Assembly (NCBI RefSeq): GCF_000025885.1
Contig: NC_014011.1
Coordinates: 62,001-126,000 of the forward strand
Direction of reading: 5' to 3'
From: Aminobacterium colombiense DSM 12261
Lineage (GTDB): Bacteria > Synergistota > Synergistia > Synergistales > Aminobacteriaceae
Length of the DNA stretch: 64,000 bases
Each line of letters starts with the position of its first letter. The first letter of the stretch is position 1. Both the position numbers and the translations under genes were made by a program. The notes below the pieces were generated by a model that saw only the letters and a program-made list of their open reading frames with translations, did no database searches and was not told the DNA's origin. This document shows positions 1 to 64,000 of this stretch, in pieces.

Positions 1-61
1 GAGACCCACACGCCGCAAAAACAATAAACAGAGCGCAAAGGAATCGTATCAGCCTTTTCAT
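1..61 (-). CDS. Partial lipoprotein, probable amino-acid ABC transporter subunit
   Basis: Only the first 20 codons lie in the window; the gene runs off the left edge. They read MKRLIRFLCALFIVFAACGS, a basic N-terminus, a hydrophobic stretch and a lipobox-like FAAC, so the product is probably a lipid-anchored secreted protein. Its ATG directly follows the TAA of the neighbouring ATPase gene, so the two are co-transcribed and probably translationally coupled. A solute-binding protein, or a binding-protein/permease fusion, of the same transporter is the likeliest identity; this is inferred from position and signal only. Confidence 0.55.
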   Translation of the reverse strand, partial: MKRLIRFLCALFIVFAACGS

Positions 62-847
62 TTATGCTACATCCTCTGAAAAGTGTCTGAGAAATGCTTT
101 CGTTCGTTTGTTTTGAGGTGTTTCAAACAGAACATCGCCGTCAGCCATTTCAACGATCTCCCCGCCGTCCATAAAGACAATATAGTCAGAAGCGTTGCGG
201 GCGAATCGCATTTGATGGGTTACGATGATCTGAGTCATGCCTTCATTATCAAGATCTTTCATGACCTGCAGAACTTCCCCCACTAATTCGGGGTCGAGGG
301 CTGAAGTCGGTTCATCATAGAGCATGACTTTGGGATTCATGGCGAGGGCGCGAGCAATAGCCCCACGTTGAGTTTGTCCGCCAGATAGGGTGGCTGGATA
401 TTTGTGGGCGTGTTCGGAAAGGCCAACTTTTTCAAGCAATCTCAACGCTATTTCATGAGCTTCTTCTTCACTGGCCTTTTTAACGACCATAGGGGCCAGC
501 ATAACATTTTCGAGAACGGTCCGGTGAGGAAAAAGATTAAAACTTTGAAATACCATTCCAACTTCCTGTCTCATATGATGACAGGCTTCCAGAAAGCTTT
601 TGTCCAGTTCCTTTTCCTTGCCGGTGCGGCTTACCGTAACGCCGGCGATAGTAATGGTTCCGGAATCGATGTACTCGAGACAATTGAGACACCGTAAGAA
701 CGTTGACTTGCCGCATCCTGACGGCCCTATGATAGAGACCAGATCCCCCTCATGAATGTCTATGGAGATTCCATTCAAAACTTCTCCATCCTCAAAGCTC
801 TTGTACAGATTTTCAACGTGAATCAAAGGTATAGCCGCACGTGTCAA
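62..847 (-). CDS. Polar amino-acid ABC transporter ATP-binding protein (GlnQ/HisP family)
   Basis: Cytoplasmic ATPase that would power import of a polar amino acid. Walker A is GPSGCGKS at residues 41-48, the Q-loop lies in VGMVFQSFNLFPH, the signature is LSGGQTQRGAIARAL, Walker B plus D-loop is LYDEPTSALDP, and the H-loop is IIVTHQM. At 261 residues it is full length for the family. The signature is slightly unusual in having TQRG where most members have QQRV. Translation probably starts at a TTG preceded by AGGAGG ten bases upstream. The gene sits immediately before a lipoprotein gene and reads away from the threonine-synthase-like genes, so an independent promoter lies in the 848-1020 gap. 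Substrate cannot be told from sequence. Confidence 0.92.
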   Translation of the reverse strand: MTRAAIPLIHVENLYKSFEDGEVLNGISIDIHEGDLVSIIGPSGCGKSTFLRCLNCLEYIDSGTITIAGVTVSRTGKEKELDKSFLEACHHMRQEVGMVFQSFNLFPHRTVLENVMLAPMVVKKASEEEAHEIALRLLEKVGLSEHAHKYPATLSGGQTQRGAIARALAMNPKVMLYDEPTSALDPELVGEVLQVMKDLDNEGMTQIIVTHQMRFARNASDYIVFMDGGEIVEMADGDVLFETPQNKRTKAFLRHFSEDVA

Positions 848-1011
848 CCCGTCTCAACCTCCTAACTATTTTTTTGTGTGATTTCACTCTCCCCGATTTG
901 GTTTTGAGTCTTCATATTTTGATTACAAGCAGGCATAGTATGACAGAAAAAAAAGCAGATGCAAGATGTAAATTTAAAGGAAAAAACAAAAAATAATGTT
1001 TTTCTATACGT

Positions 1012-1017
1012 TATAAT
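1012..1017 (+). promoter_or_regulatory. -10 box for the first threonine-synthase-like gene
   Basis: TATAAT occurs 37 bases before the preferred start codon at 1054. Transcription from it would begin near 1024, which makes an ATG at 1024 unusable and supports the start at 1054 with its GGGAGGG ribosome-binding site. No good -35 box is visible at the right distance. Confidence 0.5.
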
Positions 1018-1053
1018 TTCATTATGGATATTAACAGGGAGGGATCTTTTTCG

Positions 1054-2253
1054 ATGTTAGAAAAAAAGCTTATATGCACTGCCTGCGGATCAACGTTTTC
1101 TCTTCGAGAGAACCTTGCACGTTGCCAAAAGTGCAGGGAGCCACTTGAGATCGAGGAGTTTATTTCAAAGAATATCGATACGGAAGAACGATCGGACATC
1201 TTCAAACGGTATAAGAGCTTTTTCCCCTTTCAGTCCAGTTGCAGCGGTCTTTCCCTTGGCGAAGGAATGACCCCCCTTCTTTCAGCTCCCTCCTTTGCTG
1301 AAAAATACGGGGTGAAAGAAATATTTTTAAAGAACGAAACAGTAAACCCCACGTGGTCTTTTAAAGACCGGGGAACAGCCGCGTCCATTCACCATGCCAT
1401 TGAACTTGGTTTTCGCCGAATCGGAACTGTCTCTACAGGAAATATGGCAGCTTCCGTAGCTGCTTTCGGGGCAAGAGCAGGCCTTGAAACGACAATCCTT
1501 GTGAAGGGGGATATCCCTTCTGAAAAACTCAATCCGGTTGCCATCTATAATGCCCGTCTGATCAAGGCTCTGGGCGACTATGACCGACTTTACGAAGAAA
1601 GCCTCCGCCTGGGAGAAAGATATGGCATCTACTTTATGAATTCCGACGTTCCCTTCAGGGTCGAAGGGTCTAAGACCATTGCTTTTGAAATATGTGAACA
1701 GACAGAGTTTAATGTTCCTGACTTTGTTATTATACCAACAAGTGCCGGCGGCAACATTCGAGGCATAGAAAAAGGGTTTAGAGAGTTTTACAAATCCGGG
1801 CTTATTCCTCACATACCAACGATTGTCGCGGCTCAGGCAGAAGGATGTGCACCAATAGCGAGAGCCTACGAAAAGAATTCTCTCACTATTGAGCGGTTCC
1901 CCAACCCCCACACTGTCGCCCACGCCATAGAAAACCCTTTCCCCCCAAGCGGCAACCAGGTGTTAAGAATGCTTCACAGGCAAAGGGGGGTAGCTGTGGC
2001 AGTTTCAGAAGAGAGCATTTATGAATCTCAGCTAGAACTGGCAGGGATGGGGTTGTTTGTTCAGCCAGCTTCAGCTGTTTCGCTGGCGGCCCTTAAAAAA
2101 CTGCGGCAAACTGGCTCTATCTCTTCAGAACAGAGAGCGGCATGTATCCTTACAGGGAGCGGGTTGAAATACACAGCTGTTTTCGATGCCTACAATCTCA
2201 ATGCCGAAGAGTGTCTTATAGATGATCTTGAGAAGCTTCTTGCAGTGAAATGA
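1054..2253 (+). CDS. Threonine synthase-like PLP enzyme, first of a tandem pair
   Basis: Fold-type II PLP enzyme resembling threonine synthase (O-phosphohomoserine to threonine). The N-terminus carries a four-Cys ribbon (CTACGS...CQKC), the PLP lysine lies in TWSFKDRG, and the phosphate-binding loop is STGNMAAS. The start is placed at 1054, behind GGGAGGG, rather than at an ATG 30 bases upstream that has no ribosome-binding site. About 399 residues is normal length. A second, diverged copy follows 23 bases downstream, so the two form an operon. No homoserine dehydrogenase or kinase is present in the window. Threonine synthase is the best assignment, but one copy could act on another hydroxy- or diamino-acid. 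Confidence 0.82.
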   Translation: MLEKKLICTACGSTFSLRENLARCQKCREPLEIEEFISKNIDTEERSDIFKRYKSFFPFQSSCSGLSLGEGMTPLLSAPSFAEKYGVKEIFLKNETVNPTWSFKDRGTAASIHHAIELGFRRIGTVSTGNMAASVAAFGARAGLETTILVKGDIPSEKLNPVAIYNARLIKALGDYDRLYEESLRLGERYGIYFMNSDVPFRVEGSKTIAFEICEQTEFNVPDFVIIPTSAGGNIRGIEKGFREFYKSGLIPHIPTIVAAQAEGCAPIARAYEKNSLTIERFPNPHTVAHAIENPFPPSGNQVLRMLHRQRGVAVAVSEESIYESQLELAGMGLFVQPASAVSLAALKKLRQTGSISSEQRAACILTGSGLKYTAVFDAYNLNAEECLIDDLEKLLAVK

Positions 2254-2276
2254 AAGGCAAAGGGGAGTAAGGGAGA

Positions 2277-3398
2277 ATGCTGCTGTGTGAGCGGTGTCAT
2301 CAACAACATGAAGAGGACAGTAAGTATTGGAGGTGCCCCTGCGGCGGGGCGCTTCTTCTCCACGTTGACGAAACCCGATTTCCTTCGCAGGAAGCTTTGC
2401 AATCCCGCCCTTCATCACTTTGGCGGTATAAAGAGGCTCTTCCTTTAAGGGATGGAACGATTCCTGTTTCTCTTGGTGAAGGTCTTACCCCCCTTGTTCC
2501 CTTGCCATGGAAATCCGGCCGGGTTTTCTTTAAGCTTGATTATCTCTGTCCCACCGGTTCCTATAAGGATCGGGGAGTTGCCTATGAGGTAACAAGGCTG
2601 AAAGAACTGGGCATCTCTTCCATTGTTGAAGATTCGTCGGGCAATGCAGGGGCAGCTATGGCTGCTTATGCCGCTCGGGCAGGCATTCATTGTCAAATTT
2701 TTGTTCCGGAATATACCTCTGCAGGCAAGTGTGTCCAGATTGAAAGTTATGGGGCAGAACTTGTACGGGTTCCGGGAAGTCGGGAAGACACCACTAGAGC
2801 TGCAGAGCAGGCGGCATCCCATACTTATTATGCCAGTCATAACTGGAGCCCCTATTTTGTTCATGGAATTAAGACCTATGCTTTTGAAATATGGGAACAA
2901 CTCCAGTGCACAGCGCCTCATAAGATCATTGTTCCGGCAGGGCAGGGAAGCCTCGTTCTGGGCTGTTATCTTGCCTTCCGACATCTTCTTCAATCAAAGA
3001 TCATCTCTCGCTTTCCTCAAATCATCGCTGTTCAGGCAAAGAATTGCGCTCCCCTCTATGAGGCTTTTATTCAGAGGAAAGAAGAACCCGTCCAGATAGA
3101 GAAACAGGAAACCATAGCGGAGGGAATTAGTTCCGCCCTGCCTGTGCGGGGAAGGGAAGTTCTTGCCGCTATCAGGAAAACAGGGGGGGAAATGCTGGCA
3201 GTTGATGAAGAGGAGATAAAAAGAGGTTTTTATGATTTGGCCAAGGCCGGCCTGTATGTAGAACCAACCAGTGCAGTTGTAGCGGCAGCATTGGCTAAAC
3301 TGGAAGGTCAGGGGAAGCTTTTAACCAGCGAAACAACAGTGGCCTTCCTTTCGGGTTCTGGCCTGAAAGCCACGGATAAGATTTTGCACTTAAAATAA
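2277..3398 (+). CDS. Threonine synthase-like PLP enzyme, second of a tandem pair
   Basis: A 373-residue paralog of the preceding gene. It has a short N-terminal Cys ribbon (CERCHQQH...CPCGG), the PLP lysine in PTGSYKDRG and the phosphate loop DSSGNAGAA. The segment YYASHNWSPYFVHG is typical of a distinct threonine-synthase-like branch. GGAGTAAGGGAG stands just before the ATG. The two proteins differ at many positions, so this is not a recent duplication, and complementary specificities or a hetero-oligomer are possible. Function beyond the family level is inferred. Confidence 0.75.
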   Translation: MLLCERCHQQHEEDSKYWRCPCGGALLLHVDETRFPSQEALQSRPSSLWRYKEALPLRDGTIPVSLGEGLTPLVPLPWKSGRVFFKLDYLCPTGSYKDRGVAYEVTRLKELGISSIVEDSSGNAGAAMAAYAARAGIHCQIFVPEYTSAGKCVQIESYGAELVRVPGSREDTTRAAEQAASHTYYASHNWSPYFVHGIKTYAFEIWEQLQCTAPHKIIVPAGQGSLVLGCYLAFRHLLQSKIISRFPQIIAVQAKNCAPLYEAFIQRKEEPVQIEKQETIAEGISSALPVRGREVLAAIRKTGGEMLAVDEEEIKRGFYDLAKAGLYVEPTSAVVAAALAKLEGQGKLLTSETTVAFLSGSGLKATDKILHLK

Positions 3399-3472
3399 AG
3401 AAAAGAATGAATTTTATAAATACTAAATTGATAATTTAGGAATATCCCTTCCCATAAAGCCCTCTTTCCTGA

Positions 3473-3478
3473 TATAAT
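3473..3478 (+). promoter_or_regulatory. -10 box before the aminotransferase gene
   Basis: TATAAT lies 38 bases upstream of the ATG at 3516 and just ahead of the ribosome-binding site CAGGAGGG. The gap after the second threonine-synthase-like gene (118 bases) is long enough for a separate promoter. The -35 region is poor. Confidence 0.45.
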
Positions 3479-3515
3479 CCGCCCTAAAATTCTTAACCAA
3501 CAGGAGGGCTCTACT

Positions 3516-4706
3516 ATGAACAAATACATTTTTGCAGAGCGGATGAAAAATTTTCAGGCATCGGATATCGCCGCCATTCTAAAGGTGACAGCTGATCCTG
3601 AGATTATTTCTTTCGCCGGCGGCCTTCCGGCTCCAGAACTATTTCCGATTGATGAGATGAAAGAAGTTGTTGCTTACGTTCTCGAGAAGCACGGCACAAA
3701 AGCCTTGCAATACTCGACAACAGAAGGACATGTTCCTTTGCGGGAAAAGATCGCGAGCCGGATGAACCGGAAATACCAGACCCGTTTGGAGAGCGACAAC
3801 ATAATGATCACCACGGGATCCCAACAGTCTCTTGACCTGCTGGCTAAGATGTTTATCGACGACGGAGATGTCATCTTATGCGAAAGCCCTACCTATCTCG
3901 GTGCTCTCAGTGCCTTTAACGGCTATAACCCGCGGTACGTGGAAGTCGAGACAGACGCAGACGGAATGGTTCCAGAGGCTCTCGAAGAGGCTCTGAAAAG
4001 AGAAAAAAGAGCCAAAGCAGTCTACGTTATTCCAGATTTTCAGAACCCCACAGGCAAAACGTGGACTTTTGAGAGAAGAAGAGCCTTTATGGAAGTTATT
4101 AACCGTTACAATATAGTGGTCTTTGAAGATAACCCCTATGGTGAGCTTCGATTTAAAGGGGTCGTACCCCCTTCTCTGAAATCTTTTGACACAAAAGGGC
4201 AGGTGGTTCTTCTTGGAACCTTCTCTAAGATCTTTTGCCCGGGAATGAGGATTGCCTGGCTTTGCGCAGAAGGAGAAATATATGAAAAGTTTTCGTACCT
4301 TAAGCAGGCTGCTGATCTTCATTCCCCTACGCTGAGTCAGTATGAGATCGACACCTATATGGAAATGTACGATCTTGACGCCCATGTAGGTCGTATCATA
4401 GATGTCTATAAGGAACGGTGCGGCATTATGATAGAGGCGATGAGGGCAGAGTTGCCGCCTTCAGTTTCATACACCGTGCCGGAAGGCGGGCTTTTTACAT
4501 GGGTAGTGTTGCCTGAAAATCTCAGTGCCAGAGACGTGCTCATGACCTGTATTGAAAAGAAGGTTGCCTTTGTACCGGGAGGAGCCTTCTTCCCTAACGG
4601 CGGTCATGAGAACACCTTACGCTTGAACTATTCCAACATGCCGCCAGAGAGAATTGTACAGGGAATCAAACTACTTGGAAACGCTATAAAAGAACACCTT
4701 CGTTAA
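3516..4706 (+). CDS. PLP-dependent class I/II aminotransferase, LysN/2-aminoadipate type
   Basis: Fold-type I aminotransferase of 396 residues. The opening, with ISFAGGLPAPELFP, and the general architecture match the 2-aminoadipate/aromatic/BCAA aminotransferases related to LysN and to the C-terminal part of MocR regulators, but there is no DNA-binding domain. The Schiff-base lysine is Lys238 in GTFSKIFCPGMR, and DFQNPTG and EDNPYGEL are the usual cofactor-binding segments. It would move amino groups between amino acids and 2-oxoglutarate or pyruvate in the cytoplasm. Own promoter and a strong bidirectional terminator make it monocistronic. Substrate range is not deducible. Confidence 0.85.
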   Translation: MNKYIFAERMKNFQASDIAAILKVTADPEIISFAGGLPAPELFPIDEMKEVVAYVLEKHGTKALQYSTTEGHVPLREKIASRMNRKYQTRLESDNIMITTGSQQSLDLLAKMFIDDGDVILCESPTYLGALSAFNGYNPRYVEVETDADGMVPEALEEALKREKRAKAVYVIPDFQNPTGKTWTFERRRAFMEVINRYNIVVFEDNPYGELRFKGVVPPSLKSFDTKGQVVLLGTFSKIFCPGMRIAWLCAEGEIYEKFSYLKQAADLHSPTLSQYEIDTYMEMYDLDAHVGRIIDVYKERCGIMIEAMRAELPPSVSYTVPEGGLFTWVVLPENLSARDVLMTCIEKKVAFVPGGAFFPNGGHENTLRLNYSNMPPERIVQGIKLLGNAIKEHLR

Positions 4707-4710
4707 ATAT

Positions 4711-4746
4711 AGGGAAGCCTGGCTCGTTACTGAGCCAGGCTTCCCT
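4711..4746. terminator. Bidirectional rho-independent terminator
   Basis: A perfect 15-bp inverted repeat (AGGGAAGCCTGGCTC with its complement) around a six-base loop sits between two converging genes and is flanked by A/T tracts, so it can end transcription from both sides. Confidence 0.85.
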
Positions 4747-4775
4747 AATATATTGCCCTGAAGAAAACGTCGCTA

Positions 4776-6122
4776 CTATTTTAAAAGCTTTTTCACTGCT
4801 TCACGAATAACACTTACTTCTGTTTTGTATTCCGCGGCGAGTTCCTTTAAAGGTTTGTCCTTTGGGGCATCCATGGGCCATCCTGCCTCAGCCAGTATCT
4901 TTTCAGCTGCGAGTCCATAGGTTTCTGCAATGCTCGACAGCGTCATCGAACCTTTTATTTCTTCCGGGTTCTGAGGAGTTGTTTTGGGGGACGAAGGGAT
5001 CTCAGTTTTTTGTTTTTCCAAATAGGCTTCAAGGAGTGCTCGAATTTCCTCATCATCAACCCCTTCAATGTTTTTTAGCGAAACATCGCGAGGAACGCCA
5101 GCTGGAAGATTTGTAATGGCAATAACCTCCTCCTCGGTAAGTTTCACAGTTTCCGATACCTGGTGAAGGGTCATCCACCCATAGATACCGCTTGCTGCAT
5201 TCCTTACACCTTCAGTAGTAGATGGGGCGTAGGTCATCCATTTCCCAGATAGCCGGGCTGCACCGTAAAAACCAAAGAAGAGAAGTAAGCCGACTATTCC
5301 GACGGCGAGAGAGGAGAAGAATTTCTTTTTCGTTCCGAAAGAGAGAGTTTTCTCCACAGGACACGTGTCAGTACATCGTCCACAGGCAATACATTCCGCG
5401 CTGTTTTCTGTTTCTTTTGCTTCAGGGTTGAGATTCACGGGACATGACGTATGACATAGATGACAATGAATACAAGATGAATCATTTCGACGAATCTTTA
5501 CCAGACTTAATTTCTGGCCAAGGGCAAGAAGAGCTCCGAGAGGACAAAGATAACGGCACCAGAATCGCTCAATCCATAAACTCGCGGCAATTACAGCACC
5601 AAAGAGCACTATATATGCCCAGGGCTTTTCCACTACTTCCTTCCAGCCTGCGCTGAGGTGCATCCATGCTACCCACGGATCATAATTACGCCATGCGAGG
5701 GTGCCGAGTTTCCATGTAAAAAAGAGAATGATGGCGAGAATGGCATACTTTAGATATCGTGCTGGCCGATCAACAGACTCTGGCAGCTCTCTGGGGGTTA
5801 TGGCCAATTTCCGAGCCACTTTTGCGGAAAGCTCGCCTATGGTTCCCAAGGGGCAGATCCAGCTGCAAAAAACACGCCCTACGACAACGGTCATTGCTAC
5901 GACACCAGCAAACAACACAAGAGAGCTTGGTGCCAATCTCCTTAGCCATGTCCCTGTTTTTAAATAAGCATATAATCCCTCTATACCTCCAAATGGGCAT
6001 AAAGCATCTACTGGCGGCACTCCTTCGGGGCCGCCTCCTAGAAGTTGATGCCGATAGCCTATCCACGATAGGAAGATGAGAAATGCAAGTTGAACGGCCA
6101 GACGGATCTTTTGCGATTTCAT
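4776..6122 (-). CDS. Membrane polyferredoxin, NapH/CcoG-like 4Fe-4S protein
   Basis: Integral membrane iron-sulfur protein of 448 residues. Membrane helices occupy roughly residues 8-25, 66-84, 125-140 and 168-185. NapH-type CxxxCP motifs are CSWICPLG (86-93) and CRYLCPLG (189-196); two ferredoxin clusters follow, CIHCHLCHTSCP (217-228) and CIACGRCTDTCP (244-255). A fifth membrane helix comes at about 270-290. The last 150 residues contain at least two copies of a small helical repeat, each starting MTL and dominated by acidic and hydrophobic residues. It probably passes electrons between quinol or ferredoxin and an unknown partner. A 33-residue membrane peptide is encoded upstream on the same strand. 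Ribosome-binding site AAGGGGGTA precedes the ATG. Confidence 0.85.
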   Translation of the reverse strand: MKSQKIRLAVQLAFLIFLSWIGYRHQLLGGGPEGVPPVDALCPFGGIEGLYAYLKTGTWLRRLAPSSLVLFAGVVAMTVVVGRVFCSWICPLGTIGELSAKVARKLAITPRELPESVDRPARYLKYAILAIILFFTWKLGTLAWRNYDPWVAWMHLSAGWKEVVEKPWAYIVLFGAVIAASLWIERFWCRYLCPLGALLALGQKLSLVKIRRNDSSCIHCHLCHTSCPVNLNPEAKETENSAECIACGRCTDTCPVEKTLSFGTKKKFFSSLAVGIVGLLLFFGFYGAARLSGKWMTYAPSTTEGVRNAASGIYGWMTLHQVSETVKLTEEEVIAITNLPAGVPRDVSLKNIEGVDDEEIRALLEAYLEKQKTEIPSSPKTTPQNPEEIKGSMTLSSIAETYGLAAEKILAEAGWPMDAPKDKPLKELAAEYKTEVSVIREAVKKLLK

Positions 6123-6150
6123 AGTCGTACCCCCTTCTTTACTCCTTTGT

Positions 6151-6170
6151 TTCTAAATTATCTTTTAGAA
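6151..6170. promoter_or_regulatory. Short palindrome upstream of the polyferredoxin gene
   Basis: TTCTAAA and TTTAGAA are separated by six bases, 29 bases before the polyferredoxin start codon. It could be an operator; it is AT-rich and could equally be chance. Confidence 0.25.
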
Positions 6171-6250
6171 GAGAGGTTTTGGCTATCGGCAAAAAGACGT
6201 ACTCCACGGAGGTATTTGTAACGAACGCAGAGACGAAGGGCTACGTTTTT

Positions 6251-6352
6251 CTAATCACCGGTACTTTCATCACTCCGTTTCTTTTTGATAATGAGAACGG
6301 CAGCGATTATACCTACGCCGATAACGAGCCAGATCATGGTTAAGGCGTTCAT
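6251..6352 (-). CDS. 33-residue single-helix membrane peptide
   Basis: A short reading frame with a very strong ribosome-binding site (GAGGAGG, 8 bases before the ATG) encodes 33 residues. They comprise one hydrophobic helix (about residues 5-22, with WLVIGVGIIAAVLII), then KKKR and an acidic hydrophilic tail, so the predicted topology is N-out/C-in. It lies 128 bases upstream of the polyferredoxin gene on the same strand and may be its small accessory subunit. The family is not recognised. The helix/positive-tail pattern and the ribosome-binding site argue that it is expressed. Confidence 0.65.
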   Translation of the reverse strand: MNALTMIWLVIGVGIIAAVLIIKKKRSDESTGD

Positions 6353-6598
6353 ACATATTCACCTCCTCACCTATGCCGTTGGGAGTCCTTGCATTTTTTG
6401 AGAGAAGTTGCTTTTTGACACGCACGAGGCGCAGTTGAAAAAACTAAATCTAGTGAATAGATAAACAATTGCTATCAATTTGAAAGTAACATAAAAAACA
6501 GCTAAATTCAAGTATTAATTTTATTTAACATTAGCGATGGTTTTTTTAAATCCTGAGAAAAGAACTTCGGGATATAATGTTGTAAAGGGGGGAAGATA
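6353..6598. other. AT-rich divergent intergenic region
   Basis: This divergent promoter region separates the polyferredoxin unit (leftward) from the deaminase-serine dehydratase unit (rightward). It is strongly AT-rich. GGGGGGAAG before 6599 is the ribosome-binding site of the deaminase. No further gene or structured RNA is evident. Confidence 0.5.
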
Positions 6599-7162
6599 AT
6601 GGATCAGGAAAAAGTATTTTGGAGAATGCTTGATGTCATTGAAGATTTTATTGTTCCCGAAACCCGTTTGGCGGTGCCCCATGGCCATAAAATTTTTGGC
6701 GCGGCCATTGTGCGTCGTTCTGACCTCTCCCTTGTAGTGGCAGAAACAAATCATGAAGGGTGGAGCCCCCTTTGGCATGGGGAAGTCTATACTATAAAAA
6801 AATTTTTCGAACTTGATGACCATCCCGATCCTAGAGAATGTATCTTTCTCTCAACACATGAACCCTGTTCCATGTGCCTTTCTTCCATTGCGTGGTCAGG
6901 GTTTCCTCAGATTTATTTTCTTTTTGGGTATGAACAAACAAGAAACGCTTTTAACATTCCCTACGATATCCAAATTTTAAATGAAGTCTTTAATTGCCCC
7001 AAGCCAAGTCGTAAAAACAAATTTTTTGAAAGTTTTTCCTTACAGGAGATGGTTTTGCAACTGAGCGAGCCTGATCTTGCAAAGGCGAGGTTAGAAAAGC
7101 TGCAACGCATATATAATGAACTGTCAGATGTATACCAGGCGAGAGAAAAAAAACGATCTTGA
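6599..7162 (+). CDS. CDA-fold nucleoside/nucleotide deaminase-like protein
   Basis: A 187-residue zinc deaminase of the cytidine/deoxycytidylate deaminase fold. The zinc and proton-shuttle motif is HGE at residues 60-62 (in LWHGEVYTIKKF), and the second zinc motif is EPCSMC at 88-93. It is longer than classical cytidine deaminases, with an extra C-terminal helical segment. The substrate is not evident; guanine or a modified base are possible. The stop is 19 bases before sdaAB, so it is probably the first gene of the serine dehydratase operon, an association that suggests nothing obvious biochemically. Confidence 0.78.
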   Translation: MDQEKVFWRMLDVIEDFIVPETRLAVPHGHKIFGAAIVRRSDLSLVVAETNHEGWSPLWHGEVYTIKKFFELDDHPDPRECIFLSTHEPCSMCLSSIAWSGFPQIYFLFGYEQTRNAFNIPYDIQILNEVFNCPKPSRKNKFFESFSLQEMVLQLSEPDLAKARLEKLQRIYNELSDVYQAREKKRS

Positions 7163-7180
7163 AATGAAGGAGGAAAAAAT

Positions 7181-7867
7181 ATGGCACTTACAGATATTAT
7201 AGGGCCGGTTATGATTGGTCCATCTTCCAGTCATACTGCTGGTGCGGCCCGTCTTGGCCGACTGGCTTTAGCATGCTGGGGAAGTGATCCCCTGGAAAGT
7301 GTTGAAATATTTTTGCGCGGGAGTTTCGCCCACACAAGCTATGGGCATGGAACAGATAGAGCCCTCATTGCAGGACTTCTCGATATGGCTCCAGATGATA
7401 TTCGGTTGCGTGACGCCTTGCTGATCGCAAGAGAGCGAAAGTTCAATTATCGTTTTGATGCCGAAGAGATAGATGGGGCACATCCGAACTCTGCTCGATT
7501 TGTTTTTACCGGCAAAGATGGCAGAACCCTTGAGGTTATCGGAGCCTCTATTGGCGGTGGAGCAGTAGAGCTTCAACAGGTTGACGGCTTTAACGTGAGT
7601 GTGTCAGGAGAGCTCCCTTCTCTTATAACCTTTCATCAGGATACCCATGGTGTGGTCGCGGCAGTAACAAGGCTCTTTGCAGATATGAAGATCAATATTG
7701 CCACATTGAGCCTGTATCGAAAATCCAAGGGAGGAAAGGCTTCCCTTGTTATTGAACTCGACCTTCAGTCTCCGCCCCATAGAAGTGTCAGGGAGGCTAT
7801 TGAGAAGGCGCACCCATCTATTGAACGGGTATTGCCCCTATACAATGAGGGAGGAAACGTATCATGA
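7181..7867 (+). CDS. sdaAB: L-serine dehydratase, Fe-S type, beta subunit
   Basis: Beta chain of the oxygen-sensitive [4Fe-4S] L-serine deaminase (serine to pyruvate and ammonia), a main entry of serine into fermentation. It has the N-terminal signature IGPSSSHTAGAARLG and a C-terminal ACT domain (about residues 148-218) that in this family binds serine. At 228 residues it is full length. Ribosome-binding site GAAGGAGG. Its last codons overlap the ATG of sdaAA by four bases (ATGA), indicating coupled, equimolar translation. Confidence 0.95.
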   Translation: MALTDIIGPVMIGPSSSHTAGAARLGRLALACWGSDPLESVEIFLRGSFAHTSYGHGTDRALIAGLLDMAPDDIRLRDALLIARERKFNYRFDAEEIDGAHPNSARFVFTGKDGRTLEVIGASIGGGAVELQQVDGFNVSVSGELPSLITFHQDTHGVVAAVTRLFADMKINIATLSLYRKSKGGKASLVIELDLQSPPHRSVREAIEKAHPSIERVLPLYNEGGNVS

Positions 7868-8733
7868 GATCACTTGCGGAAGTTATAGCTCTGAGCCTGA
7901 ACCAAAACAGCTCTTTTTGCCAAGCAGCATTATCGAAGGAAGAGCTGGAAACAGGTCTCTCTATTGAGCATATTCGAGAAGGAATGAAGGAGCGGCTTAC
8001 AGATATGGAAAAGTCTGTTTCTGACGCCCTCTCTCAAAAATGGGATGGTAAAGTCGTTAAATCTGATTTTGGAAAAATGAATGACTACTCTCAAAGTCAA
8101 CAATCTTTATCCAGCGAGTATATATTGCGAGCTAGCGAGATCGCTTTGGCGGTGGCAACCTATAATGCTGCGATGGGTCGTATTGTGGCGGCTCCTACAG
8201 CGGGGAGCTGCGGCATTTTGCCAGGCCTCCTTTTTGCCTATAAAGAGCTTTTTCGCCCTGAGGAAGAAGCTCTTGTCGATGCTTTGATAGTGGCTGGCTC
8301 TGTAGGGGAAGTCGTAGCTTCCAGAGCGACGCTGGCAGGAGCTGAAGGAGGTTGTCAGGCTGAATGCGGCGCTGCTGTAGCCATGGGAGCCGCCGCTCTT
8401 GTGGCCCTTCGGGGGGGGACAAGTGAAGCCATAGGGCACAGTGTTGCCCTGACCTTCAAATCCATACTCGGCCTCGTTTGCGATCCTGTAGGGGGATTGG
8501 TGGAATCACCATGCATTAAGAGAAATGGGCTGCTCGTTTCACTGGCTGTCCTGGGGGCGGACATGGCTCTTGCCGGCGTGGAATCAATAATTCCAGCCGA
8601 TGAAGTTATCGATGCTATGGCACAGGTTGGCCGTGCCATCCCGGAATCTTTGCGGGAAACGGCTCAAGGCGGTCTTGCCATTACCCCAACGGCCCGCCGT
8701 CTTGTAGCGGAAATTTTCCACGAGAGGTGGTAG
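7864..8733 (+). CDS. sdaAA: L-serine dehydratase, Fe-S type, alpha subunit
   Basis: Catalytic chain carrying the [4Fe-4S] cluster that acts as Lewis acid on serine. The conserved cysteine contexts are visible: GSCGILPG, GCQAECGAAVAMGA and CDPVGGLVESPC. Length is 289 residues, typical for the split-subunit enzyme. It is translationally coupled to sdaAB. A 59-residue membrane protein gene begins four bases after the stop. Confidence 0.95.
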   Translation: MRSLAEVIALSLNQNSSFCQAALSKEELETGLSIEHIREGMKERLTDMEKSVSDALSQKWDGKVVKSDFGKMNDYSQSQQSLSSEYILRASEIALAVATYNAAMGRIVAAPTAGSCGILPGLLFAYKELFRPEEEALVDALIVAGSVGEVVASRATLAGAEGGCQAECGAAVAMGAAALVALRGGTSEAIGHSVALTFKSILGLVCDPVGGLVESPCIKRNGLLVSLAVLGADMALAGVESIIPADEVIDAMAQVGRAIPESLRETAQGGLAITPTARRLVAEIFHERW

Positions 8734-8736
8734 ACC

Positions 8737-8916
8737 GTGCAGTTCTTTGCAAAGATTCTGGCGCCGATTATTGTTATTCTTTGCGGAGTTGCGCTGCTCC
8801 TAATCTCACTTCGGCGCTTTAGGGCAGGTCAGGCAGGACGGGCCATGCTTGATATTGTTTGGGCAATAGCCTTATTTATACTAGCCTATATGCAATACTT
8901 TTATAAATCATCCTGA
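8737..8916 (+). CDS. 59-residue two-helix membrane protein
   Basis: A GTG start, four bases after the sdaAA stop and behind AGAGGTGG, opens a 59-residue frame. It holds a hydrophobic helix (about 5-23), a basic loop with RRFRAGQAGR, and a second helix (about 38-52). The predicted topology is a hairpin with both ends outside and the basic loop in the cytoplasm. It is not recognised. Position within the serine dehydratase operon suggests a link to serine use or to the following ProRS-like gene, but no function can be assigned. Confidence 0.6.
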   Translation: MQFFAKILAPIIVILCGVALLLISLRRFRAGQAGRAMLDIVWAIALFILAYMQYFYKSS

Positions 8917-8966
8917 TATATTGGCAACAGGAAGACGGCCAACAGACAAACGAGGAGGTCATTGGG

Positions 8967-10496
8967 ATGAGAATGACAACGTTGCTTACCCCTACTTTAA
9001 AAAAGGAACCCGCGGGATGGCAGGATCCAGGTGCTATTCGTCTTCTTCGAGGAGGCTATGCCCTTGATCTTCACCATGGGGAGTGGAGTTTGCTTCCCTT
9101 GGGAGCATTGCTGAGGGACAATGTTGCCTGGACCTTTATCCATGCCTTTATGGACGGGGGTTTTCAGCAGCTGGAAGACCTTCTTTATAGAAAAGAAGGA
9201 ATTCAATTGCTTGCGCAGAGGGTGGTTCAAAGCTACCGGGATCTTCCTCTGCGGGTAATGGAGCTTCGGGGAGGGCGGTTGCTTCTCAGCGGAATAGAGG
9301 CTTCTTCATCGGAAGAATGTCAAAAAAATTTGCTGTATTTCATTGAAAACCTCCTTGAGAACATGGCTCTGTCCGGTGTCAAAATAGAAGATGCAACCCT
9401 GGGAAAAGAAGGAGCCTACATTGCCCTCCACGCAGAAGAAGAGTTTGCCGCATCTTCAGAAGGGGTAGAATGCCCTTCCTGCGGATGGCATGGTACTACC
9501 CATGCCCATGCAGGGGAAACCAAGCCTTTTCGAACAGAAGAGGAGTCTTCAGTGCAGGAAGTTTTCACCCCTGGAGCCGAGTCTATAGACGCCCTCTGCT
9601 CCTATCTCGAGGTTTCTTCGGAACAAACAATAAAGACCATGTTCTATATGGCCGAAGTGAATGGCGTCTTCCAGCCGGTGACAGTTCTTATCAGAGGAGA
9701 TAGGCAGATAAGCGAACGGAAGCTTCTTGTATCACTGGGGGCGACGGAAGTTCGCATTGCAGAGGAAAAAGAACTTATAGAAATCATGGGGCAAAAGCCA
9801 GGGTTCCTCGGACCTGTAGGCCTCCCTGACAAACTTCTTGTCATCGCAGATTCAAGTGTGGAAGGTTGCAAAGGTGTTGTAACAGGAGCAAATCGGCCGG
9901 AATACCACCTCACTGGAGTGACGTGGGGGCGTGATTTCAAAACGGAACGTGTTGCCGATATTGCTCTTCTTGAAGAAGGGATGGATTGCCCTCATTGCGG
10001 CTCAGCCTTGAGGAAGTATCTGTGGAATGGCGTAGCGGCAGTATGGGGAGAACCCGAAGACGCGCTAGAGACCCTTTACCAGGATCAGAGCGGCTCGTCT
10101 CAGAAGTGCGCGCTATGGAAGGGCTGGATCCATCTTGATAGCATTATAACGGCCCTGGCGAGACAAAAAACATATCCCTTGGGATTGGCGCCTTTTGATG
10201 TGGATATTATAGTGCCATCTATAAAAGACGAAACTGCCATGGAATTGGCGACGAACCTCTATCACGAAATGGTCCATCAGGGAGTCGTTGCTCTTTTCGA
10301 TGACAGAAATGAGAGGGCAGGCGCTAAATTTGCGGATTTTGAGCTTTTTGGCATTCCAGCAAAAGTTGTTGTAGGGAGAAAAGCGGCTGAGGGAATCGTG
10401 GAAGTACAGTACGGTGAAGAAGTAAAGGAAATGCAGGCATGCCATGTAACGTGTTTCCTCTCCTCTTTGCTCAATGACGATGACACGCAGCTGTGA
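8967..10496 (+). CDS. Prolyl-tRNA synthetase-like protein lacking the catalytic motifs
   Basis: A 509-residue protein with the outline of bacterial ProRS. The N-terminus (LLTPTLKKEP, then LLPLG) matches ProRS. So does SYRDLPL at 89-95, but the following motif 2 block (the KFRDE...R.REF.M segment) is gone. Around residues 382-400, where motif 3 (GIGVSR) should be, the sequence is KGWIHLDSIITALARQ. The inserted INS editing domain (about 205-330) looks intact, with TIKTMFY and VTGANRPEYHL. The anticodon-binding domain (about 405-509), with FDDRNERAGAKFADFELFGIP, is also kept. It cannot be a normal synthetase; trans-editing of mischarged tRNA-Pro or a regulatory role is inferred. Ribosome-binding site GAGGAGG. 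AGAGGTC-type coupling to neighbours is absent, but the unit continues into a parvulin gene. Confidence 0.85.
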   Translation: MRMTTLLTPTLKKEPAGWQDPGAIRLLRGGYALDLHHGEWSLLPLGALLRDNVAWTFIHAFMDGGFQQLEDLLYRKEGIQLLAQRVVQSYRDLPLRVMELRGGRLLLSGIEASSSEECQKNLLYFIENLLENMALSGVKIEDATLGKEGAYIALHAEEEFAASSEGVECPSCGWHGTTHAHAGETKPFRTEEESSVQEVFTPGAESIDALCSYLEVSSEQTIKTMFYMAEVNGVFQPVTVLIRGDRQISERKLLVSLGATEVRIAEEKELIEIMGQKPGFLGPVGLPDKLLVIADSSVEGCKGVVTGANRPEYHLTGVTWGRDFKTERVADIALLEEGMDCPHCGSALRKYLWNGVAAVWGEPEDALETLYQDQSGSSQKCALWKGWIHLDSIITALARQKTYPLGLAPFDVDIIVPSIKDETAMELATNLYHEMVHQGVVALFDDRNERAGAKFADFELFGIPAKVVVGRKAAEGIVEVQYGEEVKEMQACHVTCFLSSLLNDDDTQL

Positions 10497-10545
10497 TACA
10501 CTGGCTGCGTTTACTAGTGAGTTAAATGGTATGGAGGGATATGGT

Positions 10546-11394
10546 ATGAGGAAAAATGTGAAACTTTTAATTGCCATGGCTATAATCGCAACGGTGGTCT
10601 TGAGTGGAGTTGCAGGGGCAAAAGAAGTTGAGAAGTCTGATGGTGACAAAGTGTTGGCCCAGGTTGGAGATGTAGAAATAAAAGGGCAGGACGTAGAAGA
10701 TGTAATAAAATCTCTTGACCCCCAGCAGCGCATGTACTATGAGAATGAACAGGGACGCAAGGCCATTCTCGAAGAACTGATCAACCTTGAAGTCTTCGTG
10801 CGATGGGCCCAAGAAAATGATGTTGAGAAAGATCCAATTTTTATAGAGCGGCTTGAAAACATAAAAAGAGAAATCCTTCGTCAGGTTGCCCTTGAAAAAA
10901 TGTTTGGCAATGTTTCTGTGAGCGAAAAAGAGGCCAGAGACTATTACACGGCTCATGTCACGGATTTTATGATCCCGTCCCAGATAAGGGCGAGCCATAT
11001 TCTTGTAGAAAATGAAGAGGAAGCGAAAAGAATAAGAGAAGAGATAAAAACAGAAAAAATTACCTTCGAAGATGCTGCCCAGAAATATTCGTCCTGCCCC
11101 TCTAAAGCCCAGAAAGGGGATCTTGGGTATTTCCAGAGCGACCAGGTTGTTCCAGAATTCAGCCAGGCTGCCGGAGCTCTTAAAAAAGGAGAAATAAGCG
11201 CGCCGGTAAAGAGTCAGTATGGCTGGCATATTATCAGGCTCGAAGATAAAAAACCGGGTTCACTGCAGCCCTTTGAAGAAGTTAAAGGACAGATTGAAAC
11301 CAACCTTCTTCGTGAGAAACGGGCTCAGATCTATACAGACGAAACAGAACGCCTTCGAAAACAATACGGTGTCAAGGTCTTCGAAAATAAATAA
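10546..11394 (+). CDS. Exported parvulin-type peptidyl-prolyl isomerase (SurA/PrsA-like)
   Basis: Periplasmic folding catalyst of 282 residues. The start at 10546 (behind GGAGGG) gives a clear Sec signal, MRKNVKLLIAMAIIATVVLS followed by GVAGA. An N-terminal chaperone region (about 35-130) rich in charged helices precedes a single PpiC rotamase domain (about 135-232), with RASHILVENEEEAKRI, GDLGYF and GWHIIRLED. It resembles SurA/PpiD/PrsA-like proteins. The substrates would be secreted or outer-membrane proteins. The gene begins near the end of the ProRS-like frame and is followed by a terminator. Confidence 0.9.
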   Translation: MRKNVKLLIAMAIIATVVLSGVAGAKEVEKSDGDKVLAQVGDVEIKGQDVEDVIKSLDPQQRMYYENEQGRKAILEELINLEVFVRWAQENDVEKDPIFIERLENIKREILRQVALEKMFGNVSVSEKEARDYYTAHVTDFMIPSQIRASHILVENEEEAKRIREEIKTEKITFEDAAQKYSSCPSKAQKGDLGYFQSDQVVPEFSQAAGALKKGEISAPVKSQYGWHIIRLEDKKPGSLQPFEEVKGQIETNLLREKRAQIYTDETERLRKQYGVKVFENK

Positions 11395-11421
11395 TAGAAC
11401 AACCCTTTGAGATAGCTTATT

Positions 11422-11460
11422 AAGACAAGGCGGGCAGATAATGCTGTCCGCCTTGTCTTT
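11422..11460 (+). terminator. Rho-independent terminator after the parvulin gene
   Basis: AAGACAAGGCGG pairs perfectly with CCGCCTTGTCTT across a 14-base loop and is followed by a short T tract. Confidence 0.85.
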
Positions 11461-11491
11461 CTATAAATATGAAGAAGGAGGATGATGCATC

Positions 11492-12010
11492 GTGGATTTG
11501 CTAGGCCTTGTCCTTATATTCAGTGCGCGTATTCTTGATGTCAGTCTTGGAACGGTCAGAATCCTTTTTCTAGTGAGAGGGAGACGGCAGCTAGCTGCAG
11601 TTACAGGTTTTTTAGAAGTTATGATCTATATGTCAGTTCTTGGATATATTCTAGGAGGGGGAGCTTCGCTTACATTCCCCCAGCTTATAGCCTACGCAAG
11701 TGGGTATGGCGCTGGAAATTTTGTCGGCTCTCTTCTTGAAGAAAAGTTGCTCCGCGCTTTCGTCACCCTTGAAATTATTCTTGAAAGGAACCAGGAGACG
11801 CAAGCTATTATTGAACAGATAAGAGAAGCTGGTTTTGGTGCTACAGTTCTCGTTGGGAAGGGGCGCGCAGGACTTCGCCTCGTAGTAAAAGTTATTTGTA
11901 ACCGCTCTGATATTCGTCATATTCTAGGCCTTGTTGATGAAAAGGGTTTTGTCTGTATCTCGGATGTCAAAGGATGTTGGGGTGGCCATTTCAAAATAAA
12001 GGGAAAATAA
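11492..12010 (+). CDS. UPF0316 membrane protein (DUF5698/DUF2179)
   Basis: A 172-residue membrane protein. The first 95 residues form about three helices and contain the family block ARILDVSLGTVRILFLVRG. The C-terminal soluble domain (about 100-165) is the small DUF2179 alpha/beta fold often attached to YitT/YebE-type proteins. Its role is unknown; homologous domains are suggested to bind small ligands. GTG start with AAGGAGG upstream. It heads an operon with yhdT and panF, so a part in pantothenate or sodium handling is possible but unproven. Confidence 0.8.
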   Translation: MDLLGLVLIFSARILDVSLGTVRILFLVRGRRQLAAVTGFLEVMIYMSVLGYILGGGASLTFPQLIAYASGYGAGNFVGSLLEEKLLRAFVTLEIILERNQETQAIIEQIREAGFGATVLVGKGRAGLRLVVKVICNRSDIRHILGLVDEKGFVCISDVKGCWGGHFKIKGK

Positions 12011-12026
12011 GAAGGAGGAGTGACGA

Positions 12027-12305
12027 GTGAAAAAAAAGGAGCGTTTCGGCCAAGCTCATAAGGAAGCCCTGATATCTTTGGGACTTTATGGCGTCTTTTT
12101 CGCCTGGTGGTATGGAGCGGCCTATGGACTGGGTAGTGGAGATCCATCTTCATACACATATATTTGGGGCATGCCCTCATGGTTTTTTTATAGTTGCATT
12201 GTTGGCTATGTCGTCATTTCTTTTCTTGTCTGGGCCGTTGTAAGGTTCTTTTTTAAAGAAATTCCTCTAGATGAGCCCTCGAAAGAAGAGGGGAGCGAAT
12301 TGTAA
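12027..12305 (+). CDS. yhdT: YhdT family small membrane protein (DUF997)
   Basis: A 92-residue protein with two membrane helices (about 17-35 and 50-72). The segment FAWWYGAAYGLG and the downstream GMPSWFFYSCI identify the YhdT family, which in Escherichia coli is encoded just before panF. The final codon overlaps the panF start (TAATG), matching the conserved pairing. It is presumed to assist the pantothenate symporter, but direct evidence for the family is thin. Confidence 0.85.
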   Translation: MKKKERFGQAHKEALISLGLYGVFFAWWYGAAYGLGSGDPSSYTYIWGMPSWFFYSCIVGYVVISFLVWAVVRFFFKEIPLDEPSKEEGSEL

Positions 12306-13780
12306 TGGAACAGAGAGTATCTATGATCCTGCCCCTTGTTCTTTATCTTGGCGGTGTTATGGCTATCGCTCTTTGGAGCCAAAGAATAGGCAAAAAATCA
12401 AGGGACACAAAAAGTTTTATTGAAGAGTATTTTCTTGGGAGCCGCTCAATGGGCGGGTTTGTCCTGGCCATGGCTATTATTACAACCTATACAAGCGCTA
12501 GCAGTTTTGTGGGGGGGCCCGGTGTCGCCTATAAAATGGGCCTTGGCTGGATACTTTTGGCGATGATACAGGTTCCTACCGCTTTTTTGACCCTGGGCGT
12601 TCTTGGGAAAAAGTTTGCCATTATAGCCCGTCGCATTCAGGCCGTTACAGTTACGGAATTCTTGCGGGTTCGTTACCGGAATGATCTTGTGGTCATTCTC
12701 TCTTCTATAGCTCTTCTTATATTCTTCATGGCATCAATGCTCGCTCAATTTATTGGCGGGGCGAGACTTTTTCAATCCATCACAGGCTACCCCTATCTTA
12801 TAGGCCTAATTATTTTTGGCATTACGGTGATCCTCTACACAACAGTGGGGGGATTTAGAGCTGTTGTGCTTACTGACACCATACAAGGGTCCATGATGGT
12901 TGTGGCATCAATAGCGTTACTTTGGAGCGTTGTTCATGCAGGAGGGGGCATGACTGCCGTTATGACCCGTCTCTATGAAATAGATCCCGCCCTCATCACC
13001 CCTTTTGGACCTGATAATTTTATTTCTAAACCCTTTATTCTTTCTTTTTGGGTTTTAGTGGGATTTGCCATTCTGGGTCTTCCTCAAACAACGGTGAAGT
13101 GTATGGGCTACAAAGATTCCCGTTCCATGCATAATGCCATGATAATTGGAACTTTTATCGTGGGATTCCTTATGCTTTGTATGCATATGGTGGGAGCTCT
13201 CGGGCGAGCTGTTATTCCAGATATTCAGGTTGGAGATCTTGCAGTGCCCACTTTGACAATAAAACTCCTTTCCCCTTTTTGGGCAGGTGTTTTTATAGCG
13301 GGCCCCCTAGCGGCTATTATGTCAACGGTGGACTCTATGCTTATTCTCGCTTCTGCAGCCATCATTAAAGATCTTTATTTAAACTACCTTTGTAAAGATC
13401 CGGAAAAAGTAAATCCAGCTGCCCTTGGGAGGATGAGTTTTATTTCCACAGGAATTTTGGGCATCCTTGTTTTTATCGCGGCCCTTAAACCTCCTTCTCT
13501 TCTAGTCTGGATCAATCTGTTTGCCTTCGGTGGCCTTGAAGCGGTCTTTCTCTGGCCTACAATTTTAGGCCTTTATTGGAAAAGAGCCAATGCTGTTGGC
13601 GCTCTCTGCTCTATCATTGCCGGGTGCGGCGCTTTCTTTTATTTCACCATCACTAAGGTTACATGGATGGGAACCCACCAAATAGTGCCAACTATCCTTG
13701 TCGGTCTTATTGCCTTTATCATCGGTGCCTATGCAGGAAAAAGACCTGACGACGAAACAATCAGGATCTTCTGGGAGTAG
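12305..13780 (+). CDS. panF: Sodium/pantothenate symporter
   Basis: A sodium:solute symporter (SSS/LeuT fold) of 491 residues with about 13 membrane helices, importing pantothenate with sodium. Typical segments are the GGFRAVVLTDTIQ signature and TSASSFVGGPGVAYK near the first broken helix. YhdT directly upstream and panB/panE shortly downstream support pantothenate as substrate rather than proline or another solute. A terminator follows. Confidence 0.9.
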   Translation: MEQRVSMILPLVLYLGGVMAIALWSQRIGKKSRDTKSFIEEYFLGSRSMGGFVLAMAIITTYTSASSFVGGPGVAYKMGLGWILLAMIQVPTAFLTLGVLGKKFAIIARRIQAVTVTEFLRVRYRNDLVVILSSIALLIFFMASMLAQFIGGARLFQSITGYPYLIGLIIFGITVILYTTVGGFRAVVLTDTIQGSMMVVASIALLWSVVHAGGGMTAVMTRLYEIDPALITPFGPDNFISKPFILSFWVLVGFAILGLPQTTVKCMGYKDSRSMHNAMIIGTFIVGFLMLCMHMVGALGRAVIPDIQVGDLAVPTLTIKLLSPFWAGVFIAGPLAAIMSTVDSMLILASAAIIKDLYLNYLCKDPEKVNPAALGRMSFISTGILGILVFIAALKPPSLLVWINLFAFGGLEAVFLWPTILGLYWKRANAVGALCSIIAGCGAFFYFTITKVTWMGTHQIVPTILVGLIAFIIGAYAGKRPDDETIRIFWE

Positions 13781-13809
13781 TCCTTAAAACCTTTTGCGAT
13801 TATATAGAG

Positions 13810-13847
13810 AAAAAGACTCTTTTTATATTGAAAAAGAGTCTTTTTTC
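13810..13847 (+). terminator. Rho-independent terminator after panF
   Basis: AAAAAGACTCTTTTT pairs with AAAAAGAGTCTTTTTT around a six-base loop and ends in a T run. Confidence 0.8.
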
Positions 13848-13885
13848 TATGTTTTTTCTTTTTATATTCCTCTTCTTTAGCTAGC

Positions 13886-13913
13886 TTGACAGATAATTCT
13901 GGATGCTTATAAT
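13886..13913 (+). promoter_or_regulatory. Sigma-70 promoter of the iclR-panB-panE unit
   Basis: TTGACA and TATAAT are spaced by 16 bases. Transcription would start near 13920, just upstream of an inverted repeat that may be the operator of the encoded IclR protein. Confidence 0.75.
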
Positions 13914-13943
13914 TAAACTACACATTCCGCAGTATAGAATTTG

Positions 13944-13960
13944 ATTCCGTATCGTGGAAT
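13944..13960. promoter_or_regulatory. Candidate IclR operator
   Basis: ATTCC and GGAAT flank a seven-base centre, forming a palindrome in the leader of the iclR gene, with another GGAAT seven bases further on and ATTCC at 13924. The position just downstream of the promoter suits autorepression. Which protein binds it is inferred. Confidence 0.4.
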
Positions 13961-14007
13961 GTTGGAATAAATTGTTTTCTCCCCCATCTTTAAGGAGGTA
14001 AAACATT

Positions 14008-14787
14008 ATGGCTGGCGCCAGAAAAAATCCCGGATACGTCCAATCCATAGAAAGAGCCATGTCGATTATAGAAGTTCTTGACGAACACGGAGAGTTAGGA
14101 ATTTCTGAAATAAGCGATGAACTTGGTTTGGAGCCAAGCACTGTCCATCGTATCGTTTCTACCCTCAAAGGCCTTGGTTATGTGAATCAAAACCGCGAAA
14201 ATCATAAATACTCCAACAGTTTCAAGCTTTTTGAAATAGGAAATAACGTGGTTAAGGCCCTTGGTCTAAAAAAGCAGGCCATGCCTTTTATGCGAGAGCT
14301 TTCTGATAAAACAAATGAAGCCGTAAATTTAGCTGTTATGGATGGCAAGTATGTTATTTACATCGATAAGATTGAAAGCCAATCGACCATACGTGTAGAT
14401 CTTTCTGTAGGAAAACGCATGCCAACATATTGCACAGGCCTCGGAAAGATCATGCTCGCGTATATGCCTGAAACAAAGGTAAGGGAACTTCTTGAAGATG
14501 AACCATTCGCGCGTTTTACTAAAAACACGGTTCCCGACCTTGAAACCTTATTTCAGCATCTTGCCCGTATAAGGAAGCAGGGATATTGCATCGACAATGA
14601 AGAATATATTGAGGGGCTGTTTTGCGTAGCGGCTCCAGTATGGGGTCATTCTGGTGAAGTTTTGGCCGCTCTTAGTGTGGCGGTCCCCAAGTTTCTTTAC
14701 GCAGATACAGAACGTCTTTTCGCCATTCGGGATTTGGTAATAGATGTGGCCAAACGTTTTTCGACCACCCTTGGATACAAATCCTGA
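14008..14787 (+). CDS. IclR family transcriptional regulator
   Basis: A 259-residue regulator with an N-terminal winged helix-turn-helix (about 10-70: SIERAMSIIEVLDEHGELGI, then EPSTVHRIVSTLKGLGYV) and a C-terminal IclR ligand domain (about 85-255) with GKRMPTYCTGLGKIMLAY. Such domains bind small organic acids. It stands 57 bases upstream of panB in the same direction and is probably co-transcribed. Regulation of pantothenate synthesis and of the TRAP importer is the natural inference; the ligand could be a 2-oxo acid or pantoate. AAGGAGG ribosome-binding site. Confidence 0.9.
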   Translation: MAGARKNPGYVQSIERAMSIIEVLDEHGELGISEISDELGLEPSTVHRIVSTLKGLGYVNQNRENHKYSNSFKLFEIGNNVVKALGLKKQAMPFMRELSDKTNEAVNLAVMDGKYVIYIDKIESQSTIRVDLSVGKRMPTYCTGLGKIMLAYMPETKVRELLEDEPFARFTKNTVPDLETLFQHLARIRKQGYCIDNEEYIEGLFCVAAPVWGHSGEVLAALSVAVPKFLYADTERLFAIRDLVIDVAKRFSTTLGYKS

Positions 14788-14844
14788 AATGACAAAGGCT
14801 AAGAATTACAACCTTTATATCTCTCAAGAGGGAGGAATCTCGAA

Positions 14845-15669
14845 ATGGCAAAGGTAACGATCCAGAAACTTAAAGAAATGAAACAGAAAGGTGAAAAAAT
14901 ATCAATGGTGACAGCCTATGATTACGCACAGGCTGTATTGGTGGAAAAATCCGGCATTGAAATTATTCTTGTCGGCGACTCTCTTGCTATGACCATGCTT
15001 GGAAACGAAGGAACTGTTCAGCTTACCACAGATGAAATGATCGCCCATATCAAACCGGTGGTAAAAGGCGCGCCAACGCCAATGATCGTGGGAGATATGG
15101 TCTTCGGTTCCTACAACGAGAGCATTTCTCAGGCTATCCGCAGCGCAAATCGCCTCATGAAAGAGGGCGGCTGTGATGTTATCAAGCTTGAGGGAGGGCG
15201 GCCCGAAGTGGTGTCTGCCATTGTGGAGGCAGGAATTCCTGTACAGGGACATATAGGTCTCACTCCTCAGACAGCGTCAATGCTGGGCGGGTTTAAAGTT
15301 CAGGGAAAGAGTCTTGAGGCAGCTCAGAGAATAATCGATGAGGCGAAGGCCCTTGAGGAAGCAGGAGCTTTTTCCATTGTCGTTGAATGTGTGCCTGAAG
15401 AATTGGGACGGGCCATTACTGAAGCTGTTTCCATTCCTATTATAGGGATAGGCGCAGGGCGTTATTGCGATGGCCAGGTTCTTGTTTTCCATGATATGCT
15501 GGGACTTTTTGATAAATTCCTTCCTAAGTTCGTTAAACAGTATGCTCAGATTGGAGACGAAATTGTAAAATCGCTAAGCACATACAAGGAAGAAGTGCGT
15601 CAAGGTGCCTTCCCAGAAGAAAAACACACCTTCGGAGGACTGAGCAGGGAAGATCTGAAGGATCTGTAA
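14845..15669 (+). CDS. panB: 3-methyl-2-oxobutanoate hydroxymethyltransferase
   Basis: Ketopantoate hydroxymethyltransferase, first committed step of pantothenate synthesis (2-oxoisovalerate plus 5,10-methylene-THF to ketopantoate). A TIM barrel of 274 residues. Visible motifs are VTAYDYAQAVLVEKSGIEIILVGDS-type metal-binding opening, MIVGDMVFGSY, VIKLEGG and GIGAGRYCDGQVLVFHDMLG. Strong ribosome-binding site GGGAGGA. It is followed by panE. Confidence 0.95.
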   Translation: MAKVTIQKLKEMKQKGEKISMVTAYDYAQAVLVEKSGIEIILVGDSLAMTMLGNEGTVQLTTDEMIAHIKPVVKGAPTPMIVGDMVFGSYNESISQAIRSANRLMKEGGCDVIKLEGGRPEVVSAIVEAGIPVQGHIGLTPQTASMLGGFKVQGKSLEAAQRIIDEAKALEEAGAFSIVVECVPEELGRAITEAVSIPIIGIGAGRYCDGQVLVFHDMLGLFDKFLPKFVKQYAQIGDEIVKSLSTYKEEVRQGAFPEEKHTFGGLSREDLKDL

Positions 15670-15690
15670 GAGTAAGCTGAGGTGAAAGGA

Positions 15691-16617
15691 ATGAAAATCG
15701 CAGTTCTTGGTTCGGGAGCAATGGGATGCCTCTATGGCGGGAAACTTGCCGAAGCAGGATATGATGTTACTCTCATTGACGTATGGAAAGATCACATTGA
15801 TTCTATTAATAACCGGGGTTTGCATATAGAAGGAATTGAGGGAGAACGGACGGTTCGCTCTATTCGAGCTGTTTCTTCTGCTGGAGAGGCAGGGCCGTGC
15901 GATCTTCTCATTGTTTTTGTCAAAGCAACCCTTACGGCTCAGGCCGTAGAAAGCGCCAGGGGAATAATTGGGGAGCGAACAAGCATCCTCACCCTCCAGA
16001 ATGGCCTCGGCAATGTAGAAAAAATAAGTGCCGTGGTTGGAGAAGAGAAAGTTATTGCCGGTGTAACGGGACACGGATCCACATTGCTTGGACCGGGGAA
16101 AATACGCCATGCCGGACAGGGTGTCACCGTTATTGGCGAACTCAATGGCGCTGTTGACGAACGTCTTCGATGCATCGGAGCGGTGCTTGAAAAGGGCGGC
16201 TTTGATGTAAAACTTTCCCAAAATGTTATGGGACTCATTTGGGGGAAGCTTCTCGTCAATATTGGCATCAATGCGCTGACGGCTATCACCGGCCTTAAAA
16301 ATGGACGACTTGTGGATTTTTCTGAAACAGAAGAACTCCTTCGTTCTGCCGTTGAAGAGGCGGTTGCTGTAGCGAAAGGAAAAGGCGTCATTCTCGAAGG
16401 AGAAGATCCAGTGGAGCACGCGAGAAATGTTGCGAGGCTGACGGCAACCAATAGGTCGTCCATGCTCCAGGATGTTTCGAACAAACGCAAAACAGAGATA
16501 GATGTCATTAACGGAGCCATTGTTCAAGAAGGCAAGCGTTTAGGTATTCCAACACCGGTCAACAAGGTTCTTTACAACTTGGTGTCGGTGAAAGAAAAAA
16601 CTTATGAAGAAGTATAA
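15691..16617 (+). CDS. panE: 2-dehydropantoate 2-reductase
   Basis: NADPH-dependent reduction of ketopantoate to pantoate. The Rossmann dinucleotide motif GSGAMG is at residues 8-13, the mid-protein contains LLIVFVKATLTAQA and LTLQNGLGN, and the C-terminal domain contains the substrate lysine region with WGKLLVNIGINALTAI. About 308 residues. ATG at 15691 is preferred over a GTG nine bases upstream because AGGTGAAAGGA then serves as ribosome-binding site. panC and panD, needed to finish pantothenate, are not in this window. Confidence 0.92.
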   Translation: MKIAVLGSGAMGCLYGGKLAEAGYDVTLIDVWKDHIDSINNRGLHIEGIEGERTVRSIRAVSSAGEAGPCDLLIVFVKATLTAQAVESARGIIGERTSILTLQNGLGNVEKISAVVGEEKVIAGVTGHGSTLLGPGKIRHAGQGVTVIGELNGAVDERLRCIGAVLEKGGFDVKLSQNVMGLIWGKLLVNIGINALTAITGLKNGRLVDFSETEELLRSAVEEAVAVAKGKGVILEGEDPVEHARNVARLTATNRSSMLQDVSNKRKTEIDVINGAIVQEGKRLGIPTPVNKVLYNLVSVKEKTYEEV

Positions 16618-16630
16618 AGGGGGAGTCATA

Positions 16631-17635
16631 ATGAAGCAGTTGAAGAAAAAATCATTGATGATTGCGGGACTTTTGCTTTGCGCCCTTGTTCTTGGAACTG
16701 TGGCGCAACCAGTTTGGGCTGCGAAATATACCTTTAAGCTTGGACATGCGGTAAGCGACCAGCATCCCTACCATCTTGGCGCAGTTCGTTTCAAAGAAGT
16801 TGTAGAAAAAGAAACCAACGGAGAAGTGGAAATTAATCTCTTCCCCAACAATCAGCTTGGTACAGGCGAAAGAGACCTTATCGAAGGGCTTCAGCTTGGG
16901 ACTGTAGACCTGGTTGTTTCTTCCACCGGTCCCATGAGCGGCTTTGAAAAGAAATTTATGATCTTTGACTTCCCTTTCCTCTTTAAGGATAAGGCACAGG
17001 CCTACGCCACTCTTGATGGAGAAATTGGACAGTACATTATGGGACTCCTTGAGAAGCAGGGCATTAAGGGACTGGCGTGGTATGAAAATGGTTTCCGACA
17101 TCTTACAAACTCAAAACGTCCTGTCAACATGCCAGCAGATGCTCAGGGCTTAAAATTGAGAACTATGGAAAATAAAGTACAGATGGCTATTTGGCGGGCA
17201 GTAAAAGCTGATCCCACACCAATGGCCTGGGGTGAAGTGTTCACTGCTCTTCAGCAGGGTACTGTAGATGGACAGGAGAACCCAATACCTATAATTTACA
17301 CACAGAAGATCTACGAAGTTCAGAAGTATGTTTCTCTCACCGGCCACGTTTTCTCTCCGTCAATGATTGTAATGGGCAAAGCAAAATTCGATAAGCTGCC
17401 TAAGGAATATCAGGAGCTTTTTCTAAAGGCTGCCCAGGAATCGGCTGTTTACGAGCGAGAGCAAATTACAAAAATGGAAGAAGAGCAGGTTGAGGAGCTT
17501 AAGAAACTGGGCATGGAGATCAATACACCTGATAAAGATGCTTTCCGAGAAGCCACAAAATCTGTTTATGACGAGTTCCGTGGAGAGCTTGGAGAAGACG
17601 CGAAGCTTCTTGATCAGATTCTTGCAGAGAACTAG
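16631..17635 (+). CDS. dctP: TRAP transporter solute-binding protein, DctP family
   Basis: Periplasmic binding protein of about 334 residues. A Sec signal ends in AQPVWA before AKYTFKLGHAV. TRAP hallmarks are HPYHLGAVRFKEVVEKETNG, ENGFRHLTNSKRPV with the carboxylate-binding Arg, and GTVDGQENP. The start at 16631 has AAGGGGGAG upstream and gives a clean signal, unlike an upstream in-frame ATG. It follows panE by 13 bases and precedes the DctQ/DctM genes, so the importer is co-transcribed with pantothenate genes. A C4-branched 2-oxo acid or pantoate is an attractive but unproven ligand. Confidence 0.93.
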   Translation: MKQLKKKSLMIAGLLLCALVLGTVAQPVWAAKYTFKLGHAVSDQHPYHLGAVRFKEVVEKETNGEVEINLFPNNQLGTGERDLIEGLQLGTVDLVVSSTGPMSGFEKKFMIFDFPFLFKDKAQAYATLDGEIGQYIMGLLEKQGIKGLAWYENGFRHLTNSKRPVNMPADAQGLKLRTMENKVQMAIWRAVKADPTPMAWGEVFTALQQGTVDGQENPIPIIYTQKIYEVQKYVSLTGHVFSPSMIVMGKAKFDKLPKEYQELFLKAAQESAVYEREQITKMEEEQVEELKKLGMEINTPDKDAFREATKSVYDEFRGELGEDAKLLDQILAEN

Positions 17636-17724
17636 AACTTAAGCCATTCATATGGGAAAGGGAGAAGGGGGCCCTCTTTCTTCTCCCTTTTTGTCTGGCA
17701 GAAAGAAGGGGTTGTTTAGATCCG

Positions 17725-18204
17725 ATGGAAAAAATACTCAATGGTGTAAACCGTATAGTGGAATACATCGTAAGCTTTCTGTTGATCGTAATGGTCATTG
17801 TTGTTTTTTTACAGGTTATATTCAGGTTTGTTCTTCACTCCTCTCTGCCGTGGTCAGAAGAAGTTTCCAGATACATTCTCATATGGATCTCTTTTCTTGG
17901 CGCCAGTATCGGCGTGAAAAGAGGGGCTCATATTGGAGTGGAAGTGGTAACAAACATATTGCCCAGTAAAATCAAAAAGGTTGTTGCATTTTTAGCGACT
18001 CTCTTTGCCACGGTCTTTTTTGCTATTATGGTGGTCTATGGCCACAGAATTCTCGGCATTGTTTCGAGTCAGTTATCACCGGCCATGGAAATATCCATGG
18101 GAATTCCATACTCAGCGATTTTTATCAGCGGTGTGCTCATGTTCGTTTATTCTGTTGAGCAGGCCCTGGCAATTGTGACGGGAAGAAAGGGTGAAGCCAG
18201 ATGA
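17725..18204 (+). CDS. dctQ: TRAP transporter small permease, DctQ family
   Basis: Inner-membrane protein of 159 residues with four predicted helices (about 12-34, 46-64, 85-107, 128-148). The DctQ-type PWSEEVSRYILIWISFLGA block is present. It forms the membrane complex with DctM. Its end overlaps the dctM start by four bases (ATGA). An 89-base gap after dctP contains a G/A-rich stretch and a weak inverted repeat (GAGAAGGGGG and CTTCTC) that could lower downstream expression relative to the binding protein. Confidence 0.9.
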   Translation: MEKILNGVNRIVEYIVSFLLIVMVIVVFLQVIFRFVLHSSLPWSEEVSRYILIWISFLGASIGVKRGAHIGVEVVTNILPSKIKKVVAFLATLFATVFFAIMVVYGHRILGIVSSQLSPAMEISMGIPYSAIFISGVLMFVYSVEQALAIVTGRKGEAR

Positions 18205-19481
18205 CAGCAGTTCTCTTCGCCAGTCTTTTCTTGTTTTTTGTCATAAATGTGCCCATCGCCATTGCTATAGGTCTGGCTTCTGTTGCGGCCATTCTTTTTT
18301 CTGGATCCATTCCGCCTATAGTCGTCGTTCAGAAGATGTTCACAGCTGCAGATTCCTTTCCTCTTATGGCTGTTCCTTTTTTCATCCTTGCCGGTTCATT
18401 GATGGAATTTGGGGGCATTTCAAGGCGGCTTGTAGAGTTCGCTAATTCCATTGTCGGGCGATTTTCAGGTGGTTTGGCTTTTGTGGCCATTATGGCAAGC
18501 ATGTTCTTCGGTGCCATTTCCGGTGCCGCAGTAGCCACAGTAGCGGCAATTGGCACCATTCTGATTCCAGCTATGGTGCGGCGAGGCTATGACAAGCCTT
18601 TTGCTACGGCGGTTCAGGCTACAGCAGGAACTCTTGGGGTTATGATCCCCCCAAGTATCCCCATGATCATCTACGGCGTTCTTACGGGGGTATCTATAGG
18701 AGCACTTTTCATGGGCGGCATACTGCCAGGTATACTCGTCGGCCTTTCCCTCATGTTTGTAGCATGGCTTATCTCTCGAAAAAAAGGGTATCGAGGAGAT
18801 GAAAAATCTTCCCTAAATCGTATTTGGCAGACATTTAAACAGGCAATCCTCGCTCTCATGATGCCAGTGATAATTCTTGGCGGTATTTACGGCGGGGTAT
18901 TTACTCCTACAGAGGCTGCGGTAGTTGCTGTCGTGTATGGCTTTGTCGTGGGTTTTTTCATCTATCGCGAACTGAATTTGTCACAGCTTAAAGATATTCT
19001 TGTTACAACAGTAGTGGGAACATCCATGATCATGTTCATTATTGCCACATCCTCTGTCTTCAGCTGGATTCTTACTGCAGAACAGATTCCCCAGGTGGTG
19101 GCAAATGCCATACTTTCCATATCGAAAAATCCCATCATCATTCTGGCCCTTATCAACTTATTGCTCCTCTTTCTGGGAACCTTTATGGAAACAGTGGCAG
19201 CCATCATTATTTTGGTGCCGGTTTTGTTGCCCGTAATAACCCAGATAGGGGTCGACCCTCTCCACTTTGGGATCGTTTTAGTTGTGAACCTCGCCATAGG
19301 CATGGTTACGCCGCCCCTTGGGGTCTGTCTTTTCATAGGGTGCAGCATTGCGGATATCACTCTTGAAGATATTACCCGTGCCGTATGGCCATTTATCTTG
19401 ATCATGATCGCAGATGTATTGCTTCTCACCTATTTGCCGTGGATATCAACGATTTTGCCGAGACTGACGGGGCTCTATTGA
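18201..19481 (+). CDS. dctM: TRAP transporter large permease, DctM family
   Basis: The sodium-coupled transport subunit, 426 residues and about 12 helices. Family segments include PLMAVPFFILAGSLMEFGGISRRLVEFA, GMVTPPLGVCLFIG and PPSIPMIIYG. Together with DctP and DctQ it makes a complete tripartite importer. Its end is followed by the isolated BCAA-leader unit, with no clear terminator seen between them. Confidence 0.93.
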   Translation: MTAVLFASLFLFFVINVPIAIAIGLASVAAILFSGSIPPIVVVQKMFTAADSFPLMAVPFFILAGSLMEFGGISRRLVEFANSIVGRFSGGLAFVAIMASMFFGAISGAAVATVAAIGTILIPAMVRRGYDKPFATAVQATAGTLGVMIPPSIPMIIYGVLTGVSIGALFMGGILPGILVGLSLMFVAWLISRKKGYRGDEKSSLNRIWQTFKQAILALMMPVIILGGIYGGVFTPTEAAVVAVVYGFVVGFFIYRELNLSQLKDILVTTVVGTSMIMFIIATSSVFSWILTAEQIPQVVANAILSISKNPIIILALINLLLLFLGTFMETVAAIIILVPVLLPVITQIGVDPLHFGIVLVVNLAIGMVTPPLGVCLFIGCSIADITLEDITRAVWPFILIMIADVLLLTYLPWISTILPRLTGLY

Positions 19482-19510
19482 TATAAGGGCTCCGCAGTCA
19501 TTTCGGTAGG

Positions 19511-19539
19511 TTGACAGATAGAAAAATCCACAATATAAT
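19511..19539 (+). promoter_or_regulatory. Consensus sigma-70 promoter of the BCAA-leader unit
   Basis: TTGACA and TATAAT are spaced by exactly 17 bases, the ideal housekeeping promoter. Transcription would start near 19546, about 38 bases ahead of the leader peptide. Confidence 0.85.
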
Positions 19540-19583
19540 GTGTTGAACTATTCAAATAATTCAGACGCAAAGGAGGGTTCCGA

Positions 19584-19682
19584 ATGAAGCTAATGAAGAA
19601 TCTCGCAGTTCAGTCTCTAGTAGCTCTACTTATAGTACTTATTATTAGCAGCGGATCCCCTCCTGGTGTGATTGGCATTTAA
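19584..19682 (+). CDS. Branched-chain amino-acid leader peptide
   Basis: A 32-codon frame behind AAAGGAGGG. Residues 12-21 read LVALLIVLII, ten residues of which nine are Leu, Ile or Val, with several CTA codons. This is the composition of IlvL-type leader peptides (Escherichia coli IlvL is also 32 residues with a V/I/L run). The last third of the frame overlaps one arm of a long RNA hairpin, and a terminator follows the stop, as expected for ribosome-mediated attenuation. What is unusual is that no ilv gene follows. Confidence 0.8.
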   Translation: MKLMKNLAVQSLVALLIVLIISSGSPPGVIGI

Positions 19683-19716
19683 TTGCCTCTACCCAGACAC
19701 CAGAGCCGGGATCCGC
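19651..19716 (+). promoter_or_regulatory. Antiterminator hairpin of the BCAA leader
   Basis: GCGGATCCC (19651-19659) is fully complementary to GGGATCCGC (19708-19716), and CTGGTGT (19663-19669) to ACACCAG (19697-19703). The outer pairing uses the 5' arm of the terminator, so the two structures are mutually exclusive. A ribosome reaching the leader stop at 19682 would mask the left arms and let the terminator form; stalling in the Leu/Val/Ile run would leave them free. Confidence 0.75.
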
Positions 19717-19741
19717 TTTAAGCGGTTTCCGGCTTTTTTTT
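19704..19741 (+). terminator. Attenuator terminator of the BCAA leader
   Basis: GCCGG...CCGC, a five-base loop, then GCGG...CCGGC followed by eight T. It competes with the antiterminator described at 19651-19716. Confidence 0.82.
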
Positions 19742-19802
19742 ATGGGTAAGGCAATTAACACAGAGAACGAGGTTCAATGAGAATGGGAAGGGAGAGGCTA
19801 TC

Positions 19803-19943
19803 ATGGTCAAAATGGGGAAAAAGGGCAAGGTACAGAGTGAAAAGAAAGCGGTAGTCTATGAAGCTGTGGATTCTATAGAAATGTTCAACTTGGAGGGGCT
19901 TCTCGAAGTTCGATGGAGAGGTCCTTTCGAAGGATACCGTTAG
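19803..19943 (+). CDS. 46-residue basic small protein under BCAA attenuation
   Basis: ATG behind GGGAGAGG opens a 46-codon frame. The first 15 residues are strongly basic (KMGKKGKVQSEKK) and the rest is mixed acidic/hydrophobic, ending in RWRGPFEGYR. No membrane helix or signal. It is the only frame between the attenuator at 19741 and the terminator at 19986, so it appears to be the gene that the BCAA leader controls. I do not recognise it; it could be a small regulator, a remnant of a lost operon, or an incidental frame in a regulatory RNA. Confidence 0.5.
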   Translation: MVKMGKKGKVQSEKKAVVYEAVDSIEMFNLEGLLEVRWRGPFEGYR

Positions 19944-19985
19944 AAAGTGCGAATATTATCATGAGCCCCTTGATACCGCAAGGAA

Positions 19986-20011
19986 GCCCTTCTCAACGAA
20001 GGGCTCTTTTT
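19986..20011 (+). terminator. Rho-independent terminator closing the BCAA-leader unit
   Basis: AGCCCTT and AAGGGCT flank a loop of eight bases and precede CTTTTTAT. It isolates the leader unit from the flavoprotein gene downstream. Confidence 0.75.
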
Positions 20012-20111
20012 ATGGTATCATCCAAGAGTCACCTTCAGACTATTCTTTATACATTTCCCATGGGCCCATCACTTTAAAGAAAATTCTTAACAGAGAAGGG
20101 GAGAAATAACG

Positions 20112-21494
20112 GTGAAATACGACGTTATTATTGTGGGATCAGGTCCAGCCGGAGTCTTTGCGGCCATGGAGCTGGTGAAAAGTGACAAAAAAGTACTGAT
20201 CTTAGATAAGGGAAAACTTATAAAAGAAAGAAAATGCCCTATTCTTGAAGGACTTTCCCCTGTATGCGTCAACTGCAATTCATGTAATATCGTTTCTGGT
20301 TGGGGAGGTGCAGGCACAGCTTCAGATGGAAAACTCACCCTGACAACAGGATTTGGCGGAAACCTCGAAGAATGCATAGGGGAAGATGCTCTAGAAAACA
20401 TGATCCGCTATGTAGACGATACTTTTGTAAGCTTCGGCGCTGATAAAAAGTATTACGAGCCAACGGGAGAAATTGTGAAAGATACCATCCAAAAGGCAGC
20501 AAGCCGAGGAATAAAAATTATCCCGGCCAGAATTCGCCATATTGGCACCGATGCGTCCCGTATGGTTCTCAATAACATGTATGAAGAACTGAAAGAGAAA
20601 TGCGACATTCTTATGAACACAGAAGTGAAGGAAGTTGTTGTCCATAGCGGAGTTGTCGAAGGAGTAGTCTTAAAAGATGGCCAGGAAATAAACTCTGAGT
20701 ACGTTATTTTAGCTCCAGGCCGAGAAGGAAGCTCGTGGCTCGAAGGAATTGTGAACAAATATAATTTGCCAATTGCCTCCATGCCTGTAGATATTGGGGT
20801 GCGAGTAGAGGTTTCGGATAGTATTTGCCAGGATCTTACAAAGCATTTCTACGAAGTGAAATGTCTATACAACACCCCTACCTTTGACGACAGATGCCGC
20901 ACTTTCTGTATGAACCCTTCGGGGTTTGTAGTACACGAGTATAACAAGGCCCATGATCTGGTCACGGTGAATGGGCACAGCCTAAAGAATGTAAAATCTA
21001 AAAACACGAATTTTGCCATTCTCGTGACAAAAAACTTCACCCAGCCTTTCAACGACCCCATAGGATATGCTACTCATATAGCTAAACTTGCGAACATGCT
21101 GGCTGGCGGCGGTATTTTACTGCAGCGTCTTGGTGATTTGCGGGATGGTCGCCGTTCCACAGAGGCCAGAATAACGAGGGGAATGGTTAAACCCACAGCC
21201 CAGGCCCAGCCAGGCGACCTGAGCCTTGTTTTACCTCACCGTTTTTTAATTGACGTGGTTGAATTTATAGAAGCCCTTAATATCATTATGCCGGGCATCA
21301 ATATGAACGATACTCTCCTATACGGAGTGGAGATCAAGCTGTATTCCTTACGGCTTGAATTAAAAGAAACCCTTGAAACACCTGCCATCCGAAATCTTTA
21401 TATGGCCGGAGACGGCGCAGGGGTAAGCCGTGGGATAATACAGGCGGCTTCTAGTGGTGTCGTAGCCGCCCGCTCAATTCTTTATCAAGGATAG
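20112..21494 (+). CDS. FAD-dependent dehydrogenase of the COG2509 family
   Basis: A 460-residue flavoprotein. The N-terminal FAD-binding motif is GSGPAGVFAA (residues 9-18) with the acidic end of beta-2 in LILDKGK; a CPILEGLSPVCVNCNSCNIVSGWGGAG block with several cysteines follows, and the C-terminal FAD segment is NLYMAGDGAGVSRGIIQAA. COG2509 members are widespread in anaerobes and lack an assigned substrate. GTG start behind GAAGGGGAG. No operon partner is evident: it follows a terminator and meets a converging nitroreductase gene. Confidence 0.85.
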   Translation: MKYDVIIVGSGPAGVFAAMELVKSDKKVLILDKGKLIKERKCPILEGLSPVCVNCNSCNIVSGWGGAGTASDGKLTLTTGFGGNLEECIGEDALENMIRYVDDTFVSFGADKKYYEPTGEIVKDTIQKAASRGIKIIPARIRHIGTDASRMVLNNMYEELKEKCDILMNTEVKEVVVHSGVVEGVVLKDGQEINSEYVILAPGREGSSWLEGIVNKYNLPIASMPVDIGVRVEVSDSICQDLTKHFYEVKCLYNTPTFDDRCRTFCMNPSGFVVHEYNKAHDLVTVNGHSLKNVKSKNTNFAILVTKNFTQPFNDPIGYATHIAKLANMLAGGGILLQRLGDLRDGRRSTEARITRGMVKPTAQAQPGDLSLVLPHRFLIDVVEFIEALNIIMPGINMNDTLLYGVEIKLYSLRLELKETLETPAIRNLYMAGDGAGVSRGIIQAASSGVVAARSILYQG

Positions 21495-21506
21495 CAGTGT
21501 TTCCTG

Positions 21507-22076
21507 TTACCTGATATATGTAACGACGCCCTCTTTACGTTTGGGGGCCCCATACTTATGGGCGGGATCTTTATATCCTAAGGCTATGCTGTAAAGAGCT
21601 TCATAGCCTTCAGGTACGCCTATGGCTTTCAGTTCTTCTGGTGTGGCTACAGCAAAAAAGAAACCAGAAAAGCCGATCCAGCATGTCCCTATGTTGAGGG
21701 ATTCAGCGGCGATGAGCATGTTTTCTATTGCGGCGGAACAGTCTGCAATGGGTTTTAGCAGGGAATCGGCATTTTTCTTTCCTGAAATGACAATAATAGC
21801 AGGGGCATGATAATAAATATGATATCCTTCTTTTTCCCCCATTTTACGTATCCACTCCACAGAATATTTTTTCATGAGAGCCACCGTTTTATCGCTGATC
21901 ATGTCAATTAACTCTTTGTTTTGAATAACACTAAAATGCCACGGTTGATTATTGTGCCCGCTAGGAGCCCAAGTGCCGGCTTCCACAATGAGCGAAAGCT
22001 CTTCGTCGTTTATTTGTAGTGGCAAGTAACGCCTGATGCTTCGTCGATTTTTAATGGTTTCAATTACGAGATTCAT
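21507..22076 (-). CDS. Nitroreductase family flavoprotein
   Basis: FMN-dependent nitroreductase-like protein of about 189 residues. The FMN phosphate-binding start is IKNRRSIRRYLP, followed by WAPSGHNNQPWHF and the C-terminal GTCWIGF and SIALGYKD. Such enzymes reduce nitro compounds, quinones or enones with NAD(P)H. ATG at 22076 is preferred because GGGGAG then lies 11 bases upstream; an in-frame GTG 12 bases earlier abuts the same purine run. It diverges from the DHOD-like gene. Confidence 0.88.
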   Translation of the reverse strand: MNLVIETIKNRRSIRRYLPLQINDEELSLIVEAGTWAPSGHNNQPWHFSVIQNKELIDMISDKTVALMKKYSVEWIRKMGEKEGYHIYYHAPAIIVISGKKNADSLLKPIADCSAAIENMLIAAESLNIGTCWIGFSGFFFAVATPEELKAIGVPEGYEALYSIALGYKDPAHKYGAPKRKEGVVTYIR

Positions 22077-22199
22077 TATTAAATTCACTCCCCTCTATTG
22101 CATTTCTTGATTTTTTATTATAAACCAATGATACGTATATTAGTTTTGTATGAAAGGGTAAAAATAAAAAATTGCTCGAGCGAGAAAGGGGGAGATCGC

Positions 22200-23216
22200 A
22201 TGACTGTTGACTTTTCAGCAGTATACATGGGAGTGGAATTAAAGAACCCGGTCATCGTAGGAGCGAGCGGCATTACATCAAACCTTGAAACGATTCGTCA
22301 AGTAGAAGACGCCGGGGCGGGCGGGATGGTGATCAAGTCTCTTTTTGAAGAACAGATTGCCCTGGAAGCCCTTGCGTTGGAGCACGAGTTAACAGACGAT
22401 GATGAGCGTCATGCTGAAATGATTGCTCTTCATCCCGGGATTGCCCACGGGGGGCCAGAAGAACATCTCATGTGGGTGAAAAAAGTTGTGAAGGGAGCAC
22501 GAATTCCTATTTTTGCAAGCTTGAATGCGGGGCAAAAAAGCGTATGGGTCGAGTGGGCTGAAAAATTGAGTCAGACAGGAGTTCAGGGCCTTGAGCTTAA
22601 CCTTTACATTATGCCTGTTGATAGCCATCTTAGTGGTGAAGATATTGAGAAGAAGCAATTCGCTATGGTGGAAGAAGTTTTACGTGTGGTTTCCATTCCA
22701 GTGGCAGTAAAAATCAGCCCATACTATACAAATCCTCTTCACGTTGTTTCTACCTTTGATAAAATAGGTGTAAAGGGGCATGTCCTGTTCAATAGTTTTT
22801 TCAATCCTGACATTGACCCTGATAAACAGATGGAAGTTCGGGATATTACCATGAGCCACGAAACTGATTCCCGCCTGCCTCTTCGTTTTATGGCCCTTCT
22901 TTACGGGGCAGTTGAGGGGTCGCTCTGTGCGAATCGGGGAATCTTTTCTGGAAGAGATGTAGTAAAAATGCTTCTCGCGGGGGCAGACTGTGTGCAGGTT
23001 GTCAGCACCCTCTACAAAAATGGCATTAATTCGCTGAAAACCATGATTGAGGACATAGAACAGTGGATGGATAAAAATGGTTATGAGATTCTTGACGAAT
23101 TTAAAGGCAAGCTAAGTAAAAAGAGAGCCCATGATCCCTACGCTTGGGAACGGGCCCAATATGTGGATATTTTAATGCGCCACGAATCGCCGTTTTTGTC
23201 CCGTCCAGAGATATAA
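22200..23216 (+). CDS. Dihydroorotate dehydrogenase-like flavoprotein
   Basis: TIM-barrel FMN enzyme of about 338 residues, close to PyrD and dihydropyrimidine dehydrogenase C-terminal barrels (LKNPVIVGASGITSN, PVAVKISPYYTN, LLAGADCVQVVSTLYKNG). True PyrD has a catalytic Cys or Ser in a conserved loop; here the corresponding loop (YIMPVDSHLSG) is different, so orotate synthesis is doubtful. The start at 22200 is behind GGGGGAG. No pyrimidine genes lie nearby. This group of standalone DHOD-like proteins has no settled role. Confidence 0.8.
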   Translation: MTVDFSAVYMGVELKNPVIVGASGITSNLETIRQVEDAGAGGMVIKSLFEEQIALEALALEHELTDDDERHAEMIALHPGIAHGGPEEHLMWVKKVVKGARIPIFASLNAGQKSVWVEWAEKLSQTGVQGLELNLYIMPVDSHLSGEDIEKKQFAMVEEVLRVVSIPVAVKISPYYTNPLHVVSTFDKIGVKGHVLFNSFFNPDIDPDKQMEVRDITMSHETDSRLPLRFMALLYGAVEGSLCANRGIFSGRDVVKMLLAGADCVQVVSTLYKNGINSLKTMIEDIEQWMDKNGYEILDEFKGKLSKKRAHDPYAWERAQYVDILMRHESPFLSRPEI

Positions 23217-23239
23217 AAGAGTAATTTTATGATGAGCAA

Positions 23240-23280
23240 GAGAAAGGCGGGAGCACTTCTTTGAGCCCCCGCCTTTCTTT
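23240..23280. terminator. Bidirectional terminator
   Basis: GAAAGGCGGG pairs with CCCGCCTTTC across an imperfect loop with A and T tracts on both sides, between the converging DHOD-like and cysK genes. Confidence 0.8.
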
Positions 23281-23281
23281 A

Positions 23282-24208
23282 TCAGTTTTTAAAGGCTTCT
23301 GTGCTGAGATATTTGTCTCCTCGATCGCAGGCAATGGTGACTACGGTATCATCGGGAGTAAACTGTTTGGCTGTCTGAATGGCTGCCCAGACGTTGGCTC
23401 CTGTGGAAATGCCGCAAAAGAGACCATGGGTACGAGCAAGCCAGCGGGTTGTTTCGAGGGCGGCATCATCTTCCACGGTTTTAATCTCTGTCAATATCTC
23501 TTTTTTTAGAACGGCAGGAGCAAATCCAGCACCTATGCCCTGTATTTTATGAGGCCCGGCTTCCCCTCCGCTTAGAACAGGGCTGCCGGCAGGTTCTACC
23601 CCTACTATATGAATTGCCGGCCAGACTGCTTTGAGGACGGCCCCTGTTCCTGAAATAGTTCCTCCCGATCCAATGCCCGCAACAAAAGCGGAAATGGGCA
23701 GCCCCTCCATATCTGTTAGAATTTCAGGGGCGGTAGTTACAGAATGGGCCCAGGAATTTCCGGGATTGCTGAATTGGTCGGGCATATAGGCGCCGGGCGT
23801 TTCGTCAAGTATATGTCGTGCCAGGGCGATGGCCCCCCTCATTCCTTCTTTGGCTGGAGAAAGATGAAGTTCAGCACCATAGGCAGCCAGAACAGACCGA
23901 CGCTCCTGAGACATGGATTCCGGCATGGTGAGAATCACTTTCAGGCCCAAAGCCTGTCCTAGCATGGCCAGGGCGATGCCAGTATTTCCAGACGTAGGTT
24001 CTACAATGACGGTCTCATCCCTGAGCAGCCCTTTTTCTTCTGCGTGGCGAAGCATTCCCCAGGCAGCCCTGTCTTTTACGGAGCCCCCAATATTTGTTCC
24101 CTCCAGCTTAATGGCAATAGCTGCGCCTTGATTGCTGGGGCGAAAAACAAACAGAGGTGTGCGGCCTATACGTTTTCTCAAAGCAATCCGATCTGTTTTA
24201 AAGGTCAT
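23282..24208 (-). CDS. cysK: Cysteine synthase A (O-acetylserine sulfhydrylase)
   Basis: PLP enzyme making cysteine from O-acetylserine and sulfide. The Schiff-base lysine is Lys45 in GGSVKDRAAW, the substrate-binding loop is TSGNTG (72-77), and the phosphate-binding loop is GIGSGGTISGTG. About 308 residues. The ATG follows the cysE stop by one base and has AGGAGG nine bases upstream inside cysE, so the two are translated together. It depends on the same Cys-codon leader. Confidence 0.95.
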   Translation of the reverse strand: MTFKTDRIALRKRIGRTPLFVFRPSNQGAAIAIKLEGTNIGGSVKDRAAWGMLRHAEEKGLLRDETVIVEPTSGNTGIALAMLGQALGLKVILTMPESMSQERRSVLAAYGAELHLSPAKEGMRGAIALARHILDETPGAYMPDQFSNPGNSWAHSVTTAPEILTDMEGLPISAFVAGIGSGGTISGTGAVLKAVWPAIHIVGVEPAGSPVLSGGEAGPHKIQGIGAGFAPAVLKKEILTEIKTVEDDAALETTRWLARTHGLFCGISTGANVWAAIQTAKQFTPDDTVVTIACDRGDKYLSTEAFKN

Positions 24209-24209
24209 T

Positions 24210-24875
24210 CTATGCAGCCTCCTTTTTGAGGTAGTTTTTAAGTATTTCAAGTTCCTGTTCCAGCATTTCGATACGGTCAAGCAAAACTTTGCTCGAAAGG
24301 GAAGTGCGCTGGTCGTGATGTTTAATGCGGACATTAGCTGGAATTCCTACAACCGTTGAGCCAGCCTCCACATTCCGTACCACTACAGCTCCGGCTCCTA
24401 TTTTGGCTCCTTCCCCTACTGTAATATTGCCAAGCAGTTTCGCTCCTGCTCCAATCATTACGTTATCATGCACGGTGGGGTGGCGCTTGCCTCTTTCTTT
24501 TCCAGTTCCGCCTAACGTTACGCCATGAAAAAGTTTTACGTTGTTTCCTATTTCCGCTGTTTCACCGATAACGATCCCCATACCATGGTCGATGAAAAAC
24601 CTTTTTCCGATCTTGGCTCCCGGATGAATCTCTATTCCTGTCAGCCATCGCATGACATGACTTAAAAGTCGGGGTAAAAAGGGAATATGCAGCGTTGCAT
24701 GTAAAAAATGTATGATCCGGTGGGCGAGGATAGCATGAAGGCCAGGGTAGCAAAAAACAACCTCTAGCCACCCCCATATGCCACCCTTAAAAGCCGGGTC
24801 GTTATCCCCTACAGCTCTGACATCGGCTTTTACCGTATTCCAAACATCTAATATAGAAGAAACAAAAATTTTCAT
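24210..24875 (-). CDS. cysE: Serine O-acetyltransferase
   Basis: Acetylates serine to O-acetylserine. A 221-residue protein with an N-terminal helical domain and a left-handed beta helix of hexapeptide repeats (about 85-190), including [19 protein letters not shown] and [18 protein letters not shown] with the catalytic His-Asp region. The C-terminal 25 residues are a predicted coiled coil. It is of the short SAT type. Its ribosome-binding site AGGAGG lies inside a separate Cys-rich frame that overlaps the first 74 bases of cysE out of frame. Confidence 0.95.
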
Positions 24876-24939
24876 TTATATGACACCTCCTGAAATTGAA
24901 CTGATTTTCGTAACAGCAGTAGATACAGTCGCATTCCAT
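24802..24939 (-). CDS. Cys-rich leader ORF overlapping the cysE start
   Basis: A 45-codon frame with nine Cys. It starts [10 protein letters not shown], so four of the first nine residues are Cys, all encoded before the cysE start codon. AGGAAG stands eight bases before the ATG. The frame runs through the cysE ribosome-binding site and ends 74 bases inside cysE in another frame. Ribosome stalling or flow on these Cys codons could therefore govern access to the cysE start. Leader peptides rich in Cys codons are known upstream of cysteine genes in some actinobacteria. That it is translated is inferred. Confidence 0.6.
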
Positions 24940-24962
24940 AGGCATCACTTCCTTTCCTGTAC

Positions 24963-24998
24963 AAAAAAAGCGGACTTGCCACTTTCGACAAGCCCGCT
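24963..24998 (-). terminator. Attenuator terminator upstream of cysE
   Basis: Reading leftward, AGCGGGCTTG and CAAGTCCGCT form a stem with one mismatch, followed by seven T. It lies between the short Cys leader (25099-25146) and the second Cys-rich frame, inside the cysE transcript leader. Confidence 0.82.
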
Positions 24999-25029
24999 GT
25001 ATATACATTCTCTACAATTATGGTATGGA

Positions 25030-25074
25030 ACGAAGCATTTCTTCGGCTACAACGGGCATTATACCCACCGCAGC
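25030..25074 (-). promoter_or_regulatory. Stable hairpins in the cysE leader RNA
   Basis: Read leftward, GGCTGCGGTGGG and CCCGTTGTAGCC form a 12-bp helix when G-U pairs are allowed, with a seven-base loop. It is followed at once by CGAAG and CTTCG with a five-base loop. They sit between the short Cys leader and the terminator and probably take part in the choice between terminated and read-through forms. They do not match a riboswitch that I recognise. Confidence 0.5.
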
Positions 25075-25098
25075 CTTTGTTGCGCTACGGGGAGACTG

Positions 25099-25146
25099 TT
25101 AGATCGTCCTCCCACAACAACATATATTCATAGCATTTATAACCAA
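25099..25146 (-). CDS. Short Cys leader peptide with three consecutive Cys codons
   Basis: A 15-codon frame, MVINAMNICCCGRTI, starting with TTG six bases after AAGGGGAGA. The TGT TGT TGT run is followed by a stop at 25099. The Cys codons and next bases (TTGTTGTGGGAG) can pair with CTCCC and CAACAA 14-35 bases downstream, the layout of a hairpin that a stalled ribosome would disrupt. A terminator lies about 100 bases further on and cysE-cysK beyond it. Together these make a convincing cysteine attenuator, though translation is not shown. Confidence 0.72.
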   Translation of the reverse strand: MVINAMNICCCGRTI

Positions 25147-25172
25147 CAGAAATCTCCCCTTCCAAGAAGTAA

Positions 25173-25201
25173 ACTATACGAAAGGCGATAGCATTTGTCA
25201 A
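25173..25201 (-). promoter_or_regulatory. Sigma-70 promoter of cysE-cysK
   Basis: TTGACA (25201-25196) and TATAGT (25178-25173) are spaced by exactly 17 bases. The transcript would start near 25166, leaving only a few bases before the ribosome-binding site of the short Cys leader. Confidence 0.82.
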
Positions 25202-25216
25202 GACAGGACGATTTCC

Positions 25217-26350
25217 CTAATGTAGACGGGCCAGAATGTCTTCCCCCACAGAGGAAGCGGTGCCTTCACCGCCGAACTCTATAGGCATTCTTTTAACTTC
25301 CGTACCTTTAAGAAAGTCACAGACAGCTTTCTCTATGGAAGCAGCAGCCCCTTTCTCTCCCAGATGATCAAGCAAAAGTGCACCAGAAAGAATGGCTGCA
25401 AGAGGGTTTGCTTTTTTTGTGCCTGCAATATCAGGGGCAGATCCATGAATGGGTTCGAACATAGAAAGAGAATCACCGATATCCGCACCTGCGGCAACAC
25501 CAAGCCCCCCGGTTAGACCGGCGAGGAGGTCGCTTACAATATCTCCGAACATGTTGGGAGCGAGGATGACATTGTAAAGATCAGGCCTTCGAACAAGATG
25601 GTAGCACATGGCATCAACGTTGATAACAGAGACTTCTACGCCATGTTGTTGTGCTTCATCCTTTGCCATATTTTCCCAAAAGCCGTATATCTGGGGAAGG
25701 GCATTTGATTTCGAAACAAGGGTTATAACTTCTTCTCCTCTCGATTTTGCTGCTTCACAAGCATAGGCTGTAACTCTGCGAATTCCAGGCTCGGAAGCTA
25801 TCCCCAGCTGGAAAGCTCCCTCTATTTTCCCTTCGAAGTCTCCCGTTAGTTTCCCATGGATGGAATAGAGCTTTCTTTTCGCGGCAAGGTCAAGATCTAT
25901 ATGACCAGCCTCAGTTTTTCCGCCTATGCCAATGTAAAAATCCTCTGTATTTTCCCGAACAACGAGGGTGTCAAGGGTTTTACCGCCCTTGATCTCAATA
26001 GGCAGGGGAACTTTCGGATAGCTCTTTGCCGGTCGAAGGTTGACATACTGGTCGAAATGAAAGCGAAGGTTCAGCAAAATTCCCCGCTCAAGAATGCCGG
26101 GTTTTACTCTGGGATCACCAACGGCTCCTAAGAAGAGGGCATGACACGAAGCCATTTCTTCTATAGCGGAGGAAGGAAGAGTTTCGCCAGTCCGAAGATA
26201 ATAATCCGCGCCGAAAGGGTAATCCACCCACTCGATTGCGAAGTTCCACTTGTTTCCAGTTGCTTCAAGAATCTTAGAAGCTTCTCCAATCACCTCAGGG
26301 CCGATGCCGTCTCCTGCAATACGGGCAATAGAATATCTTTTAAAACTCAT
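25217..26350 (-). CDS. leuB: 3-isopropylmalate dehydrogenase
   Basis: NAD-dependent decarboxylating dehydrogenase of 377 residues, third step of leucine synthesis. Motifs are IAGDGIGPEV at the N-terminus, VVRENTEDFY, the substrate-binding block with MFGDIVSDL and FEPIHGSAPDIAG. The sequence around RENTEDFYIGIGG resembles the archaeal-type LeuB/tartrate dehydrogenase branch rather than the enterobacterial one. Last gene of leuACDB; the start overlaps leuD by four bases. Confidence 0.9.
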   Translation of the reverse strand: MSFKRYSIARIAGDGIGPEVIGEASKILEATGNKWNFAIEWVDYPFGADYYLRTGETLPSSAIEEMASCHALFLGAVGDPRVKPGILERGILLNLRFHFDQYVNLRPAKSYPKVPLPIEIKGGKTLDTLVVRENTEDFYIGIGGKTEAGHIDLDLAAKRKLYSIHGKLTGDFEGKIEGAFQLGIASEPGIRRVTAYACEAAKSRGEEVITLVSKSNALPQIYGFWENMAKDEAQQHGVEVSVINVDAMCYHLVRRPDLYNVILAPNMFGDIVSDLLAGLTGGLGVAAGADIGDSLSMFEPIHGSAPDIAGTKKANPLAAILSGALLLDHLGEKGAAASIEKAVCDFLKGTEVKRMPIEFGGEGTASSVGEDILARLH

Positions 26351-26862
26351 TTTTCCACCCTCTCTGATCTCAGTTGTTCTTTTACATAGGGGACAAGACC
26401 GCCCCGTTCAATGAGTTCCTGTAAAAAAGGCGAAAAAGGAGTGACGGAAAAGACTTTTCCCTTCGTTCTGTTTTCGATGGTTCCCGTTTCGGTGTTAATT
26501 TCAATCTCGTCTCCTGTTTCGATAGAATCCGCTGCTTCGGGGCATTCAAATATAGGAAGGCCTACATTGATGGCGTTCCTAAAGAAAATGCGGGCAAAAG
26601 AGGCGGCTATGACACAGCTGCATCCGGCTCCCTTAATGGCAAGAGGTGCGTGTTCTCGTGAAGAACCACAACCAAAGTTCTCTTTCGCAACGATCATGTC
26701 TCCCGAATTCACTCTTTTGTAAAAATCAACATCTATATCCTCCATACAATGTTTACCTAATTCTTTTTCATTGCTTGATGTAAGATACCTGGCGGGTATG
26801 ATGACATCTGTATCGATATGGTTGCCGTATGCCCAGGCTTTACCTTTGATAGTATGAGACAT
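26347..26862 (-). CDS. leuD: 3-isopropylmalate dehydratase small subunit
   Basis: The 171-residue swivelling subunit of isopropylmalate isomerase. The HIDTDVIIPARYL start and GCGSSREHAPLAI substrate loop are diagnostic; the short length is that of the archaeal/thermophile-like LeuD2 type. The gene lies two bases after leuC and overlaps leuB by ATGA, so all three are coupled. Confidence 0.93.
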   Translation of the reverse strand: MSHTIKGKAWAYGNHIDTDVIIPARYLTSSNEKELGKHCMEDIDVDFYKRVNSGDMIVAKENFGCGSSREHAPLAIKGAGCSCVIAASFARIFFRNAINVGLPIFECPEAADSIETGDEIEINTETGTIENRTKGKVFSVTPFSPFLQELIERGGLVPYVKEQLRSERVEK

Positions 26863-26864
26863 TT

Positions 26865-28154
26865 CTATTTCCCCTCCAGTCTGGTGAAAAATTCATGTGT
26901 TGCTATATCTCTTGGATCGGTCAATTTGCCGGTCACAGCACTTGCTGCTGCCACAAGGGGACTCGCTAAAATAAGCTCGCTTTTTGAATGTCCCATTCGA
27001 CCGACGAAGTTTCGGTTGCTTGTTGAAATGCACCGTTCCCCATTGGCAAGAATGCCCATATGCCCTCCAAGACAGGGGCCGCAGGTTGGAGTACATACCA
27101 CTGCCCCGGCATCTGCAAATATTTTGATATACCCTTTCTCCAGGGCCTGATTATAAACTTCATAAGAAGCGGGAATCACAATACATCTCACATTGTCAGC
27201 CACTTTTTTCCCTTCCAAAAGAAGAGCGGCCATCTCAATATCCCTAAACCTTCCATTGGTACATGATCCGATAAAGACCTGATGGATATGGAAGGGCCGG
27301 CATGCTCTTACAGCCTTCACGTTATCTGGTGAGTGGGGTAGGGCCACAACAGGTTCCATATTGGTTACGTCGATAGTTTCTCTTCGTAAATAACTAGCCT
27401 GGGCATGGGGGTACAAAGGGGTGAAACGTCGACTTGCCCGCTTTGAAGCGTATTCCAGCATGGTCTGGTCGGGCACAAAGATACCGGCTTTCCCACCTGC
27501 CTCTACGGCCATATTGGCGATGGTAAAGCGATCATCCATGGGAAGGCAGGAAAGAGCTTCTCCTCCAAACTCAAGGGCCATGTAGCGGGCTCCTTGAACG
27601 CCGATTCGCCCCAAAAGGGCCAGGATCATATCTTTTCCCGTCACCCAGCCTGGCCTTTCCCCTACAAAATCGACTCTCAGCGTGGGAGGAACTCTTAGCC
27701 ATGTTTCTCCCAAAGCCCATACGGCGGCGAGGTCAGTGCTTCCCATGCCGGTGGAAAGGGCGCCAAGGGCCCCGCCGGTGCAAGTGTGGCTGTCAGCGCC
27801 GGTAACAATGTCTCCAGGGAGGATGTATCCCTGCTCCGGCAGAAAGGCGTGTTCAACGCCTACCCGGCCTACTTCCCAGTAGAGCATTTTTTGTGATTGT
27901 GCAAATTCCTTCCCTTTCTTTGCCTGTTCAGCAGAGGCAATGTCCTTGTTTGGGGTGAAGTGGTCGGGCAGCACCGCACAACGAAGGGGGTCAAACACCT
28001 TCTCTGCGCCCATAGCCTTGAATGACTGTATAGCCGGTGGGGTTGTAATATCATTGGCAAAGGCGAAATCTACTCTAACCTTGCAAATTTCACCTTCTTG
28101 GGGGGAACCCGTACTGTGAGCTGCAATAATTGTACTAACCAGCGTTCTTGCCAT
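26865..28154 (-). CDS. leuC: 3-isopropylmalate dehydratase large subunit
   Basis: Aconitase-family [4Fe-4S] subunit of 429 residues that isomerises 2- to 3-isopropylmalate. Cluster ligands are the Cys in IGSCTNGR and the CxxC in TPTCGPCLGG; GADSHTCTGGALG is the other signature. It has the shorter homoaconitase-like form that pairs with a 171-residue LeuD. The start overlaps the end of leuA by 20 bases and has AAGGAG nine bases upstream. Confidence 0.93.
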   Translation of the reverse strand: MARTLVSTIIAAHSTGSPQEGEICKVRVDFAFANDITTPPAIQSFKAMGAEKVFDPLRCAVLPDHFTPNKDIASAEQAKKGKEFAQSQKMLYWEVGRVGVEHAFLPEQGYILPGDIVTGADSHTCTGGALGALSTGMGSTDLAAVWALGETWLRVPPTLRVDFVGERPGWVTGKDMILALLGRIGVQGARYMALEFGGEALSCLPMDDRFTIANMAVEAGGKAGIFVPDQTMLEYASKRASRRFTPLYPHAQASYLRRETIDVTNMEPVVALPHSPDNVKAVRACRPFHIHQVFIGSCTNGRFRDIEMAALLLEGKKVADNVRCIVIPASYEVYNQALEKGYIKIFADAGAVVCTPTCGPCLGGHMGILANGERCISTSNRNFVGRMGHSKSELILASPLVAAASAVTGKLTDPRDIATHEFFTRLEGK

Positions 28155-29688
28155 AGATAGACACTCCTTTTGTGACTGCTTTTTGAAAAAGATGGTTTAT
28201 GCCGTCAATATAGGCTTTGATACTTGCATCGATAACGTCTGTACTGGCTCCTCGGCCATTGACCACAAGTCCTTCAAACTGAAGAGTGATCCTGGCCTCT
28301 CCAATGGCATCAGAAGCCTCAGTTACAGAGCGGATGGAGTAATGCTCGAGTTTTGGCCGAAACCCTATGATTCGCTGAATGGCCGAATAGGCGGCATCCA
28401 CAGGCCCATTCCCGGTAGCAGCGTCAGAAAACTCTTGGCCGCCATCTTCCAGAGAGATGGCAGCAGATCCCCACCCTTTTCCCACGTGAACGTGAAAGTT
28501 CTTGAGAACAATACGTTTGGTTGCAGGGCCAGCGAGAATTTCATTGGTAATCATGGCTTCAATATCTTCTGACGTGATGATTTCTTTTCTGTCGCAAAGA
28601 TGCTTGAAAAGGGCCATGGCCTCTGTAAGGCGATCTTCGGAAAGAGAGAAGCCCAGGTCTTCTACCTGTTTTTTGAAAGCGTGTTTTCCTGAATGTTTTC
28701 CAAGAACAAGGCGGCTTCCCGGCGCTCCGACATCTTCAGGGTTCATAATTTCGTAAGTGGCCTTGTTGCATAAAACCCCATGTTGATGAATACCTGCTTC
28801 ATGGGCAAAGGCGTTGGCCCCGACCACGGCTTTATTCGGCGGAACCGCAAATCCGGTCATCCGCGAAACGAGGGAGCTTACCGCCCATAAACGTTTTGTA
28901 TCGAGGCCTGTTTCATATCTAAAACGGTCCTTTCTCGTCCGAAGGGCCATGACGATCTCTTCAAGAGAGGTGTTTCCCGCTCGTTCACCCAGCCCGTTTA
29001 TTGTGCATTCCACCTGCCGGGCTCCGGCTTTAATAGCCGCAAGAGAGTTGGCGACAGCAAGCCCCAGATCGTTGTGGCAATGGACCGACCATATTACATT
29101 CTGTATTCCTGTTGCTGCGATGACATTTTTAACAAAGGTTTCAAATTCTCCGGGTTCAGCGTATCCTACGGTATCGGGGATATTGAGGGTGGTGGCCCCA
29201 CACTCTGCTGCGGTACGGAATACTTCAGCTAAAAAGGCGGGCTCGGAGCGGCTAGCGTCTTCTGCGGAAAATTCAACCCTTTCCATAAGGCTTCTGGCAT
29301 ACGACACCCCCTGGCGAACCTCATTCAGAACTTCCTCAGGGGTCATTCTGAGCTTATATTCCATATGGATTGGGCTTGTGGCGATAAAAGTATGGATCAT
29401 AGGGCGTGCTGCATTCTTTAAAGCTTCGTAGGCTTCACCAATGTCCTCCCTTTTTGTCCTGGCGAGTCCTGCGACTATAGAGGTTGAAACCTGATTGGCT
29501 ATACATTTAACAGCTTCAAAATCTCCAGAAGAAGCGGCAGGGAATCCTGCTTCAATAACATGAACCCTCATTTTTTCAAGCTGAAGGGCTATTTGAAGTT
29601 TCTCGTCTTTATTGAGGTTGATGCCCGCTGCCTGTTCTCCGTCCCTTAGTGTCGTGTCGAAAATACGAATCTGTTCTTGTACGTTCAT
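28135..29688 (-). CDS. leuA: 2-isopropylmalate synthase
   Basis: Condenses acetyl-CoA with 2-oxoisovalerate, the committing step of leucine synthesis. 517 residues: a catalytic TIM barrel (about 1-270) with FDTTLRDGEQAAG and the metal motif HCHNDLGLAVAN, a linker, and a C-terminal LeuA dimer/leucine-feedback domain (about 370-510). Control by leucine is thus expected on the enzyme and, through the leader peptide upstream, on transcription. GGGAGATG ribosome-binding site. Confidence 0.95.
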   Translation of the reverse strand: MNVQEQIRIFDTTLRDGEQAAGINLNKDEKLQIALQLEKMRVHVIEAGFPAASSGDFEAVKCIANQVSTSIVAGLARTKREDIGEAYEALKNAARPMIHTFIATSPIHMEYKLRMTPEEVLNEVRQGVSYARSLMERVEFSAEDASRSEPAFLAEVFRTAAECGATTLNIPDTVGYAEPGEFETFVKNVIAATGIQNVIWSVHCHNDLGLAVANSLAAIKAGARQVECTINGLGERAGNTSLEEIVMALRTRKDRFRYETGLDTKRLWAVSSLVSRMTGFAVPPNKAVVGANAFAHEAGIHQHGVLCNKATYEIMNPEDVGAPGSRLVLGKHSGKHAFKKQVEDLGFSLSEDRLTEAMALFKHLCDRKEIITSEDIEAMITNEILAGPATKRIVLKNFHVHVGKGWGSAAISLEDGGQEFSDAATGNGPVDAAYSAIQRIIGFRPKLEHYSIRSVTEASDAIGEARITLQFEGLVVNGRGASTDVIDASIKAYIDGINHLFQKAVTKGVSIYGKNAG

Positions 29689-29737
29689 TATTACATCTCC
29701 CTTCTGTTCATTCCTTTCCTTGTCTGGGCAAAAGAAT

Positions 29738-29776
29738 AAAAAAAGGCCGGGACCCCTTTAAAAGAGGTCCCGGCCT
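29738..29776 (-). terminator. Attenuator terminator of the leu operon
   Basis: Read leftward, GGCCGGGACCTCTTTT and AAAGGGGTCCCGGCC form a long GC-rich stem followed by seven T, 18 bases after the leader stop and 50 bases before leuA. Confidence 0.9.
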
Positions 29777-29794
29777 GAGTATGCCAGAATGCAG

Positions 29795-29893
29795 CTATAA
29801 GGCTGCCGGCGTTCCAGGCAGGAACCAGCAACCGAGGAGGAGGGACAGAGAGGAAACAGCATGCATATTTTTATTCTCATAACGTTCTTTCAT
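29795..29893 (-). CDS. leuL: Leucine operon leader peptide
   Basis: A 32-codon frame behind GAGGAGGG. Leucine occupies residues 16, 18, 19 and 20 (SSLSLLL), using CTG and CTC codons, then 25 and 32. The frame is followed by a hairpin/terminator and leuA, the standard layout of leucine attenuation. GTTCC/GGAAC inside the frame could form a pause hairpin, and GCCTG in the frame can pair with CAGGC of the terminator arm as antiterminator. Confidence 0.82.
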   Translation of the reverse strand: MKERYENKNMHAVSSLSLLLGCWFLPGTPAAL

Positions 29894-29942
29894 TTGCGTT
29901 TCCCTCCTCATTTAGATTTGAAAATTTTTTTATAATGGAGCC

Positions 29943-29971
29943 ATTCTATGAAGAATGGCCCACTCTGTCAA
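29943..29971 (-). promoter_or_regulatory. Sigma-70 promoter of the leu operon
   Basis: TTGACA and TAGAAT are spaced by 17 bases on the leftward strand, about 50 bases before the leader peptide start. Confidence 0.75.
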
Positions 29972-29982
29972 TACTATACTGT

Positions 29983-31176
29983 TTATTCCTCGACTCCCTG
30001 CACAAGAAGCCCTTTCAAATAGTTTGTTTCCGGAATCTCAAGGGCAATAGGGTGGTCTTCAGGCTGGTATCCTTCCCGCACTATGCGGAAAGCCTGTCTT
30101 CTATCTACGGCAGCATCTCTTAACACTTCGATAAGCATCTGTCTGCTGAAAGCATGGCTGCAGCAGAGATAAAGAAGCACTCCCTCGGGGCGAAGAAGGC
30201 GATAGGCGCGAAGAGCCAACTCCTTATAGCCTCGACGGGCAGATTCTATCTGGGCCTTGCCGGGCGAAAAGGGTGGGGGATCCATAATAATGATGTCGTA
30301 AAGTTTTTTCTCCCCCTCTAGTCGACGCAGCTCGTCGAAGGCGTTACCATGACGAAGGTCGACATCTTTGGAGGAAAGGCCATTCATCTGTAGGTTCTCT
30401 CTATACACTGCAAGGGCTTCTTCCGATTGTTCCACAGCTGTGACAGATCGTGCTCCCCAATGAAGAGCATGAAGGCCAAAATGTCCCTGGAAGCAGAAAC
30501 AGTCTAACACATCCGCTTCGGAAGAAATATTCTTAAAAAGAAAAGGAAGATTTCGCACATCAAGATAAAGGCCTGTTTTCTGTCCCGCTAGAGGGTAGAC
30601 CCGCTCCTTTATTTCTCCAAAGGAAATATCGATACAGTTTTGAGGGGGAAGCTTCCCCCATAGAAGGCGAATTTCCCTGGGAATACCCTCCTGCTCAAGA
30701 TAGCGGACATCATTTCGCAAAACAACCCCCTCAAGGGGAAGAAGGGCTAGAAGAGAATCTACTACCATGCTGCGATGTTTGTACCAGCCGGCAGACAGTA
30801 ATTGTACACTGGCTATAGGTCCATATATGTCTACGATCAATCCTGGTAGTCCATCAGATTCACTATGAACCAAACGAAAGGCTTCAGCTTTGCTGAGCCA
30901 CCGTTTACGAAAAGCGAGGCTTTTTTCTAGGCGAAAAGCGAGAAGTCTTTGAATATCAGGTTTTTGAGAGCCGAAGGCAAGCACCCGTGTACAAAGAGAG
31001 CCAGCACTCCAAAATCCCCACCCTTCAATTCTTCCTCGGTTGTTGTGAAGAGACACAAGATCCCCTGGTTCTGCGAGGGGGGATGAAGCCAGATGCCCTT
31101 TAAAGATCCAGGGATGTTTCTTGTTCAAGCGCTCAAGGCCGGTCTTGTTTACAATAGCGCCCTTTATCTTGTTCAT
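29983..31176 (-). CDS. 23S rRNA (cytosine-C5) methyltransferase, RlmI-like
   Basis: SAM-dependent methyltransferase of about 397 residues with an N-terminal PUA-like domain (about 1-75: LERLNKKHPWIFKGHL, GDLVSLHNNRG), an RlmI central domain (SDGLPGLIVDIYG) and a Rossmann MTase domain (LDCFCFQGHFGLHAL; catalytic MDPPPFSPGK; LCCSHAF). The family methylates C1962 of 23S rRNA. The frame is open far upstream, inside the transglycosylase gene, but similarity begins near MNKIKG. ATG at 31176 is chosen, with 31191 as an alternative; the ribosome-binding site is weak (GGTGA) and follows a strong hairpin. Confidence 0.85.
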   Translation of the reverse strand: MNKIKGAIVNKTGLERLNKKHPWIFKGHLASSPLAEPGDLVSLHNNRGRIEGWGFWSAGSLCTRVLAFGSQKPDIQRLLAFRLEKSLAFRKRWLSKAEAFRLVHSESDGLPGLIVDIYGPIASVQLLSAGWYKHRSMVVDSLLALLPLEGVVLRNDVRYLEQEGIPREIRLLWGKLPPQNCIDISFGEIKERVYPLAGQKTGLYLDVRNLPFLFKNISSEADVLDCFCFQGHFGLHALHWGARSVTAVEQSEEALAVYRENLQMNGLSSKDVDLRHGNAFDELRRLEGEKKLYDIIIMDPPPFSPGKAQIESARRGYKELALRAYRLLRPEGVLLYLCCSHAFSRQMLIEVLRDAAVDRRQAFRIVREGYQPEDHPIALEIPETNYLKGLLVQGVEE

Positions 31177-31197
31177 AGGATTTTTCACCATCTTTAA

Positions 31198-31223
31198 TGG
31201 GGACCCACGAAGCAGGGTCCCCA
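31198..31223 (-). terminator. Perfect hairpin between transglycosylase and methyltransferase genes
   Basis: TGGGGACCC and GGGTCCCCA flank an eight-base loop. Only two T follow in the leftward direction, so it is a weak terminator or an RNA-processing/attenuation hairpin just before the methyltransferase start. Confidence 0.5.
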
Positions 31224-31252
31224 CATAATCTTTATTACCCGTTACTAAATTA

Positions 31253-31978
31253 TTATAGATGATTTTTAGGACGATATCGTTGAAGCTTCGATAAGTTTTT
31301 GGAAACCCTTCCCCAATAGACCGATGCCGAACCGCCGTAGTAGCGGCCCAGGGCCTTTTCGGGAGAGCCGTAGGCTCTAAGATACCTTGAAATAAGCAGG
31401 CATCCCGCAGCAATTCCCTTGTCGGCAGTATAAAGCTCTTTTTCACTATGGATACCGTTAGCGCGCAGCAAGTTTTCGTGTATCCTCCACGTTACTTGCA
31501 TAACGCCAGCAGCGCCGTAAGAACTTCTTGCGTCAGGGTTAAAGTGACTTTCCGTGTTTGCTACAGCTACTACCAGATCAAGGGGTGCCCCGTATTTAGT
31601 GGAGTATCTCATAAAAGCAGCGGCTTCTTGTGCAGCTACATCTCTCGGGATGGCCGGATTTTGTTTTTGTATAAAATGTGTCAGCATGTTCATGGTTTTT
31701 ATGGAATCCTGAATGGTATGAGAAAGGGAAATAAATGGGGTTGAATGTTTAGACAGGACTTCTGAAAAATGGTTGGTCACAAATCGACCTATCTGATAAA
31801 AAGATGCGGCGGCGGGTTCAGAAACCCAATCGTGAAGCTGAATTTTTTGGGACTGTATTGTCTCCTTTCTATTGCGGGGCATAAAATGAATATAACGATT
31901 TCCTGCAGTAAAGGCTATCAGCCCGGCCATGGAGAGCAGCAAAACAGTGAGGACCATTTTTTGAATGCTTTTCCTCAA
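31253..31978 (-). CDS. Lytic transglycosylase (SLT domain)
   Basis: Exported or membrane-anchored murein hydrolase of 241 residues. An N-terminal hydrophobic helix (about 8-26) acts as signal or anchor. The SLT domain (about 110-235) has the catalytic Glu in NTESHFNPDA, then SYGAAGVMQV and the C-terminal YYGG. It would cleave the beta-1,4 glycosidic bond of peptidoglycan with anhydro-ring formation. AGGAGGGAAA precedes the ATG. It diverges from the rnf operon. Confidence 0.88.
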   Translation of the reverse strand: MRKSIQKMVLTVLLLSMAGLIAFTAGNRYIHFMPRNRKETIQSQKIQLHDWVSEPAAASFYQIGRFVTNHFSEVLSKHSTPFISLSHTIQDSIKTMNMLTHFIQKQNPAIPRDVAAQEAAAFMRYSTKYGAPLDLVVAVANTESHFNPDARSSYGAAGVMQVTWRIHENLLRANGIHSEKELYTADKGIAAGCLLISRYLRAYGSPEKALGRYYGGSASVYWGRVSKNLSKLQRYRPKNHL

Positions 31979-32295
31979 TCTGTTTCCCTCCTTTCAGAGT
32001 TCGGAAAATTAAAAGCCCTTCATGTTTTGGCATGAAAGGCAATAAGAGATTATATCCATCAAGAGGAGATGTGCAAGTTTTGTAGTTCCTTATTAATTTG
32101 CTACAAATCATGTTATTGAAAACGTTCTTTTTTTAAAATACCGCGATTAGTCTGAAAAAATGGCGCAAAGCGTGTAGAATAAAGAGAAAAAAAGAACTAA
32201 TTATGAAAGCATGAAGTATGTAGTATAATTTATACATAAATATTTTGCGTTGTCATTGTCATTAATCTGATGTTTATAGGAGGCAAAAGGTTGCA
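31979..32295. other. Divergent region between transglycosylase and rnf operon
   Basis: No coding frame is supported. It is AT-rich in the right half. TATAAT at 32224-32229 is the best candidate -10 box for rnfC, with a poor -35. CCTTCATG/CATGAAAGG (about 32017-32039) is a small hairpin in the transglycosylase leader. Confidence 0.5.
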
Positions 32296-33618
32296 ATGAG
32301 GCTTTTAACTTTTAGAGGAGGGGCCCACCCTCCAGACAATAAACATTGGACATCCGAAAAACCTATTGAAGACTTATGGCCCATGGGAGATTTCGTTTAT
32401 CCTATGGGACAGCATATTGGGGCGCCCTGTAAGCCTGTAGTTGAAAAAGGGGATCGGGTTCTTGTCGGGCAAAAAATAGGGGAACCCCAGGGGCCGGTTT
32501 CAGCTGCCGTATATTCAAGTGTTTCTGGCACGGTAAAGAATATAGCTGAATTGCCAACTCCTCCTGGCATGGATGTCATGTCAGTCGTAATTGAAAATGA
32601 TGGCCTCTATGAAGAGGCGGGGCCTCTTATGTCCCGATCATTTGAGGATCTTGCTCCTGATGAGCTTCGAGCCATTATAAAGGATGCAGGGATTGTCGGT
32701 ATGGGTGGTGCATGTTTCCCCGCCCATATAAAATTGACGCCTCCCGCAGATAGGCCTATAGACCACGTTATTATAAACGGCGCAGAGTGTGAGCCCTATC
32801 TTACTTCCGACTATCGCATGATGCTTGAGGAGCCAGATAAGATAGCGGAAGGCGCCCGCATCCTTCTACAAATATTCCCCCAGGCCCATCTGCATATGGC
32901 TATTGAAGATAACAAGCCGGAGGCCATAAGAAAAATGACAGAAGCATTTAAAGGAATAGACAGGGCTTCTGTGGATGTTTTGAAGACTAAATATCCTCAA
33001 GGCGGCGAAAAACAGCTGATATTTGCCGTTGCAGGGAGGGAAGTGCCCTCGGGCAAGCTCCCTGCCGATGCCGGCTGCGTTGTAACTAATACCTATACTG
33101 TTTATGAGATTCGCAACGCTGTTGTGACCGGGCGAACGTCCCTTTCCCGGATAGTTACTGTTTCAGGAGATGCAGTTGCCACTCCCAAAAACCTGAGGGT
33201 CCGTCTGGGAACATCCTTCAGAGAGGTCATAGAGGCAGCGGGCGGTTTTGTTACGCCTCCCATCAAAGTGCTGGCTGGAGGCCCTATGATGGGAATGTCT
33301 ATCAATAGTCTTGATGTGCCGGTGGTCAAGGGAACGTCGGGGATCATCGCTCTTTCAGAAAAGGCGGCTCCGTTGAATGAAGAATACTCTTGCATCCGGT
33401 GCGGCCGATGTGTTGAGGCCTGTCCCATGGGACTTCTTCCCTTTAAGCTGAATGCTCTCTCTCTGAAGAGCGATTACACGGGTTTTAAGAATAATGGCGG
33501 AATGAACTGCATCGAGTGTGGCTCCTGCTCCTTTATGTGCCCTTCCAAAAGGCATCTGGTGCAATCTTGCCGAGAGGCAAAGCGATCTGTCATAGCAGCC
33601 ATGAAGAGAAAGGGGTAA
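32296..33618 (+). CDS. rnfC: Rnf complex subunit C
   Basis: Peripheral subunit of the ferredoxin:NAD oxidoreductase that pumps Na+ or H+. 440 residues: an N-terminal barrel-sandwich domain, a NADH/FMN-binding region resembling NuoF (GMGGACFPAHIKL, NGAECEPYLTSDYRMM), an SLBB-like domain, and two [4Fe-4S] clusters, CIRCGRCVEACP (about 366-377) and CIECGSCSFMCP (about 405-416). First gene of rnfCDGEAB. AGGAGG lies 13 bases before the ATG, slightly far. Confidence 0.95.
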   Translation: MRLLTFRGGAHPPDNKHWTSEKPIEDLWPMGDFVYPMGQHIGAPCKPVVEKGDRVLVGQKIGEPQGPVSAAVYSSVSGTVKNIAELPTPPGMDVMSVVIENDGLYEEAGPLMSRSFEDLAPDELRAIIKDAGIVGMGGACFPAHIKLTPPADRPIDHVIINGAECEPYLTSDYRMMLEEPDKIAEGARILLQIFPQAHLHMAIEDNKPEAIRKMTEAFKGIDRASVDVLKTKYPQGGEKQLIFAVAGREVPSGKLPADAGCVVTNTYTVYEIRNAVVTGRTSLSRIVTVSGDAVATPKNLRVRLGTSFREVIEAAGGFVTPPIKVLAGGPMMGMSINSLDVPVVKGTSGIIALSEKAAPLNEEYSCIRCGRCVEACPMGLLPFKLNALSLKSDYTGFKNNGGMNCIECGSCSFMCPSKRHLVQSCREAKRSVIAAMKRKG

Positions 33619-33626
33619 CGTGAAAG

Positions 33627-34562
33627 ATGACTGAAAAAAAACTTGTAGTTGCATCATCTCCCCATTTTCGGGCCCATGCTACTGTGCAGACAATAATGGG
33701 CGATGTTCTTATTGCCCTTGCTCCAGCATTGGCAGCGGCATTGTATTTTTTTGGATTTAAGGCTTTTACGGTTATAGCTGTTTGTGTTCTTGCCAGTGTT
33801 ATTTCAGAAGCTGCATGGCAAAAACTAATGGGGCATCCCCAAACAATCAAGGATTTAAGCGCCGTGGTAACAGGGCTTCTTCTAGCCTTTAACCTCCCTC
33901 CCACAGTTCCTCTCTGGCTTGCCGCTTTCGGGAGCATATTTGCCATTATTGTGGTGAAGCACTTTTTTGGGGGGATCGGACAAAATATAGTTAACCCCGC
34001 CCTTGCTGCCCGTGCGATGCTTTTAGCCTCGTGGCCGGTGGCGATGACGACCTGGGCCGTCGATGGGATGACAACGGCAACACCCCTCGCTTTGTTGAAA
34101 GAGGGGGCTGTTGCAATCCTTCCTACCTTTAGCGATGTTTTTATAGGCCATGTGGGGGGATGTTTAGGAGAGACCTCGGCATTGGCCCTTTTGCTTGGCG
34201 GCGCCTATCTTCTCTGGCGCAAGGTGATCAGTTGGCACATACCTGTTATATATATTTCCACTGTCTTTGTTCTTACAGCACTATTGGGACGGGAGGGCTG
34301 GATGACGGGGAATCCTCTTTATGAGATCTTTCTTGGAGGGTTGATGGTAGGAGCCTTTTTTATGGCAACCGATTACACCACCTCTCCAATGACAAAAAAA
34401 GGGCAAGTCATATTTGCTTCGGGTTGCGGTATTCTAACAACCCTAATCCGGTTATACGGGGGATACGCAGAAGGCGTTTCATATTCGATTCTCATAATGA
34501 ACCTTTTTGTTCCCCTCATTGACAAGGTAACCGTTCCACGGATTTTTGGAGAGGTGAGATAA
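33627..34562 (+). CDS. rnfD: Rnf complex subunit D
   Basis: Membrane subunit of 311 residues with about nine or ten helices. The covalent FMN attachment site, a D..T.ATPL motif, is visible at about 146-154 (DGMTTATPL), the threonine that ApbE modifies. FGGIGQNIVNPALAARA is the riboflavin/FMN-binding loop typical of RnfD/NqrB. It is separated by two bases from rnfG. Confidence 0.95.
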   Translation: MTEKKLVVASSPHFRAHATVQTIMGDVLIALAPALAAALYFFGFKAFTVIAVCVLASVISEAAWQKLMGHPQTIKDLSAVVTGLLLAFNLPPTVPLWLAAFGSIFAIIVVKHFFGGIGQNIVNPALAARAMLLASWPVAMTTWAVDGMTTATPLALLKEGAVAILPTFSDVFIGHVGGCLGETSALALLLGGAYLLWRKVISWHIPVIYISTVFVLTALLGREGWMTGNPLYEIFLGGLMVGAFFMATDYTTSPMTKKGQVIFASGCGILTTLIRLYGGYAEGVSYSILIMNLFVPLIDKVTVPRIFGEVR

Positions 34563-34564
34563 AA

Positions 34565-35134
34565 GTGAAGAACATATGCAAACTAGGAGTTATTCTATTT
34601 ATAATAACAGCTTCCGCAGGGTTTCTTCTTGGAGGAATCCATGGAGTTACGGAAGAGCCCATTGCCCGCCTTCTTGAAAAGGAAAAACTTGACGCCATGA
34701 GATCCACTCTCCCTACGGCGGAAGAATTTAAGCGAATCAGCCCGATCATTTCTGCTCAAAGCATAATTCACGAAGTGAACGCTGGCTACAGCAATGGGAA
34801 AATCGTAGGCTACAACATAAAGATCTCTCCCAAAGGATATGGGGGAGTGATTGACATGATGGTGGGCGTTTCCATAGATGGCACCCTTCGAGGGATTCAG
34901 ATTCTCTCTCATGCTGAAACTCCGGGATTAGGTGCGGAAGCGGGAAAACCAGCCTTCTCAAACCAGTTCGTGGATCGACAGGGGGAGGGGATAGCTTTGG
35001 TGAAGGGAAAACCTTCTAAAGACAATGAAATACAGGCGCTGACAGGAGCTACTATTACATCAAAGGCTGTGACTGATGGTGTAAATGAGGCATTGGCCTT
35101 TTTCCGATCCAGTCTAAAGGGGGAAGGGGCATAA
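34565..35134 (+). CDS. rnfG: Rnf complex subunit G
   Basis: 189-residue subunit with one N-terminal membrane helix and an extracytoplasmic FMN-binding domain. The flavinylation motif TGAT (about 160-163, in ALTGATITSKAV) carries the threonine esterified to FMN by ApbE. SHAETPGLGAEAG is the family signature. GTG start. Its last base is shared with the rnfE start. Confidence 0.94.
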   Translation: MKNICKLGVILFIITASAGFLLGGIHGVTEEPIARLLEKEKLDAMRSTLPTAEEFKRISPIISAQSIIHEVNAGYSNGKIVGYNIKISPKGYGGVIDMMVGVSIDGTLRGIQILSHAETPGLGAEAGKPAFSNQFVDRQGEGIALVKGKPSKDNEIQALTGATITSKAVTDGVNEALAFFRSSLKGEGA

Positions 35135-35766
35135 TGGGAATGGTTTTAGAGAGGCTCAAAAACGGAATAATAAAGAACAATCCCATCTTTGTGCAAGTTA
35201 TTGGAATGTGCCCAACCCTTGCTGTAACAACGAGTGCAGAAAATGGCCTTGCAATGGGTCTTGCAGCTACGGTCGTTCTCATGGGGTCCAATATGGCTAT
35301 CTCAGCTTTGAAGCGATTTATCCCTGACGAAGTGAGAATTCCGGCATTCATTATTATTATTGCTACCTTTGTGACCCTCATTCAATTTTTTATGCAAGCA
35401 TTCCTTCCAGGGCTGAATAAAGCTTTAGGGATATTTATTCCACTTATAGTGGTTAACTGCATTATTTTGGGCCGGGCAGAAGCCCATGCATCAAAAAATA
35501 GTGTAGTGTCCTCTCTTTTTGATGCCATTGGCATGGGCCTTGGCTTTACATTAGCCTTGGTTGTTCTCGGTTCCATCCGCGAACTTTTAGGTTCTGGATC
35601 TCTATTTGGGGCCCAGCTCCTTCCAGCAGGGTACAGCCCAGCCCTTATTATGATTCTTGCGCCAGGTGGTTTTTTAACCCTCGGGATACTTATGGCCCTT
35701 ATAAACTACATAAACACGAGAAGAAAAAAAGAGAACAAGAGAATAAGCCATTTCGCTGATGCGTAA
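35134..35766 (+). CDS. rnfE: Rnf complex subunit E
   Basis: Six-helix membrane subunit, 210 residues, paralogous to RnfA. FVQVIGMCPTLAVTTSAENGLAMG and VVNCIILGRAEAHASKN carry the conserved cysteines that bind the intramembrane iron-sulfur centre shared with RnfA. Its start overlaps rnfG (TAATG). Confidence 0.94.
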   Translation: MGMVLERLKNGIIKNNPIFVQVIGMCPTLAVTTSAENGLAMGLAATVVLMGSNMAISALKRFIPDEVRIPAFIIIIATFVTLIQFFMQAFLPGLNKALGIFIPLIVVNCIILGRAEAHASKNSVVSSLFDAIGMGLGFTLALVVLGSIRELLGSGSLFGAQLLPAGYSPALIMILAPGGFLTLGILMALINYINTRRKKENKRISHFADA

Positions 35767-35792
35767 AGTTTAGTTGTAAAGGGGAAATTCAG

Positions 35793-36371
35793 ATGAGCTT
35801 CTTTGCCATATTTATTGATGCTTTTTTAGTTCATAATATTGTTCTTTCAAGGTTTTTAGGAATTTGTGCCTTCCTTGGCGTTTCTAACAGCGTGGCAACA
35901 GCCGTGGGAATGGGGCTCGCTGTTGTATTTGTTACGACGTTTTCCTCCCTCATGACATGGATCGTATATAATCTTATCCTTGTACCTTTGGGTATTACCT
36001 ATCTCTATACATTGGCCTTTATTCTCGTTATCGCGGCTCTTGTCCAGTTTGTGGAGATGGTGGTTCGAAAAAAGTGGGAATCTCTTTACTGGGCTCTTGG
36101 CATTTACCTGCCTCTCATCACGACGAATTGCGCTGTATTGGGTGTAGCGGTTATCAATATGAATGAAGGATACACCTTGCTCCAGGCCATAGCCCATTCC
36201 CTTGGCGCCTCCCTCGGTTTTTTGCTTGCTATTGTTTTAATGTCAGGCTTGCGAGAGCGGTTTCAGGACAATACGAATATGCCCAAAGCATTGCGTGGCT
36301 TGCCCATAAGTCTTGTCACTGCGGCTTTAATGTCCATAGCATTTTTAGGCTTTAACGGATTGTTCTCCTAG
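35793..36371 (+). CDS. rnfA: Rnf complex subunit A
   Basis: Six-helix membrane subunit of 192 residues, inverted-topology paralog of RnfE. DAFLVHNIVLSRFLGICAFLG and LPLITTNCAVLGVAV hold the conserved cysteines for the shared intramembrane cluster. Ribosome-binding site AAAGGGG. Confidence 0.94.
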   Translation: MSFFAIFIDAFLVHNIVLSRFLGICAFLGVSNSVATAVGMGLAVVFVTTFSSLMTWIVYNLILVPLGITYLYTLAFILVIAALVQFVEMVVRKKWESLYWALGIYLPLITTNCAVLGVAVINMNEGYTLLQAIAHSLGASLGFLLAIVLMSGLRERFQDNTNMPKALRGLPISLVTAALMSIAFLGFNGLFS

Positions 36372-36385
36372 GAAGGAGGCGCAGA

Positions 36386-37186
36386 ATGATAAATTCTCTT
36401 ATTTACCCCGCGCTAAGTCTTGGGGGATTAGGATTGTTTTTTGGGTTATTGCTGGGGTTTTCAGCCAGAAAGTTTGCGGTACAGGTTGATCCTAGAATTG
36501 CTCGGATCAAAGATGCTCTGCCGGGAGGAAACTGTGGAGGGTGTGGGTATGCGGGTTGTGACGCCTATGCTTCAGCTGTTGTTTCCGGGCAGGCGGCCCC
36601 TAATAAATGTACGGCAGGGGGGGCCGAAACAGCTGAGAAAATTGCAGCCATCCTCGGTGTTGATGCTGGAAGTTTTGTTCAAAAAGTTGCCTTTGTAAAA
36701 TGTGCCGGTTCCAGGGCCAAGGCGAAAGAGATATCTCTTTACGAAGGGGTGCTCGATTGCAGAAAGGCCACTGTAGTGCCGGGAGGCGGGACTAAAGCGT
36801 GTAAAAATGGATGTCTGGGATTTGGAAGCTGTGTTACCGCCTGTGCTTTTGATGCAATATCAGTGGAAGACGGGGTTGCCGTAGTGGACGAAAGCCTTTG
36901 TACCGGTTGCGGAGCCTGTGTAGCGGCCTGTCCCCGTGACGTGATTACTCTTATCCCCGCCGATCAGGCAATGCGGGTGCTGTGTAATTCTACCAAGAAG
37001 GGAGCAGGTGTAAAGAACATCTGCGCAGTGGGATGTATCGGATGCGGACTCTGCGCGAAGCTATGTCCTTCCCAGGCCATCACGATGAAAGATAATTTGC
37101 CTGTCATAAATCCGGACCTTTGCACGGGATGTAAAATCTGTGCCATGAAGTGCCCCGCGCGGGCCATTGTCATTGTTGAAGGATGA
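36386..37186 (+). CDS. rnfB: Rnf complex subunit B (polyferredoxin)
   Basis: 266-residue ferredoxin subunit that accepts electrons from reduced ferredoxin. An N-terminal membrane helix is followed by the Fes domain (GGNCGGCGYAGCDAYA), a middle CKNGCLGFGSC region, and three further ferredoxin motifs: CTGCGACVAACP, CIGCGLCAKLCP and CTGCKICAMKCP. Last gene of the operon, then a strong terminator. Confidence 0.95.
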   Translation: MINSLIYPALSLGGLGLFFGLLLGFSARKFAVQVDPRIARIKDALPGGNCGGCGYAGCDAYASAVVSGQAAPNKCTAGGAETAEKIAAILGVDAGSFVQKVAFVKCAGSRAKAKEISLYEGVLDCRKATVVPGGGTKACKNGCLGFGSCVTACAFDAISVEDGVAVVDESLCTGCGACVAACPRDVITLIPADQAMRVLCNSTKKGAGVKNICAVGCIGCGLCAKLCPSQAITMKDNLPVINPDLCTGCKICAMKCPARAIVIVEG

Positions 37187-37218
37187 AAAAGAAAAACAGC
37201 TGGCAGGCTAAAGTGAGA

Positions 37219-37263
37219 TTAACAAGTTCCGGGGAAGGTTAGAGAATCCCCGGAACTTGTTTT
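37219..37263. terminator. Bidirectional terminator between rnfB and the Gx gene
   Basis: AACAAGTTCCGGGGA and TCCCCGGAACTTGTT form a perfect 15-bp stem with T runs on both sides. The loop contains the stop codon of the converging membrane-protein gene, whose last residues are encoded by one arm. Confidence 0.88.
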
Positions 37264-37748
37264 ATGCGACTGCTGAGAAGTGAAGCCAAAAAACCTGTAC
37301 CGTATCCCGTAATAACGCCTGATACAAGAAGTACGGGCAGGTAGAGGAAGACATAGAGATTTTGAATTATAAGTACGATGACAATAAGCTGTCCAATGTT
37401 GTGGCTTATAGCTCCAGCAATGCTTATATAAGGCAGCGTAACCGATTCTTTAAAGCGCCTATGAAGTTCTATCATAACGAGGCAGCTTAAAAGCCCTCCG
37501 GTAAAGCTGCAGAGGAAAGAAATAGCATTCCCTGTGAAAAAGGCCCCTAGCCCAACGCGAAGGAGCGTCACCATAAGGGCTTCTTTCCATCCGTACAGGT
37601 CCAGGGCCATAAGGGTGATAATATTGGCCAGGCCCAGCTTTATGCCGGGAAAAACCATGGGGATCTGGGCTTCTGCCACATGGATGGTAAGAGCTAGCCC
37701 TACGAGAAGCCCTATGACGATCATGGCCTTTAACTTCGCTCTTAGCAT
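37239..37748 (-). CDS. Gx transporter/HepS-like membrane protein
   Basis: 169-residue membrane protein with about five helices. VFPGIKLGLANIITLMALDLYG and GAISHNIGQLIVIVLIIQN mark the Gx transporter family, S-component-like proteins once annotated as heptaprenyl diphosphate synthase component I. The family commonly neighbours ApbE and NusG-II genes near Rnf or flavin-based systems, suggesting transport of a flavin-, quinone- or isoprenoid-related compound; the substrate is unknown. The stop lies inside a terminator loop. Confidence 0.82.
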   Translation of the reverse strand: MLRAKLKAMIVIGLLVGLALTIHVAEAQIPMVFPGIKLGLANIITLMALDLYGWKEALMVTLLRVGLGAFFTGNAISFLCSFTGGLLSCLVMIELHRRFKESVTLPYISIAGAISHNIGQLIVIVLIIQNLYVFLYLPVLLVSGVITGYGTGFLASLLSSRIKQVPGIL

Positions 37749-37763
37749 AGAGACTCCTTCTTT

Positions 37764-38147
37764 CTAATGAGATAGTGCATCAGGTCCCTCGCCAGCGGGA
37801 CCGATGATGGTTATAGAGAGCTTATAGGGCAGGCAAACTGCCGTTTCCCCAGGCCTTGATAGCCAGCCTGTCTTTACACACTGCTGATGAGGACAGGTAG
37901 CTTCAAGAAAACGAATTCTTCCAGGCTCAATTCTGATGACACTCTGTTCTTCACCCTTGTGGATGACCCAGTCTTCAGAGGCGAGAATATCCTTAAGGGA
38001 GATCTCCCGCAATTTCTCGCCGTTTTGCTCTACAAGTGCCACAGGTTTATTTTTGTTAAGGTGGCTTCTATAGAGCAAATTCCCGGCAGAGCTTAAAACT
38101 AGAAGAAATAGCACGGCGGTCAGAATAATTTTATTTCCCTTTTTCAT
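37764..38147 (-). CDS. NusG domain II-containing membrane-anchored protein
   Basis: 127 residues with one N-terminal helix (about 6-26) and an exported NusG-II beta domain (about 35-115) containing ATCPHQQCVKTGW, CLPYKLSITI. The CPHQxC pair is conserved in the family. It overlaps the end of the apbE gene by 17 bases and precedes the Gx gene, a three-gene set common in Rnf-bearing anaerobes. Biochemical role unknown; redox or flavin handling on the outer face is suggested by context. Confidence 0.85.
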   Translation of the reverse strand: MKKGNKIILTAVLFLLVLSSAGNLLYRSHLNKNKPVALVEQNGEKLREISLKDILASEDWVIHKGEEQSVIRIEPGRIRFLEATCPHQQCVKTGWLSRPGETAVCLPYKLSITIIGPAGEGPDALSH

Positions 38148-39168
38148 AGGTATATTCCTTGTTGGTCAGTTTAAAAAAATCATCCATTCCAGCAGTGCCG
38201 TAAATCTTTTTTTCTTTTGTCACCACAAGGGCTTCCACTCCTTCAATGGAGCTCGCAAGCTTCAATCCCTCTTCTTTTCCCAGAACAAAAAGGGCAGTGG
38301 AAAGAGCATCGCCGTCGATCGATCGATCTGAAAGAATAGTAACGCTTAAAAGGCCCGATTCAGCAGGATATCCTGTGGCTGGATCAAAGATATGGTGATA
38401 ACGTTTTCCATCTTTTTCAAAAAAACGTTCGTAATTACCAGATGTTACCACCGATTTATTTGAAACTCTAAGAACCCCCAGATATTGCCCCCTGGGCTCT
38501 AGCGGGTTCTGAACCCCTACGTTCCAGAGAGTGCTGTCTGGTTTGGTCCCAAGGACGAAAATATTTCCTCCTAAATCGACCAAAGCACTTTTTATACCTT
38601 TTCTTTTTAGAATAGCAACAACTTCATCTGCTGCATACCCCTTGGCGATTCCTCCCAAATCAAGATGTTGACCCGAACGGGGAAGACGAATGCTCATATT
38701 TTTTCTATCTAGTTGAACCTCTTCATAGCCAATAAGCGAAACAGCGTTGGCTATCTCCTCTTCTGAAGGAAGACGTTCTTCTGGTGTTCCTATTCCCCAG
38801 AGATTAACTAACCCCCCAATAGTTGGCTCAAAGGTTCCAGAACTTTTATAGGCATAGTCAATGGCCTTTTCGACAACATAGAACGTATCTTCGTGAACAG
38901 GTACAAATGAAGAGCCAGAGGACACATTAACCTTGTAAATATCTGAGTTAGGATCGTGTGTCGACATATGAACTTCGATATCGTGAATGCGTGACAAGGC
39001 TTTTTCGAGAGCTTGGTTTGCATCTTTGCCCCAAATCTGAAAGTGGAGAATGGTACCTAGAGCGTAGCTTGTTTGTTCCAAAGGATGAGGCCTCTTAACC
39101 GACTTCATGAAAAAGATTGCAAGAAAAAGTATTATGCCAAGAATGACTGCCAAAAAAACTTTTTTCAA
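38131..39168 (-). CDS. apbE: FAD:protein FMN transferase
   Basis: Transfers FMN from FAD to threonine in RnfD and RnfG. About 345 residues: one N-terminal helix anchors it (LKKVFLAVILGIILFLAIFF), then the ApbE fold with MSTHDPNSDIYKVN, VDLGGNIFVLGTKP, HIFDPATGYPAESG and the metal-binding SIDGDALSTALFVLG. The start is put at a TTG (39168) because AGAGGTG lies seven bases upstream; two in-frame GTG codons at 39177 and 39222 are alternatives. The upstream DNA is a 45-bp tandem duplication of exactly this start region. Confidence 0.88.
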   Translation of the reverse strand: MKKVFLAVILGIILFLAIFFMKSVKRPHPLEQTSYALGTILHFQIWGKDANQALEKALSRIHDIEVHMSTHDPNSDIYKVNVSSGSSFVPVHEDTFYVVEKAIDYAYKSSGTFEPTIGGLVNLWGIGTPEERLPSEEEIANAVSLIGYEEVQLDRKNMSIRLPRSGQHLDLGGIAKGYAADEVVAILKRKGIKSALVDLGGNIFVLGTKPDSTLWNVGVQNPLEPRGQYLGVLRVSNKSVVTSGNYERFFEKDGKRYHHIFDPATGYPAESGLLSVTILSDRSIDGDALSTALFVLGKEEGLKLASSIEGVEALVVTKEKKIYGTAGMDDFFKLTNKEYTYEKGK

Positions 39169-39255
39169 AATCCGCACCTCTATTGTTTCTGAATTCTTGT
39201 GCTCTTTTTTCAAAATCCGCACTTCTATTGTTTCTGAATTCTTGTGCTCTTTATT
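39160..39255. repeat. 45-bp tandem duplication at the apbE start
   Basis: Two near-identical copies (one difference in the second half of each) of a unit beginning CAAAATCCGCAC start at 39166 and 39211. The period of 45 keeps the reading frame and duplicates the ribosome-binding site and start codon region of apbE, so the far copy could act as a second initiation site. Confidence 0.85.
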
Positions 39256-39558
39256 GTACGTGGATTGGATGAATATGGCTACTTAATAACAAAAAAACTC
39301 TAAAAGCCCTCTGCCGCTTCTTCTATGAAGCAAGTCTTTTGCAACTTCTTTCCAAAAGAAACGTAACGATCAGAGTGTTGTTACTGTTTTTATTGCAAAT
39401 ATTAATTATTCCATTTTATATATAATTATACATAAACAAATATATTTTTATATTTAAACTTTTTCTATTTACTTTGACTTTGTTATCAAAATAACATATT
39501 CTATATTTAGAAGTTGTTTGCATTCTTTATACAATATATGCATAGGGAGGTATTTGCC
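39256..39558. other. AT-rich region upstream of the AGCS symporter gene
   Basis: No gene is supported. The stretch 39390-39540 is extremely AT-rich, suited to a promoter region. TCTTTTG and CAAAAGA around 39330-39355 form a small inverted repeat. No glycine riboswitch pattern was found despite the alanine/glycine symporter downstream. Confidence 0.45.
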
Positions 39559-40917
39559 GTGGAAGTAATTGACGTTATAAGAAGTGTTAATAATGTTCTG
39601 TGGGGTTACGTTCTTATTTTCCTTCTTTGCGGAACTGGTGTTTATTTTACTTTTCGCCTTAATTTTGTTCAAATACGCAAATTTGGAGTTGTCTGCAAAA
39701 ATGCTTTTGGCGGTATAACCCTTTTCGGAGAAAAAGCCGGAAAAGAGGGAATGTCATCTTTTCAATCTTTGGCTACAGCTATAGCTGCACAAGTTGGAAC
39801 TGGAAACCTTGCCGGAGCTGCTACGGCCATTGCTTCCGGGGGGCCGGGAGCAATATTCTGGATGTGGATCAGCGCCTTCTTTGGTATGAGCACCATTTTC
39901 TCTGAGGCCGTACTTGCTCAAACATATAAAGAGAAAGACATTGACGGTCAGATCGTTGGAGGCCCTGCCTATTATATTAGTCGAGGTTTCGGAAGCAAGG
40001 GATTAGCTGTTTTCTTCGCTATCGCAATTATTATTGCTCTTGGTTTTATAGGAAACATGGTTCAGTCAAACTCTATAAGCGATGCTTTCCAGACAGCATT
40101 TAATCTTCCCGCTCTCTATGTCGGAATTGCTCTTGCAATCTTGGCTGGGCTCATTTTCTTTGGCGGCATCAGCCGCATCGCTTCTTTTACAGAGAAGGCC
40201 GTTCCTATTATGGCTCTTATGTATCTTATTGGCGGTGTTGTTGTCCTCGCAATGAATGTTGATGCTATTCTACCGGCCATAAAGATGATTTTTTACGGAG
40301 CCTTTAATCCGAAAGCCGCTACGGGAGGAATTATCGGCGTAGGTGTAAAAGAAGCGGTTCGTTACGGTGTTGCGCGCGGGCTCTTTTCCAATGAAGCTGG
40401 TATGGGATCCACTCCTCATGCTCACGCTGTTGCTAAAGTAAAACACCCTGCACAACAGGGATTAGTTGCCATTATGGGAGTGTTTATCGATACATTCATC
40501 GTTCTTAACATAACAGCTTTTGTCATTCTTACAACAGGTGTTCTTGACGGTAAGACAACGGGAATAGCTTTAACTCAGGCTGGTTTTACTCAAGCCCTCG
40601 GAGGATTTGGAAATATCTTTGTAGCTATTTGCCTGCTTTTCTTTGCCTTCTCAACTATTATCGGTTGGTACTTTTTCGGAGAAGCGAATATCCGCTACTT
40701 ATTTGGAATCAAGGGATTAACTCCTTATCGAATTCTCGTTATGATTTTCATCGTTATCGGGTCAACTATGAAAGTAGATCTTGTCTGGGAGCTTGCTGAT
40801 ACCTTTAACGGCTTGATGGTTATCCCCAACCTTATTGCCGTCCTTGGTTTGGCTAAAGTTGTATCGAAAGCTCTCGATGACTATGACAACGATGGAATGC
40901 TGAAGAGTAGCAAGTAG
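39559..40917 (+). CDS. Alanine/glycine:cation symporter (AGCS family)
   Basis: Sodium-coupled importer of alanine or glycine, about 452 residues and 10-11 helices. Family blocks are TAIAAQVGTGNLAGAATAIASGGPGA-type opening, FSEAVLAQTYKEKD, GLFSNEAGMGSTPHAHA and the C-terminal GWYFFGEANIRYLFG. The start is a GTG at 39559, eight bases after GGGAGG; an in-frame ATG 45 bases upstream lacks a ribosome-binding site. It stands alone, ended by a bidirectional terminator. Confidence 0.93.
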   Translation: MEVIDVIRSVNNVLWGYVLIFLLCGTGVYFTFRLNFVQIRKFGVVCKNAFGGITLFGEKAGKEGMSSFQSLATAIAAQVGTGNLAGAATAIASGGPGAIFWMWISAFFGMSTIFSEAVLAQTYKEKDIDGQIVGGPAYYISRGFGSKGLAVFFAIAIIIALGFIGNMVQSNSISDAFQTAFNLPALYVGIALAILAGLIFFGGISRIASFTEKAVPIMALMYLIGGVVVLAMNVDAILPAIKMIFYGAFNPKAATGGIIGVGVKEAVRYGVARGLFSNEAGMGSTPHAHAVAKVKHPAQQGLVAIMGVFIDTFIVLNITAFVILTTGVLDGKTTGIALTQAGFTQALGGFGNIFVAICLLFFAFSTIIGWYFFGEANIRYLFGIKGLTPYRILVMIFIVIGSTMKVDLVWELADTFNGLMVIPNLIAVLGLAKVVSKALDDYDNDGMLKSSK

Positions 40918-40971
40918 AACCAATTAGATTCACTTTCCCACAGACATTCTATTTTGGACACTCCACCAAAA

Positions 40972-40999
40972 AACGGGACGGTTTTTAAACCGCCCCGTT
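40972..40999. terminator. Bidirectional terminator
   Basis: AACGGGaCGGTTT pairs with AAACCGcCCCGTT with a two-base loop; A and T tracts flank it. It separates the converging symporter and UPF0182 genes. Confidence 0.8.
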
Positions 41000-41013
41000 C
41001 CTCATTAATTACG

Positions 41014-43827
41014 TTATTGAATTGCATTTCCTAATTGCTGAAGAAGGGATTCCAGCTGTTTCATCATTTCGCCGTATCTGTTCCAATTTCCTTCTTTTAG
41101 AGCCTTTTGTGCCTGTTCCCACGTATGCTGGGCCTGTTGAACCAGCTCTTTTATAGCCCCATCATAAAGAAGAGGCTTTTCTTCCCCAGCTTCTTCTTTT
41201 GCTGGCAGGGGAGGTTTTGTTGAAGTTTTCCCTTCTCTCTTCCCAAGAAGCTTTTCGAGGGCTTCATCAAGACGTTCCCCCCATTCCACCCTGCCTCCTG
41301 TGGAAACAATAACCCTCTTGAGTTCTGGAAGGTCGCTGTTTTCAGCTCTCAAATAGAGAGGCTGGACGTAAAGAACGGCGTCTTCAATGGGGATGACCAT
41401 AATATTGCCCTTGATCACATCAGAACCTCTCTGGCTCCACAGAGAGAGCTGAGAAGATATCTCTGGATGCTGATTAGTGAGGGCCTCGACCTGGGCAGGG
41501 CCATAAATCAACTTTTGCTTGGGGAAGGTATAGACAAGGAGCTCTCCATATTTTTCACCGTCACATCGTCCTGCCATCCAGGCAATCATATTGTCTCTTC
41601 CCACGGGCATAAAAGGCGCAATGAGCGCGAACTCTGCCGGTTGCCCATCTCCCAGTTTCATAATCATATAGTGAGCTGCGAGAGGTTCAGTGCCGTCGCT
41701 ACCTCTGTAGGTTTGCCACACGTCTTCTTTATTATAGAAGGTGTTGGGATCGAGCATATGGTATGTTTTAAGAGTTTCACTCTGGATAGAGAACATATCC
41801 TTGGGGTAACGGATATGTTCTCTTAAGTTCTTCGGCATTTCCTCAATAGAGCTAAAGAGGGAGGGAAAAATCTGTTTCCATGTTTTGATAAGAGGATCAT
41901 TTTCATTGACGATGTAAAAACGCATAGTTCCGTCATAGGCGTCAACTGTGGCTTTTACGCTGTTGCGAATGTAATTAATTTTAAAATAGCCCCTTCTATC
42001 TCCCATAGATATAGAAATAGGTTCTGAGTAGGGATAGCGGTCTGTCGTGGTATAGGCATCCTGCATCCAGACAAGGCGGCCGTCATGGATCACCAGATAG
42101 GGATCAGAATCATAGAGAAGGAATGGGGCTACTCGGCGAAGCCGCTGTTGCACATTCCGATAGAAAAGTATTCTGCTTTCAGGGGTGAAGACGGAGGTGA
42201 ACAGAATTTTGGAATCGCCATATCTCATGGCAAAAAGCATTCGCCTGAAAAAGGATCCGATAGAAACTCCGCCGGAGCCTTCGTAGGTAGTGCGGACATT
42301 GGATGTCCCCATGGGATAGTCGAACTCTTTTTCTGTGGTTTTTACAAATATATAGGAGTCAGGCTTTTCTCCAAAATAAATCTGAGGTCGACTGAGATCC
42401 ACTGGAATATGCACCCGTGGAGGCAAGTTCTCAACCCAGAGTATGGGAAGGCCGCTAGGGCTGACTTCATTTACAGGGTTCATGACAATGCCATATCCGT
42501 GGGTGAATTCCACGTGCTGGTTTACCCAAGTAGGGTTCTGCAGACTCTTAAGATCAAGTTCCCTGGCTGCTATCATAACCTGCCTGTACTCTTCATCGAA
42601 GCGATATCTATCAATATCAACGTCAATAAAGTCGTAGTATGAGCGAATTTCCTGCAGCTGTTTAAAACTTCTAAGAAGAGGGCGGGAATCCCATAAGCGG
42701 ACATTCTGCATGGATTCCTTATTTTGCTCCAGCTTATCCCATGTTGCTTCTGACTCAGGAAGAATAGAAACGTTCTTTAGCTTATCGAGTCCGTAAGCAT
42801 GGAGAGTCGCTTCAATATTGTATTCAATAAAAGGGCGCTCCTTGTCAAATTCATTGGGTTCTACAACATATTTCTGGATAACCTCAGGATAAATGCCGCG
42901 TAAAAGGACAGAAGCAACCACCAGCATCCCAAGGGTAGCGACAGAAAACTTCCACGTACTCCTATAAATTCCCACCACAAGAAGTATGGCAACAAGAAGT
43001 GTAAGCCCCGTCATAACGTTAAGGGCCAGAAGATCGGCATGCATATCTGTATAGCTGGCGCCAAAGGCTACCCCTCTTGGAGAGTATAGAAGGTTGAATC
43101 GTTCAAGCCAAAATCCGGCCCCCCAAAGAAGAGCAAGGGCGGCGACAAGTAAAGAGAGGTGTTTGAATACTGATTGGGGCACCGTTTGCCTGTTCCCCGC
43201 AAAAAGAGGAACTATCACAAAGGCGTAGAGTGCGCCTGATCCAATAAGGCTTAGAATAAGAATGCCCATTCCCCACTCCTGCATGAAAGACCAGAATGGC
43301 AAATGATAGATATAGAAGGCAACATTTTTGCCAAAAATAGGGTCAGAGATCTCAAAGGGATTGCTGTGAAGAAATCGCAGAATCATATCCCAGTGTTTCT
43401 GTGTGGAGAATCCGTTCATCAAAGCTAAAATGCCGGCTCCTATAAAAACAGCGGAAGAGGTAAGTGTTTTAGGAAAATTGCCGAAAGGCGAATCTTCGGG
43501 GAGAAGCTTCAATGTATTACGCCTGGCAATACGGAAGTTTAAAAAAAGCAGCGCAAAAGAAACAACAGTTGCCACCGCAAATAAAATCCACTTTGGCACA
43601 AGCATGGTCCAAAAAACAGCTGTCTGCTCCAGGGCTTCAAACCAGAGATAATCGGTATAGAAGTGACCCAGGGAGGGAATAGCCAAAAAGACGATAACCA
43701 CACATGCGGCCAGAAGCCAGATAAATTTCTTTCCTCCGGGAAAGACTGGAAATTTTACCTTGCGGCGAGGTGTTGCTTCTTCATTGTTAAACCATTCATC
43801 TTCAGAAAACGGATTATATTTAGTCAT
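41014..43827 (-). CDS. UPF0182 family large membrane protein
   Basis: 937-residue protein. The N-terminal third holds seven membrane helices (first at about 34-52, with LGHFYTDYLWFEALEQT following), and the rest is a large extracytoplasmic domain with VEPNEFDKERPFIEYNIEATLHAYGL, YFGEKPDSYIFVKTTEKEFDYP and DAYTTTDRYPYSEP. The C-terminal 70 residues are charged and Gln-rich, with probable coiled coil. The family is widespread but its function is unknown. The gene is monocistronic. Confidence 0.88.
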   Translation of the reverse strand: MTKYNPFSEDEWFNNEEATPRRKVKFPVFPGGKKFIWLLAACVVIVFLAIPSLGHFYTDYLWFEALEQTAVFWTMLVPKWILFAVATVVSFALLFLNFRIARRNTLKLLPEDSPFGNFPKTLTSSAVFIGAGILALMNGFSTQKHWDMILRFLHSNPFEISDPIFGKNVAFYIYHLPFWSFMQEWGMGILILSLIGSGALYAFVIVPLFAGNRQTVPQSVFKHLSLLVAALALLWGAGFWLERFNLLYSPRGVAFGASYTDMHADLLALNVMTGLTLLVAILLVVGIYRSTWKFSVATLGMLVVASVLLRGIYPEVIQKYVVEPNEFDKERPFIEYNIEATLHAYGLDKLKNVSILPESEATWDKLEQNKESMQNVRLWDSRPLLRSFKQLQEIRSYYDFIDVDIDRYRFDEEYRQVMIAARELDLKSLQNPTWVNQHVEFTHGYGIVMNPVNEVSPSGLPILWVENLPPRVHIPVDLSRPQIYFGEKPDSYIFVKTTEKEFDYPMGTSNVRTTYEGSGGVSIGSFFRRMLFAMRYGDSKILFTSVFTPESRILFYRNVQQRLRRVAPFLLYDSDPYLVIHDGRLVWMQDAYTTTDRYPYSEPISISMGDRRGYFKINYIRNSVKATVDAYDGTMRFYIVNENDPLIKTWKQIFPSLFSSIEEMPKNLREHIRYPKDMFSIQSETLKTYHMLDPNTFYNKEDVWQTYRGSDGTEPLAAHYMIMKLGDGQPAEFALIAPFMPVGRDNMIAWMAGRCDGEKYGELLVYTFPKQKLIYGPAQVEALTNQHPEISSQLSLWSQRGSDVIKGNIMVIPIEDAVLYVQPLYLRAENSDLPELKRVIVSTGGRVEWGERLDEALEKLLGKREGKTSTKPPLPAKEEAGEEKPLLYDGAIKELVQQAQHTWEQAQKALKEGNWNRYGEMMKQLESLLQQLGNAIQ

Positions 43828-43923
43828 AACTCTATTCTAACGAACTTTTGACTTCCGTCAAAAAAGTTTTTACAGAACAGATAGGATATAATAAATTAAA
43901 TCAAAAGATACTGGAGGGAGTGT

Positions 43924-44418
43924 ATGATGGTGGAGGAATTCAGACTCCAAAGTATTGGTGTCATCCGGTCGCCATTTCGTCAGAGAAAAGGAATGCCCAT
44001 TCAGCCTGCGGGAGCCCGGGGCATTAGGGGCACCGTTGAAGTGCTGCCTAAATATGAGAAAGGACTGCAGGATCTTGAGGGTTTCTCTCACATCTATCTA
44101 CTGTATTGGTTTCATCTTTCTGAAGGGTACGACCTTACAGTAAAACCTTTTATGGATTCGGAATATCGTGGGATATTTGCCACCAGGGCACCTAGAAGGC
44201 CCAACCAGATAGGGCTTTCTATCGTTCGCCTTGTATCGATAAAAGGGAACACCCTGTATATTGAAGATATAGATATTCTTGATGGGACACCTCTTCTCGA
44301 TATAAAACCCTTTGTACCGGAATTTGATATTTTCAATAGAACTTTTCGCTCTGGCTGGCTTGAAAAACAGGCTGTAAAGGCAGAAGAAGTTAAATCAGAC
44401 GAGCGTTTTAGCGGTTAG
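43924..44418 (+). CDS. trmO: tRNA m6t6A37 methyltransferase
   Basis: SAM-dependent N6-methylation of t6A37 in certain tRNAs. A single beta-barrel TrmO/UPF0066 domain of 164 residues with IGVIRSPF near the start, GFSHIYLLYWFH, the core RAPRRPNQIGLSIVRL and DGTPLLDIKPFVPEFD. The longer C-terminal domain of the Escherichia coli protein is missing, as in archaeal and many other bacterial members. Ribosome-binding site GGAGGGAG. Confidence 0.9.
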   Translation: MMVEEFRLQSIGVIRSPFRQRKGMPIQPAGARGIRGTVEVLPKYEKGLQDLEGFSHIYLLYWFHLSEGYDLTVKPFMDSEYRGIFATRAPRRPNQIGLSIVRLVSIKGNTLYIEDIDILDGTPLLDIKPFVPEFDIFNRTFRSGWLEKQAVKAEEVKSDERFSG

Positions 44419-44549
44419 CACAAGGTTTTTATAGACAGGAAAGCTAAATTTTTCACTTTTGATCAAGACATTGAACATATCTTCTGTATTTTTTATAATT
44501 AGGGGGCCATAGCGTGGAATTTGCATATGGAAAGGATGGTAAAAAAATA

Positions 44550-44930
44550 ATGAAAAAGATCATTGCGTCACCGGATGCGCCCAAAGCAGTTGGTCCATAC
44601 TCACAAGCTGTCATGGTTGGTGGCTTTCTTTTTGCCTCAGGACAGCTTCCCGTTGATCCAGCAACCGGCAAGATGGTAGAAGGAGACATCCAGACACAGT
44701 TTCATCAGCTCATGAAAAATGTTACAGCGGTATTGAAAGAAGCGGGACTTACCTTTGACGACGTGGTAAAAACAACCATTTTCCTGACTGATATGGGTAA
44801 CTTTGCCGCCGTCAATGCGGTCTATGCTGAATATTTTAAAGGCGATAAGCCAGCCCGTTCTTGTGTCCAAGTAGCTGCTTTACCTCTTGGCGGAGAAGTG
44901 GAAATGGAACTTATTGCCTGTCAGAAGTAG
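44550..44930 (+). CDS. ridA: RidA family enamine/imine deaminase
   Basis: Hydrolyses reactive 2-aminoacrylate and related enamines produced by PLP and Fe-S dehydratases. 126 residues with APKAVGPYSQAVMVGGFLFASGQLP, the trimer-interface TQFHQLMKNV and the catalytic Arg in KPARSCVQVAALP. ATG at 44550 is preferred over an upstream GTG because similarity begins there; ribosome-binding site AAAGGATGG. It precedes the L-cysteine desulfidase gene, an enzyme that produces exactly such enamines. Confidence 0.93.
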   Translation: MKKIIASPDAPKAVGPYSQAVMVGGFLFASGQLPVDPATGKMVEGDIQTQFHQLMKNVTAVLKEAGLTFDDVVKTTIFLTDMGNFAAVNAVYAEYFKGDKPARSCVQVAALPLGGEVEMELIACQK

Positions 44931-44952
44931 AGAGAAAAGAAAGATGTGATGT

Positions 44953-44985
44953 AATGGGGGCATCTTTTTTGATGGCCCCATTTTT
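44953..44985 (+). terminator. Rho-independent terminator after ridA
   Basis: AATGGGGGCATC pairs with GATGGCCCCATT around six T and is followed by a T run. Confidence 0.82.
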
Positions 44986-45070
44986 TATTTTAAAGATTGG
45001 ATTCAACCAGAAGAAATGGTTAAGCCAAAAATAAACAAAAATAGATACTCAAATTAAAGGAGGAAGTAAA

Positions 45071-46405
45071 ATGTTTACTGTTAAGGAGTTTTTACGCTCT
45101 GAAGTAAAACCAGCCCTCGGATGTACCGAGCCTGGTGCGGTGGCGTTGGCTGTCGCCCGGGCGTGGAAAGAAGCTGACTGTGAGTGTGTAAGAGATGTAG
45201 AAGTAACAGTTAGCAGCAGCATTTATAAGAATGGAATAGCAGTAGGTATTCCTGGAACAAATGGCCTGAAGGGCAATGTTGTAGCAGCAGCTCTGGCAGC
45301 TGTTTGCGGCAACCCCGAGTACGGTCTTGAGGTTTTACGAGATTGTTCGGAAGAAGCAGTGCAGAAGGCACAAGATCTTGTAGGAGAAGGAAAAGTAAAG
45401 ATTATAGCAGACATGAATAGACACGGTGTTTATGTCAAAGCAGTAGTTACTACAGCACATCACCTATCTGAATGTGTTATTGAAGGAAGTCACACGAATA
45501 TCATCAAAGTTACCCTCGATGGTAAATCTCGATACACTCTCCAGGGAATTTCCCAGAATACCCAGAAGAATGAAGAAAAAAGCATTTCCGATCAAATAAA
45601 AGCCATGACTTATAGCGAAACTGTGCGTCTTATTGAAGATTTAGACGAAGAAGACGTAGATTACGTCATGGAAGGCGTACGCATGAATATGGAGATTGCC
45701 AGACTAGGGCTTGATACAACAAGAAAATTAGGGCTCGGAGTAGGAAAAACCATGATGAAATTTGCCGGAGATGGCACAGACCTCCGTACCCTTGGAGATA
45801 AAGTAAAAGCTATTTCTGCAGCAGCAGCAGATGCCAGGATGTCGGGAGCCTCTCTCCCTGTCATGAGCAGCGCTGGCAGCGGCAACCATGGCATAACAGC
45901 CATCCTTCCCGTTTCTATTGTGGCAGAGCACTATCAGAAGAGCAGAGAAGAAACAGCCAGGGCCATCGCCCTGAGTCACCTGACCACAAGCTTTATAAAA
46001 AGTCGCATGGGGCGGCTTAGCCCAGTATGCGGTTGTAGCGTAGCAGCAGGAGCCGGCGCAGCTGCTGGCATGACTTTTCTTCTTTCCGGCGACCTTCATA
46101 AAGCAGAGAAGGCCGTTGAAATACTCGTCAGCAATCTTGTGGGAATGTTATGTGATGGCGCCAAAGATACATGTGCTCTTAAGGTGGGAACAGGAGCCTA
46201 TGAGGCCTACTGTGCTGCCATGATCGTGCTCGAGGGGAACGAACTTGACGGCCCCCAAGGAGTAGTGGGCGAAACCATTGAAAAAACAATAGAGAACGCA
46301 TCGGCGATCAATATCGAGGGCATGATAGACGTTGATAGAATCATCATAGAATTCGTTTCAAAGCGATATGCTGACGAGGAAGCATTAAAGAACGCAGTGT
46401 CATAA
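45071..46405 (+). CDS. cyuA: L-cysteine desulfidase (UPF0597/CyuA family)
   Basis: Fe-S enzyme that breaks cysteine into pyruvate, ammonia and sulfide; formerly UPF0597 or YhaM. 444 residues related to the alpha chain of serine dehydratase. Visible family blocks are EVKPALGCTEPGAVALA at the N-terminus, VGIPGTNGLKGN, SAGSGNHGITAILP and the C-terminal cysteines in SPVCGCSVAAGAGAA and LCDGAKDTCALKVGTG, the presumed cluster ligands. Strong ribosome-binding site AAAGGAGGAAG. Its own terminators on both sides make it monocistronic. Confidence 0.92.
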   Translation: MFTVKEFLRSEVKPALGCTEPGAVALAVARAWKEADCECVRDVEVTVSSSIYKNGIAVGIPGTNGLKGNVVAAALAAVCGNPEYGLEVLRDCSEEAVQKAQDLVGEGKVKIIADMNRHGVYVKAVVTTAHHLSECVIEGSHTNIIKVTLDGKSRYTLQGISQNTQKNEEKSISDQIKAMTYSETVRLIEDLDEEDVDYVMEGVRMNMEIARLGLDTTRKLGLGVGKTMMKFAGDGTDLRTLGDKVKAISAAAADARMSGASLPVMSSAGSGNHGITAILPVSIVAEHYQKSREETARAIALSHLTTSFIKSRMGRLSPVCGCSVAAGAGAAAGMTFLLSGDLHKAEKAVEILVSNLVGMLCDGAKDTCALKVGTGAYEAYCAAMIVLEGNELDGPQGVVGETIEKTIENASAINIEGMIDVDRIIIEFVSKRYADEEALKNAVS

Positions 46406-46427
46406 GATAGAGGATACTAAAAAACAA

Positions 46428-46468
46428 AAAGAGCGGAGCTTCCTTTTAAGGAAAAGCTCCGCTCTTTA
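46428..46468. terminator. Bidirectional terminator between cyuA and the MalY-like gene
   Basis: AAAGAGCGGAGCTT and AAGCTCCGCTCTTT form a long perfect stem, flanked by A and T tracts. Confidence 0.85.
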
Positions 46469-46482
46469 ACTCATATATCGTG

Positions 46483-47673
46483 TTATTTTTCTATGCAGGC
46501 CAAGGCTCTGGCGATGCGGTCCAGCCCTTCCTTTATGAGGGCCCTGGGCGTTGCTATATTGATGCGCATAAAGCCCTCTCCGCCTTTTCCAAACCATGCG
46601 CCATTATTCATGGCTACCCGCGCCTTATTGATCAGCAGATCGAAAAGGGCACCATTTGAAAGGCCAAGGCCCCGGCAATCAAGGAAGGGGACATAGGTAG
46701 CCTCTGGCCGAACCAGCTTTATGGAAGGAATATTTTCCTTCAAATAGTCTTCAATAAAATTTACATTGCCTTCAAGATATTCGATAAGCGCCTCCAGCCA
46801 AGGCTCTCCCTTGCTGTACGCTGCTTCCAGGGCAAAAGTTCCAAAGATATTCCCGCTGTCAATGTGAAGAAAATCTAGAACAGTTGTGTAATTATCACGA
46901 ATCCTCTTATTGGGAATGATAATGGCTGACGTTGATAACCCCGCAATATTGAAAGTCTTGCTTGGTGCGATACAGGTAATGGTTCTTGCGGCAAGCTCTG
47001 GTGAGAGAGATGCTATTGGAACATGACGGAATCCTTTAAAAACAATATCTGAATGAATCTCGTCCGAAACAATAATGAGGTCGTGACGTCCGCAGATTTC
47101 GCCTAATCTTTTAAGTTCTTCCTCTGTCCATACCCGCCCAACAGGATTGTGAGGATTGCAGAGAAAGAGCATCTTCACCGAAGAATCTATCTTTTTCTCA
47201 AGATCGTCAAAATCCATTTCAAATCGGCCGTCACGAAATACCAGCGGGTTTTCTACAACTCGGCGTCCCCGTCCATTTACAGCGCTGTAAAAAGGAGGGT
47301 ATACGGGAGGCTGAACCAGAATGCCGTCTCCAGGCTGGGTAAAGGCAAGAACAGACATAGAAAGGGCCGGCACAACGCCAGGAGCGTGACGGATCCAATT
47401 AGCTTCGATCTTCCAGCCATGTCTTTTGTCAACCCACTGGACTATTGAATCGAAATAACTATCCGTTCTGCCGGTATAGCCGAAAATACCGTGGTCCACC
47501 CGCTCTTTCAGCACCTCTATCACTTCTGGAGGGGCTGTAAAATCCATATCAGCCACCCACATGGCAAGGAGGTCATCACGGCCAAACTTATCTTTTAGAA
47601 AGTCCCATTTCTCACACGAGGTATGGTGCCGATCAATAATTGCATCGAAATTATATTTTCCCACTGCTTTCAC
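46483..47673 (-). CDS. MalY/PatB-type cystathionine beta-lyase
   Basis: PLP C-S lyase of 396 residues. MWVADMDFTAPPEV near the N-terminus, NPHNPVGRVWT, VSDEIHSDIVF and the Schiff-base Lys239 in APSKTFNIAGLS define the MalY/PatB subgroup, which splits cystathionine or cysteine to pyruvate, ammonia and a thiol. It converges with cyuA, so two cysteine-degrading activities lie side by side under separate control. Transaminase activity is the alternative. Confidence 0.9.
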   Translation of the reverse strand: MKAVGKYNFDAIIDRHHTSCEKWDFLKDKFGRDDLLAMWVADMDFTAPPEVIEVLKERVDHGIFGYTGRTDSYFDSIVQWVDKRHGWKIEANWIRHAPGVVPALSMSVLAFTQPGDGILVQPPVYPPFYSAVNGRGRRVVENPLVFRDGRFEMDFDDLEKKIDSSVKMLFLCNPHNPVGRVWTEEELKRLGEICGRHDLIIVSDEIHSDIVFKGFRHVPIASLSPELAARTITCIAPSKTFNIAGLSTSAIIIPNKRIRDNYTTVLDFLHIDSGNIFGTFALEAAYSKGEPWLEALIEYLEGNVNFIEDYLKENIPSIKLVRPEATYVPFLDCRGLGLSNGALFDLLINKARVAMNNGAWFGKGGEGFMRINIATPRALIKEGLDRIARALACIEK

Positions 47674-47795
47674 CTCCGCAGAATCTGTTGCTTTTTTTGA
47701 TATAGCATTAATGATATCATGTTACACCCTGGGAGGAATAACGCTCCAAAATATGATTGAGCCTCCAGTCTCATGCCAAAAACCTATGGCGTGGT

Positions 47796-47843
47796 ACATT
47801 TATAAATAGTGTTTTGATTTTCAACAAGCCCTATATATAGGGC
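47796..47843. promoter_or_regulatory. Candidate NrdR boxes upstream of nrdJ
   Basis: GCCCTATATATAGGGC (47828-47843) is a perfect 16-bp palindrome with the TATATA core of NrdR boxes; ACATTTATAAATAGTGT (47796-47812) is a weaker match centred 33 bases upstream, about three helical turns. Pairs with such spacing are the usual NrdR arrangement. No nrdR gene is in the window. Confidence 0.5.
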
Positions 47844-47868
47844 AATAAAAGAAGAGAGGTCGAGAGTA

Positions 47869-50445
47869 ATGAAGAAAGAATTCAACCAACGCTTTGACCA
47901 CGAGATCGACCTGGATGTTCTTGAGCACCCTGCGGAGCCCCGTTTGTCAGAAAATGCCACATGGCTTCTTGCTCAGCGTTATTTTATCCACCGGTACGAC
48001 GAAGAAGAAGGTGGAGTACGACAAGAGCGTTCCTTTGAAGAATTTGCGCGCCGGGTGGCTCGTATTATAGCGAGTGCAGAAACCCTCTACCTCGATAAAA
48101 ACGATGCAAAATCCCTTTTATGGCTTCAAACCCTTGAGAAGAATATTTTTAACGATATTCTCAACAGACGGTTTCTTTTTAACTCTCCTTGCCTTTTTGG
48201 GGCCGGAGCGGGTATGACTACTGATCCCAAGCTGTCGACCCTTGTCTATAAGTCTCCAGATCACATGACCTTTGAAGAATACGAAACCCTGCTGGCCTCG
48301 AAAACAAAAAATCAGCAGCTTTTCGCATGTTTTGTTATTGATATTCCTGATAGCATCGAGGGCATTTTCGACTCCGTAAAAGATGCCAGCATTATTAGTA
48401 AATTTGGTGGTGGTGTTGGTGGAAATTTCGGATGGCTGAGAGAAAAAGGGGCGGGTATAAACGGGGGGACCGGGGGACAGGCCAGTGGCCCCATCTCCTT
48501 TATGGAAACCTGGAATACCATGGGGTCAGTGGTGGTACAGGGGGGGAAGCGCCGTGCCGCTCTCATGGGGATGCTCTTTGATAATCATCCGGATATTATG
48601 GATTTTATTGATGCGAAAACAGAAGAAAACAAACTTTCATATTTTAATATCTCAGTCTGTGTTTCAGATGCCCTGCTTAAGGCTGTTGAGGAAGAGGGCG
48701 ATTTCCCATTGATCTCGCGTATTGACGGCTCAGTGGCCAAAACTGTGAAAGCGAAAGACCTTTGGAACAAGCTTTCTGAAAGCGCCTGGAAACGGGGCGA
48801 CCCCGGTGTTTTCTTTATCGATCGCGCCAATGCAGACAACCTCCTCAAGCTTGACCCGGAGTGGCGCATAGAATCCACAAATCCCTGCGGGGAGCAGCCG
48901 CTGCCGAATTATACGAGCTGCAACCTGGGCTCTATTAATGTAGAAGCCTTCGTTACGTCCAAAGGCGGCCTTCCTGCTTTTGACACAGACGGCTTTGTGG
49001 ATCAGGTCTACCGCTCAATTTATTACCTTGACCTCGTGATCGATGCCTGCTCATATCCCCTGCCCCGCATCGAAGAGCGAACAAAAAGGATTCGTCCTGT
49101 GGGGTTGGGTGTCATGGGCCTGGCAGATGCTGCCATTTTGCTGGGAATGCGCTACGGCGGAGAACGTTTTGACGAATACTGCACCTCTCTTGGTGAAAGC
49201 ATGGCGGCAGCCGCTTTGTGCGCCACAGAAGAAATAGTTTCGGTTATAGGGAAAGCTCCCTTTGATGAAAGCCACCTGGTGAAAGACCTATTCCATAAAT
49301 TCAGAGATGAAACGGGCCAGAAAGAGCTCTTTACTGCCGAATGGCTTAAAAGTACCACCATTGAAGACATCATTTCCCTTATCGCTCTTATGAGGGGAAG
49401 CGAAACGGTTCCATACACATTAATAAATGCCATAGAAAGCATTGTGAACAATGAGGGCCTGGGAAGTGAGGAAGAACGTCTCGCAAAAGTAAAAGATGTT
49501 CTGAAAGCCCTGGAATCAGGTCAGATAAGAAATAGCCGCCGGCTCAGCATTGCCCCCACAGGCTCAATCTCAATGCTTATGGATACAAGCTCGGGAATTG
49601 AACCCAACTTTGCCTGGACATGGACCAGGCGTATTATTAAAAAGGATGGGGAAGGGCATGAGCTGCGAGAATTCTGCCATAAGCTGCTCAGCGAAGAGCT
49701 GCACCAGGAACTGAAGCAGACAGGTTGTATCTCAGACCCAACCTATGTCACTGCCTATGACATATCCACAGATGAACATGTTGCCGTTACAGGCATTTTT
49801 TCACGCTATATCGACAGCGGCATCAGCAAAACAGTGAACTTGCCCTATTCCGCAGATGTTGAAGATGTGCAAAAAGTGTATGAAATGTGTTATAAGCTGG
49901 GAACCAAGGGAATCACCATCTACCGTGACGGATCCAGATCTGCCCAACCCATAGAGGTGAAGAAAAAGGAAGAGGGGGTTCCCCACACAAGCAAGGTTAA
50001 ACAGCGTCCGGGTCTTGTGGTGTTCGGAAAAACGATTAAGCAGAAAACGCCGTGGGGAAGCATGTACGTAACCCTCAACTTTGATGGCACTGAACCTTTT
50101 GAGGTCTTTGCTTCCATTGGAAAGAGCGGCTCTGAGCTCAACGCCATGACAGAAGCCCTTTCCAGAGCTATCTCTATAGGATTGCGAAGCGGCGGCAAGC
50201 TCGAAGACTTCATTGCAACACTGAAGGGCCTGTCAGGAAAAGAGTACTGGGTATTCGACTATGACGATACTCACGTTGCCCGCTCCATTCCAGACGCTAT
50301 TGCCATGCTGCTCGAAAAACTTATAGAAAAAGAAGAGAAGCCAGGAGAAAAACATGACCTGCGCTGCCCTGAATGCGGCAGCCCCATGGAAATGATCTCA
50401 GGATGTGCCTACTGCTTCAGCTGCGGCCACTCGCCGTGTAAGTAG
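47869..50445 (+). CDS. nrdJ: Adenosylcobalamin-dependent ribonucleotide reductase (class II)
   Basis: Makes deoxyribonucleotides without oxygen or a tyrosyl radical. 858 residues with the ten-stranded RNR barrel: NSPCLFGAG has the first active-site Cys, STNPCGEQPLPNYTSCNLGSINVE holds the catalytic radical-site region, and APTGSISMLMDTSSGIEPNFAW the loop typical of NrdJ. The C-terminus ends in a Cys cluster, CPECGSPMEMISGCAYCFSCG, the usual redox/zinc tail. The gene is followed by a terminator and then the CRISPR array. Confidence 0.95.
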   Translation: MKKEFNQRFDHEIDLDVLEHPAEPRLSENATWLLAQRYFIHRYDEEEGGVRQERSFEEFARRVARIIASAETLYLDKNDAKSLLWLQTLEKNIFNDILNRRFLFNSPCLFGAGAGMTTDPKLSTLVYKSPDHMTFEEYETLLASKTKNQQLFACFVIDIPDSIEGIFDSVKDASIISKFGGGVGGNFGWLREKGAGINGGTGGQASGPISFMETWNTMGSVVVQGGKRRAALMGMLFDNHPDIMDFIDAKTEENKLSYFNISVCVSDALLKAVEEEGDFPLISRIDGSVAKTVKAKDLWNKLSESAWKRGDPGVFFIDRANADNLLKLDPEWRIESTNPCGEQPLPNYTSCNLGSINVEAFVTSKGGLPAFDTDGFVDQVYRSIYYLDLVIDACSYPLPRIEERTKRIRPVGLGVMGLADAAILLGMRYGGERFDEYCTSLGESMAAAALCATEEIVSVIGKAPFDESHLVKDLFHKFRDETGQKELFTAEWLKSTTIEDIISLIALMRGSETVPYTLINAIESIVNNEGLGSEEERLAKVKDVLKALESGQIRNSRRLSIAPTGSISMLMDTSSGIEPNFAWTWTRRIIKKDGEGHELREFCHKLLSEELHQELKQTGCISDPTYVTAYDISTDEHVAVTGIFSRYIDSGISKTVNLPYSADVEDVQKVYEMCYKLGTKGITIYRDGSRSAQPIEVKKKEEGVPHTSKVKQRPGLVVFGKTIKQKTPWGSMYVTLNFDGTEPFEVFASIGKSGSELNAMTEALSRAISIGLRSGGKLEDFIATLKGLSGKEYWVFDYDDTHVARSIPDAIAMLLEKLIEKEEKPGEKHDLRCPECGSPMEMISGCAYCFSCGHSPCK

Positions 50446-50464
50446 GGGATGAAGAATATCAGCT

Positions 50465-50494
50465 AATCCGGCCATATGGCCGGATTTTTGTTTT
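50465..50494 (+). terminator. Rho-independent terminator after nrdJ
   Basis: AATCCGGCC, a four-base loop and GGCCGGATT are followed by a T-rich run; it ends six bases before the last, degenerate CRISPR repeat. Confidence 0.85.
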
Positions 50495-50499
50495 GAACA

Positions 50500-52959
50500 T
50501 TTTGCAACGCCTTACGACATCAGAGGTTACATCACCGTCGAGAATGTGCAGCACAAAACAACTTGTGCCGGTGCTCAACGCCTTACGGCATCAGAGGTTA
50601 TATCACAAGGAACCCTTTTTACCCATGCCGACATGAGCCAGTGCTCAACGCCTTACGGCATCAGAGGTTATATCACTTTGATAAGGTTTTGATGTATGCA
50701 GGAACACATCCGGTGCTCAACGCCTTACGGCATCAGAGGTTATATCACATCCTGCCAACCAGAGGATGAAATGTATTCTATTTGTGCTCAACGCCTTACG
50801 GCATCAGAGGTTATATCACTTTGTGCGAGAGATATCCTTTCCTGCATTCCAGAGTGCTCAACGCCTTACGGCATCAGAGGTTATATCACTTATTTGTTCG
50901 CGTGGCGTTAGGACTTCCTCGTATAGTGCTCAACGCCTTACGGCATCAGAGGTTATATCACGAGCGGTTCCAGTATTGCTCTTCTCTTGCTGAGCGGTGC
51001 TCAACGCCTTACGGCATCAGAGGTTATATCACATCAAAACAGCCTCCCTATCAAAACACCCCTGCAGTGCTCAACGCCTTACGGCATCAGAGGTTATATC
51101 ACATACTCTCCTTGCCGCTCTTAAGGCTGCTGGACTGTGCTCAACGCCTTACGGCATCAGAGGTTATATCACTGTTTGGGAAGAGTTGCGGTTGATAGTG
51201 GTCAGCTGTGCTCAACGCCTTACGGCATCAGAGGTTATATCACCTGTTAGTGATTCCAACCAATTCCCCCACCACTGGTGCTCAACGCCTTACGGCATCA
51301 GAGGTTATATCACAAAATTATTAGCGTAGAAAATAACATAATGAGCTTGTGCTCAACGCCTTACGGCATCAGAGGTTATATCACTCTATAGGTGGCGACA
51401 TTACTCCATTTGTTCCACGTGTGCTCAACGCCTTACGGCATCAGAGGTTATATCACATGGAATGCAGGCAGGCGAAGCCGCGGGAAAAAGGTGCTCAACG
51501 CCTTACGGCATCAGAGGTTATATCACCAGATAAAGAGAGACTGCCCTTTTTGTAAACTCCAAGTGCTCAACGCCTTACGGCATCAGAGGTTATATCACAA
51601 CGCGTGGACAACCTCACGGTAAATCAGGCAAAAGAGTGCTCAACGCCTTACGGCATCAGAGGTTATATCACCTGCCGATAAAACTCGTGATTTTGGTGTA
51701 TTGCAGTAGTGCTCAACGCCTTACGGCATCAGAGGTTATATCACGTAATTAACATCTACGTCTTTTACTTTTCCACCTGGTGCTCAACGCCTTACGGCAT
51801 CAGAGGTTATATCACGAAGAAAACAGGCATGAGGCATATTTGCTTTATTGTGCTCAACGCCTTACGGCATCAGAGGTTATATCACATCTCACTCATATTT
51901 ATGAATAAAACCATTGACTTTTTGTGCTCAACGCCTTACGGCATCAGAGGTTATATCACTCCATCAAGGCTGACATCGCAACCCTTAAAAAGTTGTGCTC
52001 AACGCCTTACGGCATCAGAGGTTATATCACAAATATGTTTCTATATTCCCTTCCTTGGGGTCCCTGGTGCTCAACGCCTTACGGCATCAGAGGTTATATC
52101 ACATTTACAAAAGTTCGCTTCTATCTTCAACTGCACGTGCTCAACGCCTTACGGCATCAGAGGTTATATCACCTCATTTGAGAGAAAAGATCCACTACAC
52201 CCTGTGTGTGCTCAACGCCTTACGGCATCAGAGGTTATATCACAAGTAAACCGGTATTTTTTTCATAAAATCACCCTCGTGCTCAACGCCTTACGGCATC
52301 AGAGGTTATATCACTTCAGATTCTCAAGCGCACGGACTTCGTTGATAGAGTGCTCAACGCCTTACGGCATCAGAGGTTATATCACACGCCCACAAGCACA
52401 TATTTCAGGAATTGCGCTTTGTGCTCAACGCCTTACGGCATCAGAGGTTATATCACGTGGTAGGCAATTTCCCAGAACACCAGAGTATTTTGTGCTCAAC
52501 GCCTTACGGCATCAGAGGTTATATCACCGAAGCTGTCTACAAAGGGCTCATCGCTGCCTAGGTGTGCTCAACGCCTTACGGCATCAGAGGTTATATCACT
52601 TTCAGGTGTTTCTTCAAGTCCAATTTGCCCTTCAAGTGCTCAACGCCTTACGGCATCAGAGGTTATATCACCTGGGGGAGCGAGTAGATACAGGGGGGGC
52701 CATCTAGTGCTCAACGCCTTACGGCATCAGAGGTTATATCACATTGTCAGAGGCTGTGGAGCAAACTTTGCAAAAGGCAGTGCTCAACGCCTTACGGCAT
52801 CAGAGGTTATATCACATAGCTGAGGATTTCAGATCTCAAGTCCCCGTACGGTGCTCAACGCCTTACGGCATCAGAGGTTATATCACATAGTTCCCCAGTA
52901 AGCCCTTTCGCCTGCTGGCTGATGTGCTCAACGCCTTACGGCATCAGAGGTTATATCAC
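50500..52959 (-). CRISPR. CRISPR array, 35 repeats of 36 bp
   Basis: A 36-bp repeat (on the plus strand starting GTGCTCAACGCC and ending TTATATCAC) recurs from 50571 to 52959, 34 copies that look identical, separated by 34 spacers of about 33-37 bases. A 35th copy at 50500-50535 is degenerate in its first five bases and at two further sites. Decay at the left end means that is the old, leader-distal end, so the array is transcribed leftward like the cas operon. In that orientation the repeat ends GTTGAGCAC, giving an eight-base 5' handle after Cas6 cleavage, and holds a short stem GCC-GTAA-GGC. No spacer was recognised as matching elsewhere in the window. Confidence 0.97.
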
Positions 52960-53214
52960 TCCGTCTATTGGAATCACCGTTCCTGCAAGCGTTTGTTTCT
53001 TCTCCTTTCATGATGGAAGCTGAATAGCTTTATAATTTAGTTCTCTCTGGTTTTTTTACCTAAGGTATCCGATGTCACCCCTTAGAATTAGTAGGTTATA
53101 GTATTTCTCATGCACTTTTAGACTTTTATAAGTTGTCCTTTTCTAGTTCTTATAAGGGATTGAAGGAAGTGCACCTTTAAAAAAATAATTTCAAAAGAAG
53201 GTGCTTGAATCATT
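52960..53214 (-). promoter_or_regulatory. CRISPR leader
   Basis: AT-rich, non-coding DNA between the end of cas2 and the first complete repeat. This is the expected place for the leader that drives array transcription and spacer acquisition. AGCACCTT and AAGGTGC (about 53168-53204) form an inverted repeat just past cas2 with a T-rich loop, possibly a terminator of the cas operon. Confidence 0.65.
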
Positions 53215-53499
53215 TTATAGTACAATCCATTTTTCGGGTTCATCAGGCCAAGCATTTTCTCCATTTCGCATCCTTAGTCGAGAAATGCATTTTTCACAAA
53301 GCTCTGTTATGAGGAGGCCATCTTCTGCTGTTGTACATTTACTAAGTTTCCATCGAAGATGTTCTAGCCCTCTTTCGTTGAGATGAAGACGAAATACGCT
53401 GTATTGAATGCGTTGACCATAGCCTTCCATAAGTTTCGCAACCTTGCGAAGCCGTTTTTCATTTCGGATGTCGTAAGAAATAATAAACCATTTTTTCAT
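53215..53499 (-). CDS. cas2: CRISPR-associated protein Cas2
   Basis: 94-residue ferredoxin-fold adaptation protein. The start at 53499 (MKKWFIISYDIRNEKRLRKV) is behind GGGGGAAGGG and gives the usual Cas2 length; the acidic residue in SYDI is the conserved metal site. It partners the Cas4/Cas1 fusion encoded just upstream. Last gene of the operon, next to the leader. Confidence 0.93.
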   Translation of the reverse strand: MKKWFIISYDIRNEKRLRKVAKLMEGYGQRIQYSVFRLHLNERGLEHLRWKLSKCTTAEDGLLITELCEKCISRLRMRNGENAWPDEPEKWIVL

Positions 53500-53515
53500 C
53501 AGCCCTTCCCCCTGG

Positions 53516-55165
53516 TTATCGAATTCTGGAGCGAGCGTAAAGGCCTGGAGCATCAGTCCATTCCTTTTCCAAGAGACGGACTTCAAGTTCCATAGCTCTT
53601 TGCCATGAAAGGGAGTATTCTAGTACAGGATGTTTCCACTTTTCCTGAATACGACGTTCAAAGAGAATTAAAGCTTTTTTTCGCCCTTCGTTTGAGAGCC
53701 AAACTTTTTCTTTTGTTGCTGAAAAATCGCTTTCTGGATTCCATTGTTTGCGATTTATGGATGCTATGGTTGTAATGTCCCAGACCGGGACTCTGAATAG
53801 TTCGATGATATCCATGGCCAATGGGTGGGCACTTGAGCGAGGAGAGTGGAGAAAACCGAAAGCTGGCTCAAGTCCTACTACAATTATACTTTGTATGATT
53901 GCACGGTAGAGCATAGAGTACCCAAAGCTCAGAATGGCATTGAATCGATCTTTTGGGGGACGTCTAGTTCTTCCGGAAGGGATCATTTCGGGAGGAACGT
54001 CTTTGCTCAGTATTTTGGGTATTAAAGAAAAGTACAGGTGGGCAGCATTTCCTTCTATGCCACGCAGTATGTCAACACCTTCCGCAGCAGGGATTGCTTT
54101 TAGTAACGAGCGCATTTCGTTAAGGCCCTTTTCCATTTCGGAGTCTCGTTCTTTGCCTCGGGTTGATCGGAGGAGAAAACGGAGTTGACTTTCGACTTTA
54201 GCCAAAACAGTGCGTCGGGCGAGCTTGAGGCACTGCCCTGGATTGATAAGGGCTTGATATTGCCTGATTCTCCTTTGAACAGGACCAGGACCGGGGACAA
54301 AACTACCAAGGTGTGTTCCGCCTCCGGTGTACCAGTGAAGATGGATTCCTTTGTCGGAGCAAAGACGGAGTGCTTGTGTGGTAACCTGGGCATTCCCGTG
54401 AATGGTTATGGAATGAAGGTTTCCAGAAGGTATTTTTTGTGGTGGAGTATCACTTTCTTCCAGCTTAAAACTCTCGCCACTTCTCCCGATGCGAGTGCTG
54501 TGGCCAGTTACATGGAGTGCTGCCCCTTCTATTTCTTGAGGGAAGAGGCGTATAGGTTCCCATTCTGGAGTTCGAGAGAATCTTTCTTCTTCAGGGAGGC
54601 AAACAGGTGCTAAGGAGCAGCGAAGGCATTTGCGCGGGGAATCAGAGATAGGAGGACGTTCTGTTCTTTGGCGAAGAGTTTGCGCTCTCTGAATCGCATT
54701 ATAAACCTTTTCCCTGTTTTCATTTGAGAGCTTAATGGTGATGGTTGTGTTTGTCCCATGATATCGAATTCTTGCTTCTTGAAGCTCTCGTCCAAAATAT
54801 TCTTCAAGAAGGAGGGCATATGCTGTAACCTGAACGATGTCAGTTTCCCAGGCTTGAGGTTCCTCGCCTTTTCTCAGCACGGGTTTCCCCTTTTTATGTT
54901 CATAGGGTACCCAATTTCCGTTCCTGTGCCTGATAGCATCAGCCTTTCCTGTAAGTCCAAGAGTTTCGCTAGAAAGGAAGAAGGAGCGGAATTCCTCCCC
55001 TTCTTCCTTGGCCAGTTCCTCGTGGAGAGTTCTTCCCGCATAGACACTTGCATCTGCTATGCGAATTTCCTCTACTTCCTCTAAGTAAAAAAGACGTTCG
55101 CAATAAAGCAGAGCATGAAGAGAGCTTATGCGCAGGAGAGCTTCATTTTCTGACGTTATAGTCAA
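53516..55165 (-). CDS. cas4-cas1: Cas4/Cas1 fusion protein
   Basis: A 549-residue fusion for spacer acquisition. Residues about 1-205 are Cas4 (LYCERLFYLEE first Cys, GLTGKADAIR, VPYEHKKGK nuclease motif, and CLRCSLAPVC for the Fe-S cluster). Residues about 215-549 are Cas1, with the metal ligands in DILRGIEGNAAHLYF (Glu), GFLHSPRSSAHPLAMDIIE (His and Asp). The start is a TTG at 55165 whose GGAGG lies seven bases upstream within cas5, and it overlaps the cas5 stop (TTGA). Fusions of this kind are known in the MYXAN and I-G type loci. Confidence 0.94.
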   Translation of the reverse strand: MTITSENEALLRISSLHALLYCERLFYLEEVEEIRIADASVYAGRTLHEELAKEEGEEFRSFFLSSETLGLTGKADAIRHRNGNWVPYEHKKGKPVLRKGEEPQAWETDIVQVTAYALLLEEYFGRELQEARIRYHGTNTTITIKLSNENREKVYNAIQRAQTLRQRTERPPISDSPRKCLRCSLAPVCLPEEERFSRTPEWEPIRLFPQEIEGAALHVTGHSTRIGRSGESFKLEESDTPPQKIPSGNLHSITIHGNAQVTTQALRLCSDKGIHLHWYTGGGTHLGSFVPGPGPVQRRIRQYQALINPGQCLKLARRTVLAKVESQLRFLLRSTRGKERDSEMEKGLNEMRSLLKAIPAAEGVDILRGIEGNAAHLYFSLIPKILSKDVPPEMIPSGRTRRPPKDRFNAILSFGYSMLYRAIIQSIIVVGLEPAFGFLHSPRSSAHPLAMDIIELFRVPVWDITTIASINRKQWNPESDFSATKEKVWLSNEGRKKALILFERRIQEKWKHPVLEYSLSWQRAMELEVRLLEKEWTDAPGLYARSRIR

Positions 55166-55842
55166 TAAATCACCTCCACCCATGCTCCTGAAGGTATTTC
55201 ACTGATTCTTTCTTTTGTCGGAGCGAAAAGAGCTGTCCGAGTTTTCGACATGTCTTCCCTGTCAATTGTGATGGTAAACCTATTAATACGTTGTTTATCT
55301 AATTCGATCAATGGTTCTTCTAAACAGCAATACCAGTATGCAGGAAGAGAAGGTGTTGTTTCTTCAATTCGATCTAGAATAAATGAATTGTCGCCTAAAA
55401 AAGGAAGTCCGTATTTTCTTTGAGTTTTTCCCTCAAGGCTGTTTCGCAGTTTTTCTTCAAAATCAGGAGAATCTATGGCGATGATGGCATCAATGCCCGA
55501 AAGAAAAGCTCTCGTTACGGGGAGAATGTTGTATTTGCTTCCTTTTGTGAAAGGCTTCCATTCTTTTCTCGTTGTTCCCACGGGGTAGTTGTGGAGTTGT
55601 TGCAAAATTTCCTGTTGCTCGGGGAATTTAATTGCGCCGATTGCCAGTTTTATCGGGGGAAGGCCTTTTTGTATGAGGGTAGTACCGTTCTTTCCTTCTC
55701 CTCCACGCATCTCCACGCCAGCAATGTTCAGCAGCAGTCCGAATGCTGCTGAAGGAGTGATAAAGTCTATGGTAGGGCGAAAGCTGCCTGTCGCAAAATG
55801 GCGAAAGGTTGCGAAGGGAGCCGTTACACGAAGACGAATCAT
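55162..55842 (-). CDS. cas5: CRISPR-associated protein Cas5 (DevS/Cmx5-like)
   Basis: 226-residue RAMP protein that caps the 5' handle of crRNA in the Cascade complex. The N-terminal MIRLRVTAPFATFRHFATGSF block and TPSAAFGLLLNIAGVE are Cas5 features. It begins five bases after cas7 and overlaps the Cas4/1 start. In the MYXAN subtype this position is DevS. Confidence 0.88.
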   Translation of the reverse strand: MIRLRVTAPFATFRHFATGSFRPTIDFITPSAAFGLLLNIAGVEMRGGEGKNGTTLIQKGLPPIKLAIGAIKFPEQQEILQQLHNYPVGTTRKEWKPFTKGSKYNILPVTRAFLSGIDAIIAIDSPDFEEKLRNSLEGKTQRKYGLPFLGDNSFILDRIEETTPSLPAYWYCCLEEPLIELDKQRINRFTITIDREDMSKTRTALFAPTKERISEIPSGAWVEVIY

Positions 55843-55847
55843 GGCTT

Positions 55848-56768
55848 TTATCCGAACGCGCGGTTGCCCGCCATCTCTAAAATTTTCCCCGCATTGCGAT
55901 TTAGAGTTGTTCCTTTCTCCAATAGGGCGTTTTGTTTAATTTCATTCATATCGCAGACAATTTTACCCCCGATGAGAAACTCAGAACCAGGTAGATTGTC
56001 ATGGAGAATGCCTTCCATTATTTCAGGGAATGTGTGTGTTCCGTTTTCTTCTGTTTTGAATCCATAAGTATCGTATCCTGCAGCAAGCTTGTGTGTCATG
56101 CGAATAATGATACTTGATGGAGCCATATCGAAAAGGCTACGTGCGTGATTTCCTGCGACTCCACCGAGTTGTCCTATGACAGAGAGAAGAGTCTTTGTCC
56201 ACTCTGCTTTTTCTTTGCAATCCTCAAGGTTGAGTGCAAAGGGGTACTGAAAAGAGGTAAATATTGTTTCTCTGTGAAGAAGTTGCGATGAGTCCGCATT
56301 TTTCCAAGGACTTTCTAAATGCTGAGGAGACTGAGTAAAAACAGTGTCATGCCTATATGGTTCGAGAGCTACTGCCAGGTTCATGCGCAAAACGGAGTCG
56401 CGTTTAAAGGTAAAAAGTGTTACGTCACGTCCTTTTTCTTTGATTTCTTTTTTAATCTTTTCCCGGTCCTTTTTGCCAGCGGCAATAAGCCATCCCATGA
56501 AAAAGTCGTCGGCATAAACGTTTGCATCGGGATAGTCCTCAAATTTGACAGCAAGTTGCTCTTCATCATGTAACCTACTTCGGTTGCACGGAAGTCCCAT
56601 ACTACGCAAGCCTTCGCGAATAGCATTTCTCATTGATTCGGGAGACACTATGGCATACTGTAGACGTCCTTTGGTGATTTTTTGGAGAATAGCACGATTT
56701 TCAGCTGATTCTCCACGATAGTTTGCACTGGGAGCAGCGTTTGTTAACACAGTTGCAAATAAATTCAT
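55848..56768 (-). CDS. cas7: CRISPR-associated protein Cas7 (DevR-like)
   Basis: 306-residue backbone subunit of the crRNA complex. MNLFATVLTNAAPSANYRGE starts at an ATG with GGAGGAAGG in front, preferred over an in-frame ATG 18 bases earlier. SPESMRNAIREGLR and GVAGNHARSLFDMAPSSIIIRMT are Cas7/DevR features. Six copies would coat the spacer. Confidence 0.9.
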   Translation of the reverse strand: MNLFATVLTNAAPSANYRGESAENRAILQKITKGRLQYAIVSPESMRNAIREGLRSMGLPCNRSRLHDEEQLAVKFEDYPDANVYADDFFMGWLIAAGKKDREKIKKEIKEKGRDVTLFTFKRDSVLRMNLAVALEPYRHDTVFTQSPQHLESPWKNADSSQLLHRETIFTSFQYPFALNLEDCKEKAEWTKTLLSVIGQLGGVAGNHARSLFDMAPSSIIIRMTHKLAAGYDTYGFKTEENGTHTFPEIMEGILHDNLPGSEFLIGGKIVCDMNEIKQNALLEKGTTLNRNAGKILEMAGNRAFG

Positions 56769-56793
56769 TGAACCTTCCTCCTTCATGGAAGTA

Positions 56794-58596
56794 TTATTCT
56801 GTTTCTATTTCAGGCTGAGATTGCCTTTCTTTTGGATAATAAACATATGAACATGCAGAAAGAGCAAGCATGGCAAAAAGTTTTATTTTTTCCCGTTCTT
56901 TGGGGTCTACCAAGCTTTTGGCCATAAGAAGATAGTCGTCCTTTCCTTCGTTTTTAAAGTCATTTTTGAGAAATTGAGGAATTGCGCATAGTGTCCCTGT
57001 GAAAAACTCTGCAATATCTGTACCGCTGCGTCCCCGAAGAGCAAGAAAAGCTCCTGTGCATATTTTTTTGAGTTCCGCTAAATAATCTTCGGGATAAGCA
57101 AGAAAACTATCTTCTTTTGTTTGCTCAAGATGAGTTTTCCCGCCGGGGATCTTTATTTTCGGACGACTTTTCAACTCTGAGATGACGAAATTACGTACGA
57201 TGTTTCGGACTTTTGCCGCTAATCGTTCCGTATGGTCTATTAAGTTAGAATTTACACCATTTTCTTCCATTTCTTTCGCCTCCTGTTCGATGTAATATAG
57301 TTTTTGGGCTATTTCTTTAAATTTTTTGTTTATATCCAGTCCGAAAAAGGGGATGTTTCGAGGACTACCTTCTCGAGACCATATGAAAAACTCAGAGGGG
57401 TATGTTTCAAGGATACCCTCCATTCCAACATGCCAATGAGTACCGTTTAATAGATTTCTTATCCGTAGTGTTTTATATAAGAAATTCAGGGGTTTTTTTC
57501 TTCCTCCCGCAGAGACAATGCTGTTATATTCATTCAATATGGGGACACTAACGGGGATTCGAGATGATGAAAGGAGTTTTACAGAATTGCCTTTTTTTGT
57601 CATGTGGTAATATTCAACGCCTTCTACTCTATCGAATACACCTTCTGTTTCCAGGCGACGTCCAGAGATAGCGGAAAGGAATTCCAAACCACTTTCCTCT
57701 GGCAAATCAATGATTGATGATGAGGGGCGAAATGATTTCGTTTCTTTTTCAGGATCATTTTGAAACCATTTTCTGAGTTCTCCTAGATAGGGTTTAATTT
57801 TTGTTATTTCCGGCATGACAAAAACATACCCATTTTCATCCCATTCAACAGAATAAGTGCCCTTATTATCTCTATTCCCCTTCTTTACCATGAAATTTCG
57901 AACAACGAAAAGAGCGCATGCTATGGGAGTAAAGTGTAGAAGGACATTTTCATGTAGCAGCCCTTTGAAAGGGATACCTTCTGCATTGAAGCCTTCAGCA
58001 CCGAGCAAAAGAGAGCCTGCAAGATCTTCAATTCCTCCTTTTTTTCGAATAAGAGAACTCCATAACTTCTCCACAAAGGAACAGGGGTTGTTTTGAACTC
58101 GCTCAGAATAAACTCCTCTGGAAGCAGGTTTTCCCTTGTAGGTTGACCAAAGTGCATCTCGCCAGAGTTCAAGCCGCTTTTTCCCTTCCGGTCCTTCGGA
58201 AAAAAGTCCTTTGAAAAATGAGCCTTTAGGAACTGTGATTTCGTAAACGAATACTCTTTCTGTCTTTTTTTTTCCGTTCTTTTCTACCTCCTTTTCCCGA
58301 ATTTCTATAGGGGATGCTCCAGACCATTTTGATGGACTTTCGACGATGATATTTTCTCCATCGTATAGTTCATCGAAAACAGCTTGGAAACTTTTACGTG
58401 TGAATTGAAATGTCCAGGTTCCATCAATGTTCTCCTTGTATTCTGGTAATGGTGCCATTTCTCTTTCTTCCATGGTTTCAAGTAAAAGAACTAACCCTGC
58501 AAGTCCTGTTTTATGTTGCGCTGATGGAAGGTTATCAAGACTGTATTCCAGTTCCAGAATTGTTTCGTTTTTTTCTTTTGCATTTTTTGTTTTCAC
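56794..58596 (-). CDS. cas8: Cas8-like large subunit (Cmx8/Csx13, DevT-like)
   Basis: 600-residue protein in the slot of the Cascade large subunit. The opening LEYSLDNLPSAQHKTGLAGLVLLLE and the HWHVGMEGILETYPSEFF region near residue 395 resemble the Cmx8/Csx13 (Cas8a1, MYXAN) family. No zinc motif is visible. It would recognise the PAM and recruit Cas3. The assignment rests on these blocks plus the conserved order cas6-cas3-cas8-cas7-cas5. Confidence 0.82.
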   Translation of the reverse strand: MKTKNAKEKNETILELEYSLDNLPSAQHKTGLAGLVLLLETMEEREMAPLPEYKENIDGTWTFQFTRKSFQAVFDELYDGENIIVESPSKWSGASPIEIREKEVEKNGKKKTERVFVYEITVPKGSFFKGLFSEGPEGKKRLELWRDALWSTYKGKPASRGVYSERVQNNPCSFVEKLWSSLIRKKGGIEDLAGSLLLGAEGFNAEGIPFKGLLHENVLLHFTPIACALFVVRNFMVKKGNRDNKGTYSVEWDENGYVFVMPEITKIKPYLGELRKWFQNDPEKETKSFRPSSSIIDLPEESGLEFLSAISGRRLETEGVFDRVEGVEYYHMTKKGNSVKLLSSSRIPVSVPILNEYNSIVSAGGRKKPLNFLYKTLRIRNLLNGTHWHVGMEGILETYPSEFFIWSREGSPRNIPFFGLDINKKFKEIAQKLYYIEQEAKEMEENGVNSNLIDHTERLAAKVRNIVRNFVISELKSRPKIKIPGGKTHLEQTKEDSFLAYPEDYLAELKKICTGAFLALRGRSGTDIAEFFTGTLCAIPQFLKNDFKNEGKDDYLLMAKSLVDPKEREKIKLFAMLALSACSYVYYPKERQSQPEIETE

Positions 58597-58625
58597 TATA
58601 AGCTCCCCTCCTTTCTTATTTTTTG

Positions 58626-60908
58626 TTAGACTAATAGTCCCAAACTTTCTACATATCGTCCCTTTGCGATGTAAAGGTATGAGGGGAGGCCATTCCCTCT
58701 CTCTACACAGTTTTGTGGAGCAGGGAGAATCAGTCCATCAATAGGTTGAAATTGTTTGCGAAGGTTCCAATAATTGTTGATGTTGCTCTCTAGGATTGCG
58801 GAGACAGTGTAGACATCTCCATCTCGTATTCCTCCTCCGAAAGTGAAGGCAAAAGCGTCGGAGTTGAGGAATGGAAGCAGCTTTTCCATTTCCCTGTTTT
58901 GAGGAGAGAATTCTTCTAAAAGAGATTGTAAGTCCTCCTGATTTATAGTTTTATTGTTGATGTTTCGTACAAAGGCTTCAGCAATTTCTATATCCTCTTT
59001 GGAGTAAGGAAGATTTTTTGCAGGAGGGTAGAGAAGGATTCGTCCTCCTTCGCATATTTCAAGATATCTGTTGCATCTTCCCATGCGCTGTATGAGAGAC
59101 GTTACAGGAGCAAACTCAGAAATGAGCAGTGAAGCACTTAAATCGAGACTCATTTCACAGACTTGTGTAGTAATGGCGATCATCGGTTCTGGATCTCGAA
59201 ATTTTTCGATAAGTTTTTTATGCCACTTTTGCCGGTCTTTGAGACGAAATCTACTATGATAGCAAAGTAGATTTTCTGCGAAACTCTCTTGTAATTCCAT
59301 TGCGATTTCTTGGCATCGTTTGACTGTGTTGACAACCCAGAGTACCTTTTCTCCATTTTTATAAGCTTTTAGCGCTTCTTCTAGAGCTTCTTCCTTCTTG
59401 CATTGTTTAACTCGATATCGCATCGCAGAAGCTTTTTCCTTCAGGTCGGGGAAGCTCGCTATGGATTCCGGGAAGATTTTTAATCCGGCTTCACGAAGCT
59501 GATCTAATCTATTGATGGGGAGACTAGCTGTCATGCATAAGGCGGGAACATTAAATTCGCGAAGAAAACCGAGTAAAGCAGAAAAAAGAGTTTGGTCAAA
59601 GCTGTGAATTTCGTCAAACACTACAGCACTGTCAGCGAGAAGTGGCAAGAGACACGATGATCGATAATCATGGCGCATGAAACCAAGAAATTGATCTACA
59701 GTAGCGCTAAAGAGTCTTTTCTGCCATAAACCTACTGCAAAAAGACGGTCGTTAGTAAGAAATTCTTTTTCTGACCGAGGGTCGGGATTATCGAACATTC
59801 CTTGGAGTTCGTAGTTAGAAGTACCGTGTAAAAGAGTTCCGTCTGTTTCTGGGGCCCATGAGACGTAATCCCGGAACCCTTCGGTGGCAGTAGCTCGGGT
59901 GGGGTAGAGAAAGATGAAGCGGCTGATAGGATGGCGTGAAGCGACACCACTGCCCCATTTCCATGCAGCTAGAGTTTTTCCGCTCCCGCAAGGGGCAAGA
60001 AGACAGGTTCGGTCAGGCAGAGTGCTTGAGGCTAGTTGAAATTCTGAGAATAAAAAAGGCTTTTTTTCTCCTGTTGTCTCGATCTGAGTGCATCGAGGAG
60101 CGATAACATCGTACTCAATTTTCTCTTTTGATAGAAGATTATTTTTGTCGAAGGCATTATCTATCCATCTTGTCATAGGGACATCTACTGATTGATTCAT
60201 CTCTCTGGCAAGTCCGGAACCTGCCGCATCAGCGAGAATAAGAGCTGTTCTGACAGCTCGTAATAAGCGTAGTTTTTGTGGCTCTTGGGCGGGGAAAGAA
60301 CGGCGAAGTTCTTTTTCAATGGAATCGAAGTCTAAAGCGATTTTTTCTTCTTTTATGTTTATTCGTTGTGGGATGGCATGGTTGAGGAGGCACGATTCCT
60401 TAGAGTTGAATTCAGAGGAGAAAAGATCAAGAATATCTTGTACCCCGTTAGCTAAAATCTTGATGAGCGGATTGTCATAATCTGAAGAATTAAGAATCCC
60501 TTTTTTCAATTTGAGGTGGTGTCCCATGACGGATGCCCGAATGATATGAAAATCAATTCCTTGAGATTCGATAAACTTTCTGCAAAGCTCTTGGCTGAGA
60601 ATCCAACCACCAAGAAATTCATGCCGAAGGGATTGTGGTGCGTTTCCTTGGAGAGCCTTTTGAAATTGATCGTTTGATTTCCCTATATCGTGAAAAACAA
60701 TCGCTGCTTTCAGGTTTTGAGAGAAATTGAAGAACTCCGTTTCATGGATTTTAAAAAAGGACAACCATTTTTCTCCAAGGTGTTTAGGTTCATGTTCTTT
60801 CCCAAAAAGAGAAAATGAAGCATTAAGTACGTCTTGTGTGTGTTCTAAAAGGGTTTTTTGAATTGTGACGTTGCCTACCGCAATACCCTTTTTTGCCAAG
60901 ATTGTCAT
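58626..60908 (-). CDS. cas3: CRISPR-associated nuclease/helicase Cas3
   Basis: About 760 residues, HD nuclease plus SF2 helicase that shreds target DNA. HD domain: HDIGKSNDQFQKAL at 73-86 and VMGHHLK at 128-133. Helicase: APCGSGKT Walker A at about 305-312, YPTRATATEGF motif Ia, FDEIHSFD motif II, TASLP motif III, QRMGRCNRY motif VI. The start at 60908 is next to the cas6 stop; an in-frame ATG 33 bases earlier, inside cas6, is possible. Confidence 0.93.
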   Translation of the reverse strand: MTILAKKGIAVGNVTIQKTLLEHTQDVLNASFSLFGKEHEPKHLGEKWLSFFKIHETEFFNFSQNLKAAIVFHDIGKSNDQFQKALQGNAPQSLRHEFLGGWILSQELCRKFIESQGIDFHIIRASVMGHHLKLKKGILNSSDYDNPLIKILANGVQDILDLFSSEFNSKESCLLNHAIPQRINIKEEKIALDFDSIEKELRRSFPAQEPQKLRLLRAVRTALILADAAGSGLAREMNQSVDVPMTRWIDNAFDKNNLLSKEKIEYDVIAPRCTQIETTGEKKPFLFSEFQLASSTLPDRTCLLAPCGSGKTLAAWKWGSGVASRHPISRFIFLYPTRATATEGFRDYVSWAPETDGTLLHGTSNYELQGMFDNPDPRSEKEFLTNDRLFAVGLWQKRLFSATVDQFLGFMRHDYRSSCLLPLLADSAVVFDEIHSFDQTLFSALLGFLREFNVPALCMTASLPINRLDQLREAGLKIFPESIASFPDLKEKASAMRYRVKQCKKEEALEEALKAYKNGEKVLWVVNTVKRCQEIAMELQESFAENLLCYHSRFRLKDRQKWHKKLIEKFRDPEPMIAITTQVCEMSLDLSASLLISEFAPVTSLIQRMGRCNRYLEICEGGRILLYPPAKNLPYSKEDIEIAEAFVRNINNKTINQEDLQSLLEEFSPQNREMEKLLPFLNSDAFAFTFGGGIRDGDVYTVSAILESNINNYWNLRKQFQPIDGLILPAPQNCVERGNGLPSYLYIAKGRYVESLGLLV

Positions 60909-60912
60909 GGTA

Positions 60913-61578
60913 TTATTCACGTCTCTGTGGAATAAAAACACCGCATCCCATCATTCGTCGCCCTCCCAAACCAGTTCTTTGAAGGCGAAGTGATTCTTCA
61001 GCTGTTAATTTACTTACGAGAAGGGGAAAGCCGACAATATTTTTATCTTTAATGCACAGAGTTCGTTTGATGAAAGGAGATGATATTCTGTTATCTGTCT
61101 TTCCTTCTATAGATTTAAGATGGGATCGTAATAAAAGGTGCGGAGTTCCCAAAATATTAAGGGTATCAAGTTGTCTTTGAACTGCATCCAGAAATTGGTC
61201 TGGTTCAGTAAAGCCTTTAATGGTAACGAGCCTGCTTCCTAAAATAGGATAAGGAACGAGCTTTCTCGAAACGGGAATTCCGACAGTAACATTATGAGTA
61301 CCAATTCTCAAAAATTTTCCGCAAAGAAAAAGAAAATCGGGAACTTTGTCAACGGGAATGCGAAGTGTAAGACGACTTTTGTTGTTTAATGCGATTTTCC
61401 TTTCACCGCATGGTGCTCCGTTTATTGGATGAATGGAGATATTTCTTCTGTGTTCAGCATGATGAATGGAGGGGAGTATATCTGTAATAGCGCTGTACAG
61501 TTGATAACCATGGTCCGCATCAATGGTTTTGCCATGGAGTTGAAACTCCAAATCGACCAATTGACTCAACTCCTTCAT
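60913..61578 (-). CDS. cas6: CRISPR-associated endoribonuclease Cas6 (Cmx6-like)
   Basis: 221-residue RAMP ribonuclease that cuts the repeat to mature crRNA. Tandem ferredoxin folds end in the glycine-rich loop GLGGRRMMGCGVF. The N-terminal VDLEFQLHGKTI and SIHPINGA match the Cmx6 group. First gene of the operon. The annotated ATG has no ribosome-binding site; a TTG 18 bases downstream has AAGGAG nine bases before it and may be the true start. Confidence 0.88.
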   Translation of the reverse strand: MKELSQLVDLEFQLHGKTIDADHGYQLYSAITDILPSIHHAEHRRNISIHPINGAPCGERKIALNNKSRLTLRIPVDKVPDFLFLCGKFLRIGTHNVTVGIPVSRKLVPYPILGSRLVTIKGFTEPDQFLDAVQRQLDTLNILGTPHLLLRSHLKSIEGKTDNRISSPFIKRTLCIKDKNIVGFPLLVSKLTAEESLRLQRTGLGGRRMMGCGVFIPQRRE

Positions 61579-62124
61579 TATTTTTTAGCAACAAAAGTAT
61601 CTGCAATTTCAGAATTGTTGGCCCGTCTTTTTGTTGTTTTTTTAAAGAAACGAGTTCGCAAATTAAGGAATGCTTCTTGTAATATATAAAATCTTTACCC
61701 AACGAATGTTAGCGAAGAACAGCAGGCAAAGGTATTGTTATCATTTTTTCATCAGAAACTGCTTAAAAAAGGTTCATCTTGAATTTCTAAATTAAATATA
61801 CCATATAATAATTTCTGAGCAAAAATTATTAGTTTATAGCGAAATTTTTAACGGATGTCGCAAAAATAAGTTGCTTATTTGCGGGCAATTATATTGATAT
61901 TGGTTGGGCTTGAGTCTTGTCGATAATCTAAAGATTTGAAAGATCGTGTGATGAGGTTTTCGATATTGTAAGATAGCCTAGTTTGGATCGGGATTTTCAT
62001 GGGCATAATTCTTTTCCCGCTCTTAGGTCTTTTCGGGTTGACATTGTTTCTTAGAGAAACTTGTTGGTCAGGACTTTCATAGTAACAAAAAGCGAGATTT
62101 CATCCTTTGTTTTAGTTTCTTTAA
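61579..62124. other. AT-rich, gene-poor region upstream of the cas operon
   Basis: No convincing gene. CGCAAAAATAAG and CTTATTTGCG (61859-61883) form a hairpin with one bulge. A 60-codon frame (61520-61702, minus, TTG start) overlaps the cas6 start but has no ribosome-binding site or recognisable feature. The region probably holds the cas operon promoter and remnants of lost genes. Confidence 0.4.
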
Positions 62125-62690
62125 CTAACCCACAATTTTATTTTCCCCCAACATTCTTTTTGCTTCCATATACCCTATTTCGATTATATTCTCAGCTTTG
62201 CTGATATCGAATGTGTTGAAAGGGGAAAGGTCTGGCCTGATAAGAATATCGCTTTCCTCTGTTTGCAGTTTTGTAGCGGTTTCCAGTGCGATGTGGAAGG
62301 ATTTGAATAGCACTTCTATGATATTCTCTGGTTTTTTTGCTTTAATTTGCCAAAGAGATCAACGCTGATGATGAAGTTAGCTCCCATATCCTTAAGGGGT
62401 GTTATGGGGACATTTTCAACAAGTTCGCCGTCGACGAGGAGCCGATTGTCTATCTCCACAGGAATAAAAATACCTGGGATGCACGAGCTTGCCATTACGG
62501 CAGCTGCCACATTTCCATTTTTAAGCGCCACTTTTTCACCGCTTGTAATATCCGTTGCTATCATCGCGAGGGGAATACAGGCTTCGTCAAAGGTAACATC
62601 TCCGAGATTGTCTGTTATGAGCAGTGCCAAGAACGGCGCCTCCCCCAAGGGCTAGTCCTATTTTTTTCTTTCTCCATGAGGTCTGTTACG
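62125..62690 (-). pseudogene. Decayed patatin-like phospholipase
   Basis: Three fragments of one RssA/YlbK-type patatin can be read in different frames. The N-terminal glycine-rich oxyanion segment KKIGLALGGGAVLGTAH lies at about 62627-62670. Then sequence resumes in another frame at the Asp region, with VPLAM-like PLAMIATDITSGEKV, MASSCIPGIFIPVE and LLVDGELVENVPITPL. A last frame change near 62315 precedes the C-terminal 60 residues. The GxSxG nucleophile segment is missing, so a deletion of roughly 100 or more codons plus frameshifts has destroyed the gene. Confidence 0.78.
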
Positions 62691-62699
62691 ATTTCCAGC

Positions 62700-62947
62700 G
62701 CGGCCGCGGGATTCCCAGATTGCCACAAGCGTTGCTATCATGATGTCATGGCGGGTTACCTCCTGTTTCCTTTATTTTGGTTGTGTGAGCAACACCAGTA
62801 TAAAGGAGAGGTGCCCGCCTTTTTCAATATCTCTTTCACTTTACCTAAGTAAACGGAACGAAACTCTGGACCATCTACAGAAGGGTTACCCGTGACAATT
62901 GACAAATCATGGTATGTGGTATACCATGTACCAAACAAATAAAACAT
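62700..62947 (-). pseudogene. Degraded coding remnant
   Basis: A 63-codon frame opens at 62947 (with SIVTGNPSVDGPEF and YLGKVKEILKKAG) and is closed by a likely frameshift: in the next frame the sequence continues LYTGVAHTTKIKETGGNPP to a stop. The join reads as one protein broken by a single-base change. The family is not recognised. Together with the patatin remnant it indicates decay between the cas operon and the GntR gene. Confidence 0.4.
62901..62929 (+). promoter_or_regulatory. Promoter with overlapping GntR-type operator
   Basis: TTGACA at 62901 with a -10-like TACCAT 17 bases later. The spacer and -10 contain TGGTATACCA (62919-62928), a perfect palindrome, itself inside ATGGTAT...ATACCAT (62911-62929). 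FadR-type GntR proteins bind TGGTnnnACCA-like sites, so autoregulation of the downstream gene is likely (inference). Confidence 0.55.
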
Positions 62948-63014
62948 TTTTCAAACTTCCCACTTAACTTCCCACTTGAATTCCTATTCCTAATAGTAGA
63001 GAGGTAAAGACGCC

Positions 63015-63725
63015 ATGTCGCTTTCTATGTTTGAGGAAATAAAAACTCGTACGTTGCAAGAGCAAATTTTAGAAAAGTTAAAAGACCTCATAAAAGATGG
63101 GTCGCTAAAGGCGGGCCAATTTTTACCTTCTGAGAGAGATTTAGCAAAGACACTTGGAGTGAGCCGAATTCCCCTTAGGGAAGCGCTTAACAAGCTCCAA
63201 GTTCTTGGTGTGGTTGAAAGGCAGCATGGGAGAAGAACCTTGATCAAAGGGCTTGGAGGCATTCCCATTACGGAAATTATTGAAATAATTTCTGACAGCG
63301 GGGATGAAATTGAAACAGTTAATCAGCTAAAAGAGATAAGACTGATTCTTGAAGTAGAAGCAGCAGGTTTGGCATCTCAAAGAAGGGACAAAGATGATTT
63401 AAAGAGGTTGGAAGAGTTGGTTGAACAGATGGAGAAGGAATATAAAGAAGTGGAAAAGCTTCAAGTACTATCTCTTCGTTTCCACATGGCAATTGTCGAA
63501 GCGGCTAAGAATAGAATCCTGTCTTTGGTTTATCTTTTTTTTCACGATCTTCAACAACGCAGCCGTAAATATTCAAAGAGAATTCATAGTGATCCAATTG
63601 GCATAGTCAAAGACCATAAAGAGATTTTCAAGGCGATTCAAGAAAAGGACCGCAAATTAGCAGAAGAGCTAATGAGGAGTCACCTTGACCAAGTGACATT
63701 TATTTTGCCCTATCAAGAGAAATGA
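63015..63725 (+). CDS. GntR family transcriptional regulator, FadR subfamily
   Basis: 236-residue regulator. The N-terminal winged helix (about 8-75) has LKAGQFLPSERDLAKTLGVSRIPLREALNKLQ; the C-terminal FCD all-helical domain (about 90-225) has LILEVEAAGLAS, FHMAIVEAAKN and DHKEIFKAIQEKD with the metal-binding His and Asp. FCD proteins respond to small carboxylates such as lactate, gluconate or galactonate derivatives. AGAGGT ribosome-binding site. Target genes are not seen; those to the right lie outside the window. Confidence 0.9.
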   Translation: MSLSMFEEIKTRTLQEQILEKLKDLIKDGSLKAGQFLPSERDLAKTLGVSRIPLREALNKLQVLGVVERQHGRRTLIKGLGGIPITEIIEIISDSGDEIETVNQLKEIRLILEVEAAGLASQRRDKDDLKRLEELVEQMEKEYKEVEKLQVLSLRFHMAIVEAAKNRILSLVYLFFHDLQQRSRKYSKRIHSDPIGIVKDHKEIFKAIQEKDRKLAEELMRSHLDQVTFILPYQEK

Positions 63726-64000
63726 CAAAGTATTTCATGATCATTTTTAAGAACCTATTGTGCAACATTAAAAGCAAAAGGTCTAGGGCAGGTTTTAAAA
63801 GTTCGCATTATTGCGTTTCCATGCAATATACATCGATAGTTCACCCTTATCACGTGGTGTGCTAGCTGTTCGGGAAGTTAGTTCGAACCAACGAGCTGTA
63901 TTCGAGGGGGGGATGTTAATCAACAAGAAGCAATAAGCGAGATGTCAAGGGTGATAAATTGATGGGTCGTTATTATTGCCTGTTGGAAGAAGTCTTAATA
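63726..64000. other. Right-edge region without a recognised gene
   Basis: No confident feature. An ATG at 63962, six bases after AGGGTGAT, opens a frame that runs off the edge (MGRYYCLLEEVLI) and might be the start of a gene, but too little is visible. TTCGAGGGGGGG at 63901 looks like a ribosome-binding site for a frame that stops after seven codons. Confidence 0.3.

Follow-up and report, generated by a model that had tools for sequence, protein, structure and literature searches.

Prolyl-tRNA synthetases (ProRS) occasionally attach alanine to tRNA-Pro. To our knowledge, INS-superfamily proteins that edit in trans consist of a single domain. In E. coli ProRS, a bacterial type II enzyme, the INS editing domain does not select tRNAs by itself but relies on the anticodon-binding domain (ABD) to read G35 and G36, and the K279A mutant is editing defective; how anticodon recognition reaches the INS editing site is stated to be unknown (PMC3973320). 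The trans-editing factor ProXp-ala reads the acceptor stem instead (PMC3973320).

We analyzed a 64,000-nucleotide stretch of the genome of Aminobacterium colombiense DSM 12261 (the window), which encodes a protein that shares its domain order, INS catalytic residues, and ABD signature with bacterial type II ProRS (E. coli; Enterococcus faecalis, PDB 2j3l, which it matches over its whole length with Z = 35.6). It also shares a four-cysteine ribbon with the intact type II ProRS of other Synergistota. However, motifs 2 and 3 are lost and motif 1 lacks its end, so that by sequence it is no synthetase. Like ProXp-ala (Caulobacter crescentus, 5vxb), the window protein is predicted to act in trans on Ala-tRNA-Pro and to offset a ProRS that lacks INS, but ProXp-ala consists of one domain of about 165 amino acids, whereas the window protein is an entire former synthetase, ABD included, and its sequence is not close to that of ProXp-ala. 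YbaK and ProXp-x (for which structure 2cx5 was used; PMC11295145) have the same INS fold and catalytic lysine, but they are single-domain proteins with cysteine and alpha-aminobutyrate as substrates. ThrRS-ed of some archaea (see also the AlaX proteins) is a free-standing editor with an ABD that occurs beside a ThrRS without an editing domain (PMC11295145, PMC7373986). It differs in having an unrelated, DTD-like editing domain, in acting on tRNA-Thr, and in that its partner is the other half of a split enzyme; the partner synthetase of the window protein is of a different evolutionary type. Finally, Streptomyces has a ProRS paralogue, ProRSx, whose role has changed (PMC9437257) but which still charges tRNA.

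Domains and motifs of the window protein

The open reading frame given in the initial annotation was confirmed exactly, as were its retained INS and ABD, which are supported by the alignment and by Pfam (Table 1). No Pfam family matched the synthetase core of this protein. Two NCBIfam models for ProRS did match, NF006625 at 217 bits and TIGR00409 at 152 bits, which is far under their curated cut-offs of 558 and 306.7 bits. The best matches in the PDB (phmmer) were type II ProRS, mainly over residues 187 to 503. No ProXp-ala chain was among these matches, so the window protein is not ProXp-ala, and its editing domain is INS rather than DTD-like, so it is not of the ThrRS-ed type. Instead, a PF04073 score over the cut-off, the catalytic lysine, and the GxxxP loop place the editing domain in the INS superfamily, and the domain order, the location of INS between the positions of motifs 2 and 3, the ABD, and the overall fold are those of a type II ProRS.

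Table 1. Features of the degenerate ProRS and of related loci. Positions are in the window unless a genome (G), contig (C), or locus (L) is named; G000 is the genome of A. colombiense.
Feature	Position	Strand	Evidence
Degenerate type II ProRS, 509 aa, predicted trans-editing factor	8967..10496	+	Profile searches, alignment, predicted structure
N-terminal segment, residues 1-73, aligned to type II ProRS start up to motif 1	8967..9185	+	Aligned with intact type II ProRS of Synergistota
Site of the motif 2 deletion, residues 95-100 (LRVMEL), directly after SYRDLPL	9249..9266	+	Alignment; motif patterns absent
Four-Cys ribbon flanking INS, first pair, C169 and C172	9471..9482	+	Alignment; conserved in 64/65 and 62/65
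Aminoacyl-tRNA editing domain (INS), residues 201-323, with I207, L210, K223, GxxxP 279-283, N309, H314	9567..9935	+	PF04073 (tRNA_edit), 83.5 bits, cut-off 25.5; residue conservation
Four-Cys ribbon, second pair, C341 and C344	9987..9998	+	Alignment, conservation
Former motif 3, residues 384-392, WKGWIHLDS for GCYGIGVGR; motif 3 Arg is S392	10116..10142	+	Alignment, motif patterns
ABD, residues 412-481, ProRS signature DDRNERAGAKF	10200..10409	+	PF03129 (HGTP_anticodon), 45.6 bits
187-aa ORF, deaminase-like HGE...PCSMC pattern	6599-7162		No NCBIfam match at 1e-5
Type I ProRS, complete	G000:C1:293402-294823		551 bits, cut-off 437
162-aa INS protein	L001:1408-1896 (G000:C1, around 574795-575145)		PF04073; best PDB relative 2cx5
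ABD-eroded degenerate ProRS with reductase genes	L099:4279-9524; L180:7028-9069; L175 (G020); L047, L049, L057, L065

The charging site is destroyed. Alignment with intact type II ProRS from sister families (L048, L051, L053, L059) bears out the proposal that the protein is ProRS-like with motifs 2 and 3 lost: SYRDLPL is present at residues 89 to 95, the motif 2 block of the intact enzymes (IQTKFRDEIRPRFGV) is missing, with the gap between residues 99 and 100, and motif 3, thought to have been replaced by unrelated residues somewhere in 382 to 400, has indeed been replaced (Table 1). The damage goes beyond this description, as the terminal proline of motif 1 and about 35 residues after it are also missing, at residue 73/74. 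We found no displaced copy of the catalytic motifs elsewhere in the chain. Neither a class II motif 2 (FRDE and its arginine) nor a motif 3 of the form GxxGIGxxR is present, and both motifs are absent from all 65 aligned sequences of the clade to which the protein belongs (the clade form occurs in 69 genomes); a loss this uniform is due neither to chance nor to sequencing error. Thus, judging from its sequence, the window protein is a former bacterial type II ProRS by descent that has lost its charging site, and the label "proline--tRNA ligase" would misannotate such genes. It is very improbable that the protein still charges tRNA through an unrecognized active site or carries out another ATP-dependent reaction: a class II fold is still predicted, but the arginines of motifs 2 and 3 and the proline of motif 1 are gone in the clade, and the genome encodes a complete ProRS (see below).

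In contrast to the charging site, the editing site is invariant. L210, K223, K252, G279, P283, G307, N309, H314, R322, and D323 are identical in all 65 sequences, and the ribbon cysteines are conserved in 60 to 64 of them. We take K223, H314, I207, and L210 to be the equivalents of K279, H369, I263, and L266 of E. coli ProRS.

The ABD is more variable. The signature DDRxERAGxKF is intact in the window's genus, in most members of family f10, and in one of two copies in an Acetomicrobium MAG (G119). It is eroded in families f2, f4, f5, and f6 and in the second G119 copy. In family f8, the ABD is wholly absent, and forms of 386 to 425 amino acids retain the editing domain (L046, L050, L062, L067, L076, L082, and others). 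Because the editing residues do not vary and the ABD does, the editing site is the constant part of these proteins. Within the degenerate clade, the window protein represents the least reduced stage.

The proposed overlay on bacterial ProRS also worked out. An AlphaFold2 model of the window protein (pLDDT 92, pTM 0.87, from an alignment of 29 sequences) superposes best on E. faecalis ProRS (498 residues, 3.1 A, TM 0.86 to 0.87 by query), although intact ProRS sequences in the input alignment aid the prediction and may bias it toward the ProRS fold.

Distribution and conservation in the Synergistota

Homologues were found in 74 of the 185 genomes of the phylum, a group that ferments amino acids. 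Five of these are intact type II enzymes of 575 to 580 amino acids with both motifs present, from the sister families f11 and f12, which lie outside the order Synergistales. These are the only intact type II ProRS in the phylum; searches of f11 and f12 found no type I ProRS. The remaining 69 matches are the degenerate form or fragments of it, in 69 of the 180 genomes of the order. A type I ProRS was found in 61 of these 69 genomes but not in the other 8; some of the 8 are incomplete, but G024 and G171 are 99% and 97% complete.

The initial annotation called for a phylogeny to see whether degenerate proteins group as a conserved clade, and they do: in a quick tree of the INS region (59 rows, no bootstrap), the degenerate sequences form a single clade (SH-aLRT 99). 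The degenerate ProRS is under purifying selection and is not a relic. All close pairs with estimable dS have dN/dS of 0.04 to 0.41, and the reading frame is open in every genome listed. With these values, a single clade, and a high-confidence fold, a decaying pseudogene is hardly credible, despite the large deletions in the former active site.

We also scanned genome contigs with two patterns, which gave named records from Synergistaceae, Thermovirga, and Acetomicrobium. Among the best 80 loci, there were no degenerate forms outside the Synergistota: the loci from other phyla keep motif 2, except for L160, a locus truncated by the end of its contig. Our motif 3 pattern was too strict, so its failure to match beta-proteobacterial loci is not evidence of loss; these presumably carry the variant GTYGIGVSR, which the pattern disallows. 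A scan of genome contigs with the single window protein found nothing. We did not find a description of such a degenerate ProRS in the literature that we searched, which left most subscription journals out of scope.

The charging enzyme and other INS-type proteins

The genome of A. colombiense (1.98 Mb in one contig, 99.9% complete) does encode a second, complete ProRS, as had been anticipated, but it is of the archaeal type (type I), and no complete type II ProRS was found. There is no PF04073 match inside the type I enzyme, so it cannot edit by means of INS. Only two proteins in this genome contain PF04073 domains: the window protein and a protein of 162 amino acids (Table 1) that appears to be ProXp-x-like. 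With just these two matches, there is no YbaK-type protein. ProXp-ala proteins do exist in the Synergistota (PDB relative, 5vxb), but a search with such a protein finds nothing in A. colombiense, and ProXp-ala was not found in the other two genomes of the genus (G030 and G031) either.

Across the 180 genomes of the order, 7 have both the degenerate ProRS and ProXp-ala, 62 have the degenerate ProRS only, 49 have ProXp-ala only, and 62 have neither (Fisher's exact test, P = 1e-6 by genome and P = 0.007 by genus, uncorrected for phylogeny). In family f1, the degenerate form is confined to the window's genus, which is without ProXp-ala. Within genus g27, the two seem to have been swapped: one genome (G107) has ProXp-ala, and six others have the degenerate form. 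This complementary distribution supports a common task, which would be the clearing of Ala-tRNA-Pro. Neither factor is strictly required, as at these thresholds 7 genomes have both and 62 have neither. The genomes with neither include genus g10 of family f1, among others, and 15 of the 185 genomes have no PF04073 protein at all (at 1e-5), which suggests that proofreading of proline codons has been lost there.

Overall, we consider it probable that the window protein is a former type II ProRS that was displaced by a type I enzyme and retained as a trans-editing factor for Ala-tRNA-Pro. A full-length, anticodon-reading trans-editing factor had been proposed, and this is the reading that the complete ProRS elsewhere, the conserved clade, the invariant pocket, and the structural overlay best support. 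Synergistales encode a type I ProRS, which in A. colombiense has no editing domain, and this enzyme would sometimes attach alanine to tRNA-Pro. The retained ABD and its signature suggest that the window protein would bind the anticodon of tRNA-Pro (G35 and G36); its INS, with the invariant pocket and catalytic residues, would then hydrolyze Ala-tRNA-Pro in trans. If INS editing depends on anticodon reading by the ABD, as in E. coli, this would explain why the two domains were retained together. The proposed anticodon reading thus fits the window protein, which keeps its ABD, but it is not fixed across the clade: since several families have an eroded ABD and f8 has none, guidance by the ABD is not the mechanism of the whole family. 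The distribution suggests that the type I enzyme displaced an ancestral type II enzyme that was kept for editing only, and that in other families, the degenerate ProRS then shed its ABD or was replaced by ProXp-ala.

Gene neighborhood and biological context

The initial annotation took the placement of the gene behind L-serine dehydratase genes as a clue to function. However, these genes flank the degenerate ProRS in just three genomes, all from the window's own genus (g1; G000, G030, and G031), and we rejected a functional link. Upstream of them is an ORF of 187 amino acids (Table 1) that is conserved within the genus. Across the order, there is no conserved operon partner and no support for a translation partner. 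In f10, genes that resemble dnaK, dnaJ, and clpB, identified by reading the sequence only, are nearby. Within the window, no T-box or other RNA element was matched by Rfam, and a promoter scan gave no more than expected by chance.

The initial annotation also raised the alternative of a tRNA-Pro sensor, which is less likely than an editor. A sensor or scaffold, such as one that regulates the type I ProRS or dimerizes with it and uses INS for binding only, would have precedents, as noncatalytic subunits with a class II synthetase fold exist; our model also matches PolG2, an accessory subunit (of mitochondrial polymerase gamma). But this role is improbable given that the editing residues are invariant, that f8 has lost the anticodon-reading part, which a sensor would require, and that there is no regulatory RNA or conserved partner gene nearby.

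In members of families f4, f6, and f7, the ABD-eroded forms adjoin genes for glycine/sarcosine reductase (selenoprotein A, GrdX, and selenoprotein B), in two gene orders. In L099 (Acetomicrobium), for instance, the components of selenoprotein B, selenoprotein A, GrdX, and the degenerate ProRS follow each other on one strand. G119, the MAG with two copies (L020 and L085), has the full ABD signature in one, and the copy without it adjoins reductase genes. Serine dehydratase and glycine/sarcosine reductase are both settings of amino acid fermentation, which may be a context for high concentrations of free small amino acids.

These neighbors bear on whether the protein is a trans-editing deacylase with another main substrate, such as Cys-, alpha-aminobutyrate-, or Ser-tRNA-Pro, or another tRNA in the branches without an ABD. 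The association of an ABD-eroded branch with reductase genes in three families would fit such a role, as would the erosion or loss of the ABD itself, and without a YbaK-type protein, Cys-tRNA-Pro would otherwise go uncleared in A. colombiense. Still, we think that a different substrate is unlikely: I207 and L210 (I263 and L266 in E. coli) together with K223 fit the pattern of an alanine-specific INS, and the distribution is complementary to that of ProXp-ala.

Returning to a trans-editing factor for Ala-tRNA-Pro, a broader scenario is conceivable, though we hold it only tentatively: a whole synthetase, displaced by an enzyme of another type for the same amino acid, became a trans-editor, and the stages (intact, a dead charging site with anticodon reading, an eroded ABD, and no ABD) are found within one phylum. 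The ABD-eroded branch beside glycine reductase may have moved to a substrate linked to fermentation. If the window protein does edit in trans, it would be an INS trans-editor that derives from a complete synthetase, and its relatives would form an evolutionary series from synthetase to proofreader. The link between the anticodon and INS would also become testable in natural proteins in which the ABD is present, eroded, or absent, with no interfering charging activity.

Follow-up and report, generated by a model that had tools for sequence, protein, structure and literature searches.

A branched-chain amino acid-type leader attenuator that repeatedly precedes a conserved small-protein gene in Synergistota

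A compact forward-strand transcription unit lies at positions 19511–20011 of the window (the whole 64,000-nucleotide stretch of Aminobacterium colombiense DNA that was analysed), in a genome of a single contig of 1,980,592 bp. Every part that a preliminary description had claimed for it was found: a promoter, a leader peptide with the run LVALLIVLII, an antiterminator of 9 and 7 bp opposed to a terminator, a 46-codon open reading frame (ORF) and a closing terminator. The sigma-70 promoter TTGACA-17-TATAAT (19511–19539) matches the consensus at 12/12 positions; promoters at all 30 attenuator loci compared score 10–12 of 12, with a 17 nt spacer in nearly all. Transcription is presumed to start at an AT-rich box, ACTATTCAAATAATT (19547–19561), whose counterpart in many relatives is AATATTCAGA, placed 7 nt past the −10 element at many of the compared loci. 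At two loci described below (L023 and L026), AATATTCAGA agrees with the Firmicutes CodY box at up to 13 of 15 positions. A recurring CodY-box-like half site in the promoter was considered and set aside, since its agreement with the Firmicutes box is incomplete and is evidence of nothing.

The leader ORF of 32 codons (MKLMKNLAVQSLVALLIVLIISSGSPPGVIGI, 19584–19682) has its own Shine–Dalgarno sequence, AAGGAGGG (19570–19577), shortly 5′ of the ATG, and includes ten consecutive codons, LVALLIVLII, at 19617–19646, a run of codons for branched-chain amino acids (BCAAs); its position and composition are kept in relatives. The 5′ antiterminator arms that follow (19651–19669) are perfect complements of 3′ arms at 19697–19716: 19651–19659 (GCGGATCCC) pairs with 19708–19716 (GGGATCCGC) over 9 bp, and 19663–19669 (CTGGTGT) with 19697–19703 (ACACCAG) over 7 bp. 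The 3′ arms overlap the 5′ strand of the attenuator terminator at 19704–19741 (AGCCGGGATCCGC/GCGGTTTCCGGCT followed by T8, U8 in the RNA; stem 19704–19716/19722–19734), so that the two structures, sharing a strand, are mutually exclusive. Changes on both sides of terminator pairs are seen in the attenuator alignment. Folding is more stable than in any of 200 shuffled sequences, with z = −4.06 for 19640–19745 and z = −4.24 for the whole leader. No Rfam model (4227 searched over the whole window) reached its gathering score, and a search of 19500–20110 at E up to 5 gave weak chance matches only, nothing credible.

We built a covariance model, R1, from 28 attenuators; it scores the window attenuator (19626–19741) at 108.3 bits, this sequence being itself in the training set, and finds matches in 122 of 188 Synergistota genomes and 54 of 63 genera. 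Across 29 loci, antiterminator duplexes formed by each locus's own partners average −32.8 kcal/mol, compared with −25.7 for swapped partners and −20.4 for shuffled arms (permutation p = 2e-4, an optimistic value because the compared sequences are related). The preliminary description had raised the question of whether the leader elsewhere precedes ilv genes. It does: an R1 attenuator stands before ilvN-ilvC in three genomes read directly (G028, G035 and G037) and in many others by position, and one of the same kind stands before an NSS-type transporter in G002 and in A. colombiense itself. The locus thus has a leader ORF with its own Shine–Dalgarno sequence and a cluster of regulating codons, an exclusive terminator/antiterminator pair just behind that cluster, and homologous elements before same-pathway genes in relatives (ilvN-ilvC and likely BCAA transporters). 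By its sequence, its anatomy as a ribosome-mediated transcription attenuator of the ilv/leu type is well supported.

Such switches are not confined to this unit. In the window itself, a second attenuator (29738–29854, minus strand; 50 bits with R1), whose leader MKERYENKNMHAVSSLSLLLGCWFLPGTPAAL has Leu and Ser codons, stands before genes resembling leuA and leuC/leuD/leuB (29688 down to 25217). A leucine-type operon is thus present in a genome where neither ilvB nor ilvC was found. Elsewhere in the same genome (L121, L123, L124, L125, L126 and L127, outside the window, with gene names taken from reading the sequences rather than from profile searches), attenuator matches have leaders rich in particular amino acids, with genes behind them that seem to fit: a Met leader (MMMCM) before a metN-like ABC transporter, a Thr leader (TTTTT) before a homoserine-dehydrogenase-like gene, a Phe/Tyr leader before a phenylacetate-CoA-ligase-like gene, a Phe/Tyr/Trp leader before a YkvI-like permease, and BCAA leaders before an LctP-like permease and the NSS transporter. 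In G031, with names again read from sequence, one BCAA-type leader stands before a TRAP transporter, near which lies an agmatinase-like gene (L023, attenuator G031:C2:16106-16224, minus strand), and another before a YkvI-like permease accompanied by a class-III aminotransferase-like gene (L025, attenuator G031:C3:222304-222417, minus strand). Two tandem matches in that genome (G031:C8:513398-513516 and 513638-513751) lie upstream of ilvC (514212) and are possibly a double switch. Leader attenuation may be a general means of amino-acid control in Synergistota.

What the window switch controls is a single small gene. Behind the terminator, a Shine–Dalgarno sequence (GGGAGAGG, 19790–19797), with similar sequences before the family members examined, introduces a 46-aa protein (MVKMGKKGKVQSEKKAVVYEAVDSIEMFNLEGLLEVRWRGPFEGYR, 19803–19943) that ends in the motif RWRGPFEGYR (19911–19940). 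The preliminary description called this ORF basic; the 46 codons stand, and the adjective fits poorly, the net charge counted from the sequence being about +2 and the family overall near neutral in K+R versus D+E. A closing intrinsic terminator follows at about 19985–20011 (hairpin 19985–20005, an 8-bp stem with a loop of 5, then a T-run). Most relatives also have a hairpin 3′ of the small ORF, many of them without a clear T-run, and these hairpins have no evident common sequence. Beyond the closing terminator the next gene encodes a flavoprotein (20112–21494), so that, as was first described, no ilv gene follows.

The small protein belongs to a family. A profile, A4, finds it in 31 of the 188 Synergistota genomes, spread over 14 genera and 5 families, with membership cut at E ≤ 2.5e-7 and the remaining matches of a different order; the weak match in G028, the next genome below the cut, was opened and is a chance match. 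At the DNA level the unit was found at 75% identity in Aminobacterium sp. G001, the nearest relative with the unit (genome 2,427,830 bp), and at 71% in G031, with the small ORF kept in both, while another genome of the genus, G002, has BCAA-type attenuators and no detectable family member. The family C-terminus reads [WFY]RGPFEG-x-R-stop, in one or two copies; R-G-P-F-E-G-x-R is invariant in all 26 aligned members, and many members have a second, internal copy, for example ...SWRGPFEGFSA...EMRWRGPFEGLR. In G040 (L026 2879-3187, minus strand) a single attenuator is followed by two small-protein ORFs in tandem, which differ at their N-termini and share the end RGPFEGYR. The pattern [WF]RGPFEGY, which covers GY-type members only and not variants with other ends, gave 17 stretches over 84,980 bacterial and archaeal genomes, and the 7 that were confirmed are all from Synergistota. 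Plasmids (searched with tblastn) and viral contigs held no relative of the small protein, and we therefore see no sign of a mobile origin. Neither Pfam nor NCBIfam (searched with the window member and three diverse members) nor PHROGs (two members) gave a match above the curated cut-off. AlphaFold models are of low confidence (pLDDT 61 and pTM 0.16 for the window member with an alignment; pLDDT 56 for another member as a single sequence), so they give no structural hint of a partner; such an outcome is expected of a short and perhaps partly disordered protein.

Coupling of the family to the switch is strict. An R1 attenuator lies immediately upstream at every one of the 32 small-protein loci (31 genomes), and ten of these attenuators (in G004, G023, G035, G046, G048, G065, G118, G119, G121 and G183) lay outside the R1 training set. 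The frame is conserved as protein: dN/dS is 0.20 between the window member and that of G001 and 0.09–0.21 over the six computable pairs, and among 44 distinct instances of the motif Gly, Pro and Arg appear in most of their possible codons, with the residues themselves nearly constant. Protein-level purifying selection on the frame is thus well supported. The preliminary description had named as evidence against itself an unconserved frame behind a leader found only here; the product is instead conserved in 5 families of the phylum and the leader recurs elsewhere. The first alternative of that description, a BCAA-responsive small protein, is the reading that the comparisons support.

The other alternatives in that description fare worse. 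Read-through might yield a base-pairing RNA in which the ORF is incidental, and a short terminated transcript behind a regulated switch would suit this; what is conserved, however, is the amino acids and not the nucleotides, and codon-level conservation of the kind that these dN/dS values describe disfavours a regulatory RNA as the main product. We consider this very unlikely and largely excluded. The locus might also be an orphan, an attenuator left behind when its ilv/leu operon was lost or displaced, with a fortuitous 46-codon frame after it, a history that would agree with the apparent absence of ilvB and ilvC from the genome and with the homology of the leader to ilvN-ilvC leaders. Yet purifying selection acts on the frame, the same invariant C-terminus is found in all 5 families, and the unit also occurs in genomes that keep ilvC, some of them with a separate attenuator before ilvN-ilvC. 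Since leader, attenuator and small protein recur together in these 5 families and in unrelated neighbourhoods, the unit appears to be neither orphan nor relic, and we give the relic explanation hardly any probability; it too is largely excluded.

The neighbourhoods bear on two further explanations. The unit usually stands alone and in varying surroundings. The pantothenate/TRAP block beside the window unit, to which the preliminary description drew attention, is indeed shared with Aminobacterium sp. G001, the only relative to have it, and is absent from the other families examined. Most members examined in family f1 have no evident same-strand gene directly downstream, and several stand opposite iscU/nifS-like genes; f10 members are followed within about 200 nt by an ORF of about 440–470 aa on the same strand; in f8 genomes a hydratase-like ORF follows closely, together with leuC/leuD-like genes. 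We found no conserved neighbour and no exclusively co-occurring gene of the small-protein family, and across the 188 genomes the presence of ilvC does not track it, the unit being present in genomes with and without ilvC. CodY-like proteins occur in 166/188 genomes compared with 31/188 for the small protein; at that frequency their co-occurrence is uninformative and does not explain the family distribution.

These surroundings weigh on the idea that the small ORF is a second leader, whose peptide would act in cis or arrest the ribosome and so regulate, by way of the closing hairpin, a gene downstream. Its conserved residues lie at the very C-terminus, adjoining the stop codon, and their RGP may resemble the arrest motifs RAGP/RAPP known from SecM and ApdA/ApdP; closely following ORFs exist in f10 and in the f8 genomes. 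Against this, the downstream genes vary by family and are not evident on the same strand for most f1 members examined, the first of two motif copies is internal in many members, and the closing hairpins lack an evident common sequence. No conserved regulated gene directly downstream, as an arrest or cis-regulatory peptide calls for, was found among the loci, and we judge a second leader largely excluded and an arrest peptide unlikely. The same surroundings bear on whether the product could be a precursor from which a signalling peptide, modified or secreted (a RiPP or pheromone), is made, with the RGPFEG segment as its core. A variable N-terminus, a constant and repeated C-terminal segment, the tandem copies in G040 and the small, soluble nature of the product would all be in keeping with a precursor. 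However, within about 1.5 kb of the loci examined, where flanking ORFs were not family-scanned, we saw no common neighbour that might encode a modification enzyme, and no hydrophobic signal-like segment is apparent. A constant core with variable leaders is the opposite of the usual RiPP pattern. A precursor peptide is an improbable reading.

A different kind of evidence comes from amino-acid composition. Leu+Ile+Val account for 9.0% of all residues in 30 pooled members (11% outside the motif), compared with 24.8% in 53 long neighbouring ORFs of the same loci, a coarse control that includes no other short proteins; all 30 members fall below the background mean, and Ile stands at 1.2% in the family versus 6.9% in the neighbours. 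This is not plain hydrophilicity, because equally polar 56-aa stretches of the neighbours hold 18% Leu+Ile+Val and because the family is richer in Phe+Trp+Tyr+Met (18.7% versus 8.9%). The window member is the least depleted at 22% and its sister in G001 has 20%; both are near background, so that BCAA sparing is unsupported for Aminobacterium. For the other lineages, a low-LIV protein would profit if it is switched on when charged Leu, Ile and Val tRNAs are scarce.

The locus is probably a gene standing by itself, under BCAA attenuation, that encodes a small regulatory protein; this product would most likely act in trans through docking of its motif. The reach of a stalled ribosome is textbook logic in ilv/leu attenuation, and on that logic we infer a BCAA-responsive switch. 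With Leu-, Val- and Ile-tRNAs charged, translation would run to the leader stop codon (19680) and the ribosome would cover the 5′ antiterminator arms, in particular the second (19663–19669), and most of the leader end; 19704–19716 would then pair with 19722–19734, the terminator (19704–19741) would form and transcription would end. When these tRNAs are uncharged, the ribosome would stall within codons 12–19 (19617–19640) and leave the arms at 19651–19669 free to take 19697–19716 from the terminator, and RNA polymerase would continue into the 46-codon gene. Through its WRGPFEG-x-R motif, of which each molecule has one copy or two, the product would dock onto a conserved partner inside the cell. 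As a best guess, it would hold back the consumption of BCAAs, adjust their uptake or act on a starvation regulator, and so perhaps spare BCAAs. A more specific version is possible and offered tentatively: a Synergistota BCAA-starvation effector, LIV-poor in most lineages and so makeable in starvation, whose single or double WRGPFEG-x-R tail reprogrammes some conserved target, for instance a BCAA-catabolic enzyme, a transporter or the CodY-like regulator. The CodY-like regulator described in this phylum (PMC9318921) would be one candidate target among several.

Physiology is consistent with such a signal. A. colombiense requires yeast extract, and for the oxidation of Val, Ile and Leu it depends on a syntrophic partner that consumes hydrogen (PMC3035294). 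With ilvB and ilvC not found in its genome, it is an amino-acid fermenter that consumes BCAAs and is apparently unable to make them, and a signal of BCAA starvation that lowers consumption or increases uptake would be of use to it. The small protein is not a substitute for BCAA biosynthesis, since ilvC-bearing genomes carry the gene too. No genetic system had been established in Synergistota as of 2022 (PMC9318921).

Leader attenuators have a textbook role before biosynthetic or transport operons; here the switch repeatedly controls little or nothing beyond a tiny protein. The composition hints, for most lineages, at adaptation to synthesis under the inducing starvation, a testable clue to function, and the invariant tail is a handle for finding the partner. 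We found no paper with an RGPFEG-type motif in such a context and no account of such leaders in Synergistota in the literature, supplements excepted. As far as searched, novelty lies in the small-protein family, in how strictly it is coupled to the switch and in its Leu/Ile/Val depletion; the switch is of a known kind.

The logic is like that of SgrT/SgrS of Escherichia coli, where a small protein is induced by metabolic stress: in both, a stress-specific switch would lead to a small effector protein. There the switch is a transcription factor and here a leader attenuator, and we know of no sequence relation between SgrT and the Synergistota small protein. As in the proteobacterial ilvBN, ilvGMEDA and leuABCD leaders and in Corynebacterium ilvBNC (PMC10272879, PMC11857589), clustered Leu/Val/Ile codons precede an exclusive antiterminator and U-tailed terminator. 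Relatives of the present element also precede ilvN-ilvC, but in the window the controlled gene stands alone and encodes a small protein whose family is undescribed. The CodY-like regulon of Synergistetes, with predicted targets that include ilvA, ilvN, ilvB, ilvC, ilvD and leuC, is a proposed BCAA-linked control in the same phylum; attenuation is not mentioned in the text of that paper, and the regulator is far commoner than the small protein (PMC9318921). With peTrpL of Sinorhizobium (PMC7298713), the likeness is a short attenuator-linked peptide acting in trans, as proposed here. There the leader peptide itself acts, whereas here the candidate actor is a separate ORF past the terminator.
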